NCBI RefSeq assembly: GCF_000160575.1
Contig: NZ_GG697130.1
Coordinates: forward strand, 107,076 to 171,075
Origin: Weissella paramesenteroides ATCC 33313
Lineage (GTDB): Bacteria > Bacillota > Bacilli > Lactobacillales > Lactobacillaceae
Length of the DNA: 64,000 bases
Direction of reading: 5' to 3'
Shown: piece by piece, positions 1 to 64,000 of the stretch
Position numbering within the stretch: the stretch's first letter is position 1
Layout: each line of letters starts with the position of its first letter
Translations under genes and position numbers: made by a program
Notes under the pieces: model-generated
Seen by the model: only the letters and a program-made list of their open reading frames with translations
What the model was told of the DNA's origin: nothing
Database searches by the model: none

Positions 1-96
1 CTGTTTCTGTTTCTGTTTCTGTTTCTGTTTCTGTTTCTGTTTCTGTTTCTGTTTCTGTTTCTGTTTCTGTTTCTGTTTCTGTTTCTGTTTCTGTTT
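1..96 (-). repeat. Hexanucleotide tandem repeat in ftsY, at least 16 copies
   Basis: Sixteen perfect, uninterrupted copies of CTGTTT on the plus strand (GAAACA on the coding strand) run to the window edge, so the true copy number is unknown. In the ftsY frame each unit encodes Glu-Thr. Because the unit is a multiple of three, gain or loss of copies by slippage would change the length of the acidic domain without breaking the gene. Confidence 0.97.
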
Positions 97-271
97 CTAA
101 AGTATCGACTTTAGGTAACGCAATGTCAACTGCTTTACCTGGTGTTGGTTGTAGTATTTCAATGGCCACAACTTTGACTGGTGGCATACCATTCTCCCAA
201 CTACTTGGGTATAGAATTTCAACCGCAATTGTTTTTGTCGGCTTCTTTTTAAAAAAATCAAATAATCCCAT
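1..271 (-). CDS. ftsY: Signal recognition particle receptor FtsY, N-terminal part (runs off the window)
   Basis: This is the first 90 codons of FtsY, the membrane-associated SRP receptor GTPase that receives ribosome-nascent chain complexes for insertion by SecYEG. The protein begins MGLFDFFKKK, a typical FtsY start, and continues into an acidic A domain; the NG GTPase domain lies outside the window. I place the start at the ATG at 271-269 because an AGGGGG ribosome binding site lies 12 bases upstream and overlaps the smc stop codon, so rnc, smc and ftsY look co-transcribed. After about 58 residues the frame becomes a pure Glu-Thr dipeptide repeat that continues to the window edge. Identification rests on the N-terminus and the position after smc, since no GTPase motif is visible. 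Confidence 0.85.
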   Translation of the reverse strand, partial: MGLFDFFKKKPTKTIAVEILYPSSWENGMPPVKVVAIEILQPTPGKAVDIALPKVDTLETETETETETETETETETETETETETETETET

Positions 272-287
272 GATTATTCATATCCCC

Positions 288-3200
288 CTAATTTTTTACC
301 ATAGTGTCATCCAAATCAGTCAAACTAACTGAAACCATGGTTGAGACACCTGGCTCTTGCATTGTCACGCCATAAAGTACATCGGTTTCTGTCATTGTGC
401 CTTTACGATGGGTGATAACAATAAATTGTGTGCGATGGTTTACTTCATGCAGATAATGCGCAAATCGATCCACATTGGCCTCGTCTAACGCAGCTTCAGT
501 TTCATCAAGAATAGCAAAAGGTACTGGTCTAACTGCAAGAATTGCAAATAATAAACTAATTGCTGTTAAAGCTTTTTCACCACCTGATAATAAGCTCATT
601 TGTTGGAACTTTTTTCCTGGTGGCTGTGCTTTGATATCTATACCTGTTGTTAATAGATGATCTGGATCTGTCAAAATCAATGAGGCTTGTCCACCACCAA
701 ACATCTTGACAAATATTTTAGCGAACTGCTCCGCAATTGCATCAAATGTCGCCCGGAATCTCGTAACGACTTCGGTATCCATTTCAGACATAGTCTCTTG
801 TAAATTATCCTTAGCAGCAATCAAGTCTTGTTGCTGTTGCATTAAGAAGTCATAACGCTCTTTAACTGTTTGATATTCATCAATGGCGTTTAGGTTGACA
901 TGCCCAATTTCATCTAATCCCTGCTTTAATAACTTCAATTTTGTTCTAATTGTTGATATATCGAGATTTAACAATTCCGACTTAGCAAATTCAAATGAAG
1001 TATCATAAGTCGTTTCTAACGTTTGTTCGTTAGTATTAATCGATGATCGCAACTCACCTAGACGTCCATTATATTGCGAAATACTGGTCATCAGTTCACT
1101 AACCATATCTTGAATAAGACCAAGCTCACTATTTGTTGTATCATGCTGTTCTTGGACTTGTTCTAGTTCAAATTTTAAAGTTGCCAAACTTTGCTCAGCT
1201 GTTGCCTTTTGTCGTTGCACATCTTCTAGTTGTTGTGTCAAACGCTCTTGAACGTCGTTTTCATCCTGTGCCAAATCATTAATTTGCTGTTCAACCAACC
1301 TAATTTGACTTTGCTCAGCATTTTTCTGCTCAAGTAAATCATTTTTCCTAGTAACCAATGAGGATACGACGGCTTCAGCCTTAGCAAAAGCTGATTTAAA
1401 ATCACTAATTTGCTGATCTGCTTGCACAATTTCTGTCTCAATAGTCGACTGTTGCTGTAGATAATCATCTAAAGCTTTTTGTAAGTTTTGCTGTCGTACA
1501 GACAAATCTGTGATAGCCTGTTCATTTTGATCAACTGATGTTTTTTTATCTTGCAAATCAGCAACTAACTGATAGTCATATTGTAACGCAGCTTGCTCTT
1601 TTTTTACCTGTTTAAGTGTTGATTCTGCTAATTGTAAGCTAGCCTGGTCAGTCTGAAATTGTTCATTGGCTTTTAAAACCTGTGCCTGTTGTTTATTAAA
1701 TGCCTCTGTCACTTTTTGTAATTGCTGGTCAATCTGCTTAACCTGCTTTTCTAATGCTAACGTCGCTTGATGTAATTCAGCTTCTTGTAGCGTTAGTTGA
1801 TCTATCTCTGTCTTTTGCGAAAGTAAACCGTTACCGTGTTGCCGTGTTGCACCACCAGTCATTGAACCACCAGCGTTCATAATCTGACCATCCAAAGTAA
1901 CCAAGCGCACACGATATTGTAATTCCTTAGCAATTTGAATGGCTGCTGACATATCCGTCACAATCACTGTCGTTCCTAATAAATTTGCAATAATATTTTG
2001 GTAAGCAGACGCTGTTGTCACTAAATCCGATGCGATTCCGACAAACCCTGTTGATTGTCGCAAAATTGTCATTTGATAATCCGATAAACGACGGGCTTTA
2101 AGGGTAGTTTGTGGCAAAAAAGTAACCCGTCCTAAACGATGTTTGGCCAAATACTGAATGGCCGTCTTTCCAACCTGCTCGTTTTTTACAACAACATGTT
2201 GTAATGCCGATCCTAATGCCGTTTCAATCGCAATACGATGTTGATCATCAACAGAAATTAAATTTGCAACCACACCTTGAATACCTTCAAACTGTTGCTG
2301 TGCCTTCATTAAATTCTTAACACCTTGATAATAGCCATCATAATTTTCTGACAAATGTTGTAATGATTGCAGTCTCGTACTTAAACGTTGCTCCTGCTCC
2401 ATCTTCGTAAACCAGGCTTGCCGCTCGGTATCACGTTGTTGCTCCAATGCCTGCCCTTTTTTCTTAAGTGTTTCAAATGAGGCTTGCGCCATATTTAATG
2501 TTTTCTCAGCCTGTTGTAAATCATTATTTTTTTTATCAACTAAATTATTGGCATCTGATAATCGTTGCTCAATTTTGGCTTTGCGTTGCTGTAAGCGTAA
2601 TGATTCAGCATCACTACGCTTATTTTCTTGAACCAAGTAATTCTGTTTGTTTTTAGCGCTCGTTAAGTCCTGCATGGTTGCGACCAAATCATGACGAACC
2701 TGTTCAATTTCAGCACTAACTTTTGCTAGTTTAGTTCGGGGATGATTTTCGTTTGCTTGCTCAATTGCTTGTTGATAATGCGTGTATTCAGACTGCTGAT
2801 CTGCTAATTTTTGTAAACATTGTTGATAATTTGATTCAAGTGATGCCAGACGCTCGGTTGATACTTTTAATCGACTACTTAAATCTGTTGTTGTCTCAGT
2901 ACGATTCTTGCGCCGTTCGGACTGCAAATTTTGTTCACCAGTTAATTTTTCAACCTGTTTAATACTTTCGACCAAGACTTCTTGTAATTTTTGTTGTTGT
3001 TCAGTTAATGATAGTTGTTCTTGTCTAAACTTTTGTAACTCTTTTTTCTTGATATTCACAGCCTCTTGCTGCTTATCATACTCAGTTTGGGCTGTTGTCA
3101 GCTTCTTGGTCAGTTCGTCTTTTTCTTGATACCAATCTAATAGCTCAAGCACGATTCTTGATTGATCTAATTGATCATAAGAGGCTTTCGTTGTTAAGTA

Positions 3201-3842
3201 ATCTTGTGCTTTCGCTGATTCTTGTGCGAGAGGTTCAACACGTCCCTGTAATTCATATAAAATATCGGCAATACGGGTTAAATTATCATGGACGTCACCC
3301 AGTTCTTTTTCTGCCTTATCTTTGTTTTGCTTATATTTATAAACACCCGCAACGTCTTCAATAATACTGCGTCGCTCAACAGGTTTTGCACTAAAAATAC
3401 TCTCAACACGTCCCTGAGAAATAATCGAGAAACTTTCACGACCAAGTCCCGAATCCATAAATAATTCATGAATGTCTTTAAGTCGTACATGTACACCATT
3501 TATTTGATAATTTGAATCACCATTCCGGTATAACGTTCTAGTGATTGTAATTTCTGAATAATCTGAATTTAAATAATGATCAGTATTGTCAAAAGTAATA
3601 GCAACTTCAGCTCGGTTTAAAGGCGCTCTTTCTGAAGTTCCACCAAAAATGACATCTGCCATTTTGTCACCACGTAATCCCTTGGCAGACTGTTCTCCCA
3701 TTACCCAGCGAATTGCTTCAATAATATTTGATTTTCCTGAGCCGTTGGGGCCGACAACCCCGGTAATACCTGGCATAAATTCAATTTTGGTTCGTTCAGC
3801 AAACGACTTAAAACCAGTTATTTCCAAAGTTTTTAATTTCAT
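288..3842 (-). CDS. smc: Chromosome segregation and condensation ATPase SMC
   Basis: SMC of the SMC-ScpAB condensin, which extrudes DNA loops to organise and segregate the replicated chromosome. The 1184-residue protein has the full SMC layout. An N-terminal head carries Walker A GPNGSGKS at residues 31-38. Next come a long Gln- and Glu-rich coiled coil, a hinge around residues 510-670 with glycine-rich GGSMTGG, and a return coiled coil. The C-terminal head has the signature LLSGGEKAL near 1085 and Walker B FAILDETEAALD near 1113. Length matches the family. The ATG at 3842 follows the rnc stop by 9 bases with AGGATT as ribosome binding site, which implies an rnc-smc-ftsY operon. Confidence 0.97.
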   Translation of the reverse strand: MKLKTLEITGFKSFAERTKIEFMPGITGVVGPNGSGKSNIIEAIRWVMGEQSAKGLRGDKMADVIFGGTSERAPLNRAEVAITFDNTDHYLNSDYSEITITRTLYRNGDSNYQINGVHVRLKDIHELFMDSGLGRESFSIISQGRVESIFSAKPVERRSIIEDVAGVYKYKQNKDKAEKELGDVHDNLTRIADILYELQGRVEPLAQESAKAQDYLTTKASYDQLDQSRIVLELLDWYQEKDELTKKLTTAQTEYDKQQEAVNIKKKELQKFRQEQLSLTEQQQKLQEVLVESIKQVEKLTGEQNLQSERRKNRTETTTDLSSRLKVSTERLASLESNYQQCLQKLADQQSEYTHYQQAIEQANENHPRTKLAKVSAEIEQVRHDLVATMQDLTSAKNKQNYLVQENKRSDAESLRLQQRKAKIEQRLSDANNLVDKKNNDLQQAEKTLNMAQASFETLKKKGQALEQQRDTERQAWFTKMEQEQRLSTRLQSLQHLSENYDGYYQGVKNLMKAQQQFEGIQGVVANLISVDDQHRIAIETALGSALQHVVVKNEQVGKTAIQYLAKHRLGRVTFLPQTTLKARRLSDYQMTILRQSTGFVGIASDLVTTASAYQNIIANLLGTTVIVTDMSAAIQIAKELQYRVRLVTLDGQIMNAGGSMTGGATRQHGNGLLSQKTEIDQLTLQEAELHQATLALEKQVKQIDQQLQKVTEAFNKQQAQVLKANEQFQTDQASLQLAESTLKQVKKEQAALQYDYQLVADLQDKKTSVDQNEQAITDLSVRQQNLQKALDDYLQQQSTIETEIVQADQQISDFKSAFAKAEAVVSSLVTRKNDLLEQKNAEQSQIRLVEQQINDLAQDENDVQERLTQQLEDVQRQKATAEQSLATLKFELEQVQEQHDTTNSELGLIQDMVSELMTSISQYNGRLGELRSSINTNEQTLETTYDTSFEFAKSELLNLDISTIRTKLKLLKQGLDEIGHVNLNAIDEYQTVKERYDFLMQQQQDLIAAKDNLQETMSEMDTEVVTRFRATFDAIAEQFAKIFVKMFGGGQASLILTDPDHLLTTGIDIKAQPPGKKFQQMSLLSGGEKALTAISLLFAILAVRPVPFAILDETEAALDEANVDRFAHYLHEVNHRTQFIVITHRKGTMTETDVLYGVTMQEPGVSTMVSVSLTDLDDTMVKN

Positions 3843-3851
3843 TTCATAATC

Positions 3852-4550
3852 CTAGTTGTTCATTAAAGATTGATAAGCTTTTCGTGCAGCCATTTTTTCG
3901 GCATCTTTGGTAGACTTACCTTCACCAGTTGCTAATGGTTTCCCATCAACAGATACTTGTATTGTAAAAACTTGTTCATTGTTAGAAATCGCTTGTTCAT
4001 CAAGTTTCGTATAAGCAATTTTAACCGTACCATGTCGTTGTAAATATTCTTGTAGCTTAGATTTATAATCCACAAATTGATCATAAAAGCCTTCATCTAT
4101 TTTAACAAACATCATTTCTTCCAAAAAGTTCATGACAACTTCTTGTCCTTGATCTAAAAATAAAGCACCAATGAATGCTTCCCATAGATCTTCCAATAAT
4201 GAGTCTCGATTTCGTGCACCAGATAGTTCTTCTCCACGACCTAATTGCACATAACGATCTAGATGCAACTCACGTGACAAAGCTGCGAACGCCCTTGTTT
4301 GGACCATTGAAATTCTCAACTCTGTCAATCGACCTTCATCCCAGTTTGGAAAACGTTTAAATAAGTAGACCGCTGTCGATTGTTGCATAACAGCATCTCC
4401 TAAAAATTCGAGTCGTTGATAATCACCACCCTTATACCCTGGGTGTTCATTGATATAGTTCGCCTGTGTTAGCGCTTCTTCCAATAGCTTTAAATCATTA
4501 AAATGAATATGATGATCTGTTGCTAAATCTGCTTGTAATTGTTTAAACAT
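3852..4550 (-). CDS. rnc: Ribonuclease III
   Basis: Double-strand-specific endoribonuclease that processes rRNA precursors and some mRNAs. The signature RLEFLGDAV is at residues 46-54, with the catalytic acidic residues at E48 and D52. The second acidic pair lies in the helix containing LLEDLWEAFIGALF. A double-stranded RNA binding domain fills roughly residues 155-231, beginning with DYKSKLQEYLQ. The 232-residue length is normal. It is the first gene of the rnc-smc-ftsY run and has its own candidate promoter, since an intrinsic terminator separates it from acpP. Confidence 0.97.
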   Translation of the reverse strand: MFKQLQADLATDHHIHFNDLKLLEEALTQANYINEHPGYKGGDYQRLEFLGDAVMQQSTAVYLFKRFPNWDEGRLTELRISMVQTRAFAALSRELHLDRYVQLGRGEELSGARNRDSLLEDLWEAFIGALFLDQGQEVVMNFLEEMMFVKIDEGFYDQFVDYKSKLQEYLQRHGTVKIAYTKLDEQAISNNEQVFTIQVSVDGKPLATGEGKSTKDAEKMAARKAYQSLMNN

Positions 4551-4582
4551 AGTCCTACCTTCTTTTGTATATACACCTTTCT

Positions 4583-4588
4583 ATTATA
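4583..4588 (-). promoter_or_regulatory. Candidate extended -10 promoter of rnc
   Basis: On the minus strand this reads TGGTATAATAG, a perfect TATAAT preceded by TGG, an extended -10 element. No good -35 hexamer sits 17 bases upstream. It lies 33 bases before the rnc start and after the acpP terminator. Confidence 0.6.
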
Positions 4589-4630
4589 CCAGACCATTAA
4601 TTATCTATATTATTTTTTAGTAAAAAAGAC

Positions 4631-4665
4631 AAAAAAGCTGAGACAGAATATTTTCTCTCTCAGCT
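4631..4665 (-). terminator. Intrinsic terminator after acpP
   Basis: The minus strand shows AGCTGAGA and TCTCAGCT as an 8-bp stem followed by TTTTTTG. It sits 28 bases after the acpP stop and before the rnc promoter, so it should end the plsX-acpP transcript. Confidence 0.85.
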
Positions 4666-4692
4666 CTACTTTTTGCATTACAAGATGTTCTT

Positions 4693-4935
4693 TTACTTTG
4701 CACGAGATGCAATGTAATCAACTGTATTATTAATTGTAATTAATTTCTCAGCATCTTCGTCTGAAATTTCAGCCCCAAATTCATCTTCCATTTCTAATAC
4801 TAATTCAACAAAATCAATTGAATCTGCATCAATGTCTTTCATTAGATTAGTCTCACCTGTAAGACTAGCTGGGTCCAATTCAAAATGATCAGCAACTAAT
4901 GTGATTACCTTATTTAAAATTTCTTGTCGTTCCAT
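4693..4935 (-). CDS. acpP: Acyl carrier protein
   Basis: Small acidic 80-residue carrier that holds growing fatty acyl chains on a 4'-phosphopantetheine arm during fatty acid synthesis. The attachment serine is S39 in DADSIDF, a variant of the usual DSL motif in which Leu is replaced by Ile. The acidic helix that follows (VELVLEMEDEFG) is the interaction surface for partner enzymes. It lies 66 bases downstream of plsX, whose product uses acyl-ACP, so the pair forms a small lipid operon ended by a strong terminator. Many lactic acid bacteria carry a second ACP in the fab cluster, so this may be the copy devoted to phospholipid synthesis. Confidence 0.95.
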   Translation of the reverse strand: MERQEILNKVITLVADHFELDPASLTGETNLMKDIDADSIDFVELVLEMEDEFGAEISDEDAEKLITINNTVDYIASRAK

Positions 4936-5001
4936 GATATTTACTTCCTATTCTAAAATCATCTGTCGTAAGCCTATCTCACTTTAAATATACTGTAACA
5001 T

Positions 5002-6036
5002 TTACTTTGCTGATTTTGATAAATCAGTCTTATGTTCTGCCACAAATGCTTCAGTTTTGGCAACAAGGTCAGTTTCCAACATTGTATGTATCTGTACCAT
5101 TGTATTTGCTACCGCACTTGGTCCAGCTGAACCATGTGTTTTAACAACTGGTGCTTTAACACCAATAACAACAGCACCACCATGTTGTGAATAGTCTAAG
5201 CGGGATTGAATGTCCTTCATTGCTGGTTTCAACATTAGCCCAGCTAATTTTGTTTTTACATTACCATCTAAAATTGCATGTTTAATCAAACGTAACATGG
5301 CCAGAGCTGTTCCCTCAGTTGCCTTTAGTGCTGCATTACCTGAAAAGCCATCCGCAACAACCACATCAGCTGGTCCCTGCAGAATATCACGAGACTCAAC
5401 ATTGCCCACAAAATTCAAATAAGACTGTACTGCACCATGCTTTAATAACTGGTGTGCCTCTTTATGAATTGGGTCACCTTTATCTTCTTCAGTACCATTA
5501 TTAAGCAGTCCAACACGTGGGTTGTCAAAGCCAAGCACTTCTTTAGCATAAAATGAACCTAAAATACCATATTGATACAAATGCCTTGGCCGGTTTTCAG
5601 CATTTGCACCAACATCCATCATTGCAAATGCTTCATGAGGACCATCAAGAGCAGGCAAAACAGTCAACAGTGCTGGACGATCAATACCTCGAATTCGACC
5701 AACAGTGAAGATTCCCACTGCTAACAAGGCACCAGTATTTCCTGCTGAAAAAATAGCATCAGCTTCTCCGTCTTTAACAGCTTGAGCTGCCATGACCAGA
5801 GAACTTTGCTTTTTACGACGAATTGCCTTGACTGGTTCTTCACCCATTTCAACTACTTCATCAGATTGTATTAATGTTAGACGTTCTGCATTCTTTACTA
5901 AAGGCTTAACTTTATCTAACTGACCAAATAGTAAAAATTCTGTATCTGGCATTTTATCTCGTGCTTGTTCAATACCAGCTACTATCGCTTCAGGTGCATT
6001 GTCACCACCCATTGCATCAACAGCAATTTTATACAT
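5002..6036 (-). CDS. plsX: Phosphate acyltransferase PlsX
   Basis: Converts acyl-ACP and phosphate to acyl-phosphate, the donor for PlsY in phosphatidic acid synthesis; a peripheral membrane enzyme. The N-terminus MYKIAVDAMGGDNAPE is characteristic, as are SAGNTGAL and the glycine-rich stretch VVVADGFSGN. I choose the ATG at 6036 because GAGGGAG lies 6 bases upstream; an in-frame ATG at 6051 overlaps that ribosome binding site. This gives 344 residues, normal for the family. A 19-bp palindrome about 50 bases upstream (6086-6104) may be an operator for lipid control. Confidence 0.96.
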   Translation of the reverse strand: MYKIAVDAMGGDNAPEAIVAGIEQARDKMPDTEFLLFGQLDKVKPLVKNAERLTLIQSDEVVEMGEEPVKAIRRKKQSSLVMAAQAVKDGEADAIFSAGNTGALLAVGIFTVGRIRGIDRPALLTVLPALDGPHEAFAMMDVGANAENRPRHLYQYGILGSFYAKEVLGFDNPRVGLLNNGTEEDKGDPIHKEAHQLLKHGAVQSYLNFVGNVESRDILQGPADVVVADGFSGNAALKATEGTALAMLRLIKHAILDGNVKTKLAGLMLKPAMKDIQSRLDYSQHGGAVVIGVKAPVVKTHGSAGPSAVANTMVQIHTMLETDLVAKTEAFVAEHKTDLSKSAK

Positions 6037-6085
6037 AATTGACTCCCTCATGGATTTTATTTCTTTTTTTATAATTGCAATACTA

Positions 6086-6104
6086 TAAAATGTAACACAT
6101 TTTA
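6086..6104. promoter_or_regulatory. Palindromic site upstream of plsX, possible operator
   Basis: TAAAATGT-AAC-ACATTTTA is a perfect inverted repeat with 8-base arms and a 3-base centre. It is in the 96-bp gap between recG and plsX, where the plsX promoter must lie. It does not match the FabT or FapR sites I know. The position suggests a repressor site, but the binder is unknown. Confidence 0.45.
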
Positions 6105-6132
6105 ACGGTTTGGTAAAAACATAAATTACCTT

Positions 6133-8169
6133 TTAATCGAAATTACGATAACGATTCATTGTTTCTGATAACATTTCAGCTAATCCAACCATCTCTGGTG
6201 ATTTATCCCAATCAGGTTGTGAAACAATTTCAATTGCTTCCTCCTGTGCCACATTCATCATTGCTAAATCTGCAATTGGATCACCAACTCTAAATTCTGG
6301 CACACCTGACTGACGATTACCCAAAACATCTCCCGCACCACGTAACTCCAAATCTTTTTGCGCTAACACAAAACCATCTGTTGTTTCTACCATTGCTTCC
6401 ATACGATCAATACCATATTGTGTTTTAGGATCACTTACTAAAAACGTATATGCTTGTCGTTCACCACGTCCAACCCGGCCACGTAATTGGTGCAACTGTG
6501 ACAGTCCAAAACGATCCGCATCTAGTATTAACATAACTGTTGCATTCGGCACATCGACCCCAACTTCTATCACGGTTGTTGCGACAAGTACCTGAAATTC
6601 ATTTGCCTTAAACGCTGTCATAACAGTGTCTTTTTCGTCATTTGATAGCCGCCCATGTAAGAGGCCAACATTAAATTTTGGTGCAAAGTAAGTCGATAAT
6701 TCTTCATAAACAGCTTGTGCATTTTGGACATCTAAAGTCTCGGATTCCTCAATTAAAGGGGTAACAACATAAGCCTGTGCTCCACTTGCTAATTGTTCTT
6801 TAACAAATTGAATCGCCTTTGCTATTTTATTATGTCTTAGCCAGTACGTTTTTATTTTTTTACGGCCAGCAGGTAATTGATCAATGATCGACACATCCAT
6901 TTCACCATAAGCTGTAATAGCTAATGTTCGCGGAATGGGTGTGGCTGTCATCGCTAAAATATCTGGATTAACACCTACTTTTCTAAGCGTCGCCCGTTGT
7001 TGCACACCAAAACGATGTTGCTCATCAATGACTGCTAATCCAAGATTATGAAATGCGATATCTGGTTGGATTAGCGCGTGCGTACCAATCAAAATATCAA
7101 TATCACCTTCTGCTAAATCTGCTAATATCTGGCGACGTGCTGCTGCTTTAGTGGTGCCCGTTAATATCTCAACACGCACTTCACTTGGATCAAAATAATT
7201 TCCTATTGTTCGTGCATGTTGCTGTGCTAAGATCTCAGTTGGTGCCATCAAGGTAGCTTGCATGCCTGCAGTGATCGCTGCATACATAGCCAATGCTGCG
7301 ACCACTGTCTTTCCAGATCCGACATCACCTTGTAGCAACCGATTCATATGTACAGGCCTACGCATATCACGCACAATTTCGTTGACAACCTTTTTTTGTG
7401 CTGCTGTTAATTCAAATGGCAATACTTTGATAAAACTTTTTAATTGCTGATTATCAAAGTTTACTGATCGTCCTTGATTATGTCGATCCATTTGTTTAAT
7501 AACCTGGAGACGCATTTGGAAGACAAAAAATTCCATAAATGAAGCTGTCCGTCGTGCTTCACCTGCCAAAAATTCATTCTCTGGTGCGTGCATGCCAAAA
7601 ACTGTATCATGATAATTCATTAATCGATATCTTCGTCGTATATCTGACGGAATAATCTCTTGCGTTAGTAAATCACCATATTTACCCAATGCTTGAAAAA
7701 TTAAATCTTTAATTGTACCAGCTTTAATCTCTTTTGACGAAGGATAGATTGCCTCTAATTCATTCTCATTATTTTTAGGCATCATTTTAATGGCTGATAA
7801 ACTTTGGTGTGCTTTATTATAGGTCCCATAAATTGCAACTTCTTCGCCAACAACAATATTTTTACTCAACCATGGTTGATTGAAGAAAGAAATTTGAATT
7901 GTATCATGGGACACAGTTAGTCTGAAATTCAGTCGTGTCTTTTTGAAACCTAGTCGACTGACAACTGGTGGAGATGTAACCAAGCCCTTAAAAGTTACTT
8001 TCTCGCCATCAAGTGTCTCAGACGGTAATTTTTGTGCTAAATCATTATAACGTCTTGGATAATAAGTTAACAAATCATCAATCGTAAATACACCTAATTT
8101 ATTCAGTGCTTGTTCACGTTTAGGACCAACACCTGATAATTCTGAAATACTATCAAGTAAGCTTGGCAT
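6133..8169 (-). CDS. recG: ATP-dependent DNA helicase RecG
   Basis: Superfamily 2 helicase that regresses stalled replication forks and migrates branched DNA. The N-terminal wedge domain includes LSGVGPKREQAL near residue 12 and an OB fold (about 60-145). The helicase part has Walker A GDVGSGKT near residue 281, motif II DEQH near 383, motif III TATPIPRT, and the C-terminal motifs VGVDVPNA and QLRGRVGRG. The C-terminal NRQSGVPEFRVGD segment is also typical. At 678 residues it is full length. GGAGG sits 5 bases before the ATG. Confidence 0.97.
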   Translation of the reverse strand: MPSLLDSISELSGVGPKREQALNKLGVFTIDDLLTYYPRRYNDLAQKLPSETLDGEKVTFKGLVTSPPVVSRLGFKKTRLNFRLTVSHDTIQISFFNQPWLSKNIVVGEEVAIYGTYNKAHQSLSAIKMMPKNNENELEAIYPSSKEIKAGTIKDLIFQALGKYGDLLTQEIIPSDIRRRYRLMNYHDTVFGMHAPENEFLAGEARRTASFMEFFVFQMRLQVIKQMDRHNQGRSVNFDNQQLKSFIKVLPFELTAAQKKVVNEIVRDMRRPVHMNRLLQGDVGSGKTVVAALAMYAAITAGMQATLMAPTEILAQQHARTIGNYFDPSEVRVEILTGTTKAAARRQILADLAEGDIDILIGTHALIQPDIAFHNLGLAVIDEQHRFGVQQRATLRKVGVNPDILAMTATPIPRTLAITAYGEMDVSIIDQLPAGRKKIKTYWLRHNKIAKAIQFVKEQLASGAQAYVVTPLIEESETLDVQNAQAVYEELSTYFAPKFNVGLLHGRLSNDEKDTVMTAFKANEFQVLVATTVIEVGVDVPNATVMLILDADRFGLSQLHQLRGRVGRGERQAYTFLVSDPKTQYGIDRMEAMVETTDGFVLAQKDLELRGAGDVLGNRQSGVPEFRVGDPIADLAMMNVAQEEAIEIVSQPDWDKSPEMVGLAEMLSETMNRYRNFD

Positions 8170-8196
8170 ATTTTCCTCCTTTCTGACTAACTACTA

Positions 8197-8231
8197 AAAG
8201 GTCCTCAGTAACATATGCACCAAAGACCTTC
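8197..8231 (-). terminator. Weak hairpin between fakA and recG
   Basis: AAGGTC and GACCTT form a short stem around a 21-base loop, followed on the minus strand by TTTT. It may attenuate fakA transcripts before recG, but the stem is only 6 bp. Confidence 0.35.
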
Positions 8232-8280
8232 TAAATAAATTCTAACTTTTTGCGTGCATTTAAGCAGGATTCACCTTGGA

Positions 8281-9975
8281 CTACTCAACAGATAATAGAA
8301 TTGGATATAATGGTTGACCACCATCATGAATTTCAAACTCTAATTCATCATCTAGTGCTTCACCAGCAGTCTGTAGTGTCTCAGCAGCAGAAAGTGATGA
8401 ATCTTCACCATAATAAATCGTCACTAATTCTGAATCTTCGTCAATCATTTTCGCTAACAATTCTGAAGCTGCCTGGTCAATATTTGCATCAGGAACGGCG
8501 ACAACAATTTCACCATTTAGTAAGCCAATGGCATCTCCAGCTTGAATGGCCAATCCATTAATTGTTGTATCACGAACAGAAGTTGTCACAGATCCAGACT
8601 TAACTTCAGCAATCATCGCAGACATCGCAGCCTCGTTCTCATCAAGTGACTTCAGTTGATCATATCCTAGAACAAGTGCTGTTAACCCCTGTTGAATTGT
8701 TTTTGTCTTCACAACTTTAACAGGTACATCAGCAAGTGAAACAGCTTGTTCAGCAGCCATGAAAATATTGCCATCATTCGGCAAAATAATTGCAGCAGCG
8801 GCATGACTATCCTTAATTGCTTGCAATAAATCTTGCGTTGATGGTGCCTGCTTACTATCGATGATTACCGTTGCGCCTGCTGAAGCAAAAATTTCCTGTA
8901 TGCCTTTACCCGCAGCAGTTGTAATGACCGCCAAATCTGGACCAGCTTCATTTTCTTCATCAACCGCATGAGCCTTTTGTTCAGCTGCAACACTAGCAGC
9001 CTCAGCCTGTTGGTCACGCATATTATCTACTTTAACTTTACGCAGTGATCCAAAATGCGTACCCCAATTAATGACGTCACCTGGATCTTCTGTATGCACG
9101 TGCACTTTAACAACATCGTCATCGTTAATCACAAGTAATGAATCACCCAAACCAGCTAAGTGATTATAAAAAGTATCATAATCAAACTTTTGATCATAGG
9201 TTGTTCCCTTAGCAATATCGACCATGATTTCAGTACAGTAACCATACTCGATATCTTCGGGGTTTAATTCACCCTGGACACCTGCATTGTGCAATGAAAG
9301 CACCATTGCATCAAGATTAGCATTATCCAATTCGGTTTTCACTTCTTGGCCAGACAAAACTGCATAGAATGCACTTAAAACGATTACTAATCCTTGACCA
9401 CCAGAATCAACAACACCTACTTCTTTTAATACCGGCAACAAATCTGGTGTTGATGCAAGTGCCTTTTCAGCTGCATCGAGTGCATCAGCCATCACTTGGG
9501 TTGCATCATCAGTTTTCTTTGCTGTACGATTTGCAGCTGCAGCAGACTCACGGATAACCGTCAAAATAGTTCCTTCTGTTGGCTTCATAACTGCCTTATA
9601 TGCTGTCTCAGCTCCACCCATCAAGGCATCTGCTAAATCACGCGCTGATAATGTTTCTTTGTCGGCAATTTTTGCAGCAAAGCCACGGAATATTTGTGAC
9701 AAAATAACTCCTGAATTACCGCGAGCTCCCATTAATAAGCCTTTTGCGGTTGCTTGAGCTAACTTACCAAGATGTGTATCATCTTCATTCCGTTCATACT
9801 CTGCCCCACTTGCCATTGACAAGGTCATATTTGTTCCAGTATCTCCATCCGGAACAGGAAAGACATTTAATTTATTTATTTTTTCTGCATTGTTTTTTAA
9901 CGCATCCGCTGCTGCGTTAATCATTTTACCAAACTCAACATTGGTAATTGTCGTTACAACTTCCACAGTATTCAA
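8281..9975 (-). CDS. fakA: Fatty acid kinase catalytic subunit FakA (DAK domain protein, YloV type)
   Basis: FakA phosphorylates exogenous fatty acids bound to a FakB carrier, giving acyl-phosphate for PlsX and PlsY. The N-terminal DhaL-like nucleotide domain (about 1-200) contains NVFPVPDGDTGTNM near residue 40, with the Asp residues that bind magnesium, and GARGNSGVILSQ. The middle part has VHVHTEDPG, and the C-terminal half is the DegV-like domain of the family. The 564-residue length is usual. It starts 16 bases after the Asp23-family gene, and the two are commonly paired in Firmicutes. The location near plsX and acpP fits a role in fatty acid incorporation. Confidence 0.92.
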   Translation of the reverse strand: MNTVEVVTTITNVEFGKMINAAADALKNNAEKINKLNVFPVPDGDTGTNMTLSMASGAEYERNEDDTHLGKLAQATAKGLLMGARGNSGVILSQIFRGFAAKIADKETLSARDLADALMGGAETAYKAVMKPTEGTILTVIRESAAAANRTAKKTDDATQVMADALDAAEKALASTPDLLPVLKEVGVVDSGGQGLVIVLSAFYAVLSGQEVKTELDNANLDAMVLSLHNAGVQGELNPEDIEYGYCTEIMVDIAKGTTYDQKFDYDTFYNHLAGLGDSLLVINDDDVVKVHVHTEDPGDVINWGTHFGSLRKVKVDNMRDQQAEAASVAAEQKAHAVDEENEAGPDLAVITTAAGKGIQEIFASAGATVIIDSKQAPSTQDLLQAIKDSHAAAAIILPNDGNIFMAAEQAVSLADVPVKVVKTKTIQQGLTALVLGYDQLKSLDENEAAMSAMIAEVKSGSVTTSVRDTTINGLAIQAGDAIGLLNGEIVVAVPDANIDQAASELLAKMIDEDSELVTIYYGEDSSLSAAETLQTAGEALDDELEFEIHDGGQPLYPILLSVE

Positions 9976-9990
9976 CTCCTTATAACCAGG

Positions 9991-10353
9991 CTAATCCCCT
10001 AGCATACGTACGCCTTGAACCGTTACATTTACCTCGCTAGCAACAATGCCTAACATAACGTTCAAATCATTTTTAACACGTGCTTGTACACTCTTAGAAA
10101 TTTCGGAAATTTTCATGCCATACCCAACAATAATATGAACATCTACCGTGACACCACCATCTTGTTGGCGAACAACAACACCCTTTGAGAAGTTATCACC
10201 GTTCAATATCTGATTCACACCATCACGCAACGGATTTTGGCTTGCCATACCGACAACACCATAGTTATCAGTAGTTGCACCACCTACAATCGTTGCGATG
10301 ACGTCGTTTTCAATTTCAATTGCACCTTGTGCTGTTTGGATCTTTACTGCCAT
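9991..10353 (-). CDS. Asp23/Gls24 family envelope stress protein (YloU type)
   Basis: Small protein of the Asp23/Gls24 family, linked in other Gram-positives to cell envelope stress and alkaline shock. The molecular activity is not established. The sequence shows the family pattern: a short N-terminus, VIATIVGGATTDNYGVVGM, VDVHIIVGYGMKI and a C-terminal VNVTVQGVRM. I choose the ATG at 10353 because GGAGG lies 8 bases upstream; this gives 120 residues. It directly precedes fakA (16-base gap) and follows the rpmB terminator, so a promoter should lie in the 93-bp gap. That gap contains a TGGTAAAAT extended -10 candidate. Confidence 0.92.
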   Translation of the reverse strand: MAVKIQTAQGAIEIENDVIATIVGGATTDNYGVVGMASQNPLRDGVNQILNGDNFSKGVVVRQQDGGVTVDVHIIVGYGMKISEISKSVQARVKNDLNVMLGIVASEVNVTVQGVRMLGD

Positions 10354-10446
10354 TAGAATGACCTCCATATAAAGCTAATACTATTTTACCACAAGCAAGG
10401 CATTAGTATTGGCTGGTAATTACTGCAATCATTTTTATGTCATATA

Positions 10447-10475
10447 AAAGAAAAAAGCTACCAAACGGCAGCTTT
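10447..10475 (-). terminator. Intrinsic terminator after rpmB
   Basis: The minus strand reads AAAGCTGCC, a GTTT loop and GGTAGCTTT, followed by TTTCTTTT. It starts 5 bases after the rpmB stop codon. Confidence 0.88.
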
Positions 10476-10480
10476 ATATC

Positions 10481-10681
10481 TTATACACGCTCAATTGAGC
10501 CGTTCTTCAAACCAGCCTTCAAAGTACGAGCTGATAGGTACACCTTCTTAGGTGCTGAACCGTTAATCTTAACCGTCACTTTTTGCAAGTTTGGCTTCCA
10601 GCTACGACTACTTGAGTTAAGGGCGTGTGAACGTTGTTTACCAAAACGAGTACGCTTTCCATTGACTGCATCAACTGCCAT
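10481..10681 (-). CDS. rpmB: Ribosomal protein bL28
   Basis: Component of the 50S subunit near the E site. The 66-residue basic protein contains the family pattern [16 protein letters not shown] and [14 protein letters not shown]. There are no cysteines, so this is the zinc-independent form. Start at 10681 is fixed by GGAGGG 7 bases upstream; an in-frame ATG upstream would overlap it. The gene is monocistronic: a consensus-like promoter lies at 10739-10767 and a strong terminator follows. Confidence 0.97.
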
Positions 10682-10738
10682 ATGTTTACCCTCCAATCTT
10701 AAGCTCTTTTAAATTCAGTGCTTTTATTTACTTGAATA

Positions 10739-10767
10739 ATAATACCAAACCCTTACGCAATAAGCAA
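10739..10767 (-). promoter_or_regulatory. Candidate promoter of rpmB
   Basis: On the minus strand, TTGCTT (-35), a 17-base spacer and TATTAT (-10) lie about 57 bases before the rpmB start. Confidence 0.65.
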
Positions 10768-10775
10768 GGGTTTTC

Positions 10776-10797
10776 TGTAAAGTATTTTTACTTTACA
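10776..10797. repeat. Perfect inverted repeat next to the thiN stop codon
   Basis: TGTAAAGTA-TTTT-TACTTTACA is a perfect 9-4-9 hairpin ending 6 bases before the thiN stop. On the transcribed strand it is followed by GAAAACC, not a U-tract, so it is a poor intrinsic terminator. It could stabilise the 3' end of the operon mRNA or serve as a protein site just upstream of the rpmB promoter. Confidence 0.6.
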
Positions 10798-10803
10798 CAT
10801 TTT

Positions 10804-11472
10804 TTACTGATCAGCAGTTTGCCCGATTAAATCACGACTTTGGATAACTGCGACAATGCCACTCTTAAATGAGAAATGATTAACTTCACCCAAAAATTCA
10901 TTTGAAGAAAATGAGAACGGATTTCCAGACCAATCATCTAAACGATATTTTTCATCCAATAACGAAAGGCCGCTTACTGGAATCAGTGGCATGAATCCCA
11001 AATACTTCATTGTGGGTTCTTTTATAATGGTATGCTCACCCGGCAAGAAGAAATCAATACGGTTATTGCGATCAATAATCGCTACTTTCTCAACAATTGA
11101 TGTAAAACGCGGTTGAGTAAAAATCCAAATATTAGATAACAATTGATCAATTCGGCCACCTGTGGCGCCATAGATTTCAATTTTATCCGGATGGTAATTT
11201 TTCTCAACTAAACTTAATAACAATTCAGTATCTGTATCATCTTTTTCTGGTTTTACACTAACAATTTTGGGTAATTGACCAACGATTTCTTGTCGTTCTT
11301 CAAATGTGACTGAATCAAAATCACCAACTGTCAAAACCGGAACTTGACCTAAATGTAACAAGCGCAGTGAACCTCGGTCTGCGGCTGCCCACGGTCCATC
11401 AAGTAACCCATTTTTTAAATCATCTGGCCATTCTGACATTGGCCCACCAACTAACAAACGCATTCGATTCAT
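10804..11472 (-). CDS. thiN: Thiamine pyrophosphokinase
   Basis: Transfers pyrophosphate from ATP to thiamine to give thiamine diphosphate, the cofactor of phosphoketolase and pyruvate enzymes. Family features are AADRGSLRLL, TVGDFDSV, the acidic KDDTDTELLL and IYGATGGRIDQ. At 222 residues it is full length. Its ATG overlaps the rpe stop (TAATG), so it is translationally coupled to rpe. That order is standard in lactic acid bacteria. Confidence 0.95.
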   Translation of the reverse strand: MNRMRLLVGGPMSEWPDDLKNGLLDGPWAAADRGSLRLLHLGQVPVLTVGDFDSVTFEERQEIVGQLPKIVSVKPEKDDTDTELLLSLVEKNYHPDKIEIYGATGGRIDQLLSNIWIFTQPRFTSIVEKVAIIDRNNRIDFFLPGEHTIIKEPTMKYLGFMPLIPVSGLSLLDEKYRLDDWSGNPFSFSSNEFLGEVNHFSFKSGIVAVIQSRDLIGQTADQ

Positions 11473-12131
11473 TAGTCAGCCGTGACTTCCTTCAACTTCG
11501 CAATTTTTGCTGCAGGGTCTACCTTATCGAAAACATAAGAACCTGCTACAGCAACAGTTGCACCAGCATCATAGGCCATTTTAGTTGTTTGATCATTCGC
11601 ACCGCCATCAATTTCTATATCGAAAGTATAGCCTTTTTCCCGCTTCAATTTATCCAAAATGGCAATTTTTTCAATCATTTCAGGTAGGAATTGTTGACCA
11701 CCAAATCCTGGATTAACCGTCATAACTAGTACTTGGTCAACCATATATAGAACTGGTTCAATAACAGAAACCGCTGTACCAGGATTAATGACCACTTCCG
11801 CTTTAATACCGTGTGCCTTAATTTGTTGTAATGCACGATGAATATGATTTGTTGCCTCATAATGTACACCAATAATGTCCGCACCTGCAGCTGCAAATTC
11901 ATCAATGTAGCGTTCAGGATCCACAGCCATCAAATGAACATCAAGTGTCATCTTACTTACTTTACGCAGTGCCTTTACCCAGTTTGGTCCGTAAGCAATT
12001 GCCGGAACAAACGAACCGTCCATCACATCAATGTGTAATAGCTCCGCACCCGCATTCTCAACAACTGACACATCACGTGCCAAATTCAAATAATCTGCAG
12101 CTAAAATAGATGGTGCAACCTTAATTGTCAT
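11472..12131 (-). CDS. rpe: Ribulose-phosphate 3-epimerase
   Basis: Interconverts ribulose 5-phosphate and xylulose 5-phosphate. In heterofermentative bacteria this feeds the phosphoketolase route. The TIM-barrel motifs are present: APSILAADYLNL at the start, HIDVMDGSFVP, DVHLMAVDPE, MTVNPGFGGQQF and EIDGGAN. The 219-residue length is typical. It lies between rsgA (26-base gap) and thiN (1-base overlap). Confidence 0.97.
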   Translation of the reverse strand: MTIKVAPSILAADYLNLARDVSVVENAGAELLHIDVMDGSFVPAIAYGPNWVKALRKVSKMTLDVHLMAVDPERYIDEFAAAGADIIGVHYEATNHIHRALQQIKAHGIKAEVVINPGTAVSVIEPVLYMVDQVLVMTVNPGFGGQQFLPEMIEKIAILDKLKREKGYTFDIEIDGGANDQTTKMAYDAGATVAVAGSYVFDKVDPAAKIAKLKEVTAD

Positions 12132-12157
12132 AATTTTTACCCTCTTTAAAAATACTC

Positions 12158-13072
12158 TTAATGTTTTTTATCATGTTTATTATAAACTGGGCGTCGACCA
12201 GCAATCAAATCATAAAATAATTTATAGTTTTCATACCTAGACGTCATAATATTTCCCTCAGCCACGGCCTCTTTAACGGCACAGCCAGGTTCGTTTAAAT
12301 GAACACATCCCCTAAAACGACACCCATCTGAAAATTGATTAAAATCTCGAAAGTACTGACCTAATTCTCGTGCAGACATATCAAAGACTTCAAACGCTGA
12401 AAAACCTGGTGTATCAGCAACGAATCCGCCATATAAATTAATTAAGGCAACTTGCCGAGTTGTATGGCGTCCTCGACTCAATGCTTGAGATACTTCACCT
12501 GTTGCTAACTGTAGGTCAGGAGAAATATGGTTCAACAATGTACTTTTACCTGCTCCTGTTTGACCCATTAAGACGGTCAATTTATTTGCTAATAGCAGCT
12601 TAACTTGGGTCAGGCTTTCTTCATCAAATGCCTTCTCTGGTAGTACGACTTGATAACCAATCCGGCGATATCCCTCAGCAATTGTTTGAAAATCATGTTT
12701 TTCTTCAGCAGTCAATAAATCCGTTTTAGTAAAATAAATAACTGGTTCAATATGCTTTTCTTCCAGTGCAACTAGTTGTCGATCCAGTAAATTACTCGAC
12801 CAATCCGGCATCTTAACTGCTGTAACAATAATCACTTGATCAACATTCGCAACAGGTGGACGAACAATACTGTTTGTCCGTTCATCAATAGCAAGTATAT
12901 AGCCTTCTTTAGATGTTTCAGCACTAAAGGTCACCCAGTCACCCACAAGTGGTTTTAGATCTTTTTTGCGAAAATTACCTCGAGCACGTGTGCGAAAAAC
13001 TTCTCCGTCTGCTGTTAGGACATCATAAAACCCTGCTAATGCTAACTGAATTTGTCCATGATATTCTGTCAT
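12158..13072 (-). CDS. rsgA: Ribosome small subunit-dependent GTPase A
   Basis: Checkpoint GTPase that acts in late 30S maturation. The circularly permuted arrangement is clear: an N-terminal OB fold (about 1-70), then TKTD (G4), then P-loop GQTGAGKST near residue 170, then DTPGFS (G3). A zinc finger CRFRGCVHLNEPGC follows. The length of 304 residues is normal. AGGAG is 5 bases before the ATG, and the gene follows stkP by 21 bases. Confidence 0.97.
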   Translation of the reverse strand: MTEYHGQIQLALAGFYDVLTADGEVFRTRARGNFRKKDLKPLVGDWVTFSAETSKEGYILAIDERTNSIVRPPVANVDQVIIVTAVKMPDWSSNLLDRQLVALEEKHIEPVIYFTKTDLLTAEEKHDFQTIAEGYRRIGYQVVLPEKAFDEESLTQVKLLLANKLTVLMGQTGAGKSTLLNHISPDLQLATGEVSQALSRGRHTTRQVALINLYGGFVADTPGFSAFEVFDMSARELGQYFRDFNQFSDGCRFRGCVHLNEPGCAVKEAVAEGNIMTSRYENYKLFYDLIAGRRPVYNKHDKKH

Positions 13073-13093
13073 CTAAACTCCTATCCAATTTAA

Positions 13094-15007
13094 CTAATCT
13101 GACTGTGATGATGAACTAGATGATTGTGTACTTTCTGATGCTGGTTGACTTGTTGAATCCGATTCAGTGTCATCTGATGCACTACTTGATGAACTACTTT
13201 GTGAAGAGCTACTTTCACGACTTTCACTAGTACTGCTACTGCTTGATGATCTTGATGTTTTACTTGATGAATGAGCTGCTTCATTTGGCCCATTAGATAT
13301 AGTGACAAGCAAAACATCATTTTTAGTCAGTTTACTGCCGGGAGTCATTGATTGAGAAACAACATATCCTGCTGGCACGCTATCTGAGTAAACACTATTA
13401 AAATTAACAGCCACACCATTGGTTTGCGCCCACGCACTAACAGTACCTTGTGATTTACCTGTAAAATTAGGCACGTTATAGCTCTTCGGACCAGTTGATA
13501 CCTTAAATTTCACCTTAGTCTTACTTGGAACGACGCTATCCTCTGCATCCACATTCTGCGATACAATATAACCTTTTGGTACCGTATCACTTGCCACATC
13601 TTTTTTAGTTACTTCAAAACCCTTATTCTCTAATTTATTACTTACCGTACTATATTTTTCATTAACATAATCACCAAAACGTACTTTGGCTGGCCCTTTA
13701 GATACAACTAAATCAATAACTGAATCCGCTGCGACAGTTTTATCAACTTTTGGATTTGTTTGAATAACTTTGCCACGTTCAATATCATTTGAATGTTTCG
13801 TTGTAATATTACCAAGCTTTAAGCCATCTTCTTGCAAAGTCTTTTCAGCATTTGCCTGGGTCATGCCACGCACATCGGAAACATGAACATTATCTGGTTG
13901 CATCGCACCATAGATACCAAATCCACCAATTATGAAAACTAGAACTAATAATGCTATCCATAGATAACGTCGACGTTTTTTCTTCTTTTTAGATTTAAGT
14001 GCTAATTTCTGTGAGTTCCCTGCAGAAGAGTCTGCATGTGTTTCTTTTAAAAGAGGTTCCGACTTCGTGGTCTCTGTTGGCCGTTGACTAGCAACCTCTT
14101 TAATCTGTGCCAATGGAATAACTTTCGTCTCAGTATTATCTCCATCAACATCATTTGGATCATGCCATTCCGGCTCATTGATTCGATTCGGTGATAATAC
14201 TGTTGATAGATCATCTGACATCGCTTGTGCTGACGCATATCTACTCATCGGATTTTTGGCTGTCGCTTTAAAAATAACATTTTCTAAAGGCTGTGGTATA
14301 CGTGGATCAACATCTCTGACAGATGGCATTGGATTTTGAGCGTGTTTAACCGCTATAGCAACAGCCGTTTCCCCATCAAATGGCACATGACCCGTTATCA
14401 TTTCATACAACATGATTCCTAATGAATAGATATCACTGCGATTTGATGCAGCTTCACCACGAACTTGTTCAGGAGCCATGTAATGAACAGAACCAATCGC
14501 CGTATTTGTCTGCGTCATGCCAAAAGACGTTTGCGCCCTAGCAATACCAAAGTCGGAGATTTTTGCTTCCCCTTCATTACTAATTAAAATATTCTGTGGC
14601 TTTAAATCTCGATGAATTATTCCTGCTTGATGGGCCACCGCAATCCCTGCCAGAATGTCTTGCATAATATCAACAATTCGACTAACCGGAATTGGCCAAT
14701 TTTCGGCAATATACCGTTTTAGATCCATACCGGCAACAAATTCCGTTACCAAATACTGTGAACCACCTTCTTCACCATAGTCATAAACTTGAATGATATT
14801 CGGGTGTAAAATTGCTGACGTTGCAGCAATTTCATTATTAAATCGCCGACGAACGTCCTCGTCATCTCGCATATCTAAACGCATTAGTTTTAATGATACG
14901 TCTCGATCTAAAATAATATCATGTGCACGATATACATTAGCCATACCACCTTCACCAAGCGGTTCTACAATGCGATATCGTTCACCAATCAATTGATTTA
15001 TTCGCAT
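13094..15007 (-). CDS. stkP: PASTA-domain serine/threonine protein kinase (StkP/PrkC family)
   Basis: Membrane kinase that senses muropeptides or lipid II and phosphorylates division and wall-synthesis proteins. Residues 1-270 are the kinase domain with GEGGMANVY, catalytic HRDLKPQN and SDFGIA. A basic juxtamembrane stretch precedes one transmembrane helix (about 347-370). Three extracellular PASTA repeats follow (about 374-575). The last 60 residues are a Ser-rich low-complexity tail. The start codon directly follows the stp stop (TAA-ATG), giving tight coupling with the cognate phosphatase. Gene symbol follows the streptococcal name; prkC is equally valid. Confidence 0.95.
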   Translation of the reverse strand: MRINQLIGERYRIVEPLGEGGMANVYRAHDIILDRDVSLKLMRLDMRDDEDVRRRFNNEIAATSAILHPNIIQVYDYGEEGGSQYLVTEFVAGMDLKRYIAENWPIPVSRIVDIMQDILAGIAVAHQAGIIHRDLKPQNILISNEGEAKISDFGIARAQTSFGMTQTNTAIGSVHYMAPEQVRGEAASNRSDIYSLGIMLYEMITGHVPFDGETAVAIAVKHAQNPMPSVRDVDPRIPQPLENVIFKATAKNPMSRYASAQAMSDDLSTVLSPNRINEPEWHDPNDVDGDNTETKVIPLAQIKEVASQRPTETTKSEPLLKETHADSSAGNSQKLALKSKKKKKRRRYLWIALLVLVFIIGGFGIYGAMQPDNVHVSDVRGMTQANAEKTLQEDGLKLGNITTKHSNDIERGKVIQTNPKVDKTVAADSVIDLVVSKGPAKVRFGDYVNEKYSTVSNKLENKGFEVTKKDVASDTVPKGYIVSQNVDAEDSVVPSKTKVKFKVSTGPKSYNVPNFTGKSQGTVSAWAQTNGVAVNFNSVYSDSVPAGYVVSQSMTPGSKLTKNDVLLVTISNGPNEAAHSSSKTSRSSSSSSTSESRESSSSQSSSSSSASDDTESDSTSQPASESTQSSSSSSQSD

Positions 15008-15748
15008 TTAGTAGTCCTCGCTTTCCTGGTGACCAATTAGAACTGTCACATTGTCTGATCCGCCCGCATCATTTGTACTTGTAATTAACTGTGTCACAGC
15101 GTCCGCAATATCATTAGCTGCCAAAACGGTTTGTAAGATGGTCTTGTCACTAACATGTTTTGGCATACCATCCGTTGTCATCAAGACATAATCATCCGGA
15201 TATAAATTAATTGCAAATAAATCTGGTTTTGAATCATCTGTAACCCCTAATTGTCGTGTAATTAAATGGCGACCAGGATGAGTTACGGCTTCATCCTCAG
15301 TAATGGCTCCTTCTTGTAGAAGTTCATTTGCTAAATTATGATCGGTTGTTAGTTGCCTAATTTGGCGTTGGCGAATAACATACGCCCGTGAATCACCAAT
15401 ATTAGCAATGACTAATTGATGAGCCAAAATGACTGCAATGACCAAAGTAGTTGCCATACCGTTCAGTGTTCGATATCGTTGCGCCGTCTTAACAATGGTG
15501 TCATTTTCGTTATTAATTTGATCAATCAACCATTTTTTAGCAGTATCAATTGTCGCAATTGCCGACTTTTCCCACTGATTTCCAATATGGGACACTGCCA
15601 TTGTGGCTGCAACGTCACCACCATTTTGTCCACCAACCCCGTCAGCGACGATTGCTAGTTGTGCACCAGATTGATTAATAAAAACACTAACATAATCTTG
15701 ATTTTCGGCACGCATACGACCAGTGTCAGATGCATATGCTATTTTCAT
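15008..15748 (-). CDS. stp: PP2C-type serine/threonine phosphatase, partner of the PASTA kinase
   Basis: Manganese-dependent phosphatase that reverses phosphorylation by the adjacent kinase. PP2C motifs are in order: RAENQDYV near residue 14, VADGVGGQNGGD near 36, NIGDSRAY, TTDGMPKHV and SDNVTVLIG near the end. The aspartates that bind metal (D36 region, TDGM and SDN) are all present. The 246-residue length is normal. The order rsmB-stp-stkP-rsgA-rpe is conserved across Firmicutes. Confidence 0.96.
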   Translation of the reverse strand: MKIAYASDTGRMRAENQDYVSVFINQSGAQLAIVADGVGGQNGGDVAATMAVSHIGNQWEKSAIATIDTAKKWLIDQINNENDTIVKTAQRYRTLNGMATTLVIAVILAHQLVIANIGDSRAYVIRQRQIRQLTTDHNLANELLQEGAITEDEAVTHPGRHLITRQLGVTDDSKPDLFAINLYPDDYVLMTTDGMPKHVSDKTILQTVLAANDIADAVTQLITSTNDAGGSDNVTVLIGHQESEDY

Positions 15749-15777
15749 ATTTCATCATCCCTTCATCACTACAACCC

Positions 15778-17148
15778 TTACTGCTTAACTAATGTTGCTA
15801 TAAAGAAACCATCTGACCCAAAATCGTCCGGATAGACATGTAACATGCCTTGCGTATCTAAAACATCTAGGTTATTGACTGTCTTAGTCGGAACTAATTT
15901 AAAATCATTGTGGGCTGCTAAAAACTCATTGATAACATCTTCATTTTCAGTTGACAAAATGGTACATGTTCCATATACCAGACGCCCACCCTTTTTCAAT
16001 TTGTTAGCAACTGCATCTAAGATTGAAAGTTGAATTTTCTGCAATTGGTAACTATCTTTTAATGATTTTTCATATCGAATCTCTGGCTTACGTCGCAAAA
16101 GCCCAAATCCAGAACATGGTGCATCTACCAAAATACGATCAAATGTTTCATCCTTAAATTTCTCATCAACTTTTCGAGCATCTAAAACTTGCGTTTCGAT
16201 ACGATCAGCAACTTGTAAACGCGTAGCATTTTCTTTAATCAATTTTGCTTTGTGATCATGAATATCCAAAGCAACGACATGTCCACCCTGTGTCTTTTCA
16301 AGATAAGTTGCAATCTGTGTCGTTTTTCCACCTGGCGCAGCCGCTGCGTCTAATACCTTATCTCCTGGATGCACGTCTAAGCTTGGCACCATTAACATTG
16401 CTGACTCATCTTGAAGTGTTAATAACCCATCATGAAAAGCTTGCGAACCTGCGACATGACCGCCAGAAACCAATAATGCATCTGGTGTAACTTCAGAAGG
16501 CGTAACCTGATAACCATCATTCTCTAACAACTTAATGAGGTCTGTCGGTGAAATTAGTTCGCGGTTTACACGCACCGACTGACTTGGTGCTGCGTTAATC
16601 GTTGATGCAATCGAAACTGTTTTTGGCCAACCGAGTTGACCATTTAGCGTTTCAATTAGCCACAACGGTAATGAAGTTTTAATTGATAACCGCTTTGTTT
16701 CATCTTTAATATCTTCAAAATCAGGAAGGCCTTGTCTTTGAATTGCATGTAGTACACCCGTGACAAACTTTCGAGTACCATCATGACCACGACGTTTCGC
16801 AATATTAATTGCTTCATCAAAAATTGCATGATCTGGAATTTTATCTAAATATTGCATTTGAAATATTGAAATATAAAGTAACTCACGAACCCAAGATTCT
16901 AGCTTCTGTGGTTGCTTAATGAATGGTATCAACCAGTATTCTAAGGTTAATCGATGTTGAATCACACCATAGACCATCGTCGTCATCAAATGAACGTTCT
17001 TCTCTGATAAATCAGCTTGCTTAATCATACTGTCTAACTGCAAGTTAGAATATGCCCCATTTTGAACTTTTTCTAAAACACGAACAGACAAAGCACGAGG
17101 GTTAGTTAATTCCCAATTCGCAATTTTTTGATTATTTTTCTTAGTCAT
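15778..17148 (-). CDS. rsmB: 16S rRNA (cytosine-967-C5)-methyltransferase RsmB
   Basis: Methylates C967 of 16S rRNA. An N-terminal NusB-like domain (about 1-150) precedes a class I methyltransferase domain with DAAAAPGGKTTQ for SAM binding. The two conserved cysteines are in DAPCSGFG and YGTCT. I choose the ATG at 17148 (MTKKNNQK), which overlaps the fmt stop codon by 8 bases. This gives 456 residues, near the usual length. An upstream in-frame start would lie inside fmt. The ribosome binding site is poorly placed (AGGGAG, 15 bases away), so translation may depend on coupling with fmt. Confidence 0.94.
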   Translation of the reverse strand: MTKKNNQKIANWELTNPRALSVRVLEKVQNGAYSNLQLDSMIKQADLSEKNVHLMTTMVYGVIQHRLTLEYWLIPFIKQPQKLESWVRELLYISIFQMQYLDKIPDHAIFDEAINIAKRRGHDGTRKFVTGVLHAIQRQGLPDFEDIKDETKRLSIKTSLPLWLIETLNGQLGWPKTVSIASTINAAPSQSVRVNRELISPTDLIKLLENDGYQVTPSEVTPDALLVSGGHVAGSQAFHDGLLTLQDESAMLMVPSLDVHPGDKVLDAAAAPGGKTTQIATYLEKTQGGHVVALDIHDHKAKLIKENATRLQVADRIETQVLDARKVDEKFKDETFDRILVDAPCSGFGLLRRKPEIRYEKSLKDSYQLQKIQLSILDAVANKLKKGGRLVYGTCTILSTENEDVINEFLAAHNDFKLVPTKTVNNLDVLDTQGMLHVYPDDFGSDGFFIATLVKQ

Positions 17149-18091
17149 AGGTAATAACTTGATCTCCCTCTGCAAAATTTGCATGACCATTTAGATAGTC
17201 AGTAATTGTCATTTTAGGTTTACCAGCAGGTTGCAATTCATCAATGGCAATCACTTGGCCATCACCCGTAGCTAACCACAATTCATGTTTTCCTTTTTTA
17301 ACAACGGTTCCTGGTAGCGCATCTGTCTTTTCATCAACAAGATGCGTTTTTTGTATTTTTGTTCGTGTACCCTTAATGGTTGTGTGTGCAATTGGAAATG
17401 GAAATAACCCTCTGACATGATTATGTACAACCTGTGCAGGTTGCGTAAAATCAAGTACTTCTTCGTTAGGTTGAATATTTGGTGAAAAACTTACTTGATC
17501 GATGTTCTGTGGAATTGGTGTAATATCACCAGAGATTAATTTGGGTAACGTTGATAATAATAGGTCACGACCCAATAGACTCAACTTGTCAAATAATGTC
17601 CCCGTATTGTCCTCAGATAAAATTGGTAATTCTTTCTGGGCAATTATATCCCCAGCATCCATTTCTTTAACCATGTACATAATTGTGACGCCTGTTTTTT
17701 CATCACCGTTTAAAACAGCATAATGAATGGGTGCCCCACCACGATATTTAGGTAATAATGATGCATGGACATTAATCGCACCCATTTTAGCTGCAGCTAA
17801 TAATTTAGTTGGTAAAAATTGGCCATAAGCGGCTGTAATAATGAAATCTGGTGCCAATGAAATAATTTGCTTCATTTCATCAGATCCTGACAACTTATTT
17901 GGTTGTAATACTGGGATATTTGCCTTAACTGCAACTTCTTTAACCGGTGTTGGTTTAAGTGTATGCTTACGTCCAACCGGACGATCTGGCTGTGTCAAAA
18001 CAGCCACAACATCGTAAGCTGGATTATCAATCAAACTTTGTAAAATTGGGGCTGAAAAATCTGGTGTACCCATGAAAACAATACTTGTCAT
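17141..18091 (-). CDS. fmt: Methionyl-tRNA formyltransferase
   Basis: Formylates initiator Met-tRNA with 10-formyl-THF, supplied in part by fhs (56868-58535). The start MTSIVFMGTPDFSAP is typical. The catalytic region HASLLPKYRGGAPI near residue 109 carries the conserved His, and GVTIMYMVKEMDAGDI follows. The C-terminal OB-like domain binds tRNA. I start at the ATG at 18091, with GGAG 11 bases upstream. That gives 316 residues, the family length. It sits between priA and rsmB. Confidence 0.96.
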   Translation of the reverse strand: MTSIVFMGTPDFSAPILQSLIDNPAYDVVAVLTQPDRPVGRKHTLKPTPVKEVAVKANIPVLQPNKLSGSDEMKQIISLAPDFIITAAYGQFLPTKLLAAAKMGAINVHASLLPKYRGGAPIHYAVLNGDEKTGVTIMYMVKEMDAGDIIAQKELPILSEDNTGTLFDKLSLLGRDLLLSTLPKLISGDITPIPQNIDQVSFSPNIQPNEEVLDFTQPAQVVHNHVRGLFPFPIAHTTIKGTRTKIQKTHLVDEKTDALPGTVVKKGKHELWLATGDGQVIAIDELQPAGKPKMTITDYLNGHANFAEGDQVITYD

Positions 18092-18156
18092 TGCTTTTTT
18101 TACTCCTTTATCATATGTATGATAACATCGCTTCATTAGTGATGTTGTCTGTAAGA

Positions 18157-20577
18157 CTACATGAAATTAATTGGTTCACGATCAATAATTATTGTAATTC
18201 CTTGTTTTTGTAATTGCTGACCTTTTTTTATTAAGCTGCCAAGCGCCTGTATTAATTTTTCGTCATGCCGATACTTAATAACTAACCGATAGTAATATTT
18301 ATTTTTAATACGTGGAATAGTCCCTGTTGCTGGTCCTAACATGATGGTTTCATTATCAATGATATTCTTCAGCCAGTTAGCAATTTCATATGCGGCTTTT
18401 GCCGATTCATCAATTTTCTCATGTGCGAATTTAATCTGAATCGTAAAATAATACGGTGTATATTTCCAAGCGTGTCTCAATGCCATTTCTTGGTGATAAA
18501 ATGCTTCATAATCTTGTTGTCTAGCTAGCTGAATTGCGTAATGATCAGGATTGAAAGTCTGCATAATGACCTTCCCAGGTTTATCACCTCGACCCGCGCG
18601 TCCAGAAACTTGCGTTAATAATTGAAAAGTTCGTTCAGATGCTCTGAAGTCTGGTAATGATAATGTTGTATCAGCATTTAATACACCAACCAAAGTAACA
18701 TTTGCAAAATCCAATCCCTTGGCAATCATTTGTGTTCCTAACAAGATATCAGCTTCATGATTACCAAAAGCCGTTAATAATTGATCAGTTGATCCCTTTC
18801 TACGGGTGGTATCAACATCCATACGTATCACCCGTGCCTGGGGAATTTGTTCACTTAGTTGTTCTGCAACTTTTTGCGTACCAGAACCAAATTGTCTAAT
18901 TCTGGTAGAACCACAATTTTTGCATTTTGTTGGTATAGTCTCGCTATAACCACAATAATGACAAACTAGGCGTGAAATATCTTTATGAACTGTTAGGGCA
19001 ACATCACAATTAATACAGCGTGGTGTAAAACCACATTCACGACATACCAAAAAATTCGCATATCCACGACGGTTTAACATTAAAACAATTTGTTCTTGCT
19101 TAGTAAGACGATTTTGAATAGCTTCAATCAATTGAGGAGAAAAAATATCATCACCACCATGCTTGATGGCTTCTCTCATATCAACAACTTGCGTTTCTGG
19201 TAACATACCATTCGTTGCACGATGTTCTAATGTCAATAAATGATAGACATTCTTTTGTGCACGCGCTCGGCTTTCTAATGAAGGCGTTGCCGAACCCAAT
19301 ACAAGGGTAGCATGATGAAAATTGGCACGCCACTGTGCAACATCTCGTGCATGATATCGTGGATTCTCATCCTGTTTATATGAGGATTCATGTTCTTCAT
19401 CAATTATGATTAGCCCGATGTTTTTCAATGGTGCAAATACAGCCGATCTGGCACCAACAACAACGTGCACCTCTGACCGTTGAATACGTCGCCATTCATC
19501 ATATCGTTCACCATCTGACAATCCTGAATGCATAACAGCAACATCATCACCAAAACGACTCTTTACACGTCGAACCATTTGTGGTGTCAATGTAATTTCA
19601 GGAACTAACATTAAAGCCGTTTGTCCTTCAGAAAGTGCCTTTGCAATGGCTTGTAGGTATATTTCCGTTTTTCCAGATCCTGTTACACCTTCTAATAAAA
19701 ATGTCTTTGTATCATTTTCTGAAATATTGTTTGCAATTGCTATATAAGCTTCTTGCTGCTCTGCATTCAAAGTTAACGGTTGGCTATTTTTCACAGGTGT
19801 ACTGAGTTTGGGAATTCGATAAGACTCTAATGGTTTTTGAACAATCCAACCTTTACCCTCTGCTTGCTTTAATACTGCATAATCTAATTGATACGATTTA
19901 ATAACCTCTTTCACCGGAACAAATGTTTGCGGTGATTGCATCAAATATGAAAGCAATCGCGCTTGCTTTACCGCAGATGGTCGCAGTTGTTGTCTTTGTT
20001 CTTGATAAAAATCAACTGATTTAATAGGCTTAAATGCATTAATTTTTTTGACTTTTGCCCGATTATTAACAACATATCCAATTTCAATTATGCGTTTTTT
20101 TTGTAATTTTAGAAGTGTGGGGACTAATGTCATATCAACATTATCAACATCAAAGGGCACTTCATCACGATCAGCAAATAGCGCTTGTATTTGTGGCAAA
20201 TGATTGAGTTCATTTGGTTCAATAAGCCGTAAGACCTTACTGTACCTTGCACGCATGACGTTGGGTAACATTGTTTGAAAAACACTAATTCGAAAAGCAA
20301 AATTATAATCCGCTACCCATGTTGCTAGTTGTAAAAGTTCATCATTCAAAACTGGCTCTAATTCAACAATCTGCGAAATATCTTTCAGTTTGTCAGGTTG
20401 ATCTGTTGTGTCACTAATATCTGTTACAAACCCCTGAACCAATCGGTTACCTTTACCGAAAGGAACCACAACGCGCATACCCCGAATAAGTGCTTCAGAA
20501 AAGAGACTAGGAATATGATAGGTATAGGGTTGATTCGTTTGCATTGTCGGTACATCAACGATTACTTGTGCATACAT
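18157..20577 (-). CDS. priA: Primosomal protein N' (replication restart helicase PriA)
   Basis: Restarts collapsed forks by recognising branched DNA and loading the replicative helicase. The N-terminal DNA-binding domain (about 1-110) is followed by helicase motifs GVTGSGKTE near residue 302, DEEH near 395 and GSATPSLESR. Two zinc-binding knuckle pairs follow: CRECGF, CINCD, CHYCGY and CKNCGS. C-terminal SGRAGRGDKPG is motif VI. The length of 806 residues is normal. It is the first gene of the long run down to thiN; GGAG lies 7 bases before the ATG. Confidence 0.97.
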   Translation of the reverse strand: MYAQVIVDVPTMQTNQPYTYHIPSLFSEALIRGMRVVVPFGKGNRLVQGFVTDISDTTDQPDKLKDISQIVELEPVLNDELLQLATWVADYNFAFRISVFQTMLPNVMRARYSKVLRLIEPNELNHLPQIQALFADRDEVPFDVDNVDMTLVPTLLKLQKKRIIEIGYVVNNRAKVKKINAFKPIKSVDFYQEQRQQLRPSAVKQARLLSYLMQSPQTFVPVKEVIKSYQLDYAVLKQAEGKGWIVQKPLESYRIPKLSTPVKNSQPLTLNAEQQEAYIAIANNISENDTKTFLLEGVTGSGKTEIYLQAIAKALSEGQTALMLVPEITLTPQMVRRVKSRFGDDVAVMHSGLSDGERYDEWRRIQRSEVHVVVGARSAVFAPLKNIGLIIIDEEHESSYKQDENPRYHARDVAQWRANFHHATLVLGSATPSLESRARAQKNVYHLLTLEHRATNGMLPETQVVDMREAIKHGGDDIFSPQLIEAIQNRLTKQEQIVLMLNRRGYANFLVCRECGFTPRCINCDVALTVHKDISRLVCHYCGYSETIPTKCKNCGSTRIRQFGSGTQKVAEQLSEQIPQARVIRMDVDTTRRKGSTDQLLTAFGNHEADILLGTQMIAKGLDFANVTLVGVLNADTTLSLPDFRASERTFQLLTQVSGRAGRGDKPGKVIMQTFNPDHYAIQLARQQDYEAFYHQEMALRHAWKYTPYYFTIQIKFAHEKIDESAKAAYEIANWLKNIIDNETIMLGPATGTIPRIKNKYYYRLVIKYRHDEKLIQALGSLIKKGQQLQKQGITIIIDREPINFM

Positions 20578-20678
20578 AAACTGTCTCCTTTCTTATTTTT
20601 AGTCAAAATAACTCGTTACTTAATTCATTTTACCAGAATTAATGCAATCAACCTAATTATGGTTTTATCATTCAACAA

Positions 20679-20711
20679 ATAAAAAGCCAGAACCACAAAA
20701 GTTCTAGCTTT
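20679..20711 (-). terminator. Intrinsic terminator after ackA
   Basis: On the minus strand AAAGCTAGAAC and GTTCTGGCTTT pair (one G-U) around TTTTGTG, followed by TTATTTG. It lies between ackA and priA. Confidence 0.8.
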
Positions 20712-20730
20712 AGAATATTTATTATTGAAA

Positions 20731-21924
20731 TTACTTATTTTGGGCTTGCAATGCTTGTATGTCACGAGCAATCATAAGTTCTTCGTTAGTAGCAACCTTC
20801 AAAACTGCTGCAGTTGAATCGTCTGTTGACAAAATAACTTCATCATCACGTAATTCATTCTTTTCTGCGTCAATTTTAATGCCCATGAATGCCAAACGGT
20901 TAATGATTTCTTCACGAACATTTGCAGCATTTTCACCAATACCGGCAGTAAATGTTAATGCATCTACTCCACCAAGCTCAACGTAATACTGACCAATGTA
21001 ACGAACAACACGATCAATAAACATTTCCAATGCAAGTGCTGCATGATCATTAGTATCTGCAACAGACTCCAAGTCACGCATATCAGAAGAAATTGTTGAT
21101 ACTCCTAATAATCCAGACTTCTTATTCAAAACATCTAGCATCTCATCATTTGATAGACCTTCACGATTTTGAATATAGTATACAAGAGAAGGATCAACAT
21201 CCCCAGTACGAGTAGCCATCATCACACCAGCCAATGGTGAGAATCCCATTGATGTATCGTATGATTTACCATCCTTAATAGCCGTAACCGATGCACCAGC
21301 ACCTAAGTGTAACGTAATCAACTTCAAATCTTCTAGTTTCTTACCAAGTAAATCTGCTGTACGTTGTGCAACGTACATATGTGAAGTTCCGTGAGCACCA
21401 TACTTACGTGCCCCATACTTTGTGTAGTATTCATATGGCAAGGCATACAAGTAATTCTTCTTAGGCATTGTTTGGTGGAATGCCGTATCAAATACAGCAA
21501 CTGACAAGGCGTTTGGCAACAACTTTTGGAACACGCGAATTCCCAATGCTTCAGAAGTATTGTGCAATGGTGCATAGTCTGCTAAACGTTCAATTTTGTT
21601 AAGGGCTTCATCATCAACAATAACTGACTTATTGAACCACTCCCCACCAGCAACAATACGGTGACCAACACCAGTAATTTCTGTAAGATCTTTGATAACT
21701 TCGTGTGCTTTTAATTGCTCAAGCAACAAATTTATTGCAGCTTCATGATCTGCAATATCTTGCACAAGCTCAGTTTTCTCCCCATTAAATTTCAAAGTAA
21801 AAATTGCATCGCTCATACCGATACGTTCTACTTGTCCCTTTGCAATCACTGTTTCTGCTGGCATTTCAAATAATTGAAATTTTAGTGATGATGATCCAGC
21901 ATTAATCGCCATTGTCTTAGCCAT
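20731..21924 (-). CDS. ackA: Acetate kinase
   Basis: Transfers phosphate from acetyl-phosphate to ADP, the ATP-yielding last step of acetate formation after phosphoketolase. It has INAGSSSLKFQLF at residue 7, GHRIVAGG, VAVFDTAFHQTMP, GAHGTSHMY, THLGAGASV (written LHLGAGASV here) and TAGIGENA. At 397 residues it is full length. It follows the methyltransferase-like gene of the comG region by 108 bases and has an AGGAG ribosome binding site. A TACTAT -10 candidate lies upstream, but I cannot place a convincing -35. Confidence 0.97.
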   Translation of the reverse strand: MAKTMAINAGSSSLKFQLFEMPAETVIAKGQVERIGMSDAIFTLKFNGEKTELVQDIADHEAAINLLLEQLKAHEVIKDLTEITGVGHRIVAGGEWFNKSVIVDDEALNKIERLADYAPLHNTSEALGIRVFQKLLPNALSVAVFDTAFHQTMPKKNYLYALPYEYYTKYGARKYGAHGTSHMYVAQRTADLLGKKLEDLKLITLHLGAGASVTAIKDGKSYDTSMGFSPLAGVMMATRTGDVDPSLVYYIQNREGLSNDEMLDVLNKKSGLLGVSTISSDMRDLESVADTNDHAALALEMFIDRVVRYIGQYYVELGGVDALTFTAGIGENAANVREEIINRLAFMGIKIDAEKNELRDDEVILSTDDSTAAVLKVATNEELMIARDIQALQAQNK

Positions 21925-22032
21925 ATATACTTATCTCCTCTTTCCATATGGAATTCATTATTAACTCAAAATAGTATATCACAAAAAAATGCAATTCGTG
22001 TACATAAAGCCATTAATGTCGTGCTACCATAA

Positions 22033-23037
22033 CTAATTATACAAGTGGTTTGCTGTCATCCAAGCTGTCAATTCTGTCACAAACTTCTTGTTTTCAACTT
22101 CATTCGATAATTCAGGAGTTCTTGCCAACATCACTGGTTTTGCTTGTACGGCATCAGCACCAGAACGCTGTAATATAAGGATTACTTTTCTTAATTTAGA
22201 ATCTTTAAATAAGTTACTAGGTAACTGAATCAATGACTGAAAATAGACCTCATCTGTTTGTAAATAACTTAACAATTTTTTGCTCTGGTCACTTTCAAAT
22301 AAATTCGATGGAACAGTTAAAATTGCTAATCCACCTGGCTTTAATGCAGCAACACTTTGTTCAATTAGTAGATGATGTACAAAAGTTAACCCTTCTTCAA
22401 TACGTGTCACGAAAGATTTTGGCACCTCTTTTGGATAATAGCCAATTGGCAAGTCACCAATAATAATATCAGCATCACCAGTCATTGGCGTTGTAACACC
22501 ATCAGTCAAGGTTAACTGCCATGATTCATTCAATAATGCTGCAACACCACTCGCAACAGTCAACATCGTGTCATCATTCTCAAATCCTTGAATGTGGACT
22601 TTTTTCCCTGCAGATTGTAATGCTTGGCTTATTGTTGCTAATAAATTACCTGTTCCAACTGCAATTTCCTTAAGGTGAACGTCAGTTTTCCCCTCTGTAA
22701 ATTTCTCAGCAATGAACGCAATCCACATGCCAATTGCATCTGGTGTAACTTGATAGTTTGCCTGCAAGCCATCTTGATGAATCGTACTGACTAATAAAAA
22801 TTGTAAAACTTGACGGCGATCTACTAATTGTAAATCCGAAAATTTTGCTGCCTGGACATCTTTTTTTAAATCTTGTTGTTGTTTATGTGATAATGATTCC
22901 CAATCATTATCAGTTTGTCCTAACATAATTTCAAATAAAATTATTAAAGCTTCGATTGATGCAATATCAAGAAAGGCTACTAATTTCTGCTGTGCCGATT
23001 GTAGATTCTTAACACTGACTTCAATTTTTTCGTACAT
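22033..23037 (-). CDS. Class I SAM-dependent methyltransferase, YtxK-like (N6-adenine DNA methylase fold)
   Basis: Homologue of the methyltransferase gene that follows the comG operon and precedes ackA in many lactic acid bacteria. Residues 1-100 are a helical N-terminal domain, and the methylase fold follows. The first motif is EIAVGTGNLLATI, a variant of the SAM-binding glycine loop. The catalytic motif is DLPIGYYP, where classical N6-adenine methylases have NPPY/F. Because that motif is degenerate, DNA methylation activity is uncertain. At 334 residues the length matches the family. No specificity domain or partner endonuclease is nearby, so this is not a restriction system. Confidence 0.85.
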   Translation of the reverse strand: MYEKIEVSVKNLQSAQQKLVAFLDIASIEALIILFEIMLGQTDNDWESLSHKQQQDLKKDVQAAKFSDLQLVDRRQVLQFLLVSTIHQDGLQANYQVTPDAIGMWIAFIAEKFTEGKTDVHLKEIAVGTGNLLATISQALQSAGKKVHIQGFENDDTMLTVASGVAALLNESWQLTLTDGVTTPMTGDADIIIGDLPIGYYPKEVPKSFVTRIEEGLTFVHHLLIEQSVAALKPGGLAILTVPSNLFESDQSKKLLSYLQTDEVYFQSLIQLPSNLFKDSKLRKVILILQRSGADAVQAKPVMLARTPELSNEVENKKFVTELTAWMTANHLYN

Positions 23038-23111
23038 GTCATTACCTCATCTTTCATACTAGAGACTAGTGTAGCTAGTTTCTGAGTAGCTGACAAGATA
23101 TATATCATTTA

Positions 23112-23405
23112 TTATTTTTTTCGTGGTACCCTGACAGATTGCAGTTCGGTGACTTTAACAATATAGTAATCCTTCGTAATAACCACAACACGAGGTAGAA
23201 CAAAGAGGCGTTTATCTGCTTTAATTTCTTTACAGCTACGTATATATTGCACAGCCTGATAGCGGCCAAGCCAATATTGATATTCTTGCTTTCGTAAATT
23301 TTGTTGTTCTACTTGCCTTTGTAACCACATGGTCAATCCTGCCAACAAGCAGAAACTTAAGGTTACTGTTTGAACTAAAATTATTGCTTTACGCTTTTTG
23401 ACCAT
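23112..23405 (-). CDS. comGG: Competence pseudopilus protein, ComGG position
   Basis: Last gene of the comG run. The protein begins with basic residues and one hydrophobic helix (VKKRKAIILVQTVTLSF, roughly residues 2-30), then a polar domain rich in Arg, Lys and Gln. It lacks a clear GFTLLE prepilin site, as is usual for ComGG. I start at the ATG at 23405, which overlaps comGF by 17 bases and gives 97 residues; an upstream TTG at 23444 is less likely. Assignment comes mainly from position, because ComGG is poorly conserved. Confidence 0.7.
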   Translation of the reverse strand: MVKKRKAIILVQTVTLSFCLLAGLTMWLQRQVEQQNLRKQEYQYWLGRYQAVQYIRSCKEIKADKRLFVLPRVVVITKDYYIVKVTELQSVRVPRKK

Positions 23406-23826
23406 TAATATATATTTCTTCCTTAAAAATTGATCCATTGTCAAATTCTAATGTTATAACGTATAAATATGGTGTTAATTCTTTAAAAGCCACTCTCTTC
23501 ACCCCTAGCATATAGGATAAGAATTTTCCATCATTTCGATACAAACAAAGACATTTCCCCCATAGTCCAAATTGATAAGTTTTGTTAGTTTTCACGTTTT
23601 TAATGGTCAGAACACGATCATTTGCGTCAATAATTTTATAATTTAAAGCATCATTCTCTAAACGATCAACTAAACGAGTGACCTGAAACTTTTGTATTTC
23701 ATAATTGTGGTGCTGTTTAATAATATTTAGTCCCTGTGATGATATAGAAAAGATAAGAAACAGACCACTCAACATCGTAAAAGCGATAATACACTCAATT
23801 AATGTAAATCCGTTCCTGTTAACCAT
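23389..23826 (-). CDS. comGF: Competence pseudopilin ComGF
   Basis: Minor pseudopilin of the DNA-uptake pseudopilus. The start MVNRNGFTLIECIIAFTML is a type IV prepilin leader with the GFTLIE processing site, followed by a hydrophobic helix to about residue 28. The C-terminal part carries VKRVAFKEL, seen in ComGF. It overlaps comGE by 28 bases and comGG by 17 bases. At 145 residues it is normal. Confidence 0.85.
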   Translation of the reverse strand: MVNRNGFTLIECIIAFTMLSGLFLIFSISSQGLNIIKQHHNYEIQKFQVTRLVDRLENDALNYKIIDANDRVLTIKNVKTNKTYQFGLWGKCLCLYRNDGKFLSYMLGVKRVAFKELTPYLYVITLEFDNGSIFKEEIYINGQKA

Positions 23827-23999
23827 TTTCTTCGTTCCTGATAATATTTTTCTTTAATACTATTGATGGCACGGTCGTCAACCTGGTTTTGACGAGTGAT
23901 TGTCTCGACTGATTGACAAACAATCGATATGGTTCCCAAAACAACTACAAAACTAATCATTGCCTCCAACAGAATAAATCCCCTACGTTGTGAAACGAT
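23799..23999 (-). CDS. comGE: Competence pseudopilin ComGE, no canonical start codon
   Basis: A short open frame between comGD and comGF encodes RRGFILLEAMISFVVVLG, a prepilin processing site and hydrophobic helix, and ends at TAA 23799-23801. The frame is closed by a TAG at 24014-24012, and between that stop and the prepilin motif there is no ATG, GTG or TTG. A strong AGGAGG lies just before the sequence, and an ATC at 23999-23997 is at the right distance. Starting there would give 66 residues, shorter than most ComGE proteins. Starting at the internal TTG would cut into the GFILLE motif. Overlaps with comGD (17 bases) and comGF (28 bases) support it as a real gene. Confidence 0.7.
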   Translation of the reverse strand: MVSQRRGFILLEAMISFVVVLGTISIVCQSVETITRQNQVDDRAINSIKEKYYQERRKWLTGTDLH

Positions 24000-24375
24000 A
24001 CGTGCCTCCTCCTAGTTGAAAAATTAATAAAATATGTTTATTAGTATTGCGATTGACAAAAGAAATCGTATCAGCAGTTACCGTAGTTGATCGCCAATTA
24101 ATGTGTACATAATTACCGGCAAACCACCCTCTTGGTAATTTAATTTTCTCACTACCAATGATAATCGTATTTTTGTAACCGTAAATATTAAAATCCAGTT
24201 CTTTCCCTAGTACCACTTTTTGTTGCTCTTTAATATATTTTTGCGCAAATTCTTGTTTCACATTTTGCCAGTCTTGGTTATTGTCATCCTTTGGTAAGAT
24301 TACCGGTATTGAAAGTACCAGACAAACCGATAAGACAACCATTGTTTCGAACAACGTGACTCCTTTTCGGTTCAT
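23983..24375 (-). CDS. comGD: Competence pseudopilin ComGD
   Basis: Minor pseudopilin with the prepilin start MNRKGVTLFETMVVLSVC; GVTLFE is the processing site (usual GFTLxE), then a hydrophobic helix. The rest is a beta-rich head ending GGGTYRFTT. The 130-residue length fits. Its ATG follows the comGC stop by a single base. Confidence 0.85.
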   Translation of the reverse strand: MNRKGVTLFETMVVLSVCLVLSIPVILPKDDNNQDWQNVKQEFAQKYIKEQQKVVLGKELDFNIYGYKNTIIIGSEKIKLPRGWFAGNYVHINWRSTTVTADTISFVNRNTNKHILLIFQLGGGTYRFTT

Positions 24376-24376
24376 C

Positions 24377-24703
24377 TTACTTTCCTTGAATTACCTTATC
24401 ACCCTTAATTTCAAAATGCGCCTTACCCATTTGCTGTACCTGAGAAGTGGTCAAATACCCTGCGTTCATTAGATTAGATATTGTAATCGTTTGTGTATCA
24501 GGAACGTCTTGTGCAATATGGAACATATTTACCTGACTTTGAAGAGTCTGCATTAACGCTGCACGTTGCCTGTCTTCAGCTGTTTTACGGATATGTGCAA
24601 CATTAGGATAAATCAATGCAACTAATAATCCAATAATAAACAGGGTCGTTACAACTTCAATTAATGTAAATCCTTTACGACGTGATACCTGACGGTTTTT
24701 CAT
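24377..24703 (-). CDS. comGC: Major competence pseudopilin ComGC
   Basis: Main subunit of the pseudopilus that pulls DNA through the wall. The start MKNRQVSRRKGFTLIE contains a perfect prepilin peptidase site (cut after Gly), followed by the hydrophobic VVTTLFIIGLLVALIYP. I take the ATG at 24703, which overlaps the end of the comGA-comGB frame by 4 bases; GGGAGG lies 7 bases upstream. This gives 108 residues, typical for ComGC. A prepilin peptidase (ComC) is not in the window. Confidence 0.93.
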   Translation of the reverse strand: MKNRQVSRRKGFTLIEVVTTLFIIGLLVALIYPNVAHIRKTAEDRQRAALMQTLQSQVNMFHIAQDVPDTQTITISNLMNAGYLTTSQVQQMGKAHFEIKGDKVIQGK

Positions 24704-26592
24704 TGCACAATGCCTCCCATATTTTTGTACATTGGTACAAGCGTTAAATAGTATAAGCCAATTACGACAACTCCAATAATGGCAAAACATATTGGTTGAA
24801 TTAAGGTTAAATATTTTTTTATTCGTTCATCTAGCAACTCAAATTTACGATTCGCCAAAATTTGAAAGTTTTCACCAATTTGTTGTTGCGTGTGACCCAG
24901 ATTAAACAATAAGGCACACTCTTTAGGCAAAAAAGCTACCGATAAAATGAAATCACGAATATTTTCACCATTACTTAATGCGTGCCAAGCCTTGTCCCCA
25001 ATGTATGAGATTAGTCCATTTGTTGTTTTTTTACGCACCTTTGCGACAATCGTAGCTAATTCAACACCGCTTGATAGTAACAATCCTAATTGCAAGCAAA
25101 TATAGTACTCTACGCTAAGGGTTAATAATGTACCAATAATTGGACACTTCATGATGATTTTTATCCGTGTTTCCCAACATAGCTTTGCAAACCACCAGAT
25201 ACTAAGTGAAAGACCCAGCATAGGCACTAAAGTTCCTATAATTAGCCATGAAGGCTTCAAATTTGTTTTCAATATTGCTAAGTCTGCGCCTGATTGCCCA
25301 AGCTCTGGCAATAAAACAGTTAAATAGCCAATTATTAACACCACTAAAAGTATCATCAAAATTAACGGATATAACAATATTTGACGTAATTTTCTGAACT
25401 GTACTAATTTTCCTCGTTCTCTGGCACCTAATTCTTGTAACAATGGTGTTAATTGTCCATGTATAATTGCAAAATCAAGTTGTTGCACAATCTCGGTTCT
25501 GATAAATGGAGACATCACTTCAGCCAAGGTAAGTCCTGCGGTTAGGCCAAAAATGATATTTTCCACGTCCTTTAGAGGTAGTTTAAGTAAAATTTGTAAT
25601 GTCATTAATGAACTTTCTAAATCAAAACCAACTTTAGATAAATGACATAAATTTTCAAAAAATTCAACTTGTAACTTACGTGGCCACTGTGTTTGTTTCT
25701 GCATTTTTAAATCCACCAATAATTTTTTCAAACTTATTCCACTATTTAAATTTAAATGCACATATGAATGATTTTCATGCTGCATCATTTCTTGATAACC
25801 CAAACCAACAATCACCTGATTTAATAAATCTACTGGAATGCCAAAAGCCCGTAACCGATACCAAATCCCCGTAATAGACATTGCATGAACTGTACTTAAA
25901 ATTAAGTGACCACTCAACGCTGCTTGAACAACAACGTGCGCTGTTTCTGCATCACGAATTTCGCCAATAATCATAACATCAGGATGATGCCGTAATGCCA
26001 ACTTAAGCAGTCGATCATAACTCATTTGAGCAGCATTATTTACCTGTAACTGTAAAAATTGTGGTACGACTAATTCAACAGGATCCTCAATAGTAAGTAC
26101 CATTTGATCATTTAAATGATTTGCTGCGACATGATAGAGTGTGGTTGTTTTACCAGAACCCATCTGACCAGCAAGCAGAATCAAACCTTGCTTCAATTTT
26201 ATTAGTTGCGCCAGTTCATTCAATTTATGAACAGGTCGCCAATCTAAATAGTTATCTTGCATATCATAGATAAGGCGGATTACTATTGATTCTCGATTTA
26301 AAAAATCTGCTACACTTGAAATTCGTAAATGAAGGGATTGTGAATCTAAAAAATATTGCCACCGTCCAAGCTGTGGGCGACGAGCCTCACTAATGTCCAT
26401 ATGTGCTGAAAATTTTATATGACGGATAAGTGCTTCCCCAATTTCAGCTTCAAAATGCCTTACTTTTTCCAAACCATTAGTCGAATAGTAAATCATTTGA
26501 AAGCCATCAGAACATGGCCAAATATACACGTCACTTGCATGCTGTTTTGATGCCAAATCAATGATATCGTAAAACATTTTCTGTATTTTCAT
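24700..26592 (-). CDS. comGA-comGB: ComGA-ComGB fused in one frame: competence traffic ATPase and membrane platform
   Basis: One uninterrupted 630-residue frame contains two proteins that are usually separate. Residues 1-296 are ComGA, the secretion ATPase that powers pseudopilus assembly: Walker A GQMGSGKTT near 142, the Asp box EDPVEL, and Walker B DVMIIGEIRDAE. Residues about 297-630 are ComGB, the polytopic platform protein, with a GSPII-F style soluble domain (FENLCHLSKVGFDLESSL) and membrane helices near 405-430, 450-470 and 600-620. Between them, an ATG at 25704 has GGTGGA 7 bases upstream. A separate ComGB of 334 residues could therefore still be made. AGGAGG precedes the ComGA start at 26592 by 11 bases. 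Confidence 0.9.
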   Translation of the reverse strand: MKIQKMFYDIIDLASKQHASDVYIWPCSDGFQMIYYSTNGLEKVRHFEAEIGEALIRHIKFSAHMDISEARRPQLGRWQYFLDSQSLHLRISSVADFLNRESIVIRLIYDMQDNYLDWRPVHKLNELAQLIKLKQGLILLAGQMGSGKTTTLYHVAANHLNDQMVLTIEDPVELVVPQFLQLQVNNAAQMSYDRLLKLALRHHPDVMIIGEIRDAETAHVVVQAALSGHLILSTVHAMSITGIWYRLRAFGIPVDLLNQVIVGLGYQEMMQHENHSYVHLNLNSGISLKKLLVDLKMQKQTQWPRKLQVEFFENLCHLSKVGFDLESSLMTLQILLKLPLKDVENIIFGLTAGLTLAEVMSPFIRTEIVQQLDFAIIHGQLTPLLQELGARERGKLVQFRKLRQILLYPLILMILLVVLIIGYLTVLLPELGQSGADLAILKTNLKPSWLIIGTLVPMLGLSLSIWWFAKLCWETRIKIIMKCPIIGTLLTLSVEYYICLQLGLLLSSGVELATIVAKVRKKTTNGLISYIGDKAWHALSNGENIRDFILSVAFLPKECALLFNLGHTQQQIGENFQILANRKFELLDERIKKYLTLIQPICFAIIGVVVIGLYYLTLVPMYKNMGGIVQ

Positions 26593-26656
26593 GCTATTTC
26601 TCACCTCCTAACCTTTACAAAGACGTCACCCATCCTAAAAAGTCTATTTTTTAATC

Positions 26657-26692
26657 AAAAAAATCCAGTAACGTTTAACACGTTACTGGATG
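26657..26692 (-). terminator. Intrinsic terminator after the purine permease gene
   Basis: Minus strand: ATCCAGTAACGT and ACGTTACTGGAT form a perfect 12-bp stem followed by TTTTTTG. It separates the permease from comG. Confidence 0.93.
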
Positions 26693-26711
26693 CCAAATAT
26701 TCTATAAAACA

Positions 26712-28163
26712 CTAACTAACTGCAATAACAATAAAATTCAAAACAAACAACAATGAAACTATCCACAAAATAACACTGATTTCGCTGAACTTACGCTTCA
26801 CAGTTTTAATTAACACATAGAAGATAAAGCCGGCTGCAATTCCATATGAAATTGAATATGAGAAGGCCATGAACGCGGAAGTAAAGAATGCTGGTACTGC
26901 TACTTCCATGTCATCCCAATCAATTGCTTTAAATTCATTCATCATCATGATACCAACAACAACTAGGATAGGAGCTGTTGCAGCACTTGGAATAACATTA
27001 ACTAGTGGTGCAGCAATAATCGACAACAAGAATCCAATTGCTACAACAACAGCCGTTAATCCGGTACGACCACCTGCTTTAATACCTGTTGAAGCTTCAA
27101 TAAAAGTTGTCGTATTTGAAGTTCCAAAAATTCCAGCAAACATCGTTGCAAAAGTATCAGCAACCAAGCCACGATCCATTTTTGACTTAAAGCCCTTATT
27201 TTCATAGAATTCCTTTTGGTCTGCCTTTGAGAAAATACCACTAGAAATACCTGTTCCAATAAAGGTTCCAATGGCATCAAACAAACCTGAAAGTCCCATT
27301 GAGAACACTGTCAAAATGACAATCAAAATATTTTTGGGTGAGTTAAACATTGACCACAAGCCATTAGAACCTAAAGCTTGACCAAAAATAGAACCAAAAT
27401 CATGGAATGTTGTCGAAAATGATGATAATCCATTAACATGAGTATTTGTCACACCCATTGGAATACCAATAATCGTTGTTACAAAAACAGAAATCAAAAA
27501 TGCTCCGGGAACATTAGCGACAACCAATAATACCAAGAGTACTAACCCAATCAGCGCTAATAATACTGATGGATCTGTGAATGTTGTTATCTCAGGTGTC
27601 GTACCACCATTACCGGTTAACGTTTCAATAGCTTTCGCTCCACCACCATGAAATGGTGAATTATTTAAGGAAATAATATTTTCTGAATTAACTAAATAAT
27701 TAATAAATCCAGCATTCTTTAAACCAATATAAGCAATAAACAACCCAATACCTGCTGCAATAGCGTGTTTTAGTTGTGCTGGAATTGATTTAACAATCAA
27801 TGATCGAACTTTTGTTAATGTGATAATGACATCTACCAAACCAACTAAAAATACCATCCCCAGGGCTTGTTGCCAAGTATAACCTAAACCAAAAACAATC
27901 GTGTATGTAAACATGGCTTGCATACCAATCGAAGGGGCAAGTGCATATGGCAAATTAGCGAACAAACCTGTAATCAAGGTACCTGTAACAGCTGTTAAAA
28001 TAGTTGCCAAAAAAACACCTTGACTAGGCATACCTGTCAACGAAAGCACTGCAGGATTTAAAAAGATAATATAAGCCATCGCCACAAAGGTCGTAATACC
28101 TGCAATGACCTCAGTCCGTACGGTTGTATGGTTTTCCGATAGCTTAAAGAAACGCTCCAACAT
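26712..28163 (-). CDS. NCS2 family purine permease (guanine/hypoxanthine type)
   Basis: Polytopic proton-coupled nucleobase importer of the AzgA/PbuG branch. The N-terminus ERFFKLSENHTTVRTEVIAGITTFVAMAY is written here only in part: motif VIAGITTFVAMAYII near residue 20 is diagnostic. About 12 membrane segments are visible. GTSNTTTFIEASTGIKAGGRTG near residue 345 contains the family signature NTTTFIES-like loop, and FDAIGTF is also present. At 483 residues it is slightly longer than average. It is preceded by a structured leader with a terminator hairpin, which suggests purine-responsive control. The exact substrate cannot be read from sequence. Confidence 0.9.
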   Translation of the reverse strand: MLERFFKLSENHTTVRTEVIAGITTFVAMAYIIFLNPAVLSLTGMPSQGVFLATILTAVTGTLITGLFANLPYALAPSIGMQAMFTYTIVFGLGYTWQQALGMVFLVGLVDVIITLTKVRSLIVKSIPAQLKHAIAAGIGLFIAYIGLKNAGFINYLVNSENIISLNNSPFHGGGAKAIETLTGNGGTTPEITTFTDPSVLLALIGLVLLVLLVVANVPGAFLISVFVTTIIGIPMGVTNTHVNGLSSFSTTFHDFGSIFGQALGSNGLWSMFNSPKNILIVILTVFSMGLSGLFDAIGTFIGTGISSGIFSKADQKEFYENKGFKSKMDRGLVADTFATMFAGIFGTSNTTTFIEASTGIKAGGRTGLTAVVVAIGFLLSIIAAPLVNVIPSAATAPILVVVGIMMMNEFKAIDWDDMEVAVPAFFTSAFMAFSYSISYGIAAGFIFYVLIKTVKRKFSEISVILWIVSLLFVLNFIVIAVS

Positions 28164-28185
28164 AATAAGTTCTTCTCCCTAAAAA

Positions 28186-28216
28186 AATCATGTTAGCATA
28201 CTCTGCCAACATGATT
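28186..28216 (-). terminator. Leader terminator (attenuator) before the purine permease
   Basis: On the minus strand AATCATGTTGGC and GCTAACATGATT form a 12-bp stem (one G-U) around AGAGTAT, then seven T. It lies 23 bases before the permease start, after the candidate promoter, so it must be bypassed for expression. Its 5' arm and loop contain TGGCAGA, which can pair with TCTGCCA upstream. Confidence 0.85.
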
Positions 28217-28325
28217 AAAGATCAACTAATATATTGCTAGCACCCTTATGGTACAACTAAATAACATAATTAATGTTTAAGTCTGTGGCAGAACACGTTA
28301 ACGACTTCTATTTAAATAAATAATA
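28217..28325 (-). promoter_or_regulatory. Promoter and structured leader of the purine permease, candidate riboswitch
   Basis: A promoter TTGAAT-17-TATTAT lies at 28320-28348. The predicted RNA starts near 28313 with TTAAATA, which pairs with TATTTAG at 28263-28257 to close a domain. Inside is a hairpin, AAGTC paired with GACTT, containing GTG paired with CAC. Its apical loop holds TCTGCCA (28292-28286), which is complementary to TGGCAGA (28208-28202) in the terminator. The purine riboswitch core is not recognisable. The layout (ligand domain, antiterminator, terminator) is an inference. Confidence 0.55.
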
Positions 28326-28372
28326 TTTTAACATTATTCCTAATTCAATTATTAGTCAATAATATTTTCAAT

Positions 28373-28407
28373 AAAAAAAGAACTTGTTCAGTAAACAAGT
28401 TCTTTTA
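28373..28407 (-). terminator. Intrinsic terminator after yebC
   Basis: Minus strand AAAAGAACTTGTT and AACAAGTTCTTTT pair around a short loop and run into TTTTT. It starts 17 bases after the yebC stop. Confidence 0.93.
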
Positions 28408-28423
28408 AAAAGCAAAATAGTAA

Positions 28424-29146
28424 CTATTCAGCTGTTGTAAATACTGCTTGCACGTCGTCATTTTCTTCCAACTCAGCAACCAAATTATCCAATGATTCTT
28501 GCTTATCCTCTGGTACAGCCATTGGATTTTGCGCAACCATTGTCACTTCGTCAATACTAAATTGGTAACCCTTGGCTGCCAAAGCATCACGAACTTCAGG
28601 GAAAGACTTAGGATCAGTGTAAATTTCAAATTGATCATCAAAAGTCTTCATATCTTCTGCCCCAGCATCTAACATATCTTCAAATAATTGATCTTCATCA
28701 ATTTCAGTATCTTCATCACGTTCGATTTCAAGGTAACCCTTACGGTCGAATTGGAATGAAACTGATCCTGAAGTTCCAAGCTCACCACCAAAGTGCTTGA
28801 ATGATGAACGTACAGAAGAAGCTGTACGGTTTGTGTTGTCAGTCAAGGCTTCAACCAAAACTGCAATACCTGCTGGACCATAACCTTCATAAGTTAACTC
28901 TTGATAATTAGCCCCGTTTGCTCCGGAAGCCTTATCAAGTGCTCGTTGGATATTATCCTTAGGCATGTTAGCAGCCTTTGCCTTGTCGATAACGAGACGC
29001 AAACTTGAGTTTGAATCTGGATCAACACCACCAGCTTTTGCTGCCGTATACAAATCACGAGCTAACTTTTGGAAAATCTTACCACGCTTCGCATCTTGGG
29101 CGTTCTTACGTCCTTGGATGTTATGCCATTTACTATGTCCTGACAT
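28424..29146 (-). CDS. yebC: YebC/TACO1 family protein
   Basis: Conserved protein once called a transcriptional regulator and more recently tied to translation of proline-rich stretches in several bacteria. The start [22 protein letters not shown] is diagnostic in its first part (GHSKWHNIQ). [19 protein letters not shown] follows near residue 85. The C-terminal part is acidic. At 240 residues it is full length. It stands alone with its own terminator. Confidence 0.95.
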
Positions 29147-29224
29147 TTTCAGAAACCCCTTTTCTTTCGAAAATTTATCGTCTTATTTTACCATATAATT
29201 AGCGCTCTGACTAGTTTATGTCGC

Positions 29225-31729
29225 TTACACTGACATAAAATCTGCCGGTGTCAAACCATCTAGTCCAATATTTGGACTAATTTTATTACTATTTATCAAA
29301 TCAACAGTCAAAATATAGTTATCTTTTGCAGCAGTTGCTGTTGGTAAATCTGTATCATCATGGGATAATGGTTGACTTGCCAATGAATCTGCTTCATTTT
29401 TTGATTCATCAACTAATTGCTGATTCTCTCGCGAACCTACCTGTTGATTAGCATACTGCATAATACGCGCTTGTAGTGTGGTTTGGCGATTGACACCGGT
29501 CGTTAGCACTGCTTGTTGGTATGCACTTTCCTGTCCAAGTAAGACCAACGATTCACTAGCTCTTGTTAAGCCTGTGTAAAGAAGATTTCTTTGTAGCATT
29601 CTTGAAAAGGCGTTGACCAAAGGCATAATAACTAATTTATATTCAGTTCCTTGCGATTTATGGATGGTGGTAGCATAGGCCAATGTCAACTGTTGCCAAT
29701 TTTCACGGGTATAAATAACCTCACCTGTGTCAAATGAAACTGTTATAACATCTTTTTTGTCTGTATTCGCTTTATCCTTAGCTAATAGAATTGTGGAAAT
29801 ATACCCAATATCTCCATTAAAAACATTATTTTCTGGATCATTCGTTGTTTGCATTACTTTATCGCCAACACGAAATGTAAAAGTGAAATCACCATTTTTT
29901 ACTAAAATCGTTTTCTTTTTATTCGTTATTGGATTAAATATGTTTTGAGCAATTTCGTTCAAATGATTAACGCCAGCCTGTGTTCGATACATTGGTGCTA
30001 ATATTTGCATATCAGCAACCGAATTTCCTTTCTTTTGCCAACTCGTCGCAATTTTTTCGACTAAATTTGGCACCTGTCTTAATTCAGCTGAAAAAAATGA
30101 GCGATCAATTTTCTGATCAGTAAAATCATCAGGTAATCGTCCGTTTTTAACATCATTTGCTAAGGAAATGATTGTTGAGCCTTTACCCTGGCGATGAATT
30201 GTCTCAAGTTCTCGATAATTCAAAATACCACTTGCTAATAAATCATAAAATACACGTCCTGGTCCAACAGATGGCAATTGATCCTTATCACCAACCAAGA
30301 TTACTTGCATATCTGCACGAACAGCGGATAATAAGGTCGCAAATAATTGCGTATCAACCATCGACATTTCATCAACAACTAATAGTTGCCCGGTTAATTC
30401 TTCAATATCAACATCATCTAGGTTTGCTTCACGCCCTGTTATACCTAATAAATGATGAATTGTACTGGCCGCCATGCCAGTTGACTCTTGTAATCGTTTT
30501 GCTGCACGTCCGGTTGGCGCTACTAAATGAACGCCTTGGTCAATCTCATCAGACTTTATGCCATCTTGTCTTAATAACTTTTTCAGAGTTGCAACAACAC
30601 CACTAATAATAGTTGTTTTTCCAGTTCCTGGACCACCAGTCAAGATAAATAACTGGTTTGTTAAAGCTGCGATAATTGCTTCACGTTGCGTTGCATCATA
30701 TTTAAAATCATTAGCAGATTCAACTTCATCCAAATACTTAACAACGTCTTTTCTTGAATAGGTTTGTTGTTTTCTCTCAGTTAAATCAATAAGTTCTTTA
30801 GCAATTTGATTTTCAGATTCAAAAATCTCTCTTATATATAAATAACTACCATCTGCAACTACAACACCCTCTTGAGTCAGTGTTAGTAGTGCCTGTTTAA
30901 TTAAACTTTCATCAACTTCTATGCGTTGGGCATGCTCAAGAAGGTGCTTTGTCGTCGCTAATAAATCCGGTAACACCATATATGTATCCCCGGATTCAAA
31001 TGTCTTCAAATTAATCGCAGCAATAACACCTGCGCTTACACGGCGATCATCCAAAGCATCAATACCTTGTTGTAATGCAAACTGGTCAATTCTTTTAAAT
31101 GAAACACCATCGATATCAATTACTAATTGGTACGGGTTGTTTTTCAATATTGTTAATGTTTCTTGTTGATATTTTTGATAAATTGTTGTGGCTAAATTAG
31201 AGCCAAAGCCAAAATCATTCAATGCAATGATTGCTCGTTCCATACCGTCAGATTTTGCTAGTTGGTCAACAATGACTGTCTGAACTTTCTCTGAAAGACC
31301 GATATTAGATAAAACTTTACTATTATCTAAAATTAAATCAATCGCATCTGTTCCCAAAGTGTCCACAATTTTCGTTGCCGTTGCTTTCCCAACACCTGGA
31401 AATTTTTCACTTGAAAAATAAGCGACTAATCCTGATACCGAGCTGGTAGCCTGCCGATGATAATTCATGGCTACAAACTGAATGCCATAACGAGCATGTT
31501 TTTTCAGTTGTCCTTTAAATTCATAGCTGGCACCTATTTGAATGTCGCCAAAATTACCAGTGACCGTCATTTCGTCATCATCAAAATCAAAATTTTTTTC
31601 TAATATCGTAATCCGCAGAACTTTATAAAAAGAATTTTGCGCCGAGAAAACAATGGTCGCAATTTGACCGACAACTGTTGGTTCTGTGTCAGTTCCATCT
31701 TCAAAAATATCAGTCTGTGTTTCGCTCAT
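29225..31729 (-). CDS. recD2: RecD2-like ATP-dependent DNA helicase
   Basis: 5'-3' superfamily 1B helicase of the RecD2 type, which works without RecBC in replication-linked repair. The N-terminal region (about 1-100) is an OB-like domain, followed by helix-hairpin-helix repeats (FPGVGKATATKIV near 120). Walker A GGPGTGKTT is near residue 365, VDEMSMVD is motif II, LVGDKDQLPSVGPG is motif III, and TIHKSQGTEY is motif V/VI. At 834 residues it is full size. Its start overlaps the TPR gene by 20 bases, with GGGGAG 8 bases upstream. Confidence 0.95.
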   Translation of the reverse strand: MSETQTDIFEDGTDTEPTVVGQIATIVFSAQNSFYKVLRITILEKNFDFDDDEMTVTGNFGDIQIGASYEFKGQLKKHARYGIQFVAMNYHRQATSSVSGLVAYFSSEKFPGVGKATATKIVDTLGTDAIDLILDNSKVLSNIGLSEKVQTVIVDQLAKSDGMERAIIALNDFGFGSNLATTIYQKYQQETLTILKNNPYQLVIDIDGVSFKRIDQFALQQGIDALDDRRVSAGVIAAINLKTFESGDTYMVLPDLLATTKHLLEHAQRIEVDESLIKQALLTLTQEGVVVADGSYLYIREIFESENQIAKELIDLTERKQQTYSRKDVVKYLDEVESANDFKYDATQREAIIAALTNQLFILTGGPGTGKTTIISGVVATLKKLLRQDGIKSDEIDQGVHLVAPTGRAAKRLQESTGMAASTIHHLLGITGREANLDDVDIEELTGQLLVVDEMSMVDTQLFATLLSAVRADMQVILVGDKDQLPSVGPGRVFYDLLASGILNYRELETIHRQGKGSTIISLANDVKNGRLPDDFTDQKIDRSFFSAELRQVPNLVEKIATSWQKKGNSVADMQILAPMYRTQAGVNHLNEIAQNIFNPITNKKKTILVKNGDFTFTFRVGDKVMQTTNDPENNVFNGDIGYISTILLAKDKANTDKKDVITVSFDTGEVIYTRENWQQLTLAYATTIHKSQGTEYKLVIMPLVNAFSRMLQRNLLYTGLTRASESLVLLGQESAYQQAVLTTGVNRQTTLQARIMQYANQQVGSRENQQLVDESKNEADSLASQPLSHDDTDLPTATAAKDNYILTVDLINSNKISPNIGLDGLTPADFMSV

Positions 31730-32378
31730 TGTTTGTGCTCCCCAACATGACCTGAATTAAATCATCTAATCGACTAGCATCTGCTTGATATTGTTTTGGA
31801 TCTATCTTTTTAGCAATTTGCAACCACTGATTGTCCTGTTCATTTAAAGCCATGGCAACAACCCCACGACCCAAATTTGCCGAATAATCATCACTATTTA
31901 TGATTAGTGCGCTATCAAAAGCATCCCTTGCTGCTTTACTATCGCCCAAACTCAACCAAATATTTCCTAACAAAATCTGTGCATTTAAATCGGCATTATC
32001 TTGTTGTACAGCCGTTAACGCAAACGCTAACCCCTGCTTAAATTTATTTTGTGCATAAAAACTTTGCGCCTGCATCATTGTTGCATCATGCTTTAATTTT
32101 GCATCTGTAATCTTATTAAAAAAACTTGTTGCGCGCGAATAATCCGCTGCAGTGTAATAGACATTACCCGTTGCATAGAGTAACTCCTGCTGTGCTGCTT
32201 CATTATTCTTAAAAATAGATAGACTTTTTAACGCCAAGTCTTCTGCCTCAACCAAACTATTAATGACTGTTAAAACATTTACTAAGTCAACATACGCTTG
32301 CCAATGATCCGGATGTTCAGAAATATCTTTAACTAGTTGTTTTATATCTTTTTGAACATCTTCATCTAATTTAGCCAT
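31710..32378 (-). CDS. Tetratricopeptide repeat protein
   Basis: A 222-residue all-helical protein with several TPR-like repeats, for example YYTAADYSRATSFFNKI near 75 and LLGNIWLSLGDSKAARDAFDSAL near 135 (given in part). No signal peptide or membrane helix is present, so it should be cytosolic. TPR proteins mediate protein contacts; no partner can be named. It overlaps recD2 by 20 bases, an order seen in other lactic acid bacteria, so a link with RecD2 is possible but untested. Confidence 0.88.
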   Translation of the reverse strand: MAKLDEDVQKDIKQLVKDISEHPDHWQAYVDLVNVLTVINSLVEAEDLALKSLSIFKNNEAAQQELLYATGNVYYTAADYSRATSFFNKITDAKLKHDATMMQAQSFYAQNKFKQGLAFALTAVQQDNADLNAQILLGNIWLSLGDSKAARDAFDSALIINSDDYSANLGRGVVAMALNEQDNQWLQIAKKIDPKQYQADASRLDDLIQVMLGSTNNERNTD

Positions 32379-32399
32379 TTATTTTTCCTACCTAATTTT

Positions 32400-33062
32400 T
32401 TAAATTGTATTTGATGCATTAGCGGGTACATTCAAATAGCTTGTATCATTTCGAATTAATTCCTTAAATTTAATGCCATCATTTGTTTCAAGAATCGACG
32501 TACTTGTATTACCCAGACCACCACGATCTCTCAAATTAGCTAATGGAATATTTAACAAACCACCCATTCCTGCAGTAAGGGCTGCACCATGACTAAAGAA
32601 GATTAAGTTCACATCTTTTCCACCATAAGCATTTACAGCATCAAAGACTGCTCTTCTAAAGCGTTGTTGAACCGCTTCGAATGTTTCTGCACCTGGAACC
32701 TGGCTAGCATCAAACCTTTCTGGATGATGTCGTGAAGCATCGTACATCGTAAGCCAGTCTTGCTTGACCTCTTTAAACGTTAATCCTTCCCACACCCCAA
32801 ATGAAAACTCTTTTAATCCATTCAAAACGGTTAATTCTGGTTGGTTATTTATATAAGCGAGCGTTTGCTCTGCCGTATCCATAGCACGCTTGATTGGACT
32901 TGTAAAAGCATGGGCAAATGTCACATCACTTAGGTAGTTACCCAAATCAGCAATCTGATCAATTGATTCAGGTAACAATGGTGAATCGCCGCCGGACCCT
33001 TGAAAACGCCCTTCAGCATTCCAAACAGTTTTTCCGTGGCGTATAAAATATAATTTCGTCAT
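32400..33062 (-). CDS. Histidine phosphatase family protein
   Basis: Member of the phosphoglycerate mutase-like superfamily. The catalytic FIRHGKT sits at residues 6-12 with the nucleophilic His9, and the second catalytic His is in FFSHGAAL. Family proteins range from mutases to broad phosphatases; the 220-residue size and lack of full dPGM motifs favour a phosphatase. Start is the ATG at 33062, with GGAG 9 bases upstream. A promoter at 33101-33129 overlaps the ileS terminator. Confidence 0.9.
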   Translation of the reverse strand: MTKLYFIRHGKTVWNAEGRFQGSGGDSPLLPESIDQIADLGNYLSDVTFAHAFTSPIKRAMDTAEQTLAYINNQPELTVLNGLKEFSFGVWEGLTFKEVKQDWLTMYDASRHHPERFDASQVPGAETFEAVQQRFRRAVFDAVNAYGGKDVNLIFFSHGAALTAGMGGLLNIPLANLRDRGGLGNTSTSILETNDGIKFKELIRNDTSYLNVPANASNTI

Positions 33063-33100
33063 GCAGTGATTCTCCAATCCATTTTAAGTAGTTACTATTC

Positions 33101-33129
33101 ATTATAATCAAAAAAACGACTAGAAACAA
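33101..33129 (-). promoter_or_regulatory. Candidate promoter of the histidine phosphatase gene
   Basis: Minus strand TTGTTT, 17-base spacer, TATAAT. The -35 lies in the loop and 3' arm of the ileS terminator, so the same DNA may stop one transcript and start the next. Confidence 0.6.
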
Positions 33130-33143
33130 AGTTCTAGCCGTTC
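33110..33143 (-). terminator. Intrinsic terminator after ileS
   Basis: Minus strand AACGGCTAGAA and TTTCTAGTCGTT form a stem with one G-U pair, followed by TTTTTT. Confidence 0.85.
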
Positions 33144-33156
33144 ATCTGATTAATTA

Positions 33157-35949
33157 TTATTCTAAACCGTCTGTCAATGCTTCTGGGAAGTTTTCACGGA
33201 CAATTTCTGCTTCATGTGCTGACAACATTGGGAAATCCTTATCTGATCCCAAATCAGTATGGTACATTCTGTCTCGTGGTGAAACCTCACCAACCGCATG
33301 TGCGACTTCAATCTTGTAACCATCATAATTTTCAACATCTGCTGATGCATCTGTCACATCTGCTAAGTGTAACTGAGACACAAGCAATAACACGCGAATA
33401 TCTTGTCCTAATGCATCAACCATTTGTGCTTGTTCCTTGGTTAAGTACAAAGTTAAGGCAGCTTCAGCTGGCTTACCAATTAGTTTAGCATTACGGGCTT
33501 CTTCTAGAGCCTTATTCGCTGCATCACGTAATTTCATAAATGAAGACCAATTTGCAAATAATTCAGTATTATCACCCAAATCTTCGACTTCTGGCATATT
33601 TGTTAAGTATGCAAAGTCTTCAGTCTCATAAGGCAAATATTCAAAAATTTCTTCTGCTGTATGTGGCAAAATTGGTAACATCAATTTATCTAATCCAACA
33701 ACAATCTTATACAAAACCGTTTGTAGAGAGCGACGAAGATGACCATTAGGTGCTTCAACATACAAAATGTCCTTCGCAAAGTCCAAATAAAAGGCTGACA
33801 AATCAACATTAATGAAGTTAATGAGTAGTTTATGAACTGATTGGAAGTCATAAGCATCATATGCTGCTTTAAGCTCACTAATCAATTGATTAAATCGTGC
33901 ATAAAAATACTTATCTACTTCTGTTAAATCTTCATACGCCACAGTATCTTCATTTGGATTAAAGTCTGCTGTATTTGCTAATAAGAAACGCATCGTGTTT
34001 CTAATCTTACGATAGATTTCTGAAGTTTGAGATAAGATATCCATCGAAACACGTACATCAGCTGATGTATCCACAGTTGATACCCACAAACGAATGATTT
34101 CAGCACCCATTTGCTTGATAACTTCATTCGGTTCAATGGTATTGCCAATTGATTTCGACATCTTCTCACCATTACCATCTAAAGTAAAGCCTTGTGAAAC
34201 GACTTCCTTGTAAGGTGCCTTACCAGTAACCGCCACTGATGTAATCAATGAAGAATTGAACCAGCCTCGATATTGATCAGAACCTTCCAGAACCAATGTT
34301 TCAGGGAATTCTAATTCTGGTCTAGTTGCCATCACACCTTGATGAGAACTACCTGAATCAAACCAAACATCCATGATATCTGTTTCTTTGGTAAATTCGC
34401 CATTTGGTGAATGCTCGTTCGTATAGCCTTCCGGCAACAAATCTTTTGCTTCACGTTCAAACCACACAGTTGACCCATGTTCAGCAACCAAATCTGCCAC
34501 ATGGTCAATGATATCTGGATCTATAATCGCAGTACCATCTTCTGCGTAAAAAATTGGTAGTGGTACACCCCAGACACGTTGACGAGAAATAACCCAATCG
34601 CCACGATCCCGAATCATGTTGTATAGTCGTTTCTTACCCCATTCTGGCTTGAATGTCACATCATCCAACGCATCCAAAATTTCTTGACGGAAACTATTAA
34701 TTGATGCAAACCATTGTGGTACAGCACGGAAAATAACTGGTTTCTTTGTACGCCAATCAAATGGGTAACTGTGCGTAATTGGTTCTGATTTAACAAGTGC
34801 ATCAACGTCTCTTAACTTCTGTAATGACAATTCATTTGCATCTTCATAGAAGACACCATCAAAATCTTCACCAGCTTCAGCAGTTAAATACCCGCGATCA
34901 TCAACATTCATAATCGGTGTGATACCATAACGCTTACCCGTCATAAAGTCATCTTCACCAAAACCAGGTGCTGTGTGAACAAGACCAGTTCCGGTATCAT
35001 CAGTCACATAGTCTGCCAAAACAACTAAAATGTCACGATCCATATATGGATGTTCTGTCACCATATATTCAAGATCTTTACCTTCAAAAGTTGCCAAGAT
35101 GGTTGGCTCTTCCCAACCAAATTTTTCTGACAAAGATGATAGTAATGACTCAGCAACTAGATACTTTTTAGTTGTGTTCTGAGGTTGAACTTGCACATAT
35201 TTAAAATCAGGGTGAACTGCTAATGCTTGTGAAGCAGGTACAGTCCATGGTGTGGTCGTCCAAGCCACTAAATAAGTGTCTTGATCTAATACCCCTTTAC
35301 CATCTTTGATTTTTTCAGAGATAAATGCTGACTCCGAAGTAACATCATGGTATTCAATTTCAGCCATTGCTAAAGCAGATTCTGACGACCATGACCAGAA
35401 GACTGGCTTCTTACCACGGAAAATCAAATCGCGCTTTGCCATACTACCAAAGACCCGAAGCTGTGCCGCCTCAAATGATGGTTGTAGGGTTAAGTATGGA
35501 TGATCCCAGTCAGCTGAAACTCCTAAACGCTTAAAATCAGCCATCTGCTTTTTAACTTGCTTATGCGCAAATTCATCAGCCATCTTACGCCAAATAACAG
35601 GTCCAACCTTTTTACGATCTTTACCAGCTTTTGTTAACTGTTGTTCAATTGGTAGTCCATGCGTATCCCATCCTGGTACGTATGGTGCATAATAGCCATT
35701 CATAGACTTGTAACGAACAATAATATCCTTTGAAATTTTATTCATTGCATGACCAATATGAATATTTCCATTTGCATATGGAGGACCATCATGTAGCATA
35801 AACGATGGCTTACCAGCATTTAATTTTTGACGGCGCTCATAGACTTTATTTTCAAACCAAATATTTTCGCGTTGTAACTCTGTTTGTGGTAAGTTACCAC
35901 GCATTGGAAACTTGGTTTTACCAAGATTTAATGTTTGCTTGATTTTCAT
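33157..35949 (-). CDS. ileS: Isoleucyl-tRNA synthetase
   Basis: Charges tRNA-Ile; class I enzyme with editing domain. HIGH-type motif [10 protein letters not shown] is near residue 60, the KMSKS loop [10 protein letters not shown] near 600, and editing-site TWTTTPWT-like AWTTTPWT near 230. I choose the second ATG (35949), which has AGGA 7 bases upstream; length 930. The C-terminal region normally carries two Cys pairs that bind zinc. Here the matching places read VSPRDR and MLSAHEAE, with no cysteine. I see no cysteine anywhere in the protein. Expression is controlled by a T-box leader. Confidence 0.96.
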
Positions 35950-35999
35950 AAGCATTTCCTTTCCTCAACCCTTGCTGATTACCAACAATGAGTTGGTAA

Positions 36000-36215
36000 C
36001 AAAAAACCCGCATCAGTCATTTCTGACTAACGCGGGACGTTTTAACCGTGGTACCACCCGAATTCACAATTTACACTTGTAAATTGCCTCTTCAACATGT
36101 ATGTGTACTGATTCTCTGCTGATAGATATAATTCGTCACTATCTTAGGCTTACACCATTTCCTAAGTCGCTGGTTAGAATAAATTATATTTTTTGGTCAG
36201 AAACTTTACGATATC
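36000..36215 (-). promoter_or_regulatory. T-box leader of ileS
   Basis: The minus strand carries the T-box sequence GGGTGGTACCACGG (36059-36046), which binds the uncharged tRNA acceptor end. A terminator follows: CCCGCGTTAGTCA pairs with TGACTGATGCGGG, then TTTTTT (36036-36001). Upstream is a stem closed by ATATAATT and AATTATAT. It looks shorter than a classical stem I, so I cannot fix the specifier codon; Ile is taken from the gene. Confidence 0.92.
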
Positions 36216-36216
36216 T

Positions 36217-36245
36217 ATAATAACTAATTACTTATCCTTATTCAA
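36217..36245 (-). promoter_or_regulatory. Candidate promoter of the ileS leader
   Basis: Minus strand TTGAAT, 17 bases, TATTAT. The -35 is inside the last codons of divIVA. Confidence 0.7.
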
Positions 36246-36866
36246 GAAATTTTCTGAATCTTCACTTGATTCTGGGAAAATAACAACTGTTTCAGCACTA
36301 TCCTCTGAAACAGCTGCCTCTGAAGCTGGTTCAGAACCAGCTGTTGCTGATGGTTCTTGATATGCAGCTGGTTGTTGGAAAGCTGCCCACTCATCAGTTT
36401 GTATCATGTCCAACTGTGCACGAAGCAATCCCTCAATCTTTGATTTGAAGGCGCCCATCTCTTTATCCAAACCTTCTTTTTCGGCAACAAGTGCTTCATT
36501 TTTAGTTTGTGAATCAGTTAGTAGTGCATTTGCTTTTGCATTTGCTTCCATCACAATTTTTTGAGCTTCTGTTTGTGCTTGTTGCAAAGTTGCTTCTGCC
36601 TCGGCTTCTGTCTGCTTCTTCAAGCGATCTGCAGCCTCTTGTGCAATTAGAATAGATGAATTAACAGATTGTTTCATCTCTTCAACTTGCTTAGCATTTG
36701 CATCAGCTTCTGCTAATTGTGTCTTCAATGTTTGATTTTCTTGCATCAAAGCATCATAGTCAGTCACAATTTGATCCAAAAAGTCAGAAACTTCCGACTT
36801 ATCATACCATTTGCTACGACTTGTTGTGAATTCTTTTGCATGAATTTCTTGTGGGGTCAATGCCAT
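36228..36866 (-). CDS. divIVA: Cell division protein DivIVA
   Basis: Coiled-coil protein that gathers at curved membrane of septa and poles. The N-terminal lipid-binding domain has TPQEIHAKEF and YDKSEVSDFLDQI, both characteristic. A long Ala/Gln/Glu-rich coiled coil covers about 60-165, with a disordered Ser/Glu tail. At 212 residues it is typical of lactic acid bacteria. It is the last gene of the division cluster, 14 bases after ylmH. Confidence 0.95.
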   Translation of the reverse strand: MALTPQEIHAKEFTTSRSKWYDKSEVSDFLDQIVTDYDALMQENQTLKTQLAEADANAKQVEEMKQSVNSSILIAQEAADRLKKQTEAEAEATLQQAQTEAQKIVMEANAKANALLTDSQTKNEALVAEKEGLDKEMGAFKSKIEGLLRAQLDMIQTDEWAAFQQPAAYQEPSATAGSEPASEAAVSEDSAETVVIFPESSEDSENFLNKDK

Positions 36867-36880
36867 GAGATTTCTCCAAT

Positions 36881-37666
36881 CTATTTTTTAATGACTGCCA
36901 TTGTTATTCGCCATTTATCTTTTTTAGTTAAGCCATTAAGCTCGTCAATTTTTAGACGACCATACTTTCGTACAGAGACTAAATCATTAACTGCTAGAAC
37001 ATAATCGGGCTTATTAATATCAGTCCAATTAACACGCACTAAGTCATGCTCAATCATCTGCTTCGCATGGTTCCTAGAAATATTATACCCATTTGCGACG
37101 ATACTATCTAGTCGTAAAGAACTAACTGTCGTATTAATAATTGTCCATTCATCATCAACTACAACGATTTGATTCGCCATCACTTCTTCAAAACGAACCT
37201 TTGCTTTACCAATATGATCTAGATGCCTTAAAATAAATGTCCCTATCGCCTTGGTAGCGACAAAATACCACGTTTCAGCCTCACCCTTAATAATATCACC
37301 AATACTTTGCCGTGCAATACCATTGTGCATGAAAGTACCCAAAATTGTACTATGATGTAACGTTGCAAATTTTTCAGGATACTTAATTTGAATAACCATT
37401 AAATCAAAATCATCTTGTATTGGCTCATAATAATTTGGTGCAATCAATAATCTTTGATTTTCCGCATTTTGATAGCCACCATATTGAAATACTTTTAAAT
37501 CATCTTGCTGATTAACCAAAGTTTTTAGAATATAAATCTCTCTTGGGTTTAAAAAATTCGTCAAGACTGGACGATATTCATCCAATACCTGACGAACCAA
37601 GCCTTCCGCTAAATTAAGAAACGTGGCTTCATTAGGGCGGAAATGTTGTGCTACATTATCAACCAT
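36881..37666 (-). CDS. ylmH: S4-domain RNA-binding protein YlmH
   Basis: RNA-binding protein of the YlmH family, implicated in rescue of stalled ribosomes in Firmicutes. The C-terminal S4 domain (about 180-245) contains LRLDSIVANGYNISRNHAKQMI, recognised by its SRNHAK core. At 261 residues it is the usual length. Part of the conserved sepF-ylmG-ylmH-divIVA string; its start is 8 bases from the ylmG stop. Confidence 0.93.
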   Translation of the reverse strand: MVDNVAQHFRPNEATFLNLAEGLVRQVLDEYRPVLTNFLNPREIYILKTLVNQQDDLKVFQYGGYQNAENQRLLIAPNYYEPIQDDFDLMVIQIKYPEKFATLHHSTILGTFMHNGIARQSIGDIIKGEAETWYFVATKAIGTFILRHLDHIGKAKVRFEEVMANQIVVVDDEWTIINTTVSSLRLDSIVANGYNISRNHAKQMIEHDLVRVNWTDINKPDYVLAVNDLVSVRKYGRLKIDELNGLTKKDKWRITMAVIKK

Positions 37667-37674
37667 AATCTTCT

Positions 37675-37938
37675 CTATATCATTGTTCGAGCAATTGCTT
37701 GCAATCCCATTTCAGCTGCTTGCAATAGAATCAATCCAACCAATGGTGTTAAATCAATTATGCCAATAACTGGTATAAATCGTCGTAATGGATTCAAAAT
37801 TAGCCCTGATATTCGACCTAGTAATTGACCCAATGATGATTGTTGTGCCCCAGGTAACCAAGACATCAAAACCCAAATAACGATTATAAATTCTAGTGCT
37901 CGAAGTAGCAAATTTAATAATCCAAGGATTGTTAACAT
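37675..37938 (-). CDS. ylmG: YggT family membrane protein (YlmG)
   Basis: Small 87-residue membrane protein with two hydrophobic helices (about 1-23 and 62-80). Between them is the family motif NPLRRFIPVIGIIDLTPLV, of which PLRRFIP and DLTPLV are the conserved core. The role is unclear; it is linked to division by its constant place next to sepF. Confidence 0.93.
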   Translation of the reverse strand: MLTILGLLNLLLRALEFIIVIWVLMSWLPGAQQSSLGQLLGRISGLILNPLRRFIPVIGIIDLTPLVGLILLQAAEMGLQAIARTMI

Positions 37939-37949
37939 ATTACCACCTA

Positions 37950-38402
37950 TTAATTAAATTGTTGTCCGAGATTTTGAGAAATTGTTCCCGAAATCTCGAA
38001 GTTATGCGGGGTTGCCAAAAAGATTCTTTCACCAACTCGCTCAATTGTACCATCAACTGCAAATGCTGTACCACCCAGGTAATCTAAAATACGCTTACCT
38101 GTATTTTCATCGATTGATCCCAAGTTGACAATAACGGCTTCACCACCAAGTAATTGCGTCGCAATTGTCTGGGCATCTGCATATGTACGTGGTTCATACA
38201 AGGCGATTTTAGCTGGATCATCTCTTGAACCATCCATTTTAATAACATTTGCACGTCGTTCATTGGTTGGTCGAGTCGCATTGTTATTTGACTCCGCAAA
38301 ATTAGCTGCCTTTTGGTCTTCTTGACTACTTTCGGAATCTTCATCTTCATAATAATAATTATCATCGACGCCAAAAATATAATCTTTAAACTTAAATGCC
38401 AT
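37950..38402 (-). CDS. sepF: Cell division protein SepF
   Basis: Ring-forming FtsZ membrane anchor. The N-terminus MAFKFKDYIFG is an amphipathic membrane-binding helix, followed by an acidic linker rich in Asp, Glu and Ser. The SepF fold starts near residue 70 with EPRTYADAQTIA and includes NLGSIDENTGKRILDYLGG (partial: KRILDYLGG). At 150 residues it is normal. Starts 11 bases after ftsZ with GGAG upstream. Confidence 0.95.
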   Translation of the reverse strand: MAFKFKDYIFGVDDNYYYEDEDSESSQEDQKAANFAESNNNATRPTNERRANVIKMDGSRDDPAKIALYEPRTYADAQTIATQLLGGEAVIVNLGSIDENTGKRILDYLGGTAFAVDGTIERVGERIFLATPHNFEISGTISQNLGQQFN

Positions 38403-38413
38403 GACCAGTCTCC

Positions 38414-39667
38414 TTACTTGTCACCACGCTTCATCCAATTGAAGTAAGCTGGGCGCTCAATTTCTTCATCAGATGAGCTTGGTTGTGACGGTGCTGATTG
38501 TTGAGCTGGTGCAGCTGACTGTACAGGTGCACTTTGTTGTTGTGGTGCTTGAGATTGTTCAGAAGGTGTTCCCCAATCAGCAAACGGATCATTGTTGACC
38601 ACTGGCTGTTGTGCTTGTGGTTGTGCTTGTTGCATTGGTTGTTCTGAAACAGCTTGGAATGGACTAGCTTGTTGGTTAGATCCTAAGTTTATTTCTGGTC
38701 GCGGTGTCTGTGGACGATCAATACCAGTTGCGATAACTGTGACAACCAAATCACCTTCCATTTCCATATCAATGGTTGTACCAAAGATAATATCAACGTC
38801 TGTTCCTGATGCTTGTGCAATTGTTTCAGAAGCTTCTTGAGCCTCGAACAATGACATATCAGCACCACCCTTAACGGAAAGCAACACATTTGTTGCCCCT
38901 TCAATTTTTGCTTCTAGCAAAGGTGAAGCAATTGCTTTACGAGTTGCCTCGGCAGCACGATTCTCCCCTGATGCAGAACCAATTCCCATCAAAGCAGTCC
39001 CTTGACCGGCCATTGCAGTCTTAACATCCGCAAAGTCAAGATTAATAATACCCGGCTTGGTAATCAAATCTGAAATTCCTGACACACCCTGTAGTAGGAC
39101 GTCATCGACCATCTTGAAGGCTTCCATGATAGGTGCCTTTTTATCAACAATTTGTAACAAATTATTGTTGGCAATAACAATCAACGTATCGACGTTATCT
39201 TTTAGTTTAGCTAATCCCTCGGCTGCAGACTTTCCACGTCTTGGTCCTTCAAAAGAGAATGGACGTGTCACAACACCAATCGTTAGCGCGCCAGAATCCT
39301 TAGCAATCTTGGCAATGACAGGAGCAGCACCAGTTCCAGTACCACCACCCATTCCAGCGGTAACAAAGACCATGTCAGCACCTTGTAGTGCTTCAGTTAG
39401 TTCTTGTTCGCTTTCCTTAGCTGCTGCTTCACCAACTTCAGGACGTGCACCCGCACCTAATCCACGAGTGGCTTTTGATCCAATTTGGATCTTATTTTCT
39501 GCTGAAGAACGATCAAGAGCTTGTGCATCAGTGTTAGCAACGATAAACTCCACACCTTCTACACCATCAGTTACCATTTGGTTTACGGCATTTCCACCAC
39601 CGCCACCAACTCCGATGACCTTAATCGTTGCACCGTATTCTTGGTTCATGTCCATTTGCAAATCCAT
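38414..39667 (-). CDS. ftsZ: Cell division GTPase FtsZ
   Basis: Tubulin homologue that forms the Z-ring. The N-terminal [13 protein letters not shown] and the tubulin signature [10 protein letters not shown] near residue 108 bind GTP. The T7 loop [11 protein letters not shown] carries the catalytic Asp. After residue 320 comes a Gln/Ala/Pro/Ser-rich linker of about 85 residues. The C-terminal peptide is [14 protein letters not shown], where SepF and FtsA dock; it differs from the more usual DIPxFLR form. Length 417. The first ATG (39667) has AAAGGAG 7 bases upstream. Confidence 0.97.
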
Positions 39668-39696
39668 ATTGAGCTCCTTTTTAGTTAATTTATGAA

Positions 39697-41058
39697 TTAG
39701 TCAAAGAACTCCGCAAAGAAATTCTTAATCCTATTTTTCTTCTTAGGTTGTTCTTCATCAGTTACTTCAGTCGACTCGGCCTTTTCAGGTTCATTTTGAG
39801 GGGCACGTTGTTGTTCGACCTTTTGCTTTTTCTTTTCATTGCGTCTATCACGAGGCAACTGTGCTCCCATACTAGGCTGTCCGAGAACAATAAGTGGTAG
39901 CCCATATAAAGCTTGTTTTACAATTAATTGAATTGGTGTTTGCTGTGCAGCATAGTGTACTAACGCCCATGCGCCAGCATAACCAGGATGGCGTAGTCCA
40001 ATATCATCAGGTGTAAATAATTTTGTCTGAACGTTATAAGTTTCATGAATGGCTTGTGTCATGCCACGTAGAGCAGCACCACCACCCGTTACGATAACGC
40101 CACCTGGCATTTGAAATGCACCAACCAAGTCTAGCTTTTCACCAAGCTTTCCTAAGATTTGCATAACTCTTGCTTCAATAATTTGTGCTAATAACGTTTC
40201 TGAAATTTGTTCAGGTTCTTCAGCACTGACCTTCTTGATAACCAGCTGATTTTCCTCTTGAGCTAACTTTGACAAAGCAAATCCCGAATCAAGCTTTAAC
40301 ATATCTGCATCATGTAGTCCCAATTCAAGGACTGCACTAATATCTCGAGAAATGTTGTCGCTTCCTGCAGGGAATGATGACAAAAACTTTAATTGATGCT
40401 CATGAACAACAGTTGCTGAAGTTTGTCCAGCACCCATATCTAACAAAATTGTGCCAAATTCTTGTTGGCCATCATCCAGCAATGTCTTACTATATGCCAA
40501 TGGTGCCAAAACAAAATCACGAAGCTGTAGTCCAGCCTTATTAATGGCAAGGCGCAAGTTCCCCATGACATTTCTTGGCGCCGTGTAGGCAATACCATGC
40601 ATTGCCAAACGCATGCCCACCATATCATTTGGATCTTGGATGCCATCAAAATCATCGACTACAAACTCAGTCGGAATTAACTCAACTACTTCACGGTCTG
40701 AAGGCAATTGTATCTTAATTGCTTCCTGTACAGTATTAGCAACATCTTCATACGAAATATGTTGACTATCTTGTACTGTAACAGTACCTTTTACGTGTTG
40801 AATTTGAATGTTGCTTGCAGGTAAACTCGCAACAACTTCAGTTATCGGTTGCTCAGTCTGCTCGTTTATTTGTGCTACTGCTTGACGAATATCGGTCGCT
40901 GTTGCATCAATATCAACAACAACGCCCTTCTTTACACCGTGTGCAACAGATCGACCAACCGCTACAATATTAGCCTGTTGATCTCTAACATCTGCTGCTA
41001 GCACTTTAATGGTGTTAGTCCCAACATCAAGACCAACAATTAATCCATGGTTGGCCAT
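39697..41058 (-). CDS. ftsA: Cell division protein FtsA
   Basis: Actin-like protein that tethers FtsZ to the membrane. Features: [13 protein letters not shown] (phosphate 1), [13 protein letters not shown] (phosphate 2) and [13 protein letters not shown] (adenosine motif), plus the SHS2 1C subdomain at about 85-165. The C-terminus has an amphipathic helix, [13 protein letters not shown], for membrane binding after a charged linker. I start at 41058 (MANHG), with AAAGGAGG 7 bases upstream, giving 453 residues. Confidence 0.96.
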
Positions 41059-41117
41059 CTTAATTCCTCCTTTGACTACCATACAAAATGTTTAAATAAA
41101 TAAACAATTCTTTAAGA

Positions 41118-41123
41118 ATAATA
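41118..41123 (-). promoter_or_regulatory. Candidate internal promoter of ftsA-ftsZ
   Basis: The minus strand has TATGGTATTAT, an extended -10 element, in the 107-bp gap between ftsQ and ftsA. No clear -35. Extra promoters before ftsA-ftsZ are common in division clusters. Confidence 0.4.
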
Positions 41124-41165
41124 CCATACTTTGGGGGCATTCTTCCAGACCTGCACCCAGTTTTA

Positions 41166-42131
41166 TTAATCATATGGTTTAAAATATGCACCAACTTGTA
41201 AATCTGCTACCCCGGTTTGTTTTAATTGTGCCACCATACCTGGATAGTACTTCATCTTCTTTGATAATTCATCTGCGCTAATTAGCACTTCATTACCATC
41301 ATTCATATAAATCAATAAACGTTGATTGTTTTGACTATTTGGTGACCAAACTATTTCCGATACTGCATGTCTTAATGGATCGGAAAGTTTACCAAATTCC
41401 GCTAACGTTTTGCGTAACTGTTTATCAGACGTGAAACCATCGTATAATGGCAACCCACCTACCTGTTGGTTACTTAGCCCTTGATTCAACATACTGCCAT
41501 TCTCTAATATTGGATAATATTTATTACCAGCCTTAACATAGCCGACTTTTACAATTTCGTCGACCTTGACCTGTAAAGTATTATCTGATTTTATTGATAA
41601 TTTCAGATGATTGATTTGTGGATTTTTACGTTTAGCCTCTTGACTAAAATAATCACTCTGATTTACTGTCGCTAGCAATGATTGGCCTGTTCTCAATCCT
41701 GCTGCGTTCAATACCGTTTTATCAGAAAGTTCATGAGTACCGACAACTTCATAACGTTGGACCTGTCCATTTGGTGAAATGAGGTAAATCAAACCTGCAG
41801 CCATAATCACTAAAATAACAATGGTTTTAATCGCTGCCCATTCATGAGCAAATAACAATGGTGTTCTTTTCAAGTGTGGGCGCTTTGAAGATTTAATCTT
41901 TTCTTCATCAACCGTTGTAATAGCACTTGGTTTATCTTGTTTTTCTTCAGATCTCTTAACGTTATTTACTTGCGTTGGTTCGGATTGAGAATGTGTTTCA
42001 TCTGTTTTTTTTGACCGCTTTGGCTTTGATGACTCAACCTTCCCTGATAATAAAGCATCTAAATGTGCCTGAATATCAGAGGAATTCGCATTGTCGCTGT
42101 CGTTATGCGGATTTTCTTTTTTATCAGTCAT
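41166..42131 (-). CDS. ftsQ: Division protein DivIB/FtsQ
   Basis: Bitopic division protein that forms a complex with FtsL and DivIC. A polar, Lys/Ser/Glu-rich cytoplasmic domain (about 1-98) precedes one membrane helix (about 101-120, TIVILVIMAAGLIYLI). A POTRA domain starts near 126 (VQRYEVVGTHELSDKTVL), followed by the beta domain. At 321 residues it fits lactic acid bacterial DivIB. Confidence 0.92.
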   Translation of the reverse strand: MTDKKENPHNDSDNANSSDIQAHLDALLSGKVESSKPKRSKKTDETHSQSEPTQVNNVKRSEEKQDKPSAITTVDEEKIKSSKRPHLKRTPLLFAHEWAAIKTIVILVIMAAGLIYLISPNGQVQRYEVVGTHELSDKTVLNAAGLRTGQSLLATVNQSDYFSQEAKRKNPQINHLKLSIKSDNTLQVKVDEIVKVGYVKAGNKYYPILENGSMLNQGLSNQQVGGLPLYDGFTSDKQLRKTLAEFGKLSDPLRHAVSEIVWSPNSQNNQRLLIYMNDGNEVLISADELSKKMKYYPGMVAQLKQTGVADLQVGAYFKPYD

Positions 42132-42169
42132 CGTAACCTCCTACAATCTCCTCACAGAAATACTTTATT

Positions 42170-43267
42170 TTACTTAATAACGCTCTTAATTAGTGCGATA
42201 AATTGGTCCGCCGCATCAGGAACACCCATTTTCATGGCTGCTTCTGCCATTAATTGCCGCTGTTTTTCATCTGTCATTAGTTGATCAATTGTTCCAAACA
42301 ATGTTGTACCAGATAACGATTCTTCTGTAATCATTTCTGCTGCACCAGCATTTGCCAAACTACGTGCATTTTTTGTTTGGTGATCATTTGTTACATATGG
42401 ACTTGGAATAAGAATCATTGGTTTTCCTAAAGCTGTTTGTTCAGCCAAACTTGTGGCACCCGCTCTTCCAACCACTAGAGACACTCTTGGCATTAATTGT
42501 GGCATGTTACTAATGTATGGTACAACAGCCACGTTATCCGCTGGCACGATATTTTTAGTTCGCATTTCTTGTTGCACATCATCAAATCTTTTAGATCCAG
42601 TTACAAAGATAACTTGATATGGCTTATCAGCAAAGTTTGGCAATGCTTCAACCATTGAAGCATTGATTTTAATTGCTCCTTGTGAGCCACCAAAAACAAG
42701 TACTGATGGCTTATCAGGCACTAATCCTAGTTTTTCCCAATCAAAGCTACCCTGCCCATCAACGACTTCTTGTGCTCTTGGATTTCCTACAATTGTTGCC
42801 AAGTTGGCTTTAAAAGCTGGTAAAGCTGCCGGAAAGGCAACCCCAACTTTGGTCACCTTTCGTGCCAAAAACTTATTTGTTACACCAACCACAGAATTTT
42901 GTTCGTGAATAACAGTAGGGATACCCATTTGTTGGGCCGCATATAATACCGGACCTGAAACATAGCCCCCTGTACCAACAACAACATCTGGTTTAAAAGC
43001 GACTAGATATTTTTTGGCTTCACGTGTTGCCTTTAAAAATAGGTAGATCGTTTTAAAATTATCAAGCGAGAGTGATCGATGGAACCCTTGAACCTTCAAT
43101 GATTTGAACTTGAAACCTGCTTTGGGTACAATGCTACCTTCTAACCCGCGTTCGCTACCAATATACAAAACCTCAGTATCAGGTTCTAATGCTTTTAAGC
43201 GCTGAACAGTGGCTAAAGCTGGATAAATGTGACCACCTGTGCCACCACCAGATACAATAATACGCAT
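42170..43267 (-). CDS. murG: UDP-GlcNAc:lipid I GlcNAc transferase MurG
   Basis: Makes lipid II at the inner face of the membrane. The N-terminal SGGGTGGHIYPALA is the diagnostic glycine loop. VVGTGGYVSGP, VIHEQNS, FGGSQGAIKIN and the nucleotide-binding GRAGATSLAEQ follow in order. The 365-residue length is normal. Lies between murD and ftsQ. Confidence 0.97.
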   Translation of the reverse strand: MRIIVSGGGTGGHIYPALATVQRLKALEPDTEVLYIGSERGLEGSIVPKAGFKFKSLKVQGFHRSLSLDNFKTIYLFLKATREAKKYLVAFKPDVVVGTGGYVSGPVLYAAQQMGIPTVIHEQNSVVGVTNKFLARKVTKVGVAFPAALPAFKANLATIVGNPRAQEVVDGQGSFDWEKLGLVPDKPSVLVFGGSQGAIKINASMVEALPNFADKPYQVIFVTGSKRFDDVQQEMRTKNIVPADNVAVVPYISNMPQLMPRVSLVVGRAGATSLAEQTALGKPMILIPSPYVTNDHQTKNARSLANAGAAEMITEESLSGTTLFGTIDQLMTDEKQRQLMAEAAMKMGVPDAADQFIALIKSVIK

Positions 43268-43292
43268 AGCTAATCCTCCCTAATTCTTATGT

Positions 43293-44627
43293 TTAAAACT
43301 TAAACTTTTTCACGGCGTCGACAAATAAATTCCCTCTGGTTTCAAAATTAGGAAATTGATCCCATGATGCAGCAGCAGGAGACAATAGAATAACTTCACC
43401 AGCTTCACTTAACTCAAAAGCTGGTTTTACGGCGCTAGGCGCATCTTTGGCATAAAGCACCGGAATACCTATTTTCTTACCAACCGCTGCCAACTTCTCA
43501 GCTGTTTCACCAAAAACAATCAAACCTTTAACATGTTGTTTCATTGCCGATAACAGTCTCATCTGATCATCCCCTCGATCCAATCCACCAGCCAATAATA
43601 TTACTGGCACATTAAATCCAGATAAAGCCATCTCTGTCGCTTCAATATCAGTTGCTTTGGAATCATTATACACTGGCCGATCGTAGAAGTTGCCGATAAA
43701 TTGTAGCCGATGTTCAACACCAGAAAAGCTCCTTAATGCACCAGCAATATTGGTAGTCTCAACCCTCATTAATTTACCGACTGCAATTGCAGCAAGTGCG
43801 TTTTCAATATTATGTGTACCAGGAACGCCTAATTCATCAGCCGCAATGATAAATTCTTCTTTATAGTACAAACTACCATTTTTCAAATAAGCACCAGCTT
43901 CACTGACACCTTTTCTTGAAAACGGAACAATCGTTGCGTTTGTCTGTTCAGCTAAATGACGCCATTCTTCATTATCATAGTTAACAACAAAAAAATCAGC
44001 TGCTGTTTGGTGCTTTGTAATATTCATTTTAGCAGCAACGTAATTTTCCCGTGTCCCATGAAAATTCAAATGTGAAGCAAAAATATTTGTCAACACAGCG
44101 ATATGTGGTTTTGGTGCTGGCATACCTGTTAGTTGGAAAGAAGATAATTCCGTCACTAATACATCATCCTTTAGCATTTTAGGAGCTACTTCACTAACAG
44201 GAGTGCCAATATTTCCGGCAACCAATACATGGCCATCGCCTGTTTGCGTTCTTAGAACTGATGCAATCATTTCCGTCGTCGTTGTCTTACCATTTGAACC
44301 AGTGACCGCAATCCAATTTTCTTGAATATATTTTTGAGCAAGGGCTACTTCAACCACAATTGGAATATGTCGTTCTTCTGCAGCAGTTAGTATAGGAATT
44401 GTGTATGGAATTCCCGGATTTTTTACAATTAAGTCTATATCATTAAGTAATGCCACTGACTGATCAGTCGTAAATTGCACGCCCTTTTCCTTTAATGTCA
44501 TTACTTTTTTATCCGTGCTATCCAGCTTAGGATCCGAAACAATCACTTGAGCGCCTTCATTTTGTAATAGATTGGCTGCAGCTGCTCCAGAACGAGCAAA
44601 TCCAATTATTAATACATGTTTATCCAT
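43293..44627 (-). CDS. murD: UDP-N-acetylmuramoylalanine-D-glutamate ligase MurD
   Basis: Adds D-Glu to UDP-MurNAc-L-Ala. The Rossmann-like N-terminal domain begins VLIIGFARSGAAAA. The ATP site is AVTGSNGKTTTTEM near residue 110. VEHRLQFIG and NDSKATDIEATEMAL are conserved Mur ligase motifs. At 444 residues it is full length. Confidence 0.97.
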   Translation of the reverse strand: MDKHVLIIGFARSGAAAANLLQNEGAQVIVSDPKLDSTDKKVMTLKEKGVQFTTDQSVALLNDIDLIVKNPGIPYTIPILTAAEERHIPIVVEVALAQKYIQENWIAVTGSNGKTTTTEMIASVLRTQTGDGHVLVAGNIGTPVSEVAPKMLKDDVLVTELSSFQLTGMPAPKPHIAVLTNIFASHLNFHGTRENYVAAKMNITKHQTAADFFVVNYDNEEWRHLAEQTNATIVPFSRKGVSEAGAYLKNGSLYYKEEFIIAADELGVPGTHNIENALAAIAVGKLMRVETTNIAGALRSFSGVEHRLQFIGNFYDRPVYNDSKATDIEATEMALSGFNVPVILLAGGLDRGDDQMRLLSAMKQHVKGLIVFGETAEKLAAVGKKIGIPVLYAKDAPSAVKPAFELSEAGEVILLSPAAASWDQFPNFETRGNLFVDAVKKFKF

Positions 44628-44685
44628 TATTAAGAGCCCCTTTTTTTCTTAAGATATGTATATGGGGAATCACACCCCATTATTT

Positions 44686-45681
44686 TTATAAGAACCAGAT
44701 AAGCAGATAAATAACTGCCATAATTAGGCCAATTCCCCAAAAGAAGAAATTAACTTGCCATTCATTCCATGGTTTCTCTGTGTTACCCGTTAAACCACCT
44801 TTTTCAAAACTATGATGAATAGGTGTCATCAAAAAAATTCGTTTCTTAAAGAAATGAAAACTTGTTACTTGAATAATGACACTTAGGGTCTCAACCATAA
44901 ATACAAACCCAATGATTAGTATCGACCATTCGTGATGAAGTACCAGTGAGTTCATTGCTAAACCGGCTCCTAATGCCAATGATCCTGTATCACCCATAAA
45001 AATCGTTGCTGGATAATGGTTAAAGAACATGAAGCCAAGCAAGGCACCAATCATTAATCCATCCAATAAGACCATTGTCATATCGCCTTGCACGATAGCA
45101 ATCACTAAATAGGCGACATAAGCGATAATCGCTGTTCCTGATGCTAAGCCATCTAACCCGTCCGTTAAATTAGTTGCATTAGACCAACCGACAAGCCAGA
45201 AAATAGTAAATAATGTGTAAACAATCACACTATGCCATTCTCCTAAACCAAATGGTAGGCTGAGGAAAAAATCAAATTTACCTAAAGCCAACACAACAAC
45301 CCCTAGAATTGCTGCAGCAATTTCTGCAAAAAGCTTAGGCAAAAAGCGTAATCCTTCATCACGATGATTGAAAACTTTGATGCTATCATCAAAAGCACCC
45401 ACAATTGCAAAGACCACAATCGCAATCAAAGTTGCCCAGCCTGTTGAAGAAGTATTTTTAGTGATTAACGCTAAAATAATAAAACCAATCACAACAACTG
45501 GAATAAATCCCGCACCACCCATTGTTGGTGTCCCAGCCTTCGCAGCATGATCAGGTTCATGTTCACCAGTACGCATAACCATCTGGGCTACTTTAATTTT
45601 TTTAAACCAATCTCGTAGACGAGGTACCACAAGTACCGTAACAATTAGACTAAATAAAAGTCCTACTAAAAAAGTCGACAT
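44686..45681 (-). CDS. mraY: Phospho-MurNAc-pentapeptide transferase MraY
   Basis: Polytopic enzyme that forms lipid I. About ten membrane helices. Signatures: AGTPTMGGAGF near residue 50, NATNLTDGLDGLASG near 170 with the catalytic aspartates, FMGDTGSLALG and PIHHSFEKGG. I start at 45681, with AGGAG 7 bases upstream, giving 331 residues; a further upstream in-frame start has no good ribosome site. Confidence 0.96.
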   Translation of the reverse strand: MSTFLVGLLFSLIVTVLVVPRLRDWFKKIKVAQMVMRTGEHEPDHAAKAGTPTMGGAGFIPVVVIGFIILALITKNTSSTGWATLIAIVVFAIVGAFDDSIKVFNHRDEGLRFLPKLFAEIAAAILGVVVLALGKFDFFLSLPFGLGEWHSVIVYTLFTIFWLVGWSNATNLTDGLDGLASGTAIIAYVAYLVIAIVQGDMTMVLLDGLMIGALLGFMFFNHYPATIFMGDTGSLALGAGLAMNSLVLHHEWSILIIGFVFMVETLSVIIQVTSFHFFKKRIFLMTPIHHSFEKGGLTGNTEKPWNEWQVNFFFWGIGLIMAVIYLLIWFL

Positions 45682-45710
45682 TCGACTACTCCTCTCACTC
45701 ACCTATATGC

Positions 45711-47900
45711 TTAGTTTGATGTTTTAGGCTCTTTAAATTCTACCGTAATTTCATGATAACCATCAGACAATTTTGAATTTGCCTTCACTGATTGTGTCGA
45801 AACAAAACCAGTACCACTAATGTTCACCTTGATTTTCGCTAGTTCTGCCCATGCTAATACATCACTTTTTGCCCAACCACGCATGTCAGGAACAGCAATA
45901 TTTTTACCTGTATTCAAAAAAATTTGTTGACCAACAATCGATTTTTTACCACCAGTTATTGATTGTCCTTTAACAGTCTGACCATCACCCATCACAATTG
46001 GTGTTAAACGATTAGACTTCATCTCTTTAGTGGATTCTTTTGTTGAGCCACCAACAACTGTTGGCACACTAACTTCTTGATTTGCACTAACAACTACCTT
46101 ATTATCGCTTTCAGACATATCCAAAGCTTGGGTCATCACTGTCTTGAAAACATTTGCCATATCAGTGGAAATATTATCCGTGTTTTGTTGTGGCTGTTTT
46201 GTCACAATATACATCATATATCGTGGATTATTTGAAGGTGCCATCCCCATCCATGAATGAATTTCATTCGTATTATCACCAGGTGTAGAGTAACCCGTTG
46301 AAGTGGCAATTTGAGCAGTTCCAGACTTACCAGTTGTACGGACATTCGGAATAGCATACATTTTTCCCAATCCGTATTGTGAATAGATAACATCTTCCAA
46401 CTGTTTACGAGTATCTTTTGCGCTCGCCTTGCTAATTGGCTTTGCCACAACTTTTGTTTTCGGTTGTGAAACCACTCTATTGGTATTCGGGTCAACAATT
46501 TTTTCGATAATTTGTGGTTGTAGTTCTTTACCATTATTTGCAATTGCTGAGTATGCTTGCATCATCTGTAATGGTGTGACAGAAATTGCCTGACCAAACG
46601 CCGTATTTGCTTGTTCAATAGGATATTGGAATTGCATACTACCTCGTGCTTCATCACTAAATCCTGTTTTCGTTGGTTTTAAAAACTTGAATCGATTCAA
46701 ATACTTACGCCAAGTTTGTGCACCCATTTTTTGCTCAGTTAAGGCCATCGCCACATTAGATGACTCAGCAATTCCTCGTCCATACGTAATGCGTCCCCAG
46801 CCTTCTCCGTTGTTCCAATCAGTAACTTTCTTATCACCAATCTTTAAAGTACCTGATTCATAGGTGTCGTTCTCATTCCAATTACCAGAATCAATTGCTG
46901 AAGCTAGGGTTATTCCCTTCAAAACGGATCCTGGTTCAAAAGCAGTGCCATATAATTGGTTTGTCCAAAGATCTCCAATACCTTCACCTGTCGTCGCATT
47001 ATAAGATGGCCGTTGTGTTGTTGCCACAATCTTACCAGTTTTTGTATCCATAACCACGGCAACTGCTGCTTTTGGCTTCATATCATCTGCAAGTGTTTGC
47101 ATACTTTTTTCTAACGTTGACTGTAATTTCGTATTGATTGTTGTGTAAACATCATAACCATTCTTTACAGCCAGATTTTTCTTTGAAACCGATCGATCGG
47201 TCGTATCAGAAGAAGTTGTTTTTACACCGTTGTGACCAGTTAACTGTTTATTCCAAGACTGTTCGATACCAGTTATTCCTGAAATCACTTTGCCATCACT
47301 ACTATTTTCATTTTTTGTTAAACCAATTAAATCTGATGCAAATGTCCCATTTGGATACAAACGTGACTCACTAGACACAAAAGATAACCCCGGAATATTA
47401 AGAGCTTTTAACTGTTTATATTTTTTTACATTTAAATTTGAACCCAGTTGTCCAAATTGTACTTGTTGTAATTTGTCCTTACGACCACTTTTAAGTGATT
47501 GCACATAAGCTTGTGCCTTCCCACCAAGTACGCTAGCTATTTTCTCGCTTACGACTTTATCTTGGCTTTTCTTCACATACATTGGCTTACCTTTTGCTGA
47601 TTTTTGGCTTTTGTCTAATACAGCAACTAGCGTATAAGTTGTCGAAGATTCGGCCAGTGGATTCCCAACTGCATCAAATATTTCACCACGTTTAGCTGGA
47701 ATCTCGTTTTGACTACGATAAATTAGCTGGGCGGCCTTGTCTAACCTATGCCCTCTCACATCCTTTGTGATGGCGACATAAGAAAAACGGACCCCCAACA
47801 CAACCAGCACCAACATCATTAATATGAGCAAAATTCTTCCCGTATTACGACTGTTTTTATCCGATTGGTCACGTTTTGGCATCCGTTGTTTTTTTACCAT
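45711..47900 (-). CDS. pbpX: Class B penicillin-binding protein with PASTA domains (PBP2X type)
   Basis: Septal transpeptidase that cross-links peptidoglycan. One membrane helix (about 22-43), then a pedestal domain. The transpeptidase domain has SVLK (catalytic Ser in EPGSVLKG, near 325), SSN (AESSNVAM) and KSG (TTGKSGTAQ). Two PASTA domains occupy roughly 605-725. At 729 residues it matches PBP2X. The gene is between ftsL (1-base gap) and mraY, the standard place. Symbol could also be ftsI or pbpB. Confidence 0.95.
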   Translation of the reverse strand: MVKKQRMPKRDQSDKNSRNTGRILLILMMLVLVVLGVRFSYVAITKDVRGHRLDKAAQLIYRSQNEIPAKRGEIFDAVGNPLAESSTTYTLVAVLDKSQKSAKGKPMYVKKSQDKVVSEKIASVLGGKAQAYVQSLKSGRKDKLQQVQFGQLGSNLNVKKYKQLKALNIPGLSFVSSESRLYPNGTFASDLIGLTKNENSSDGKVISGITGIEQSWNKQLTGHNGVKTTSSDTTDRSVSKKNLAVKNGYDVYTTINTKLQSTLEKSMQTLADDMKPKAAVAVVMDTKTGKIVATTQRPSYNATTGEGIGDLWTNQLYGTAFEPGSVLKGITLASAIDSGNWNENDTYESGTLKIGDKKVTDWNNGEGWGRITYGRGIAESSNVAMALTEQKMGAQTWRKYLNRFKFLKPTKTGFSDEARGSMQFQYPIEQANTAFGQAISVTPLQMMQAYSAIANNGKELQPQIIEKIVDPNTNRVVSQPKTKVVAKPISKASAKDTRKQLEDVIYSQYGLGKMYAIPNVRTTGKSGTAQIATSTGYSTPGDNTNEIHSWMGMAPSNNPRYMMYIVTKQPQQNTDNISTDMANVFKTVMTQALDMSESDNKVVVSANQEVSVPTVVGGSTKESTKEMKSNRLTPIVMGDGQTVKGQSITGGKKSIVGQQIFLNTGKNIAVPDMRGWAKSDVLAWAELAKIKVNISGTGFVSTQSVKANSKLSDGYHEITVEFKEPKTSN

Positions 47901-47901
47901 G

Positions 47902-48279
47902 CTACTTTACGTTCCTTATATTTTGATTATTGAGTTTCAACCCATTCTTTTCAGCAATTTTATTCAAACGATCTGGGCTAGATAAATCACTGACTTCCTG
48001 CTTTAAATCATTATTCTTATTGCGCACTTTCTCTAACTGTGCTGATGTTGTTGACAACTGTGTGTTAGCTGTTGCACTTTTATTTGCCATAAAAATGACT
48101 AAAAAAGCCATGACAATAACTGTTAAGACCGCCGCTCCAACCATCATGAAATCTACTGTATCCCACTTAGGTTTTACCATTTTCACATTTTTAACTGTCT
48201 TATGTTTAATCTTTGTCTCTGGGCGACTAATTTGTTTTGTTACAACATTGCTATTGTTGTACTTTGGCAATCCATCCAT
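47902..48279 (-). CDS. ftsL: Cell division protein FtsL
   Basis: Short bitopic protein of the FtsL-DivIC-DivIB complex. A basic cytoplasmic part (1-45) is followed by a membrane helix (about 48-69, MMVGAAVLTVIVMAFLVIFM). A leucine-zipper-like coiled coil includes LEKVRNKNNDLKQEV. It ends with the family-like NGLKLNNQNIRNVK. At 125 residues it is typical. Confidence 0.92.
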   Translation of the reverse strand: MDGLPKYNNSNVVTKQISRPETKIKHKTVKNVKMVKPKWDTVDFMMVGAAVLTVIVMAFLVIFMANKSATANTQLSTTSAQLEKVRNKNNDLKQEVSDLSSPDRLNKIAEKNGLKLNNQNIRNVK

Positions 48280-48300
48280 AGTGGGGCTTCCTCCATCGTT

Positions 48301-49245
48301 TTACTTAATACGCTCTATGATTCGTAACTTGGCAGAATGTGCACGTCGATTCGTTGCTAACTCTTCATCTGATGGCAAAATAGGCTTTCGGACGACTAAC
48401 TTAAAATCTGGCTGCATTTCTTCTGGAATAATAGGTAAACCAGCTGGTAAATCTGGAATTGATACTTTTTCTTTAAACATTGTTTTGACTAAACGATCTT
48501 CCAATGAGTGGAAAGTAATTACGGCAATTCGACCGTGAACATTTAACATATCTAATGCTTGCGCTAAGGATTCCTCAACCGCTCCCAATTCATCATTGAC
48601 CGCAATTCTAATTGCCTGAAAAGTACGTTTGGCCGGATGACCGCCCTTTCTTCTCGCTGCTGCTGGAATAGAATCCTTAATAATATTAACTAATTCAAAT
48701 GTTGTCTCAATTGGCTTTATTTCTCGTTCATGCTCAATTTTTCTCGCAATCTGTTTTGCAAATTTTTCTTCACCATAACGCGAAAAAATTCGTAGCAATT
48801 CGTGAAATGACCATTCATTAACAACAGTTCGTGCTGTTAGAGATTGAGATTGATCCATCCGCATATCTAATGGTGCATCGTAATTATATGAAAAGCCCCG
48901 TTGCCCATCATCAAATTGTGGTGAAGATACACCTAGGTCATAAACAATTCCATCGATTGTCGAAACATCTTCAGCCATTAATGCATCATGCAAATGACGA
49001 AAATTATCTTGGATAAATGCAACCTTACCAGCAGCTATCTCATCAGCCAGGTGTTCTTGGTTATATGTAATTGCCGTTTCATCTTGATCAAATGACCACA
49101 ATTTACCGGTAGATAAACGACTTGCTAATAATTTAGAATGGCCACCACCACCTAGGGTTGCATCAACATATACGCCGTCAGGCTGGACGTTTAGTCCATC
49201 AATTGCCTCTCGCAATAATACTGTTACATGTTTAAACTCTGTCAT
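48301..49245 (-). CDS. rsmH: 16S rRNA (cytosine-1402-N4)-methyltransferase RsmH
   Basis: Methylates C1402 in the decoding centre. The start [17 protein letters not shown] is typical. SAM motif [10 protein letters not shown] near residue 33, [10 protein letters not shown] near 102, and the C-terminal [12 protein letters not shown] are diagnostic. I use the ATG at 49245, 12 bases after AAAGGA, giving 314 residues. Second gene of the cluster after mraZ. Confidence 0.96.
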
Positions 49246-49281
49246 CGGTCTTTCAGTTCCTTTCAATCTAATACGAAGCTA

Positions 49282-49716
49282 TTAAAACCCTAGCTCTTCT
49301 AAACCATCCGCAATGTCATCGAAGTTTTCTGCTGTTTCATCTTCATAAGCTTGCCACTTCTCGGTGCTCCATAGTTCGAAGGTTGTATCTCCAAGACCGA
49401 AAACCGTTACATTTTTCTCGATTTTTGCATAATCACGTAGCGTCTGTGAGAGATTAATACGTCCTTGTTTATCAAATTCAACCTCAAGGGCACCACCGAA
49501 CACAAATCGCTTAAATTGACGTGCCTTCGAATTAGTTTCTGGTAACGCATTAATTTTTTTTGAAAAGTCTTGCCATCCTTCAAGGGTATAAGCTCTTAAT
49601 GAATGATCCATCCATCTAGTAATCACAAAAGACTCACCTAATTGGTTTCGAAATTTAGCAGGAATGATTAGCCGATTTTTTGTATCTAATGAGTGTTGAT
49701 AGGTTCCCATAAACAT
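49282..49716 (-). CDS. mraZ: Transcriptional regulator MraZ
   Basis: Ring-forming AbrB-like DNA-binding protein that represses its own division and wall cluster. Two MraZ repeats: MFMGTYQHSLDTKNRLIIPAKFR at the start (core DTKNRLIIP) and EVEFDKQGRINLSQTLRDYA near 78 (core DKQGRINL). At 144 residues it is normal. Five direct boxes matching its known target type lie 80-128 bases upstream of the start. Confidence 0.97.
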   Translation of the reverse strand: MFMGTYQHSLDTKNRLIIPAKFRNQLGESFVITRWMDHSLRAYTLEGWQDFSKKINALPETNSKARQFKRFVFGGALEVEFDKQGRINLSQTLRDYAKIEKNVTVFGLGDTTFELWSTEKWQAYEDETAENFDDIADGLEELGF

Positions 49717-49796
49717 CAGCTAATTCCTCCTTTCTAAACTTCGACATGTAACAAGTACAATTTACCAATCTATTCGACAATTCAATACATTTAATT

Positions 49797-49842
49797 TACC
49801 ACAATATCCCACTTTCAACCACCTTTCCCCACCACTTCCCAC
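49797..49842 (-). promoter_or_regulatory. MraZ operator: five boxes with exact 10-bp period
   Basis: On the minus strand, reading toward mraZ, the boxes are GTGGGA, GTGGGG, GTGGTT, GTGGGA and GTGGTA. They start exactly 10 bases apart (plus positions 837, 827, 817, 807 and 797 of 49 kb). Tandem GTGGG boxes with helical phasing are the known MraZ target in other bacteria. Confidence 0.85.
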
Positions 49843-50051
49843 CTTGTTTTTTCAAACATTTATTGCTAAAAAGACTGACACAACGGCATATAGTGACTTT
49901 TTTAACATAAAGTTTACAATTATGCGTAATTTTAACAACAATCTAGAACACTAAAATATCTGACTTTTCAATTAAATAAGATGTGGGAGGAAGTGGGGAG
50001 GAAAGCGAGATAAAATGCCTTATTTTAATTAAAAATAGAAACAGCGACAAT
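49843..50051. other. AT-rich gap upstream of mraZ with a second box pair
   Basis: The gap between mraZ and the next gene holds AT-rich DNA in which the mraZ promoter should lie. The best candidate on the minus strand is TTGTTA-16-TAAACT. On the plus strand at 49984-50000, GTGGGA and GTGGGG occur 10 bases apart (AAGTGGGGAGG context), like MraZ boxes but pointing away from mraZ. No coding frame is convincing here. Confidence 0.5.
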
Positions 50052-50087
50052 AAAAAAAGTTGGAACATTTTCTTTTGTCCCAACTTC
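50052..50087 (-). terminator. Intrinsic terminator after the 126-residue membrane protein gene
   Basis: Minus strand AAGTTGG-GACA and TGTTCCAACTT form a stem followed by TTTTT. Its core matches the terminator at 53999-54041. Confidence 0.85.
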
Positions 50088-50127
50088 TATAAATATTTGC
50101 ACATATTTATTAAAATACGTTGCGTTA

Positions 50128-50508
50128 TTAAACTTCACCAAATCCACCATCAATGGGAATCTGCTTATCAATATCAAGTTCTTCCTCTTGACCACTAGTA
50201 AATGCAAAAATTTCTAAAATCAAATATAACAAGGCAAGGTAATAGCCATAAAATGTAGAATTGATTTGTAGCCAAACCGAAATCAAAAATATAATTGGCC
50301 AAACAAGTAATAGCACCCAAAAGGCACCTGTATGACGCAAGAATCTGCCAGCTACAATGCTAAACACCATATTAATAATAAAAAGTGATACGATAATTTT
50401 GAAATTAGCGGTTAATTTCGTCAAATTAATGATATATGGGAAAAGTATGCCTAAAATCGGCATAAAAATCCAGAAACGCCAATCAAAAGTTTTATTGAAC
50501 CTTTTCAT
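50128..50508 (-). CDS. Small membrane protein of unknown function
   Basis: I do not recognise this 126-residue protein. It has four predicted membrane helices (roughly 11-30, 34-55, 60-79 and 85-104) and a polar acidic C-terminus with QEEELDID. No catalytic motif is visible. It sits 20 bases downstream of rsmE on the same strand and has its own terminator, so it may be read through from prmA-rsmE. A transport or signalling role cannot be inferred. Confidence 0.7.
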   Translation of the reverse strand: MKRFNKTFDWRFWIFMPILGILFPYIINLTKLTANFKIIVSLFIINMVFSIVAGRFLRHTGAFWVLLLVWPIIFLISVWLQINSTFYGYYLALLYLILEIFAFTSGQEEELDIDKQIPIDGGFGEV

Positions 50509-50528
50509 AAAAAACTCCTATTTTACTA

Positions 50529-51269
50529 CTATATATTTAATTCCAAAACATAACTTAAAACGCTTAAAGCGTATAGAGGCGCTGTTTCTGCCCTCAAAAT
50601 ACGTGGACCTAATCCAGCCGGCACAAAACCTTGCCCTACCAAGACATCAATTTCTTGTGGTGATAAACCACCTTCCGGTCCAAATAAAAAGCATACAGAA
50701 TCATCTGGTTGTAATCGGTTTAATTGTCGCACCAATTCACCTGTTTCACCTTGCTTTGCACTTTCTTCCCAAGCAACTAATTTTACTGTAGCATCAATCA
50801 TTAGTCCGTCTAACGATGATTCATAAGTGACATCAGGTATTCGCAAACGATGCGCTTGTTCAGCAGCTGCAGCAGCTATTTTATTCAAGCGTACTAATTT
50901 TTTGGTTGCTTTTTGACCCCAGTGAACAACAGACCAAGCTGTCTCAACCACAACAATATGGTGTGCACCAAGTTCTGTCGCTTTTTGCACAACCATTTCA
51001 GGTTTGTCACCTTTAGACAAACCAATAACAATAGTCGTATCAACTGGTAATTCAACACTCGTTTCTTGTCGTGAAATAACCGCCATAATTGCCTGTTCTG
51101 CTTCAAACCTAACAATCTTAGCAACAATCACCTCGTGTTGATTTGGTAATACAAACTCTGCTTGCGCACCTTCGCGACTTCGCAAAACTGTTATGAAATG
51201 ATGAGCCACCTCTTCTGGTAATCGAAATTCATTACCTGTTGGCATTTCATTCAAAAAATATCTTTGCAT
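50529..51269 (-). CDS. rsmE: 16S rRNA (uridine-1498-N3)-methyltransferase RsmE
   Basis: SPOUT-class enzyme that methylates U1498 of 16S rRNA. N-terminal PUA-like domain (1-70), then the knotted domain with IVIGLSKGDKPEMVVQKATELG (core KGDKPE), FLFGPEGGLSPQEID (core GPEGGLS) and LGPRILRAETAPLYAL (core LRAETAP). At 246 residues it is full length. Its ATG overlaps the prmA stop (TAATG). Confidence 0.96.
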   Translation of the reverse strand: MQRYFLNEMPTGNEFRLPEEVAHHFITVLRSREGAQAEFVLPNQHEVIVAKIVRFEAEQAIMAVISRQETSVELPVDTTIVIGLSKGDKPEMVVQKATELGAHHIVVVETAWSVVHWGQKATKKLVRLNKIAAAAAEQAHRLRIPDVTYESSLDGLMIDATVKLVAWEESAKQGETGELVRQLNRLQPDDSVCFLFGPEGGLSPQEIDVLVGQGFVPAGLGPRILRAETAPLYALSVLSYVLELNI

Positions 51270-52222
51270 TAATCTTCCTCATCCTCAAGCTTTGCAATGA
51301 TACCATACCAATCACCCAACTTTGTTGATTGTTCAACAACTAACCCTTGCTCTGTTAGCGCATCAATTATCTTATCACGTTTATCATAATAAATACCAGA
51401 TAATAATAAATGACCATTTGGTTGCAAAATATCATTAACATTAGGAATCAACATATCTAGGACTTCAGCTAACATGTTGGCAATGACGATATCATATTTC
51501 TTCTCCGGAACATCTTTCAACAAATCACTAACAATCAACGTCATGTCAGCAGCTTTTGGATTTAAATCAACATTGCCTTGTGCCGACTTAACCGCAACCT
51601 CATCAATGTCCGTTCCTAATATTTCGCCAGCTCCTAATAATCGGGCTGCAATTCCCAAAACACCTGACCCAGTTCCAAGATCAATCACCGATTCACCACC
51701 ACGCACGATAACTTCTAATGCTTGAATCATTAGTTTTGTCGTTGGGTGCGTTCCCGTACCAAATGCCATCCCTGGGTCTAATACAATAACTTGTTCATCA
51801 GTTTGAACTGGTTGATAATCTTCCCACTTGGGTACAATTGTTATATGACGAGTAACTCGAACAGGGTGATAGTACTTTTGCCACTCAGTTGCCCAATCTG
51901 CATCTGCTACCGATTGTACTGTAACTGTCCCTGGATGAGCATCCAATCCAAAATCAGATAATTGGTTAACTTCTATTTGAATAGACGCCGTCAACGACTG
52001 TAAATCAAGACCATTTGCAAAATAACCAATCACTGCTGCACCATTCAAACGGTGAATAATATCTTCTTTTTTTACCATTACCGTTGCATCAGATGGCTGA
52101 TAATAATCTAATTCCGCAGAATCATCAATTTCTACACCTTCTGCACCATGTGTCATTAATATATTACTAATTGCTTCAATTGACTCTGTCTGTGTCTCTA
52201 CAATGATTTTTTGCCAACTCAT
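51269..52222 (-). CDS. prmA: Ribosomal protein L11 methyltransferase PrmA
   Basis: Trimethylates ribosomal protein uL11. MAFGTGTHPTTKL near residue 152 and DLGTGSGVLGIAA near 178 form the SAM site, and IVIANMLAEVL is the catalytic motif. Length 317, near the usual. Pairing with rsmE is common in Firmicutes. Ribosome site GAGGG lies 8 bases before the ATG. Confidence 0.96.
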   Translation of the reverse strand: MSWQKIIVETQTESIEAISNILMTHGAEGVEIDDSAELDYYQPSDATVMVKKEDIIHRLNGAAVIGYFANGLDLQSLTASIQIEVNQLSDFGLDAHPGTVTVQSVADADWATEWQKYYHPVRVTRHITIVPKWEDYQPVQTDEQVIVLDPGMAFGTGTHPTTKLMIQALEVIVRGGESVIDLGTGSGVLGIAARLLGAGEILGTDIDEVAVKSAQGNVDLNPKAADMTLIVSDLLKDVPEKKYDIVIANMLAEVLDMLIPNVNDILQPNGHLLLSGIYYDKRDKIIDALTEQGLVVEQSTKLGDWYGIIAKLEDEED

Positions 52223-52301
52223 GATTTTCCCTCGTTTAATATGTTCTTACTAGGTTAAGAATACCATAAATTAACCCAGACGCCCATTATGTGCAAGCAA
52301 A

Positions 52302-52345
52302 CAAAAACATACCTAGTAACCAATTAAGTTGATCACTAGGTATGT
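52302..52345 (-). terminator. Intrinsic terminator after pyk
   Basis: Minus strand ACATACCTAGT and ACTAGGTATGT form a perfect 11-bp stem followed by TTTTGTTTG. Confidence 0.88.
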
Positions 52346-52366
52346 TAATTTTATTTTGATAATTAA

Positions 52367-53791
52367 TTAGTCAATCGTGACAATAGTCATCAAATTAGTT
52401 GTTCCTGAAGTTGTCACAGGAATACCTGCAGTAACGATAATCGTATCACCCTTACTTGCAAGACCAGACTTAACAGCTTCTTTCTTTGCCAAATCAATCA
52501 TTGCATCAGTATTCTCAACTGGCTCTGCAATCGTTGGTTGCACACCCCAGTAGATGTTCAACATACGTTGCACATTTTCTGTGAAAGTTAATGCCAAAAT
52601 GTCTGCATTTGGGCGGTACTTTGAAATCATTTTTGCAGTATAACCTGAGTTTGTTGCTGCAACAATAGCCTTGATATTCAAATTACCAGCAGCATTAGCA
52701 ACTGCTGATGCAACTGATTCAGTAACATCTGTTGGGTCAAAATGATCATCATCATGACGACCGTTCATTGCCAATGATGTTTCAGCTTTTTCATCAATGC
52801 GTGCCATAGTTGCAACAGCTTCAACTGGGTAAGCACCATTTGCAGATTCTCCTGACAACATCGTTGCATCAGTACCATCAAATACGGCGTTAGCAACGTC
52901 AGATGCTTCCGCACGTGTTGGACGAGGATTCTCTTGCATTGAATCAAGCATATCCGTTGCTGTAATAACTGGCTTTCCAGCAGCATTCAAACGACGAATC
53001 AAGTTCTTTTGTACCAAAGGAACATTTTCAGCTGGAATTTCAACACCCATGTCACCACGAGCAATCATTAATCCATCAGAAACTTCCAAAATTTCATCAA
53101 AGTTATCAATTCCTTCTTGTGATTCAATCTTTGGGAAGATCATAACTTCTTCATGGTGTGATTCAGTAAGCAACTCACGAATTTCAAGCACATCGGCTGC
53201 CTTACGAACAAATGAAGCTGCGATATATTGAATACCATTCTTCAAACCGAAACGAATGTCATCCGCATCTTTTTCAGTAATACCAGGCAAGTTAATTGAA
53301 ACACCAGGTGCGTTAACACCTTTACGTGAACCCAAAATACCATGGTTTTGAACTTCAGTTACCAATTCCTTGTTTGCATCATCTTTTTCAGTGATAACCA
53401 TGTCAAGCTTTCCATCATCAAACAAGACATGACCACCAACATGAACATCATCAAACAAGCCTGGGTATGTTACAGCAATTTTCTCTTTCGTACCTTCAAT
53501 AGAAGCATCCATTGAAATACGAACAACATCACCAATATTAAATTCAATCTTACCAGGCTCTTGTACAGTGGTACGAATTTCAGCACCCTTTGTATCCAAC
53601 AAGAAACCAACCTTCTTGCCAGCTGCTTTTTCAGCCTCACGAACAGCATTCATTCGTCCTAAATGTTCCTCATGATCACCATGTGAAAAATTAAAACGGA
53701 CAACATTTGCGCCAGATTCGATTATTTTTGTAATCGTCTCTACATCAGAGCTGGCTGGTCCAAGCGTTGAAACAATCTTGGTCTTCTTCAT
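52367..53791 (-). CDS. pyk: Pyruvate kinase
   Basis: Makes pyruvate and ATP from PEP and ADP. The start MKKTKIVSTLGPAS, MIFPKIESQEGIDNFDEI (core PKIESQEG), RGDMGVEIP and ATDMLDSMQENPRPTRAE (core NPRPTRAE) are all present. At 474 residues it ends after the allosteric C domain and lacks the extra PEP-utiliser domain found in Bacillus and many lactobacilli; Leuconostoc enzymes are known to be short. Monocistronic with its own promoter and terminator. Confidence 0.97.
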   Translation of the reverse strand: MKKTKIVSTLGPASSDVETITKIIESGANVVRFNFSHGDHEEHLGRMNAVREAEKAAGKKVGFLLDTKGAEIRTTVQEPGKIEFNIGDVVRISMDASIEGTKEKIAVTYPGLFDDVHVGGHVLFDDGKLDMVITEKDDANKELVTEVQNHGILGSRKGVNAPGVSINLPGITEKDADDIRFGLKNGIQYIAASFVRKAADVLEIRELLTESHHEEVMIFPKIESQEGIDNFDEILEVSDGLMIARGDMGVEIPAENVPLVQKNLIRRLNAAGKPVITATDMLDSMQENPRPTRAEASDVANAVFDGTDATMLSGESANGAYPVEAVATMARIDEKAETSLAMNGRHDDDHFDPTDVTESVASAVANAAGNLNIKAIVAATNSGYTAKMISKYRPNADILALTFTENVQRMLNIYWGVQPTIAEPVENTDAMIDLAKKEAVKSGLASKGDTIIVTAGIPVTTSGTTNLMTIVTID

Positions 53792-53845
53792 GATTAAAAA
53801 CTTCTCCTTAGTAAAAGATATTGCTATTTCTATCTATCTGCAATC

Positions 53846-53874
53846 ATTGTACTATTTATCACTTTCTTTGTATA
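53846..53874 (-). promoter_or_regulatory. Candidate promoter of pyk
   Basis: Minus strand TATACA, 17 bases, TACAAT, about 55 bases before the start. The -35 match is moderate. The rest of the 340-bp gap up to the permease gene holds only the terminator at 53999-54041. Confidence 0.5.
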
Positions 53875-53998
53875 CAAATTCAACTTCTCATTTGTTTCAT
53901 CAGTAGAACACTTTTCATCCCTTATCAAAAGGAACCTTTTCATATTAACTAATAAAGCGCTAACATGAATTTGAATATATTTTGTGATTTTTTTATAT

Positions 53999-54041
53999 AA
54001 AAAAAGAAGTTGGAACAAAAGAATTTGTTCCAACTTCTTTT
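53999..54041 (-). terminator. Intrinsic terminator after the lysine permease gene
   Basis: Minus strand AAAAGAAGTTGGAACAAA and TTTGTTCCAACTTCTTTT pair perfectly around a short loop, then TTT. An unusually long 18-bp stem. Confidence 0.93.
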
Positions 54042-54131
54042 TGCTAAAAATGTATTAATTATCAGCATGAAAGTTTGATAGCATAAACGTGTTTCAAAAG
54101 TTTGAAGCCTCACTCTCCGTGAGATATTCAT

Positions 54132-55607
54132 CTAATCTAATGGTCGTGCGTGCGTTTCTAAATCAACTTCTGTCAACTTACGCAACTTTGTGTGGTGCTT
54201 TATTTTGTAACCAAAATACAACACAATGAACAATGGTAATGCTAAGTAAGTTGTAATAATTCCTGGCCAGTTCCAATCAGCAATCGAACCCTTAAATGAT
54301 GCTGTATCTTGCCCAAGAACAACAACAATCGATAATACCAACGCAACAATTGGTCCAAATGGGAACCATTTTGCTTTATAACGTAATTTATCAACATCTT
54401 TCCCTTGCGCAACAAATGCACGACGGAAACGGTAATGAGAGATAGCAACCCCGATCCAAGCAATAAATCCTGTTAACCCAGAAGCAGCAACTAAGTAATA
54501 ATACAAGCCTTGACCAAAAATTGATGTCACGTACGTAAACAAGCCAACAGCTACGGTTGCCAGTACTGCAGGTACAGGAATTCCCGTACGAACATTCACA
54601 CGTTTAAAAATCTTTGGCGCCATACCATCAATGGCCATTGAATAAAGCATACGAGTAGATGCATATAGCCCTGAATTAGCTGATGATACCACTGCCGTCA
54701 AAATAACTGCATTCATAATTGAAGCGGCTGCTGCCAATCCCGCAGATTTAAAGACCAACGTAAATGGCGATACTGCAATATTTGTTTCACTTGAACGCAA
54801 TAGATTTGGATCTTTATAGTAAATAACTGCACCAATAACGAAAATCGCCAAGATATAAAATAGTAAGATTCGCCAGAAAATTTGCTTAACTGCAGCAGGC
54901 ACTGACTTTTCAGGTGTCTCTGACTCGCCAGCTGTAATACCAACCATCTCAGTTCCTTGGAATGAGAATCCAGCAACCATAAATACTGACAAAATACCAC
55001 CAAAACCACCGATAAATCCATGATGGCCACCAGCAGAAAGATTCCGGGCAATATCTGGCTGCTTAAACATAATTCCTAAGATAGTCATTAATCCAACAAT
55101 CAAAAATGCCACAACAGCGATAATTTTGACCATTGCCATCCAAAATTCAGTCTCAGCATAAGCTTTTGCGGACAATAAATTAATCACTGTGATCAAAACC
55201 AAGACAATTGTTGACCAAATCCAACTTGGTACATCGGGCAACCAGAATCCCATAACAACCCCCACGGTAGCAGCTTCTACAGCTACTGTGATGGCCCAAT
55301 TAAACCAGTAATTCCATCCCATCGCAAACCCAAATGCTGGATCAACAAAGCGATCTGCATAAACTGAGAACGAACCTGAAACTGGCATATAAGTTGCCAT
55401 TTCTCCTAGACTGGTCATTAGGAAATAAACCATTACGCCAATCACGGCATAAGCGGTTAAAGCTCCTAACGGTCCAGCCTGAGAAACTGTTGCTCCTGAT
55501 GCAACAAACAACCCTGTTCCAATCGTCCCACCTAATGCAATCATTGAGAGATGACGCGTTTTCATCGTCCTTTTCAAATGACCCGTCTGTTGTTGATTAT
55601 CTGCCAT
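54132..55607 (-). CDS. lysP: Amino acid permease, probably lysine-specific (LysP)
   Basis: Twelve-helix APC superfamily transporter. The N-terminus KRTMKTRHLSMIALGGTIGTG (core MIALGGTIGTGLF) and the conserved FQGTEMVGITAGESETP (core GTEMVGITAGE) are typical of the LysP/GabP group. Sequence alone does not give the substrate, but a lysine riboswitch precedes the gene, so lysine is the likely cargo. I start at 55607, with AGGAGG 4-5 bases upstream, giving 491 residues; an upstream in-frame start lies within leader DNA. Confidence 0.9.
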   Translation of the reverse strand: MADNQQQTGHLKRTMKTRHLSMIALGGTIGTGLFVASGATVSQAGPLGALTAYAVIGVMVYFLMTSLGEMATYMPVSGSFSVYADRFVDPAFGFAMGWNYWFNWAITVAVEAATVGVVMGFWLPDVPSWIWSTIVLVLITVINLLSAKAYAETEFWMAMVKIIAVVAFLIVGLMTILGIMFKQPDIARNLSAGGHHGFIGGFGGILSVFMVAGFSFQGTEMVGITAGESETPEKSVPAAVKQIFWRILLFYILAIFVIGAVIYYKDPNLLRSSETNIAVSPFTLVFKSAGLAAAASIMNAVILTAVVSSANSGLYASTRMLYSMAIDGMAPKIFKRVNVRTGIPVPAVLATVAVGLFTYVTSIFGQGLYYYLVAASGLTGFIAWIGVAISHYRFRRAFVAQGKDVDKLRYKAKWFPFGPIVALVLSIVVVLGQDTASFKGSIADWNWPGIITTYLALPLFIVLYFGYKIKHHTKLRKLTEVDLETHARPLD

Positions 55608-55643
55608 AATTCCTCCTAAACAAAGGCCTAACGCATTTAAAAA

Positions 55644-55685
55644 CAAAAAAAATCCTAGTTTACACATCTATCGTATAAACTAGGA
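55644..55685 (-). terminator. Riboswitch-controlled terminator of lysP
   Basis: Minus strand TCCTAGTTTA and TAAACTAGGA pair, followed by eight T. The stem-loop includes CGATAG, complementary to CTATCG at the 3' edge of the aptamer, which can form the antiterminator. Confidence 0.9.
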
Positions 55686-55705
55686 ACTCATTAGTTTTTA
55701 GTATT

Positions 55706-55878
55706 GTCGATAGCTCTCCGCAGCCGACTATTTTGCCGCGACAGTCCGCACACTATTAATGTACACACCAACAATGAATATTACCACACTCATCATTTCG
55801 GCAACCGCCCCTTTCGTCTAAAATCCTAACCTGTCAGCTCCTTTAGACTAATTTTGTTGGTTGCAACCTCTATATCCT
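55706..55878 (-). promoter_or_regulatory. Lysine riboswitch (L box) aptamer
   Basis: The minus strand shows conserved L-box segments in order: AGAGGTTGCAACC, GGAGCTGACAG, GACGAAAGGGGCGG, TTGCCGAAATG, GGACTGTCGCGG and CGGAGAGCTATC. The P1 strands are ATAG and CTAT. With the terminator at 55644-55685, lysine binding should stop transcription, so the permease is made when lysine is scarce. Confidence 0.93.
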
Positions 55879-55895
55879 ATTTAATTTGTACCATA

Positions 55896-55925
55896 AATAT
55901 ACCTGAATTCATTTTACTTTGTCAA
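55896..55925 (-). promoter_or_regulatory. Promoter of lysP
   Basis: Minus strand TTGACA, 18 bases, TATATT, about 20 bases before the aptamer. Perfect -35. Confidence 0.8.
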
Positions 55926-56016
55926 GTTATATTTTAGGTAAAGTAAAAGAGTCATTAAGCATTGCCTGTATCCATGGGTTATTTATTACAAACATGATAA
56001 AATTACCATAGTTAAA

Positions 56017-56035
56017 CATCTAAAATTTTTAGATG
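56017..56035 (+). promoter_or_regulatory. Perfect palindrome just before the ribosome site of the 56055 gene
   Basis: CATCTAAAA-T-TTTTAGATG, 9-base arms, 6 bases before AAAGGAG. It may be an operator or an RNA hairpin that affects translation. No known regulator site is matched. Confidence 0.45.
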
Positions 56036-56054
56036 GTCAAAGGAGTACGGGCTT

Positions 56055-56702
56055 ATGATTATAGCTAAATCACGCACACGTTTTCTGATGCTAATGCTTA
56101 GTTTGATATTATTTATCGTAATTTCAATACTAACTTATAGACATCAGAGATTTTTGCACACACTCTCACAAATTGATCATTCAATTGCAAGAGCTGTGGT
56201 GCCTACTTGGTTAGAAAACATCATGAAACCAGCCTATATTTTTAGTCATGGGTTACTTGCTGGTTTACTTATATTTGTCATCGCATTCTTTTTATGGGGA
56301 TTTAAATTTAAAATACCCGCAACTTGGATTTTATTGACCAGTTTAAGTGGTTGGCTATTGATTAACGTTCTTTCATTATTCTTCAATTTAGAGGTTAATG
56401 GTACAAAAATAGTTTATCCTGCTCATACAACATTTTTTATGACCTTGTTAATTTCTTATGTACTATTAATTATCATCCCAGAAATTCAACATAACTTTTT
56501 ACAATTTGTTTGTCAGACTTTGTTACTACTTTGTTGGATAGGCACGTTTATGATGACCCTTTTAGCACCCAACTCTAATGTTGCATCTGCAATTGCCGGC
56601 TGGTTCTTAGCTATTGCTTGGCTACAGTTTTCGGAAAATGTTTACCGTATATATGCAGCGGACTTATATCGTCGAAAAGGATTTAGTAATTCATGGTACT
56701 GA
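56055..56702 (+). CDS. Membrane protein resembling a degenerate PAP2 phosphatase
   Basis: A 215-residue protein with six hydrophobic helices (about 9-29, 60-82, 88-110, 122-145, 150-172, 176-193). The topology and two segments resemble PAP2-type phosphatases: YPAHTTFFMTLL sits where the PSGH motif is expected, and IAGWFLAIAWLQ resembles the end of the DVxAGWxxG motif. However, the KxxxxxxRP and SRxxxxxH motifs are missing, so activity on lipid phosphates is doubtful. It is one of two plus-strand genes, with AAAGGAG 10 bases before the ATG. Convergent with fhs. Confidence 0.75.
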   Translation: MIIAKSRTRFLMLMLSLILFIVISILTYRHQRFLHTLSQIDHSIARAVVPTWLENIMKPAYIFSHGLLAGLLIFVIAFFLWGFKFKIPATWILLTSLSGWLLINVLSLFFNLEVNGTKIVYPAHTTFFMTLLISYVLLIIIPEIQHNFLQFVCQTLLLLCWIGTFMMTLLAPNSNVASAIAGWFLAIAWLQFSENVYRIYAADLYRRKGFSNSWY

Positions 56703-56751
56703 CCTTTATTCAAACAGACTGAAATGAAACATACGTATCTTGTATATTGAA

Positions 56752-56803
56752 AGGGGACATTGATCTACCACTTCATAAAAGTTGGTAGATCAATGTCCCC
56801 TTA
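56752..56803. terminator. Long hairpin between two convergent genes, probably a bidirectional terminator
   Basis: A perfect 20-bp inverted repeat (AAGGGGACATTGATCTACCA and complement) with a 12-base loop. U-tracts are weak on both sides. The core resembles the terminator at 58673-58717. Confidence 0.6.
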
Positions 56804-56867
56804 ACTGTGTTCTAAAATAATAACCCCTTATTGTGAGTACTAATTAGGGCTGCTTTCTATTCTTTAT

Positions 56868-58535
56868 TTAGTTTAATCCAGTTATTTGGCCGTCACTAGC
56901 AATATCTATGTCAAGCGCTGCTGGATGTTTAGGCAGTCCTGGCATAGTCAATATTGAACCAGTTAGTGCAACTAAGAAACCTGCGCCTAACTTAGGTATA
57001 AATTCACGAATATGGATATCAAAGTTTTTGGGTGCCCCGATTCGTTTTGAATCATCAGTCAATGAATTTTGAGTCTTTGCCATAATAATCGGTAACTTAT
57101 CCCAACCATATTTTTTGAATGTTGCCAATTGTTTTTCGGCTTTACCAGATAAGACAGCTTTATCACCACCATATATTTCCTGTACAATGTGATTAATTTT
57201 TACAATTGCCTCATCCTCTGGTTGATAAAGTGGTTGAAAATTCTGACTTTCAGCCTGCTCAGTTGCTTGCACAACACCAGTAGCTAGGTCTTGTGCACCT
57301 AAACCACCTTGTCCCCAAACATCAGCAACATAGGCCTCAACACCCAGACTTTTCGCATAATCATTAACTAGTGCAAGTTCTTCCTTCGTATCATGCGTAA
57401 ATTGATTTATCGCAACAACTACCGGTACACCATATCGTTTCATGCTTTTTATATGTTGACCCAAATTGACAAGTCCTAGCTTCAAAGCAGATAGATTAGG
57501 TGTTTTTAAATTCTGCTTGTCTTCACCGCCATGCATCTTTAATGCACGAACAGTGGCAACAATGACAATCGTATCTGGTACTTTTCCTAGTAAGGGTGCC
57601 TTAAAATCAAGGAACTTTTCGCCTCCTAAATCAGCACCAAAACCAGCTTCTGTCACTACATAATCAGATAATTGTAAGGCCGTTTTAGTTGCTAAGATCG
57701 AATTCGTTCCTTGTGCAATGTTAGCAAATGGGCCACCATGAATAAGTGCTGGTGTATGTGCCAAAGTTTGGACTAAATTAGGTTTGATTGCGTCTTTTAA
57801 CAAGGTTGTGATAGCACCTGCAACACCTAAATCAGCTACCGTCACAGGATTTTTATCATAAGTATATCCAATCACAATTTTTGAGATTCGCTGCTTCATA
57901 TCAGTTAAGTCACGAGACAACGTTAAGATAGCCATTAACTCAGAGGCAACTGTAATGTCAAAACCATCTTCACGTGGCACACCAGATGTCGGACCACCTA
58001 GACCAATCGTCACATGACGTAATGCCCGATCATTCACATCTAGTGCTCGTTTCCACAAAATACGTCGTGGATCAAGATTTAATGGATTACCCTGATACAA
58101 ACTATTATCAATTAGGGCAGCCAATGTATTATGTGCACTGGTTAATGCATGAAAATCGCCAGTAAAATGCATATTAATATCTGCCATCGGAACCACCTGC
58201 GAATAACCGCCACCAGTGGCACCACCCTTTAGTCCCATAACTGGTCCCAAAGATGGTTCACGCAATGCAACCATTGTTTTATGTTTTTGATGCATCAACG
58301 CATCGGCCAAACCTACTGTAACAGTAGACTTACCTTCACCAGCAGGTGTGGGATTAATGGACGTTACTAAAATCAGTTTACCTAATTTATTCTCTTGTGA
58401 TTGCTCACTAAGTTGCACCTTCGCCTTGTCACGACCATAAGGTTCCCATTCCTCCGGTTTTAAGCCAACCTGTGAAGCAATTTTTTCAATTGGCCAAACA
58501 TCAGCGGATTGTGCAATTTCAATATCTGTTTTCAT
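56868..58535 (-). CDS. fhs: Formate-tetrahydrofolate ligase
   Basis: Makes 10-formyl-THF from formate, THF and ATP, for purine synthesis and formylation of initiator tRNA. The P-loop [14 protein letters not shown] is near residue 60, and [19 protein letters not shown] (core [10 protein letters not shown]) follows. [15 protein letters not shown] and the C-terminal [10 protein letters not shown] are typical. At 555 residues it is full length. Monocistronic. AAAGGGG lies 10 bases upstream. Confidence 0.97.
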
Positions 58536-58578
58536 CCCAACTATTACCCCTTTATTACTTACTATGACACATCTCTAA

Positions 58579-58584
58579 TTTATA
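58579..58584 (-). promoter_or_regulatory. Candidate extended -10 promoter of fhs
   Basis: Minus strand GTGGTATAAAT, an extended -10 (TGG then TATAAA), 43 bases before the start. No clear -35. Confidence 0.4.
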
Positions 58585-58672
58585 CCACTTAGTCTACTTG
58601 CTCTTTCATATAATCTCAATATCTTTTTTTAAATAATTAAACATAACTGCATCATAAATAACTTTTGTACGC

Positions 58673-58717
58673 AAAAAACCACCAATCTATCCATAATTTG
58701 GTAGATTAATGGTTTTA
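58673..58717 (-). terminator. Intrinsic terminator after the amino acid ABC transporter operon
   Basis: Minus strand AAAACCATTAATCTA and TAGATTGGTGGTTTT form a 15-bp stem with two G-U pairs, followed by TTG. It lies 47 bases after the substrate-binding protein gene. Confidence 0.85.
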
Positions 58718-58763
58718 AATGTGTGCTACAAAATTAACATCATTTTTCGCACACCCACTTAAT

Positions 58764-59597
58764 TTATTTATTATCGGTTCCAAAATATCTTTGTGATATT
58801 TTGTCAATCGTTCCGTCCTTTTTAACCTGCGCAAGTGCCTCGTTAACTTTATTACGCAAGGTAACATCCCCTTTACGCATACCAACGCCGTACGAATCCG
58901 TACCAAAATTCGTTTGAATTATTTTGAAGGCTTCAGGATCTTTCTCATGCGCAATATAATAACCTGCATAATCAGCATCAATTAATACAGCATTTAATCG
59001 ACCAACCTGTAAATCATTCAGCGCCTTATCAAAGGTATCATACTGTTGTGCATCAGACCCAACAATTTTTCGCAAGCTATTCCCTTTTTCAGTATAAGTT
59101 AATAATCCTGATGAACCTGTTTGTGCACCTAACCGCTTACCCTTTAAATCAGACAACTTATTAATTTGCTGATTTTTCATAGTAACAATAACTTGGCGAT
59201 CATGGTGATACGGATTTGAAAATGCAACTTTTTTCTTTCGATCACTATTAATCGTGTAGCCATTCCAAATCATATCAATATGACCAGTCTTTAATTCTGT
59301 CTCTTTCATCGACCAATCAATAGGTTGAAATTTTGCTTTTAGTCCAATTTTCTTCAAACTAGCCCGAGCCAAATCAACATCATACCCAATTAATTTACCA
59401 CTTTTATCGCGGAAACCCATAGGAACAAAGGTATCATCGACCCCGATAACAACTGTCTTATCAGCTGTTACTTGACGCCAAGTATCTTGACTATGAACTG
59501 ATCGATACCAAAAGAAACCACCAATTAAAGCTAAGACAATAATAACAAGACCATTACCAATAATTTGCCGTCGCCAATTAATTTTAGACTTAATCAT
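58764..59597 (-). CDS. Amino acid ABC transporter substrate-binding protein, N-terminally anchored
   Basis: Family 3 solute-binding protein. TVVIGVDDTFVPMGFRDKSGK and IGYDVDLARA near residues 48-80 are the usual polar amino acid pattern (DxxxxPxxFxD, GYDVDLA). Unlike most Gram-positive binding proteins, it has no lipobox Cys. Instead a basic start and one hydrophobic helix (about 13-31, followed by FFWYRSVHS) should anchor it as an uncleaved or signal-peptidase I cleaved protein. Its start overlaps the ATPase stop by 4 bases (ATGA). T-box control upstream suggests histidine as substrate. Confidence 0.9.
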   Translation of the reverse strand: MIKSKINWRRQIIGNGLVIIVLALIGGFFWYRSVHSQDTWRQVTADKTVVIGVDDTFVPMGFRDKSGKLIGYDVDLARASLKKIGLKAKFQPIDWSMKETELKTGHIDMIWNGYTINSDRKKKVAFSNPYHHDRQVIVTMKNQQINKLSDLKGKRLGAQTGSSGLLTYTEKGNSLRKIVGSDAQQYDTFDKALNDLQVGRLNAVLIDADYAGYYIAHEKDPEAFKIIQTNFGTDSYGVGMRKGDVTLRNKVNEALAQVKKDGTIDKISQRYFGTDNK

Positions 59598-60244
59598 AGG
59601 TTTCCTCCTCTTAAGACGTCCGTACCAAAATCAAAAGTTTTATCAGCAACCGCCTGTGCAAGCGGTAAATCGTGAGTAACAATTAGTTGCGTAACACCCT
59701 GTTCTTTCAGCTGTTTAATGACCTTAATCACACGCTCTGTCGAACCCGCATCTAGCCCTGATGTTGGTTCATCATAGGCCAAAATTCCTGGCTTCATTGC
59801 AAGCGCTCGGGCAATTGCGACACGTTGCTTCTGACCACCAGATAATTGAAATGGGTACTGATTAATTTGTTCTTCTAACCCTAAATTAGTTAATAATTCG
59901 TCTGCGATATTATTGGCTTCTTTTTTTGACAATTTTTTAACAAGTTGTGGGGCTAATGTCACATTTTCCTTGACTGTATACTGTGGAAATAGGTTAAAGT
60001 CTTGAAAAATGACACCCACTTGTGCACCTTGACGATCACCCGAAATATTTAATGATTCATTATTTAATATCAACTCCCCACGATCTGCTGGCAATAAGCC
60101 GGCTAGAATACGCAAAAATGTTGTCTTACCAATACCTGAAGGACCAACGATACTTAAAACATCACCATCATTTATCGTTAAATCCATTCCCTTAAAAATC
60201 ACACGATCGCCAAAAACTTTTGCTAAATTTTTAATTTCTAACAT
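59594..60244 (-). CDS. Amino acid ABC transporter ATP-binding protein
   Basis: Energises the importer. Walker A GPSGIGKTT near residue 34, Q-loop VIFQDFNLFPQ, signature LSGGQKQRVAIARAL near 136, and Walker B GILAYDEPTSGLD. At 216 residues it is somewhat short for the HisP/GlnQ group (about 240), as the C-terminal end is trimmed. Second gene of the three-gene operon, 12 bases after the permease. Confidence 0.95.
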   Translation of the reverse strand: MLEIKNLAKVFGDRVIFKGMDLTINDGDVLSIVGPSGIGKTTFLRILAGLLPADRGELILNNESLNISGDRQGAQVGVIFQDFNLFPQYTVKENVTLAPQLVKKLSKKEANNIADELLTNLGLEEQINQYPFQLSGGQKQRVAIARALAMKPGILAYDEPTSGLDAGSTERVIKVIKQLKEQGVTQLIVTHDLPLAQAVADKTFDFGTDVLRGGNL

Positions 60245-60256
60245 AATGCTTACCCC

Positions 60257-60907
60257 TTAACGATAATAGTTCAATTTACTTTCCGTACGACGTTGAATAA
60301 TCGTTGCCAAAGCAATCAGTACCAAATACACTAACCCGACCAACAAATATGGAACTAATGTCACATCCCGAGAAGCTGCTATATTTCCGGCACGCATCAA
60401 ATCACCTAATCCAATGACATAAACCAATGAAGAATCCTTGACCAGGTTGACCACTTCATTCCCCATCGATGGCATCACAATTTTGAATACTTGTGGCAAA
60501 ACAATTTTGCGCATTGTTTGAAATTTACTTAATCCTAGTACTTTTGCACCATCATATTGACCATCCGGGATACTTTGAATACCACCACGGAATATTTCGG
60601 CAAAATAAGCTGCATAATTTAAAATAAAGGTTACTACTGCTGCTTCAAATCGTGGCAAAGTCATAATATTCGCTAAACTTAATCCATAATACACAAATAC
60701 GATTTGTAGTAACAAAGGTGTCCCACGCATTATCCATACGTACGCATTCATAACCCACTTCAATAAGTAAATATCTGATCGCAAAGCTAGCGATACTAGA
60801 ATTCCCAATGGCACTGACCCAATCAATGTTAATACAAACACACCAATTGTCATTTTCAAGCCACTTAGTATGCTTGGTAAAATCTGTATAATATAGTCCA
60901 TCTGCAA
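60257..60907 (-). CDS. Amino acid ABC transporter permease
   Basis: Membrane subunit of a polar amino acid importer (HisMQ family). About five helices. RGTPLLLQIVFVYYGL near residue 60 is the classic motif, and the EAA loop is AKVLGLSKFQTMRKIVLPQ (core GLSKFQTM, IVLPQ). One permease gene only, so it should form a homodimer. First gene after the T-box leader. Confidence 0.95.
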   Translation of the reverse strand: MQMDYIIQILPSILSGLKMTIGVFVLTLIGSVPLGILVSLALRSDIYLLKWVMNAYVWIMRGTPLLLQIVFVYYGLSLANIMTLPRFEAAVVTFILNYAAYFAEIFRGGIQSIPDGQYDGAKVLGLSKFQTMRKIVLPQVFKIVMPSMGNEVVNLVKDSSLVYVIGLGDLMRAGNIAASRDVTLVPYLLVGLVYLVLIALATIIQRRTESKLNYYR

Positions 60908-60924
60908 TAATCTCCTTAATAAAT

Positions 60925-61200
60925 AAAAAAGTCCTCAAGCAATCACACAGATTGCTTGAGGACGATTACTCGTGGTTCCACCTCAGTTTAATTAACCATT
61001 ACTAGCTAATACTCTAGTACCATTGATATCAAATGGCACTCATGGATAACATCATGACACGGGAACGATTAGGCTCCGATAATCTTGGGTGTGGTTCATC
61101 TAGTACCTTGGTTACTTTTCAGCTTCAGCGTAACTCTCTTTAACAAGATAACAAGACTACTCTTCCAATCAAATCTTTTTTATAAATAACTGTTTACAAC
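60925..61200 (-). promoter_or_regulatory. T-box leader of the amino acid ABC transporter, probably histidine-specific
   Basis: The minus strand has the T-box AGGTGGAACCACG (60983-60971) and a terminator GTCCTCAAGCAAT paired with ATTGCTTGAGGAC, then TTTTTT (60963-60925). Stem I features are AGAGAGTTAC with its apical loop, AGTA at the specifier-loop 5' side, and GATGAAC-CAC-ACCC at the 3' side. CAC placed just before the closing helix (ATTGG with CCAAG) suggests a His specifier. The T-box is certain; the codon is an inference. Confidence 0.9.
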
Positions 61201-61229
61201 AATATAAATTAAAACAAATCATAAGTCAA
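61201..61229 (-). promoter_or_regulatory. Promoter of the T-box controlled ABC transporter
   Basis: Minus strand TTGACT, 17 bases, TATATT, right after the mreD stop. Confidence 0.78.
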
Positions 61230-61231
61230 TC

Positions 61232-61852
61232 TTATTTTGAAATATTTCTCTGAGAACGTGATTTCAAAGCTAAGCGACTATTCAAATCACGAAGTGTGAC
61301 ATCATAAGATGAAATGTCTGGTTTTTTGGTTGCATTATACAAATACGTAATAAAATCATATACAACAATGAATAGAATTAAATTAACAATAATTGTTGGG
61401 AATAAATGGAACATAATAAAATTCGGTACATTCAAATTCACCAAACTAATAATGCCAAACGCCGCATAATCATATACCATGTATGCTGTCAATGTGACGA
61501 ACCAAACAGCTAATGACGATGAGAAACTGTAAGATAAATATCCTTGAATAAATTCTGCTAAACGAAGAATTAGCAAAAAGCCAATTATTGCTGGGCCGAT
61601 AATGCCAGTATAAAAAATGTCAACTAACATACCTGCAAACAGTGCAATAAGATACAACCACTTACGCTTAATTTGTTGTGCATATCCCGTCATAACAGGC
61701 ATCATCACAACTATTAGTGAGAGCATTGGGCTTGCCGACATCGGTTGTTTAAATAGTAATGGTGCCAAATATAATGATATCCCGCCATCAAGCATAATGG
61801 CAATGATAACTAAAATAAAATGAATCCATGTGGTACTTATATATTTCAGCAT
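61232..61852 (-). CDS. mreD: Rod shape-determining protein MreD
   Basis: Polytopic membrane partner of MreC in the elongation machinery. The 206-residue protein has about five to six hydrophobic helices, including a motif LFAGMLVDIFYTGIIG near 75, comparable to the GLxxDxxxxxxxG signature of MreD. The C-terminus is basic. It lies downstream of mreC as usual, but is separated from it by a carbonic anhydrase on the other strand and by a bidirectional terminator. It has its own promoter at 61893-61922. GGAG is 7 bases before the ATG. Confidence 0.88.
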   Translation of the reverse strand: MLKYISTTWIHFILVIIAIMLDGGISLYLAPLLFKQPMSASPMLSLIVVMMPVMTGYAQQIKRKWLYLIALFAGMLVDIFYTGIIGPAIIGFLLILRLAEFIQGYLSYSFSSSLAVWFVTLTAYMVYDYAAFGIISLVNLNVPNFIMFHLFPTIIVNLILFIVVYDFITYLYNATKKPDISSYDVTLRDLNSRLALKSRSQRNISK

Positions 61853-61892
61853 AATTATTCTCCATAGTCGTTACAAAATTGGTAACTACATT

Positions 61893-61922
61893 ATAGTAGC
61901 CTGATTTTAACTACCCCGTCAA
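61893..61922 (-). promoter_or_regulatory. Candidate promoter of mreD
   Basis: Minus strand TTGACG, 18 bases, TACTAT (with TATAAT overlapping 3 bases on), about 40 bases before the start. Confidence 0.65.
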
Positions 61923-62004
61923 CTAATTTACAATAAAAAATTCCTGTAATAAAACATATTAGACTGCTACACTTAAGAGAGTATGGTTTATAAGGAGAAA
62001 TAAC

Positions 62005-62631
62005 ATGGAAAAATTAGATTACGCAGCACAAGATAAATGGCCACGTGTTTCTGGCAACATGCAATCACCTATTGCATTATCTGATGATCTTGTCGTTAAA
62101 AATGATTTTCAAACAGCACTATCCTTCAATTACAATCACATTGCGAATTATGTACGAGATACAGGTGCGGGCATTGAGGTTGGTTTAAAAGGGCAGGCCC
62201 AATTAGGAAATCGTCCCTTTTCACTTAAACAATTTCATATTCACACACCTAGCGAACACACAATCAATCAGCAATCATATGATGCTGAAATTCATTTCGT
62301 ACACGAAGCAATTGATGGTCGCCTAGCAGTTGTTGCAGCGGTTGTTAGGGCCGGCAATGCATCTGCAACATATGATGCTGTCCTACAACACATGAATGAA
62401 ACGACTAACTTTGAAATACCAGTCAATGACATTATCCCTGAAGATAAGGAATATTATCACTATATTGGTTCATTAACCACACCACCTTTAACTGAAAATG
62501 TCGAATGGTATGTACTAAAAACACCAGTTACACTCTCACAGGAGCAAATCGCTAATTTGATGATATTTTACAGTCATAACAACCGTGATTTACAGTCATT
62601 AAACGATCGGACAATTGTTTCTTCAAACTAA
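62005..62631 (+). CDS. Alpha-class carbonic anhydrase, no signal peptide
   Basis: Zinc enzyme that interconverts carbon dioxide and bicarbonate. QSPIAL at residues 20-25 is the family entry motif. Zinc ligands are H78 and H80 in FHIHTPSEH and H97 in AEIHFVH. The C-terminal GSLTTPPLTENVEW holds the active-site Thr, and NNRDLQSLNDR is conserved. At 208 residues it is compact. Most bacterial alpha enzymes are exported, but this one starts MEKLDYAAQDKWP with no signal peptide, so it is probably cytosolic and may supply bicarbonate for carboxylases. AAGGAG is 7 bases before the ATG. It lies opposite to and between mreC and mreD. Confidence 0.95.
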   Translation: MEKLDYAAQDKWPRVSGNMQSPIALSDDLVVKNDFQTALSFNYNHIANYVRDTGAGIEVGLKGQAQLGNRPFSLKQFHIHTPSEHTINQQSYDAEIHFVHEAIDGRLAVVAAVVRAGNASATYDAVLQHMNETTNFEIPVNDIIPEDKEYYHYIGSLTTPPLTENVEWYVLKTPVTLSQEQIANLMIFYSHNNRDLQSLNDRTIVSSN

Positions 62632-62646
62632 AAGTAAATTGCTTAA

Positions 62647-62690
62647 TATATAAAAAGAGATCAAATTAAAATTTGATCTCTTTTTATATT
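62647..62690. terminator. Bidirectional terminator between carbonic anhydrase and mreC
   Basis: AAAAAGAGATCAAAT and its exact complement ATTTGATCTCTTTTT flank a 4-base loop. Both strands end in a T-tract, so it should stop both convergent genes. Confidence 0.92.
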
Positions 62691-62692
62691 AT

Positions 62693-63538
62693 CTAAGGAA
62701 TAGCAACACTTACAACCGGAATATTATTAAAATCAGTTGCTGGTTTGATATAAATTTTCTTTGACAACCCATAGTTATCACTTCCAACCTTCTCAACCTT
62801 ACCAACATACAATCCAGATGGTGTTATACCACCAAGTCCACTAGTTGTAACCAAATCACCTTTCTTAACTGAGACACTTGATGTAATTTGACCCATCACA
62901 ATCAGATTTTTAGATTGATTAAAACTAGTTATAATCCCATCGACTGTTTCTCCGGCACTGTTTTGCACACGAATAGCAAATCGATCTGAAACTTGGCTAT
63001 TGTCTGATAGAAGTTCAACCTTGGCATTGGTTGTATTTACTTGAGTAATCCGTCCAATAAGGCCACCAGAACCCATCACAGATAGTCCCTTTTTCAGTCC
63101 CGCATTGGTACCTTTATCAATAATCAACTGCGTTTGCCAATTACTTGGTGACCGTGATGTAACAACCGCATTAACAACCTTATAATCTGTCAATGTGTCG
63201 CTTATTTTAAGTTGATCTTTTAATGCACGATTTTCTTGTTGCAAGACTTGCAACTGAACTTTTGTCTGAGCTAAATCATCAACCTTTTTAGTTAATCGAT
63301 CATTTTCTTGGTAGGTATTCATCAACTCATCAATTGAATCAAAGCCACCTTTAATTGCTCTTATTGGGGCATTCACAATATTAGAAGTCCAACCTGATAC
63401 ATCCGAGATAACTCGGACTGGCAAAGAAGGTTCTTTTTCTGAATTGTGGGCACGTGCACCTAATGTGATTGCACCAATCGCCACAATGACAACAATGACA
63501 CCAATCACTAGCCGACGTGATGTAAAGATATTCTTCAT
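62693..63538 (-). CDS. mreC: Rod shape-determining protein MreC
   Basis: Bitopic scaffold of the elongation complex. Basic start and one membrane helix (about 10-28, RLVIGVIVVIVAIGAI), then a coiled coil (about 70-105, including QVLQQENRALKDQL). Two beta-barrel domains follow, with VVTSRSPSNW, LIIDKGTNAGLKKG and VTTSGLGG, all family motifs. Start at 63538 (MKNIF), 10 bases after GAAAGG, giving 281 residues. Confidence 0.95.
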   Translation of the reverse strand: MKNIFTSRRLVIGVIVVIVAIGAITLGARAHNSEKEPSLPVRVISDVSGWTSNIVNAPIRAIKGGFDSIDELMNTYQENDRLTKKVDDLAQTKVQLQVLQQENRALKDQLKISDTLTDYKVVNAVVTSRSPSNWQTQLIIDKGTNAGLKKGLSVMGSGGLIGRITQVNTTNAKVELLSDNSQVSDRFAIRVQNSAGETVDGIITSFNQSKNLIVMGQITSSVSVKKGDLVTTSGLGGITPSGLYVGKVEKVGSDNYGLSKKIYIKPATDFNNIPVVSVAIP

Positions 63539-63615
63539 CTTAAACATGCCTTTCGTTTATCTTGTTTTATCATACTACATGAGCTTTTACCTATCAATTC
63601 TAGCATGTATGAATA

Positions 63616-63644
63616 AACTACCCTGAAAATAACGGCAGGTAGTT
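63616..63644 (-). terminator. Weak hairpin between mreB and mreC
   Basis: AACTACC-CTG pairs with CAG-GTAGTT with one bulged base; the minus strand continues TTATTC. It may reduce readthrough from mreB to mreC. Confidence 0.3.
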
Positions 63645-63664
63645 ACTACTTTACAAGTTTCGGC

Positions 63665-64000
63665 TTAATTATTTTTTAAAACATCAATTGACTTTAAAGC
63701 TTCACCTGTACCAATAACAACCGCATCTAATGGTTCTGGTGCAACAAAGACCGGCACTTTGGTTGCCTCTGCAATCACTTCATCTAAATGAGCTAATTGC
63801 GCACCACCACCAGTCAAGACAATACCACGGTCAATAACATCAGCAGCAATTTCAGGAGATGTTTCTTCCAAAGTTTCTTTAATAGCAACAATCACTTCAG
63901 CAATAACATCTTTAATAGCATCAGCAACATCACTCGCCTTAATTTCAATCGTCTTTGGCAAACCAGTTACCAAATCTCTTCCGCGTGCAGTGGTACCTTC
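63665..64000 (-). CDS. mreB: Rod shape protein MreB, C-terminal part (runs off the window)
   Basis: The last 111 residues of the actin-like filament protein that guides lateral wall synthesis. Visible motifs are GRDLVTGLPKTIEI and IVLTGGGAQLAHLDEVI, the second being the adenosine motif of the actin fold, and VPVFVAPEPLDAVVIGTGEAL (core PLDAVVIGTG). The start lies beyond the window. mreC follows 126 bases later. Confidence 0.96.
   Translation of the reverse strand, partial: EGTTARGRDLVTGLPKTIEIKASDVADAIKDVIAEVIVAIKETLEETSPEIAADVIDRGIVLTGGGAQLAHLDEVIAEATKVPVFVAPEPLDAVVIGTGEALKSIDVLKNN

Follow-up and report, generated by a model that had tools for sequence, protein, structure and literature searches.

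What signal is read by the minus-strand leader located between yebC (28424-29146) and the gene of an AzgA-type purine permease (26712-28163), and how would that signal reach the gene? In the window, i.e. the whole stretch of 64,000 nucleotides from Weissella paramesenteroides analysed here, the gene is encoded on the minus strand and its product has 483 amino acids, belongs to the Xan_ur_permease family (PF00860, E 1.5e-34) and finds its nearest solved structures in the adenine/guanine permeases AZG1/AZG2 (E 3.5e-53). The nearest named relatives of the window's genome are W. thailandensis, W. fangxianensis and W. hellenica. An initial annotation of this DNA described an attenuator-type leader behind a good promoter, lacking a recognisable purine riboswitch core. 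The promoter predicted from the sequence (28331-28359) consists of TTGACT (28359-28354), a 17-nt spacer and TAATGT (28336-28331); its -35 box is indeed good, but its -10 box is weak, and a TTGA..-16/18-TAnnnT pair is found upstream of the conserved element described below in 24 of 26 leaders. The permease has a ribosome-binding site, AGGGAG, at 28175-28180 (minus strand). Between yebC and the promoter there is a hairpin with T-runs on both strands (28376-28406), likely a bidirectional terminator. Elsewhere on the minus strand of the window we noticed a single 634-aa frame (24700-26604) with matches to ComGA (13-275) and ComGB (312-629), an apparent comGA-comGB fusion, and a lysine riboswitch (RF00168, 101 bits) at 55703-55880.

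Reading all leaders together yielded a conserved core, GTCGTTAACGTGTNNNGCCACAGAC, present in the window as GTCGTTAACGTGTTCTGCCACAGAC (28281-28305, minus strand), which we consider the anti-antiterminator and the presumed sensor. It is the same 25-nt element, GUCGUUAACGUGUNNNGCCACAGAC, that the initial annotation had taken for an inner hairpin enclosed in a larger domain. Mean pairwise identity among 26 leaders is 97% in the core, as compared to 40% and 35%, respectively, in the stretches of 25 nt that precede and follow it, and 22 of the 25 core positions are invariant (23 distinct sequences), with only positions 14, 15 and 16 being variable. The core contains the palindrome GTTAAC and is closed by the hairpin P1 (28279-28307), in which AAGTC (28307-28303) pairs with GACTT (28283-28279); three inner pairs of P1 are constant across the leaders, and one outer pair varies as GC/AU/UA/GU/UG. 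The inner helix GTG (28296-28294)/CAC (28287-28285) is likewise present, but it is invariant in the leaders, so that covariation speaks neither for nor against it; it is not part of the predicted minimum, and folding alone gives it no preference. As GTG/CAC never varies, the inner fold of the core must be regarded as unproven. The outer stem proposed to close the larger domain, TTAAATA/TATTTAG (28315-28309 with 28263-28257), can be formed in the window, but it is not conserved in relatives, and the conserved part amounts to a single hairpin of 25-29 nt (about 28 nt), with an asymmetric internal loop and a hexaloop.

A DNA search of the genus detected the leader in 26 of 28 Weissella genomes, in distant species as one matching stretch only, of about 27-50 bases, and the core was also found in two of five genomes of a second genus (including P. 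beninensis) and in Furfurilactobacillus siliginis. Among 397 genomes of the family, the core pattern with up to three mismatches matched 27 genomes from three genera, with one copy in each, and the reversed pattern, used as a control, gave one match. Every core precedes the same orthologous permease, except in assembly G008, which is 66% complete and in which the sequence 3' of the core is broken. The core is absent from Weissella genomes G002 and G024 and from G081, G111 and G160 of the second genus, which encode only distant paralogs of the permease. In F. siliginis the core accompanies a permease of 79% identity, and other genomes of that genus possess a 53%-identical permease without the core, hence the gene looks imported together with its leader, and comparison of these sequences suggests a joint transfer. 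The F. siliginis permease (L023, 2917-4460) is split into two frames by a frameshift or a sequencing error, and its leader core is intact. The genes flanking the permease differ among Weissella, F. siliginis, P. beninensis and genome G137, and no regulator gene is common to the neighbourhoods read in these four. Outside the known lineage, a covariance model gave ten weak matches in 395 genomes of the order, fewer than expected by chance at that threshold, and eight of them, inspected individually, revealed no leader of the core type; in 398 genomes of the class the core pattern (up to three mismatches) retrieved only its own genome and two chance matches with three mismatches, and the core was not found in plasmids and viral contigs.

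Downstream of the core, the leaders comprise a variable spacer hairpin, a first terminator in many species, and a last terminator or hairpin that adjoins the ribosome site. In the window, the spacer hairpin folds at 28221-28274 (minus strand, -11.0 kcal/mol) and its sequence is not conserved; the first terminator seems to have been lost in the window's own clade; and the last one, H2 (28216-28186), stands directly before the ribosome site. The terminator had been described as 12 bp followed by seven U; as read here, H2 has 13 pairs, including a G-U, a loop of five and a run of TTTTT (28185-28181), with a predicted energy of -16.4 kcal/mol. Two terminator-like sites were found in 500 bases, as compared to 0.2 expected. 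The complementarity of TCTGCCA (28292-28286) to TGGCAGA (28208-28202), pointed out earlier as capable of breaking the terminator, is present and extends much further: core positions 28302-28286 face the antiterminator partner TGGCAGAGTATGCTAAC (28192-28208, minus strand), and the duplex of the window's core with the downstream region reaches -24.1 kcal/mol versus -15.1 for shuffled downstream DNA (z -3.4, with none of 200 shuffles as good). The whole duplex has a mean z of -1.9 over 26 leaders and is near zero in several; pairing of the core is weak in P. beninensis, W. viridescens A, hellenica, MAGq454, G004 and G137.

The two halves of the core have different partners. The first terminator has at its foot UUAACGAC or one of the variants GUUGACGAC, GUUAGCGAC, AUUAACGGC, GUUAAUGAC and GUUGAUGGC, and this segment pairs with the 5' half of the core, GUCGUUAAC, with the variants retaining the pairing by means of G-U. 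The best 9-nt match to this half has on average 7.88 pairs in the 26 leaders, compared to 7.33 +/- 0.12 in shuffled sequences (none of 300 as high), and in many leaders this match falls at a terminator's foot. The last terminator is the partner of the core's 3' half, and it is here that the three variable positions find their partners in H2: position 14 forms A-U, U-A or U-G (unpaired in eight leaders), position 15 forms C-G in five of the six cases with C, or U-A/U-G (unpaired in six), and position 16 forms C-G in all four cases with C, or U-A/U-G (unpaired in three). When core variants were exchanged between species, the native ones fitted their own downstream segment better than expected (permutation P=0.0005, and P=0.007 with near-identical leaders collapsed), an outcome that depends partly on shared ancestry. 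This covariation bears on the idea that the core works at the level of DNA, as the operator of a repressor, and that the pairings in the RNA are incidental. A short, invariant element with a palindrome, situated just 3' of the promoter, would fit an operator, but its variable positions change in concert with a segment close to the ribosome site, an outer pair of P1 covaries as well, and the spacing between the -35 box and the core differs by about 10 nt among leaders, which makes an operator very improbable.

Switching was examined by thermodynamic models only, and these agree with the exclusive pairings. The leader of the window folds better than its shuffles (z -3.4), with the core paired to the terminator region in the predicted minimum (-39.5 kcal/mol without the last terminator and -34.2 with it). 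In partial transcripts reaching to the middle of a terminator, the core of most leaders is predicted to be bound to the terminator arm, with P1 open, and when the core hairpin is enforced in constrained folds, the modelled terminators return. In some species the first terminator forms even when the full leader is folded without constraint, hence the switch in those species would have to be kinetic. An intrinsic terminator and an exclusive antiterminator are thus present between promoter and gene and are conserved in relatives, as in transcription attenuators in general, and the core pairings, their covariation and the constrained folds together argue that the leader is very probably a transcription attenuator with the core as anti-antiterminator, OFF when bound. 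Without the effector, the nascent RNA would pair the core with the arms of the downstream terminators, and transcription would go on; the foot of the first terminator, in leaders that have one, would take up the 5' half of the core, and the apex of the last terminator its 3' half, UUYYGCCAC. In the presence of the effector, the core would hold its own hairpin, so that the terminators would form and transcription would stop before the permease gene. As stabilisation of the core gives termination, judging from the anatomy of the leader, we infer that control is exerted in the OFF direction and that the effector should repress the permease.

The long invariant stretch of the core, which is mostly unpaired in the predicted core fold, would also suit the target site of a trans-acting small RNA, and a leader might alternatively work through a leader peptide. 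Neither possibility appears at all probable: in none of the Weissella genomes is there a second conserved copy of the core or its complement above the control rate, and upstream of the core there is no ribosome site, nor could we see by eye a downstream-conserved frame running through it.

As to the signal, the most obvious candidate is a purine riboswitch, and the initial annotation considered a strongly diverged purine aptamer among its possibilities. Rfam searches of the leader gave no purine riboswitch at the gathering threshold or at E up to 10 and no T-box, and six related leaders gave no match at E up to 1. The purine riboswitch model RF00167 (gathering score 37 bits) spans 102 positions, compared to 25-29 nt of the core, which lacks the three-way junction with its TTTCTACC-type J2/3 and CCGTAAA-type L3. 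A hit to the purine riboswitch model, or loss of the complementary segments in relatives, had been named in advance as grounds for abandoning the attenuator, and neither was found: there is no Rfam match, and among the leaders of orthologous permeases the complementarity of the segments is preserved, with covariation. A similarity to RF00167 exists at the level of function, as this riboswitch governs genes of purine transport within the same genomes and, in a variant form, precedes a diverged ortholog of the permease in two sister genera (34.5 and 30.9 bits versus 37, i.e. below the threshold), with C at the specificity position. In the loci L172/L173 (minus strand, about 3034-3131), this variant has a short P3 loop, seemingly without the usual loop-loop partner. 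Such kinship of the gene and use of a guanine-riboswitch variant by the sister genera would favour derivation of the core from a canonical purine riboswitch, but the missing junction and blocks stand against it, and canonical copies coexist with the core lineage in all 28 Weissella genomes (one to three per genome, mostly two); we therefore consider an extremely diverged riboswitch of this class exceedingly improbable. The window's own genome carries canonical copies before pbuX-xpt and before the IMP dehydrogenase gene, and in locus L200 (2002-3333) one lies directly 5' of a Weissella IMP dehydrogenase gene. Since Weissella has kept these riboswitches, the core is not a simple replacement of a lost class, and it may read a different purine signal.

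Orthologs of the permease with 52-62% identity carry other devices. Besides the riboswitch variant, many orthologs of about 53% identity have PurBox-like CGAAC sites in their leaders, about one per leader versus about 0.1 expected (in a motif count that used no PurR model). Given these devices before the diverged orthologs, the permease family is probably under purine control, and we take the signal sensed by the core to be purine sufficiency. We thus propose an attenuator that turns the AzgA-type permease off in purine plenty, with the core acting both as the sensor, presumably of a directly bound small molecule, and as the anti-antiterminator, and we assign to this reading a probability of roughly one half.

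The main rival is the same attenuator with a protein in place of a metabolite on the core, either a PyrR-like one or some other conserved regulator that binds RNA. In pyr attenuation, PyrR with UMP acts by stabilising an internally bulged anti-antiterminator hairpin (PMC7430163). The architecture of the leader corresponds to it: a small conserved anti-antiterminator hairpin, which the antiterminator excludes, precedes the terminator, so that, in the models, binding would give the terminator and lack of binding the antiterminator, as in the B. subtilis pyr operon. The core also resembles PyrR binding loops and RAT sites in its size, shape and near-invariance. A search of 25 genomes, with and without the core, found one PyrR above the cut-off in every genome, so that PyrR is available but does not discriminate. 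The core, however, lacks the ARUCCAGAGAGGYU motif of the binding loop and matches no PyrR or other model of Rfam; there is only one target in each genome, the loci read have no adjoining regulator gene in common, and the target is a purine-type permease and not a set of pyrimidine genes. RAT sites of BglG/LicT antiterminators are short, near-invariant hairpins in terminator control, like the core, but they differ from it in sequence and follow the opposite logic, as antitermination here requires the core to unfold and to pair with other segments. On balance, a protein-bound core appears to us a doubtful, if serious, contender.

We rate a small molecule that binds the core directly, probably a purine base or nucleotide, somewhat ahead of a protein, because each genome has one target, the neighbourhoods read share no regulator, and the core is intact after the apparent transfer; direct binding of a purine is our leading guess. 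Near-total invariance of the core within one lineage counts against it, being also suited to a protein site, and so does the fact that a single hairpin of 25-29 nt would be smaller than any natural aptamer known to us. The preQ1-I riboswitch is, like the core, a very small hairpin aptamer that precedes a transporter or synthesis gene, but the leader has no Rfam match to preQ1 models. A pseudoknot of the preQ1-I kind, between the loop and an A-rich tail, was considered and dropped, as no consistent pairing or covariation was seen by eye. Only tentatively do we suggest that the 25-29-nt core alone represents a new class of aptamers for a purine compound, which would rank with the smallest natural ones and the halves of which pair with different terminators of a tandem-terminator switch.

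Comparison of the genomes thus documents, at the level of sequence, a conserved core strictly linked to one permease, and predicted terminators with mutually exclusive, covarying pairings. The mechanism, transcription attenuation, is of a known kind, and the sensor is new to the resources searched; among open-licence papers we found none that deals with such a leader, an absence that constitutes weak evidence. Regulatory RNAs restricted to one lineage are readily overlooked by genome-wide motif scans, and the leader described here is sharply defined and clearly associated with a gene, its readout is clear, and its very short RNA (29 nt) can be synthesised for direct tests with purines. If a metabolite binds the core, it would represent a new, very small aptamer class that coexists with the classical purine riboswitch, and if a protein does, a new purine regulator that binds RNA would be there to be discovered. 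The distribution of the devices suggests that, within one bacterial family, a single permease lineage has come under three unrelated means of control.
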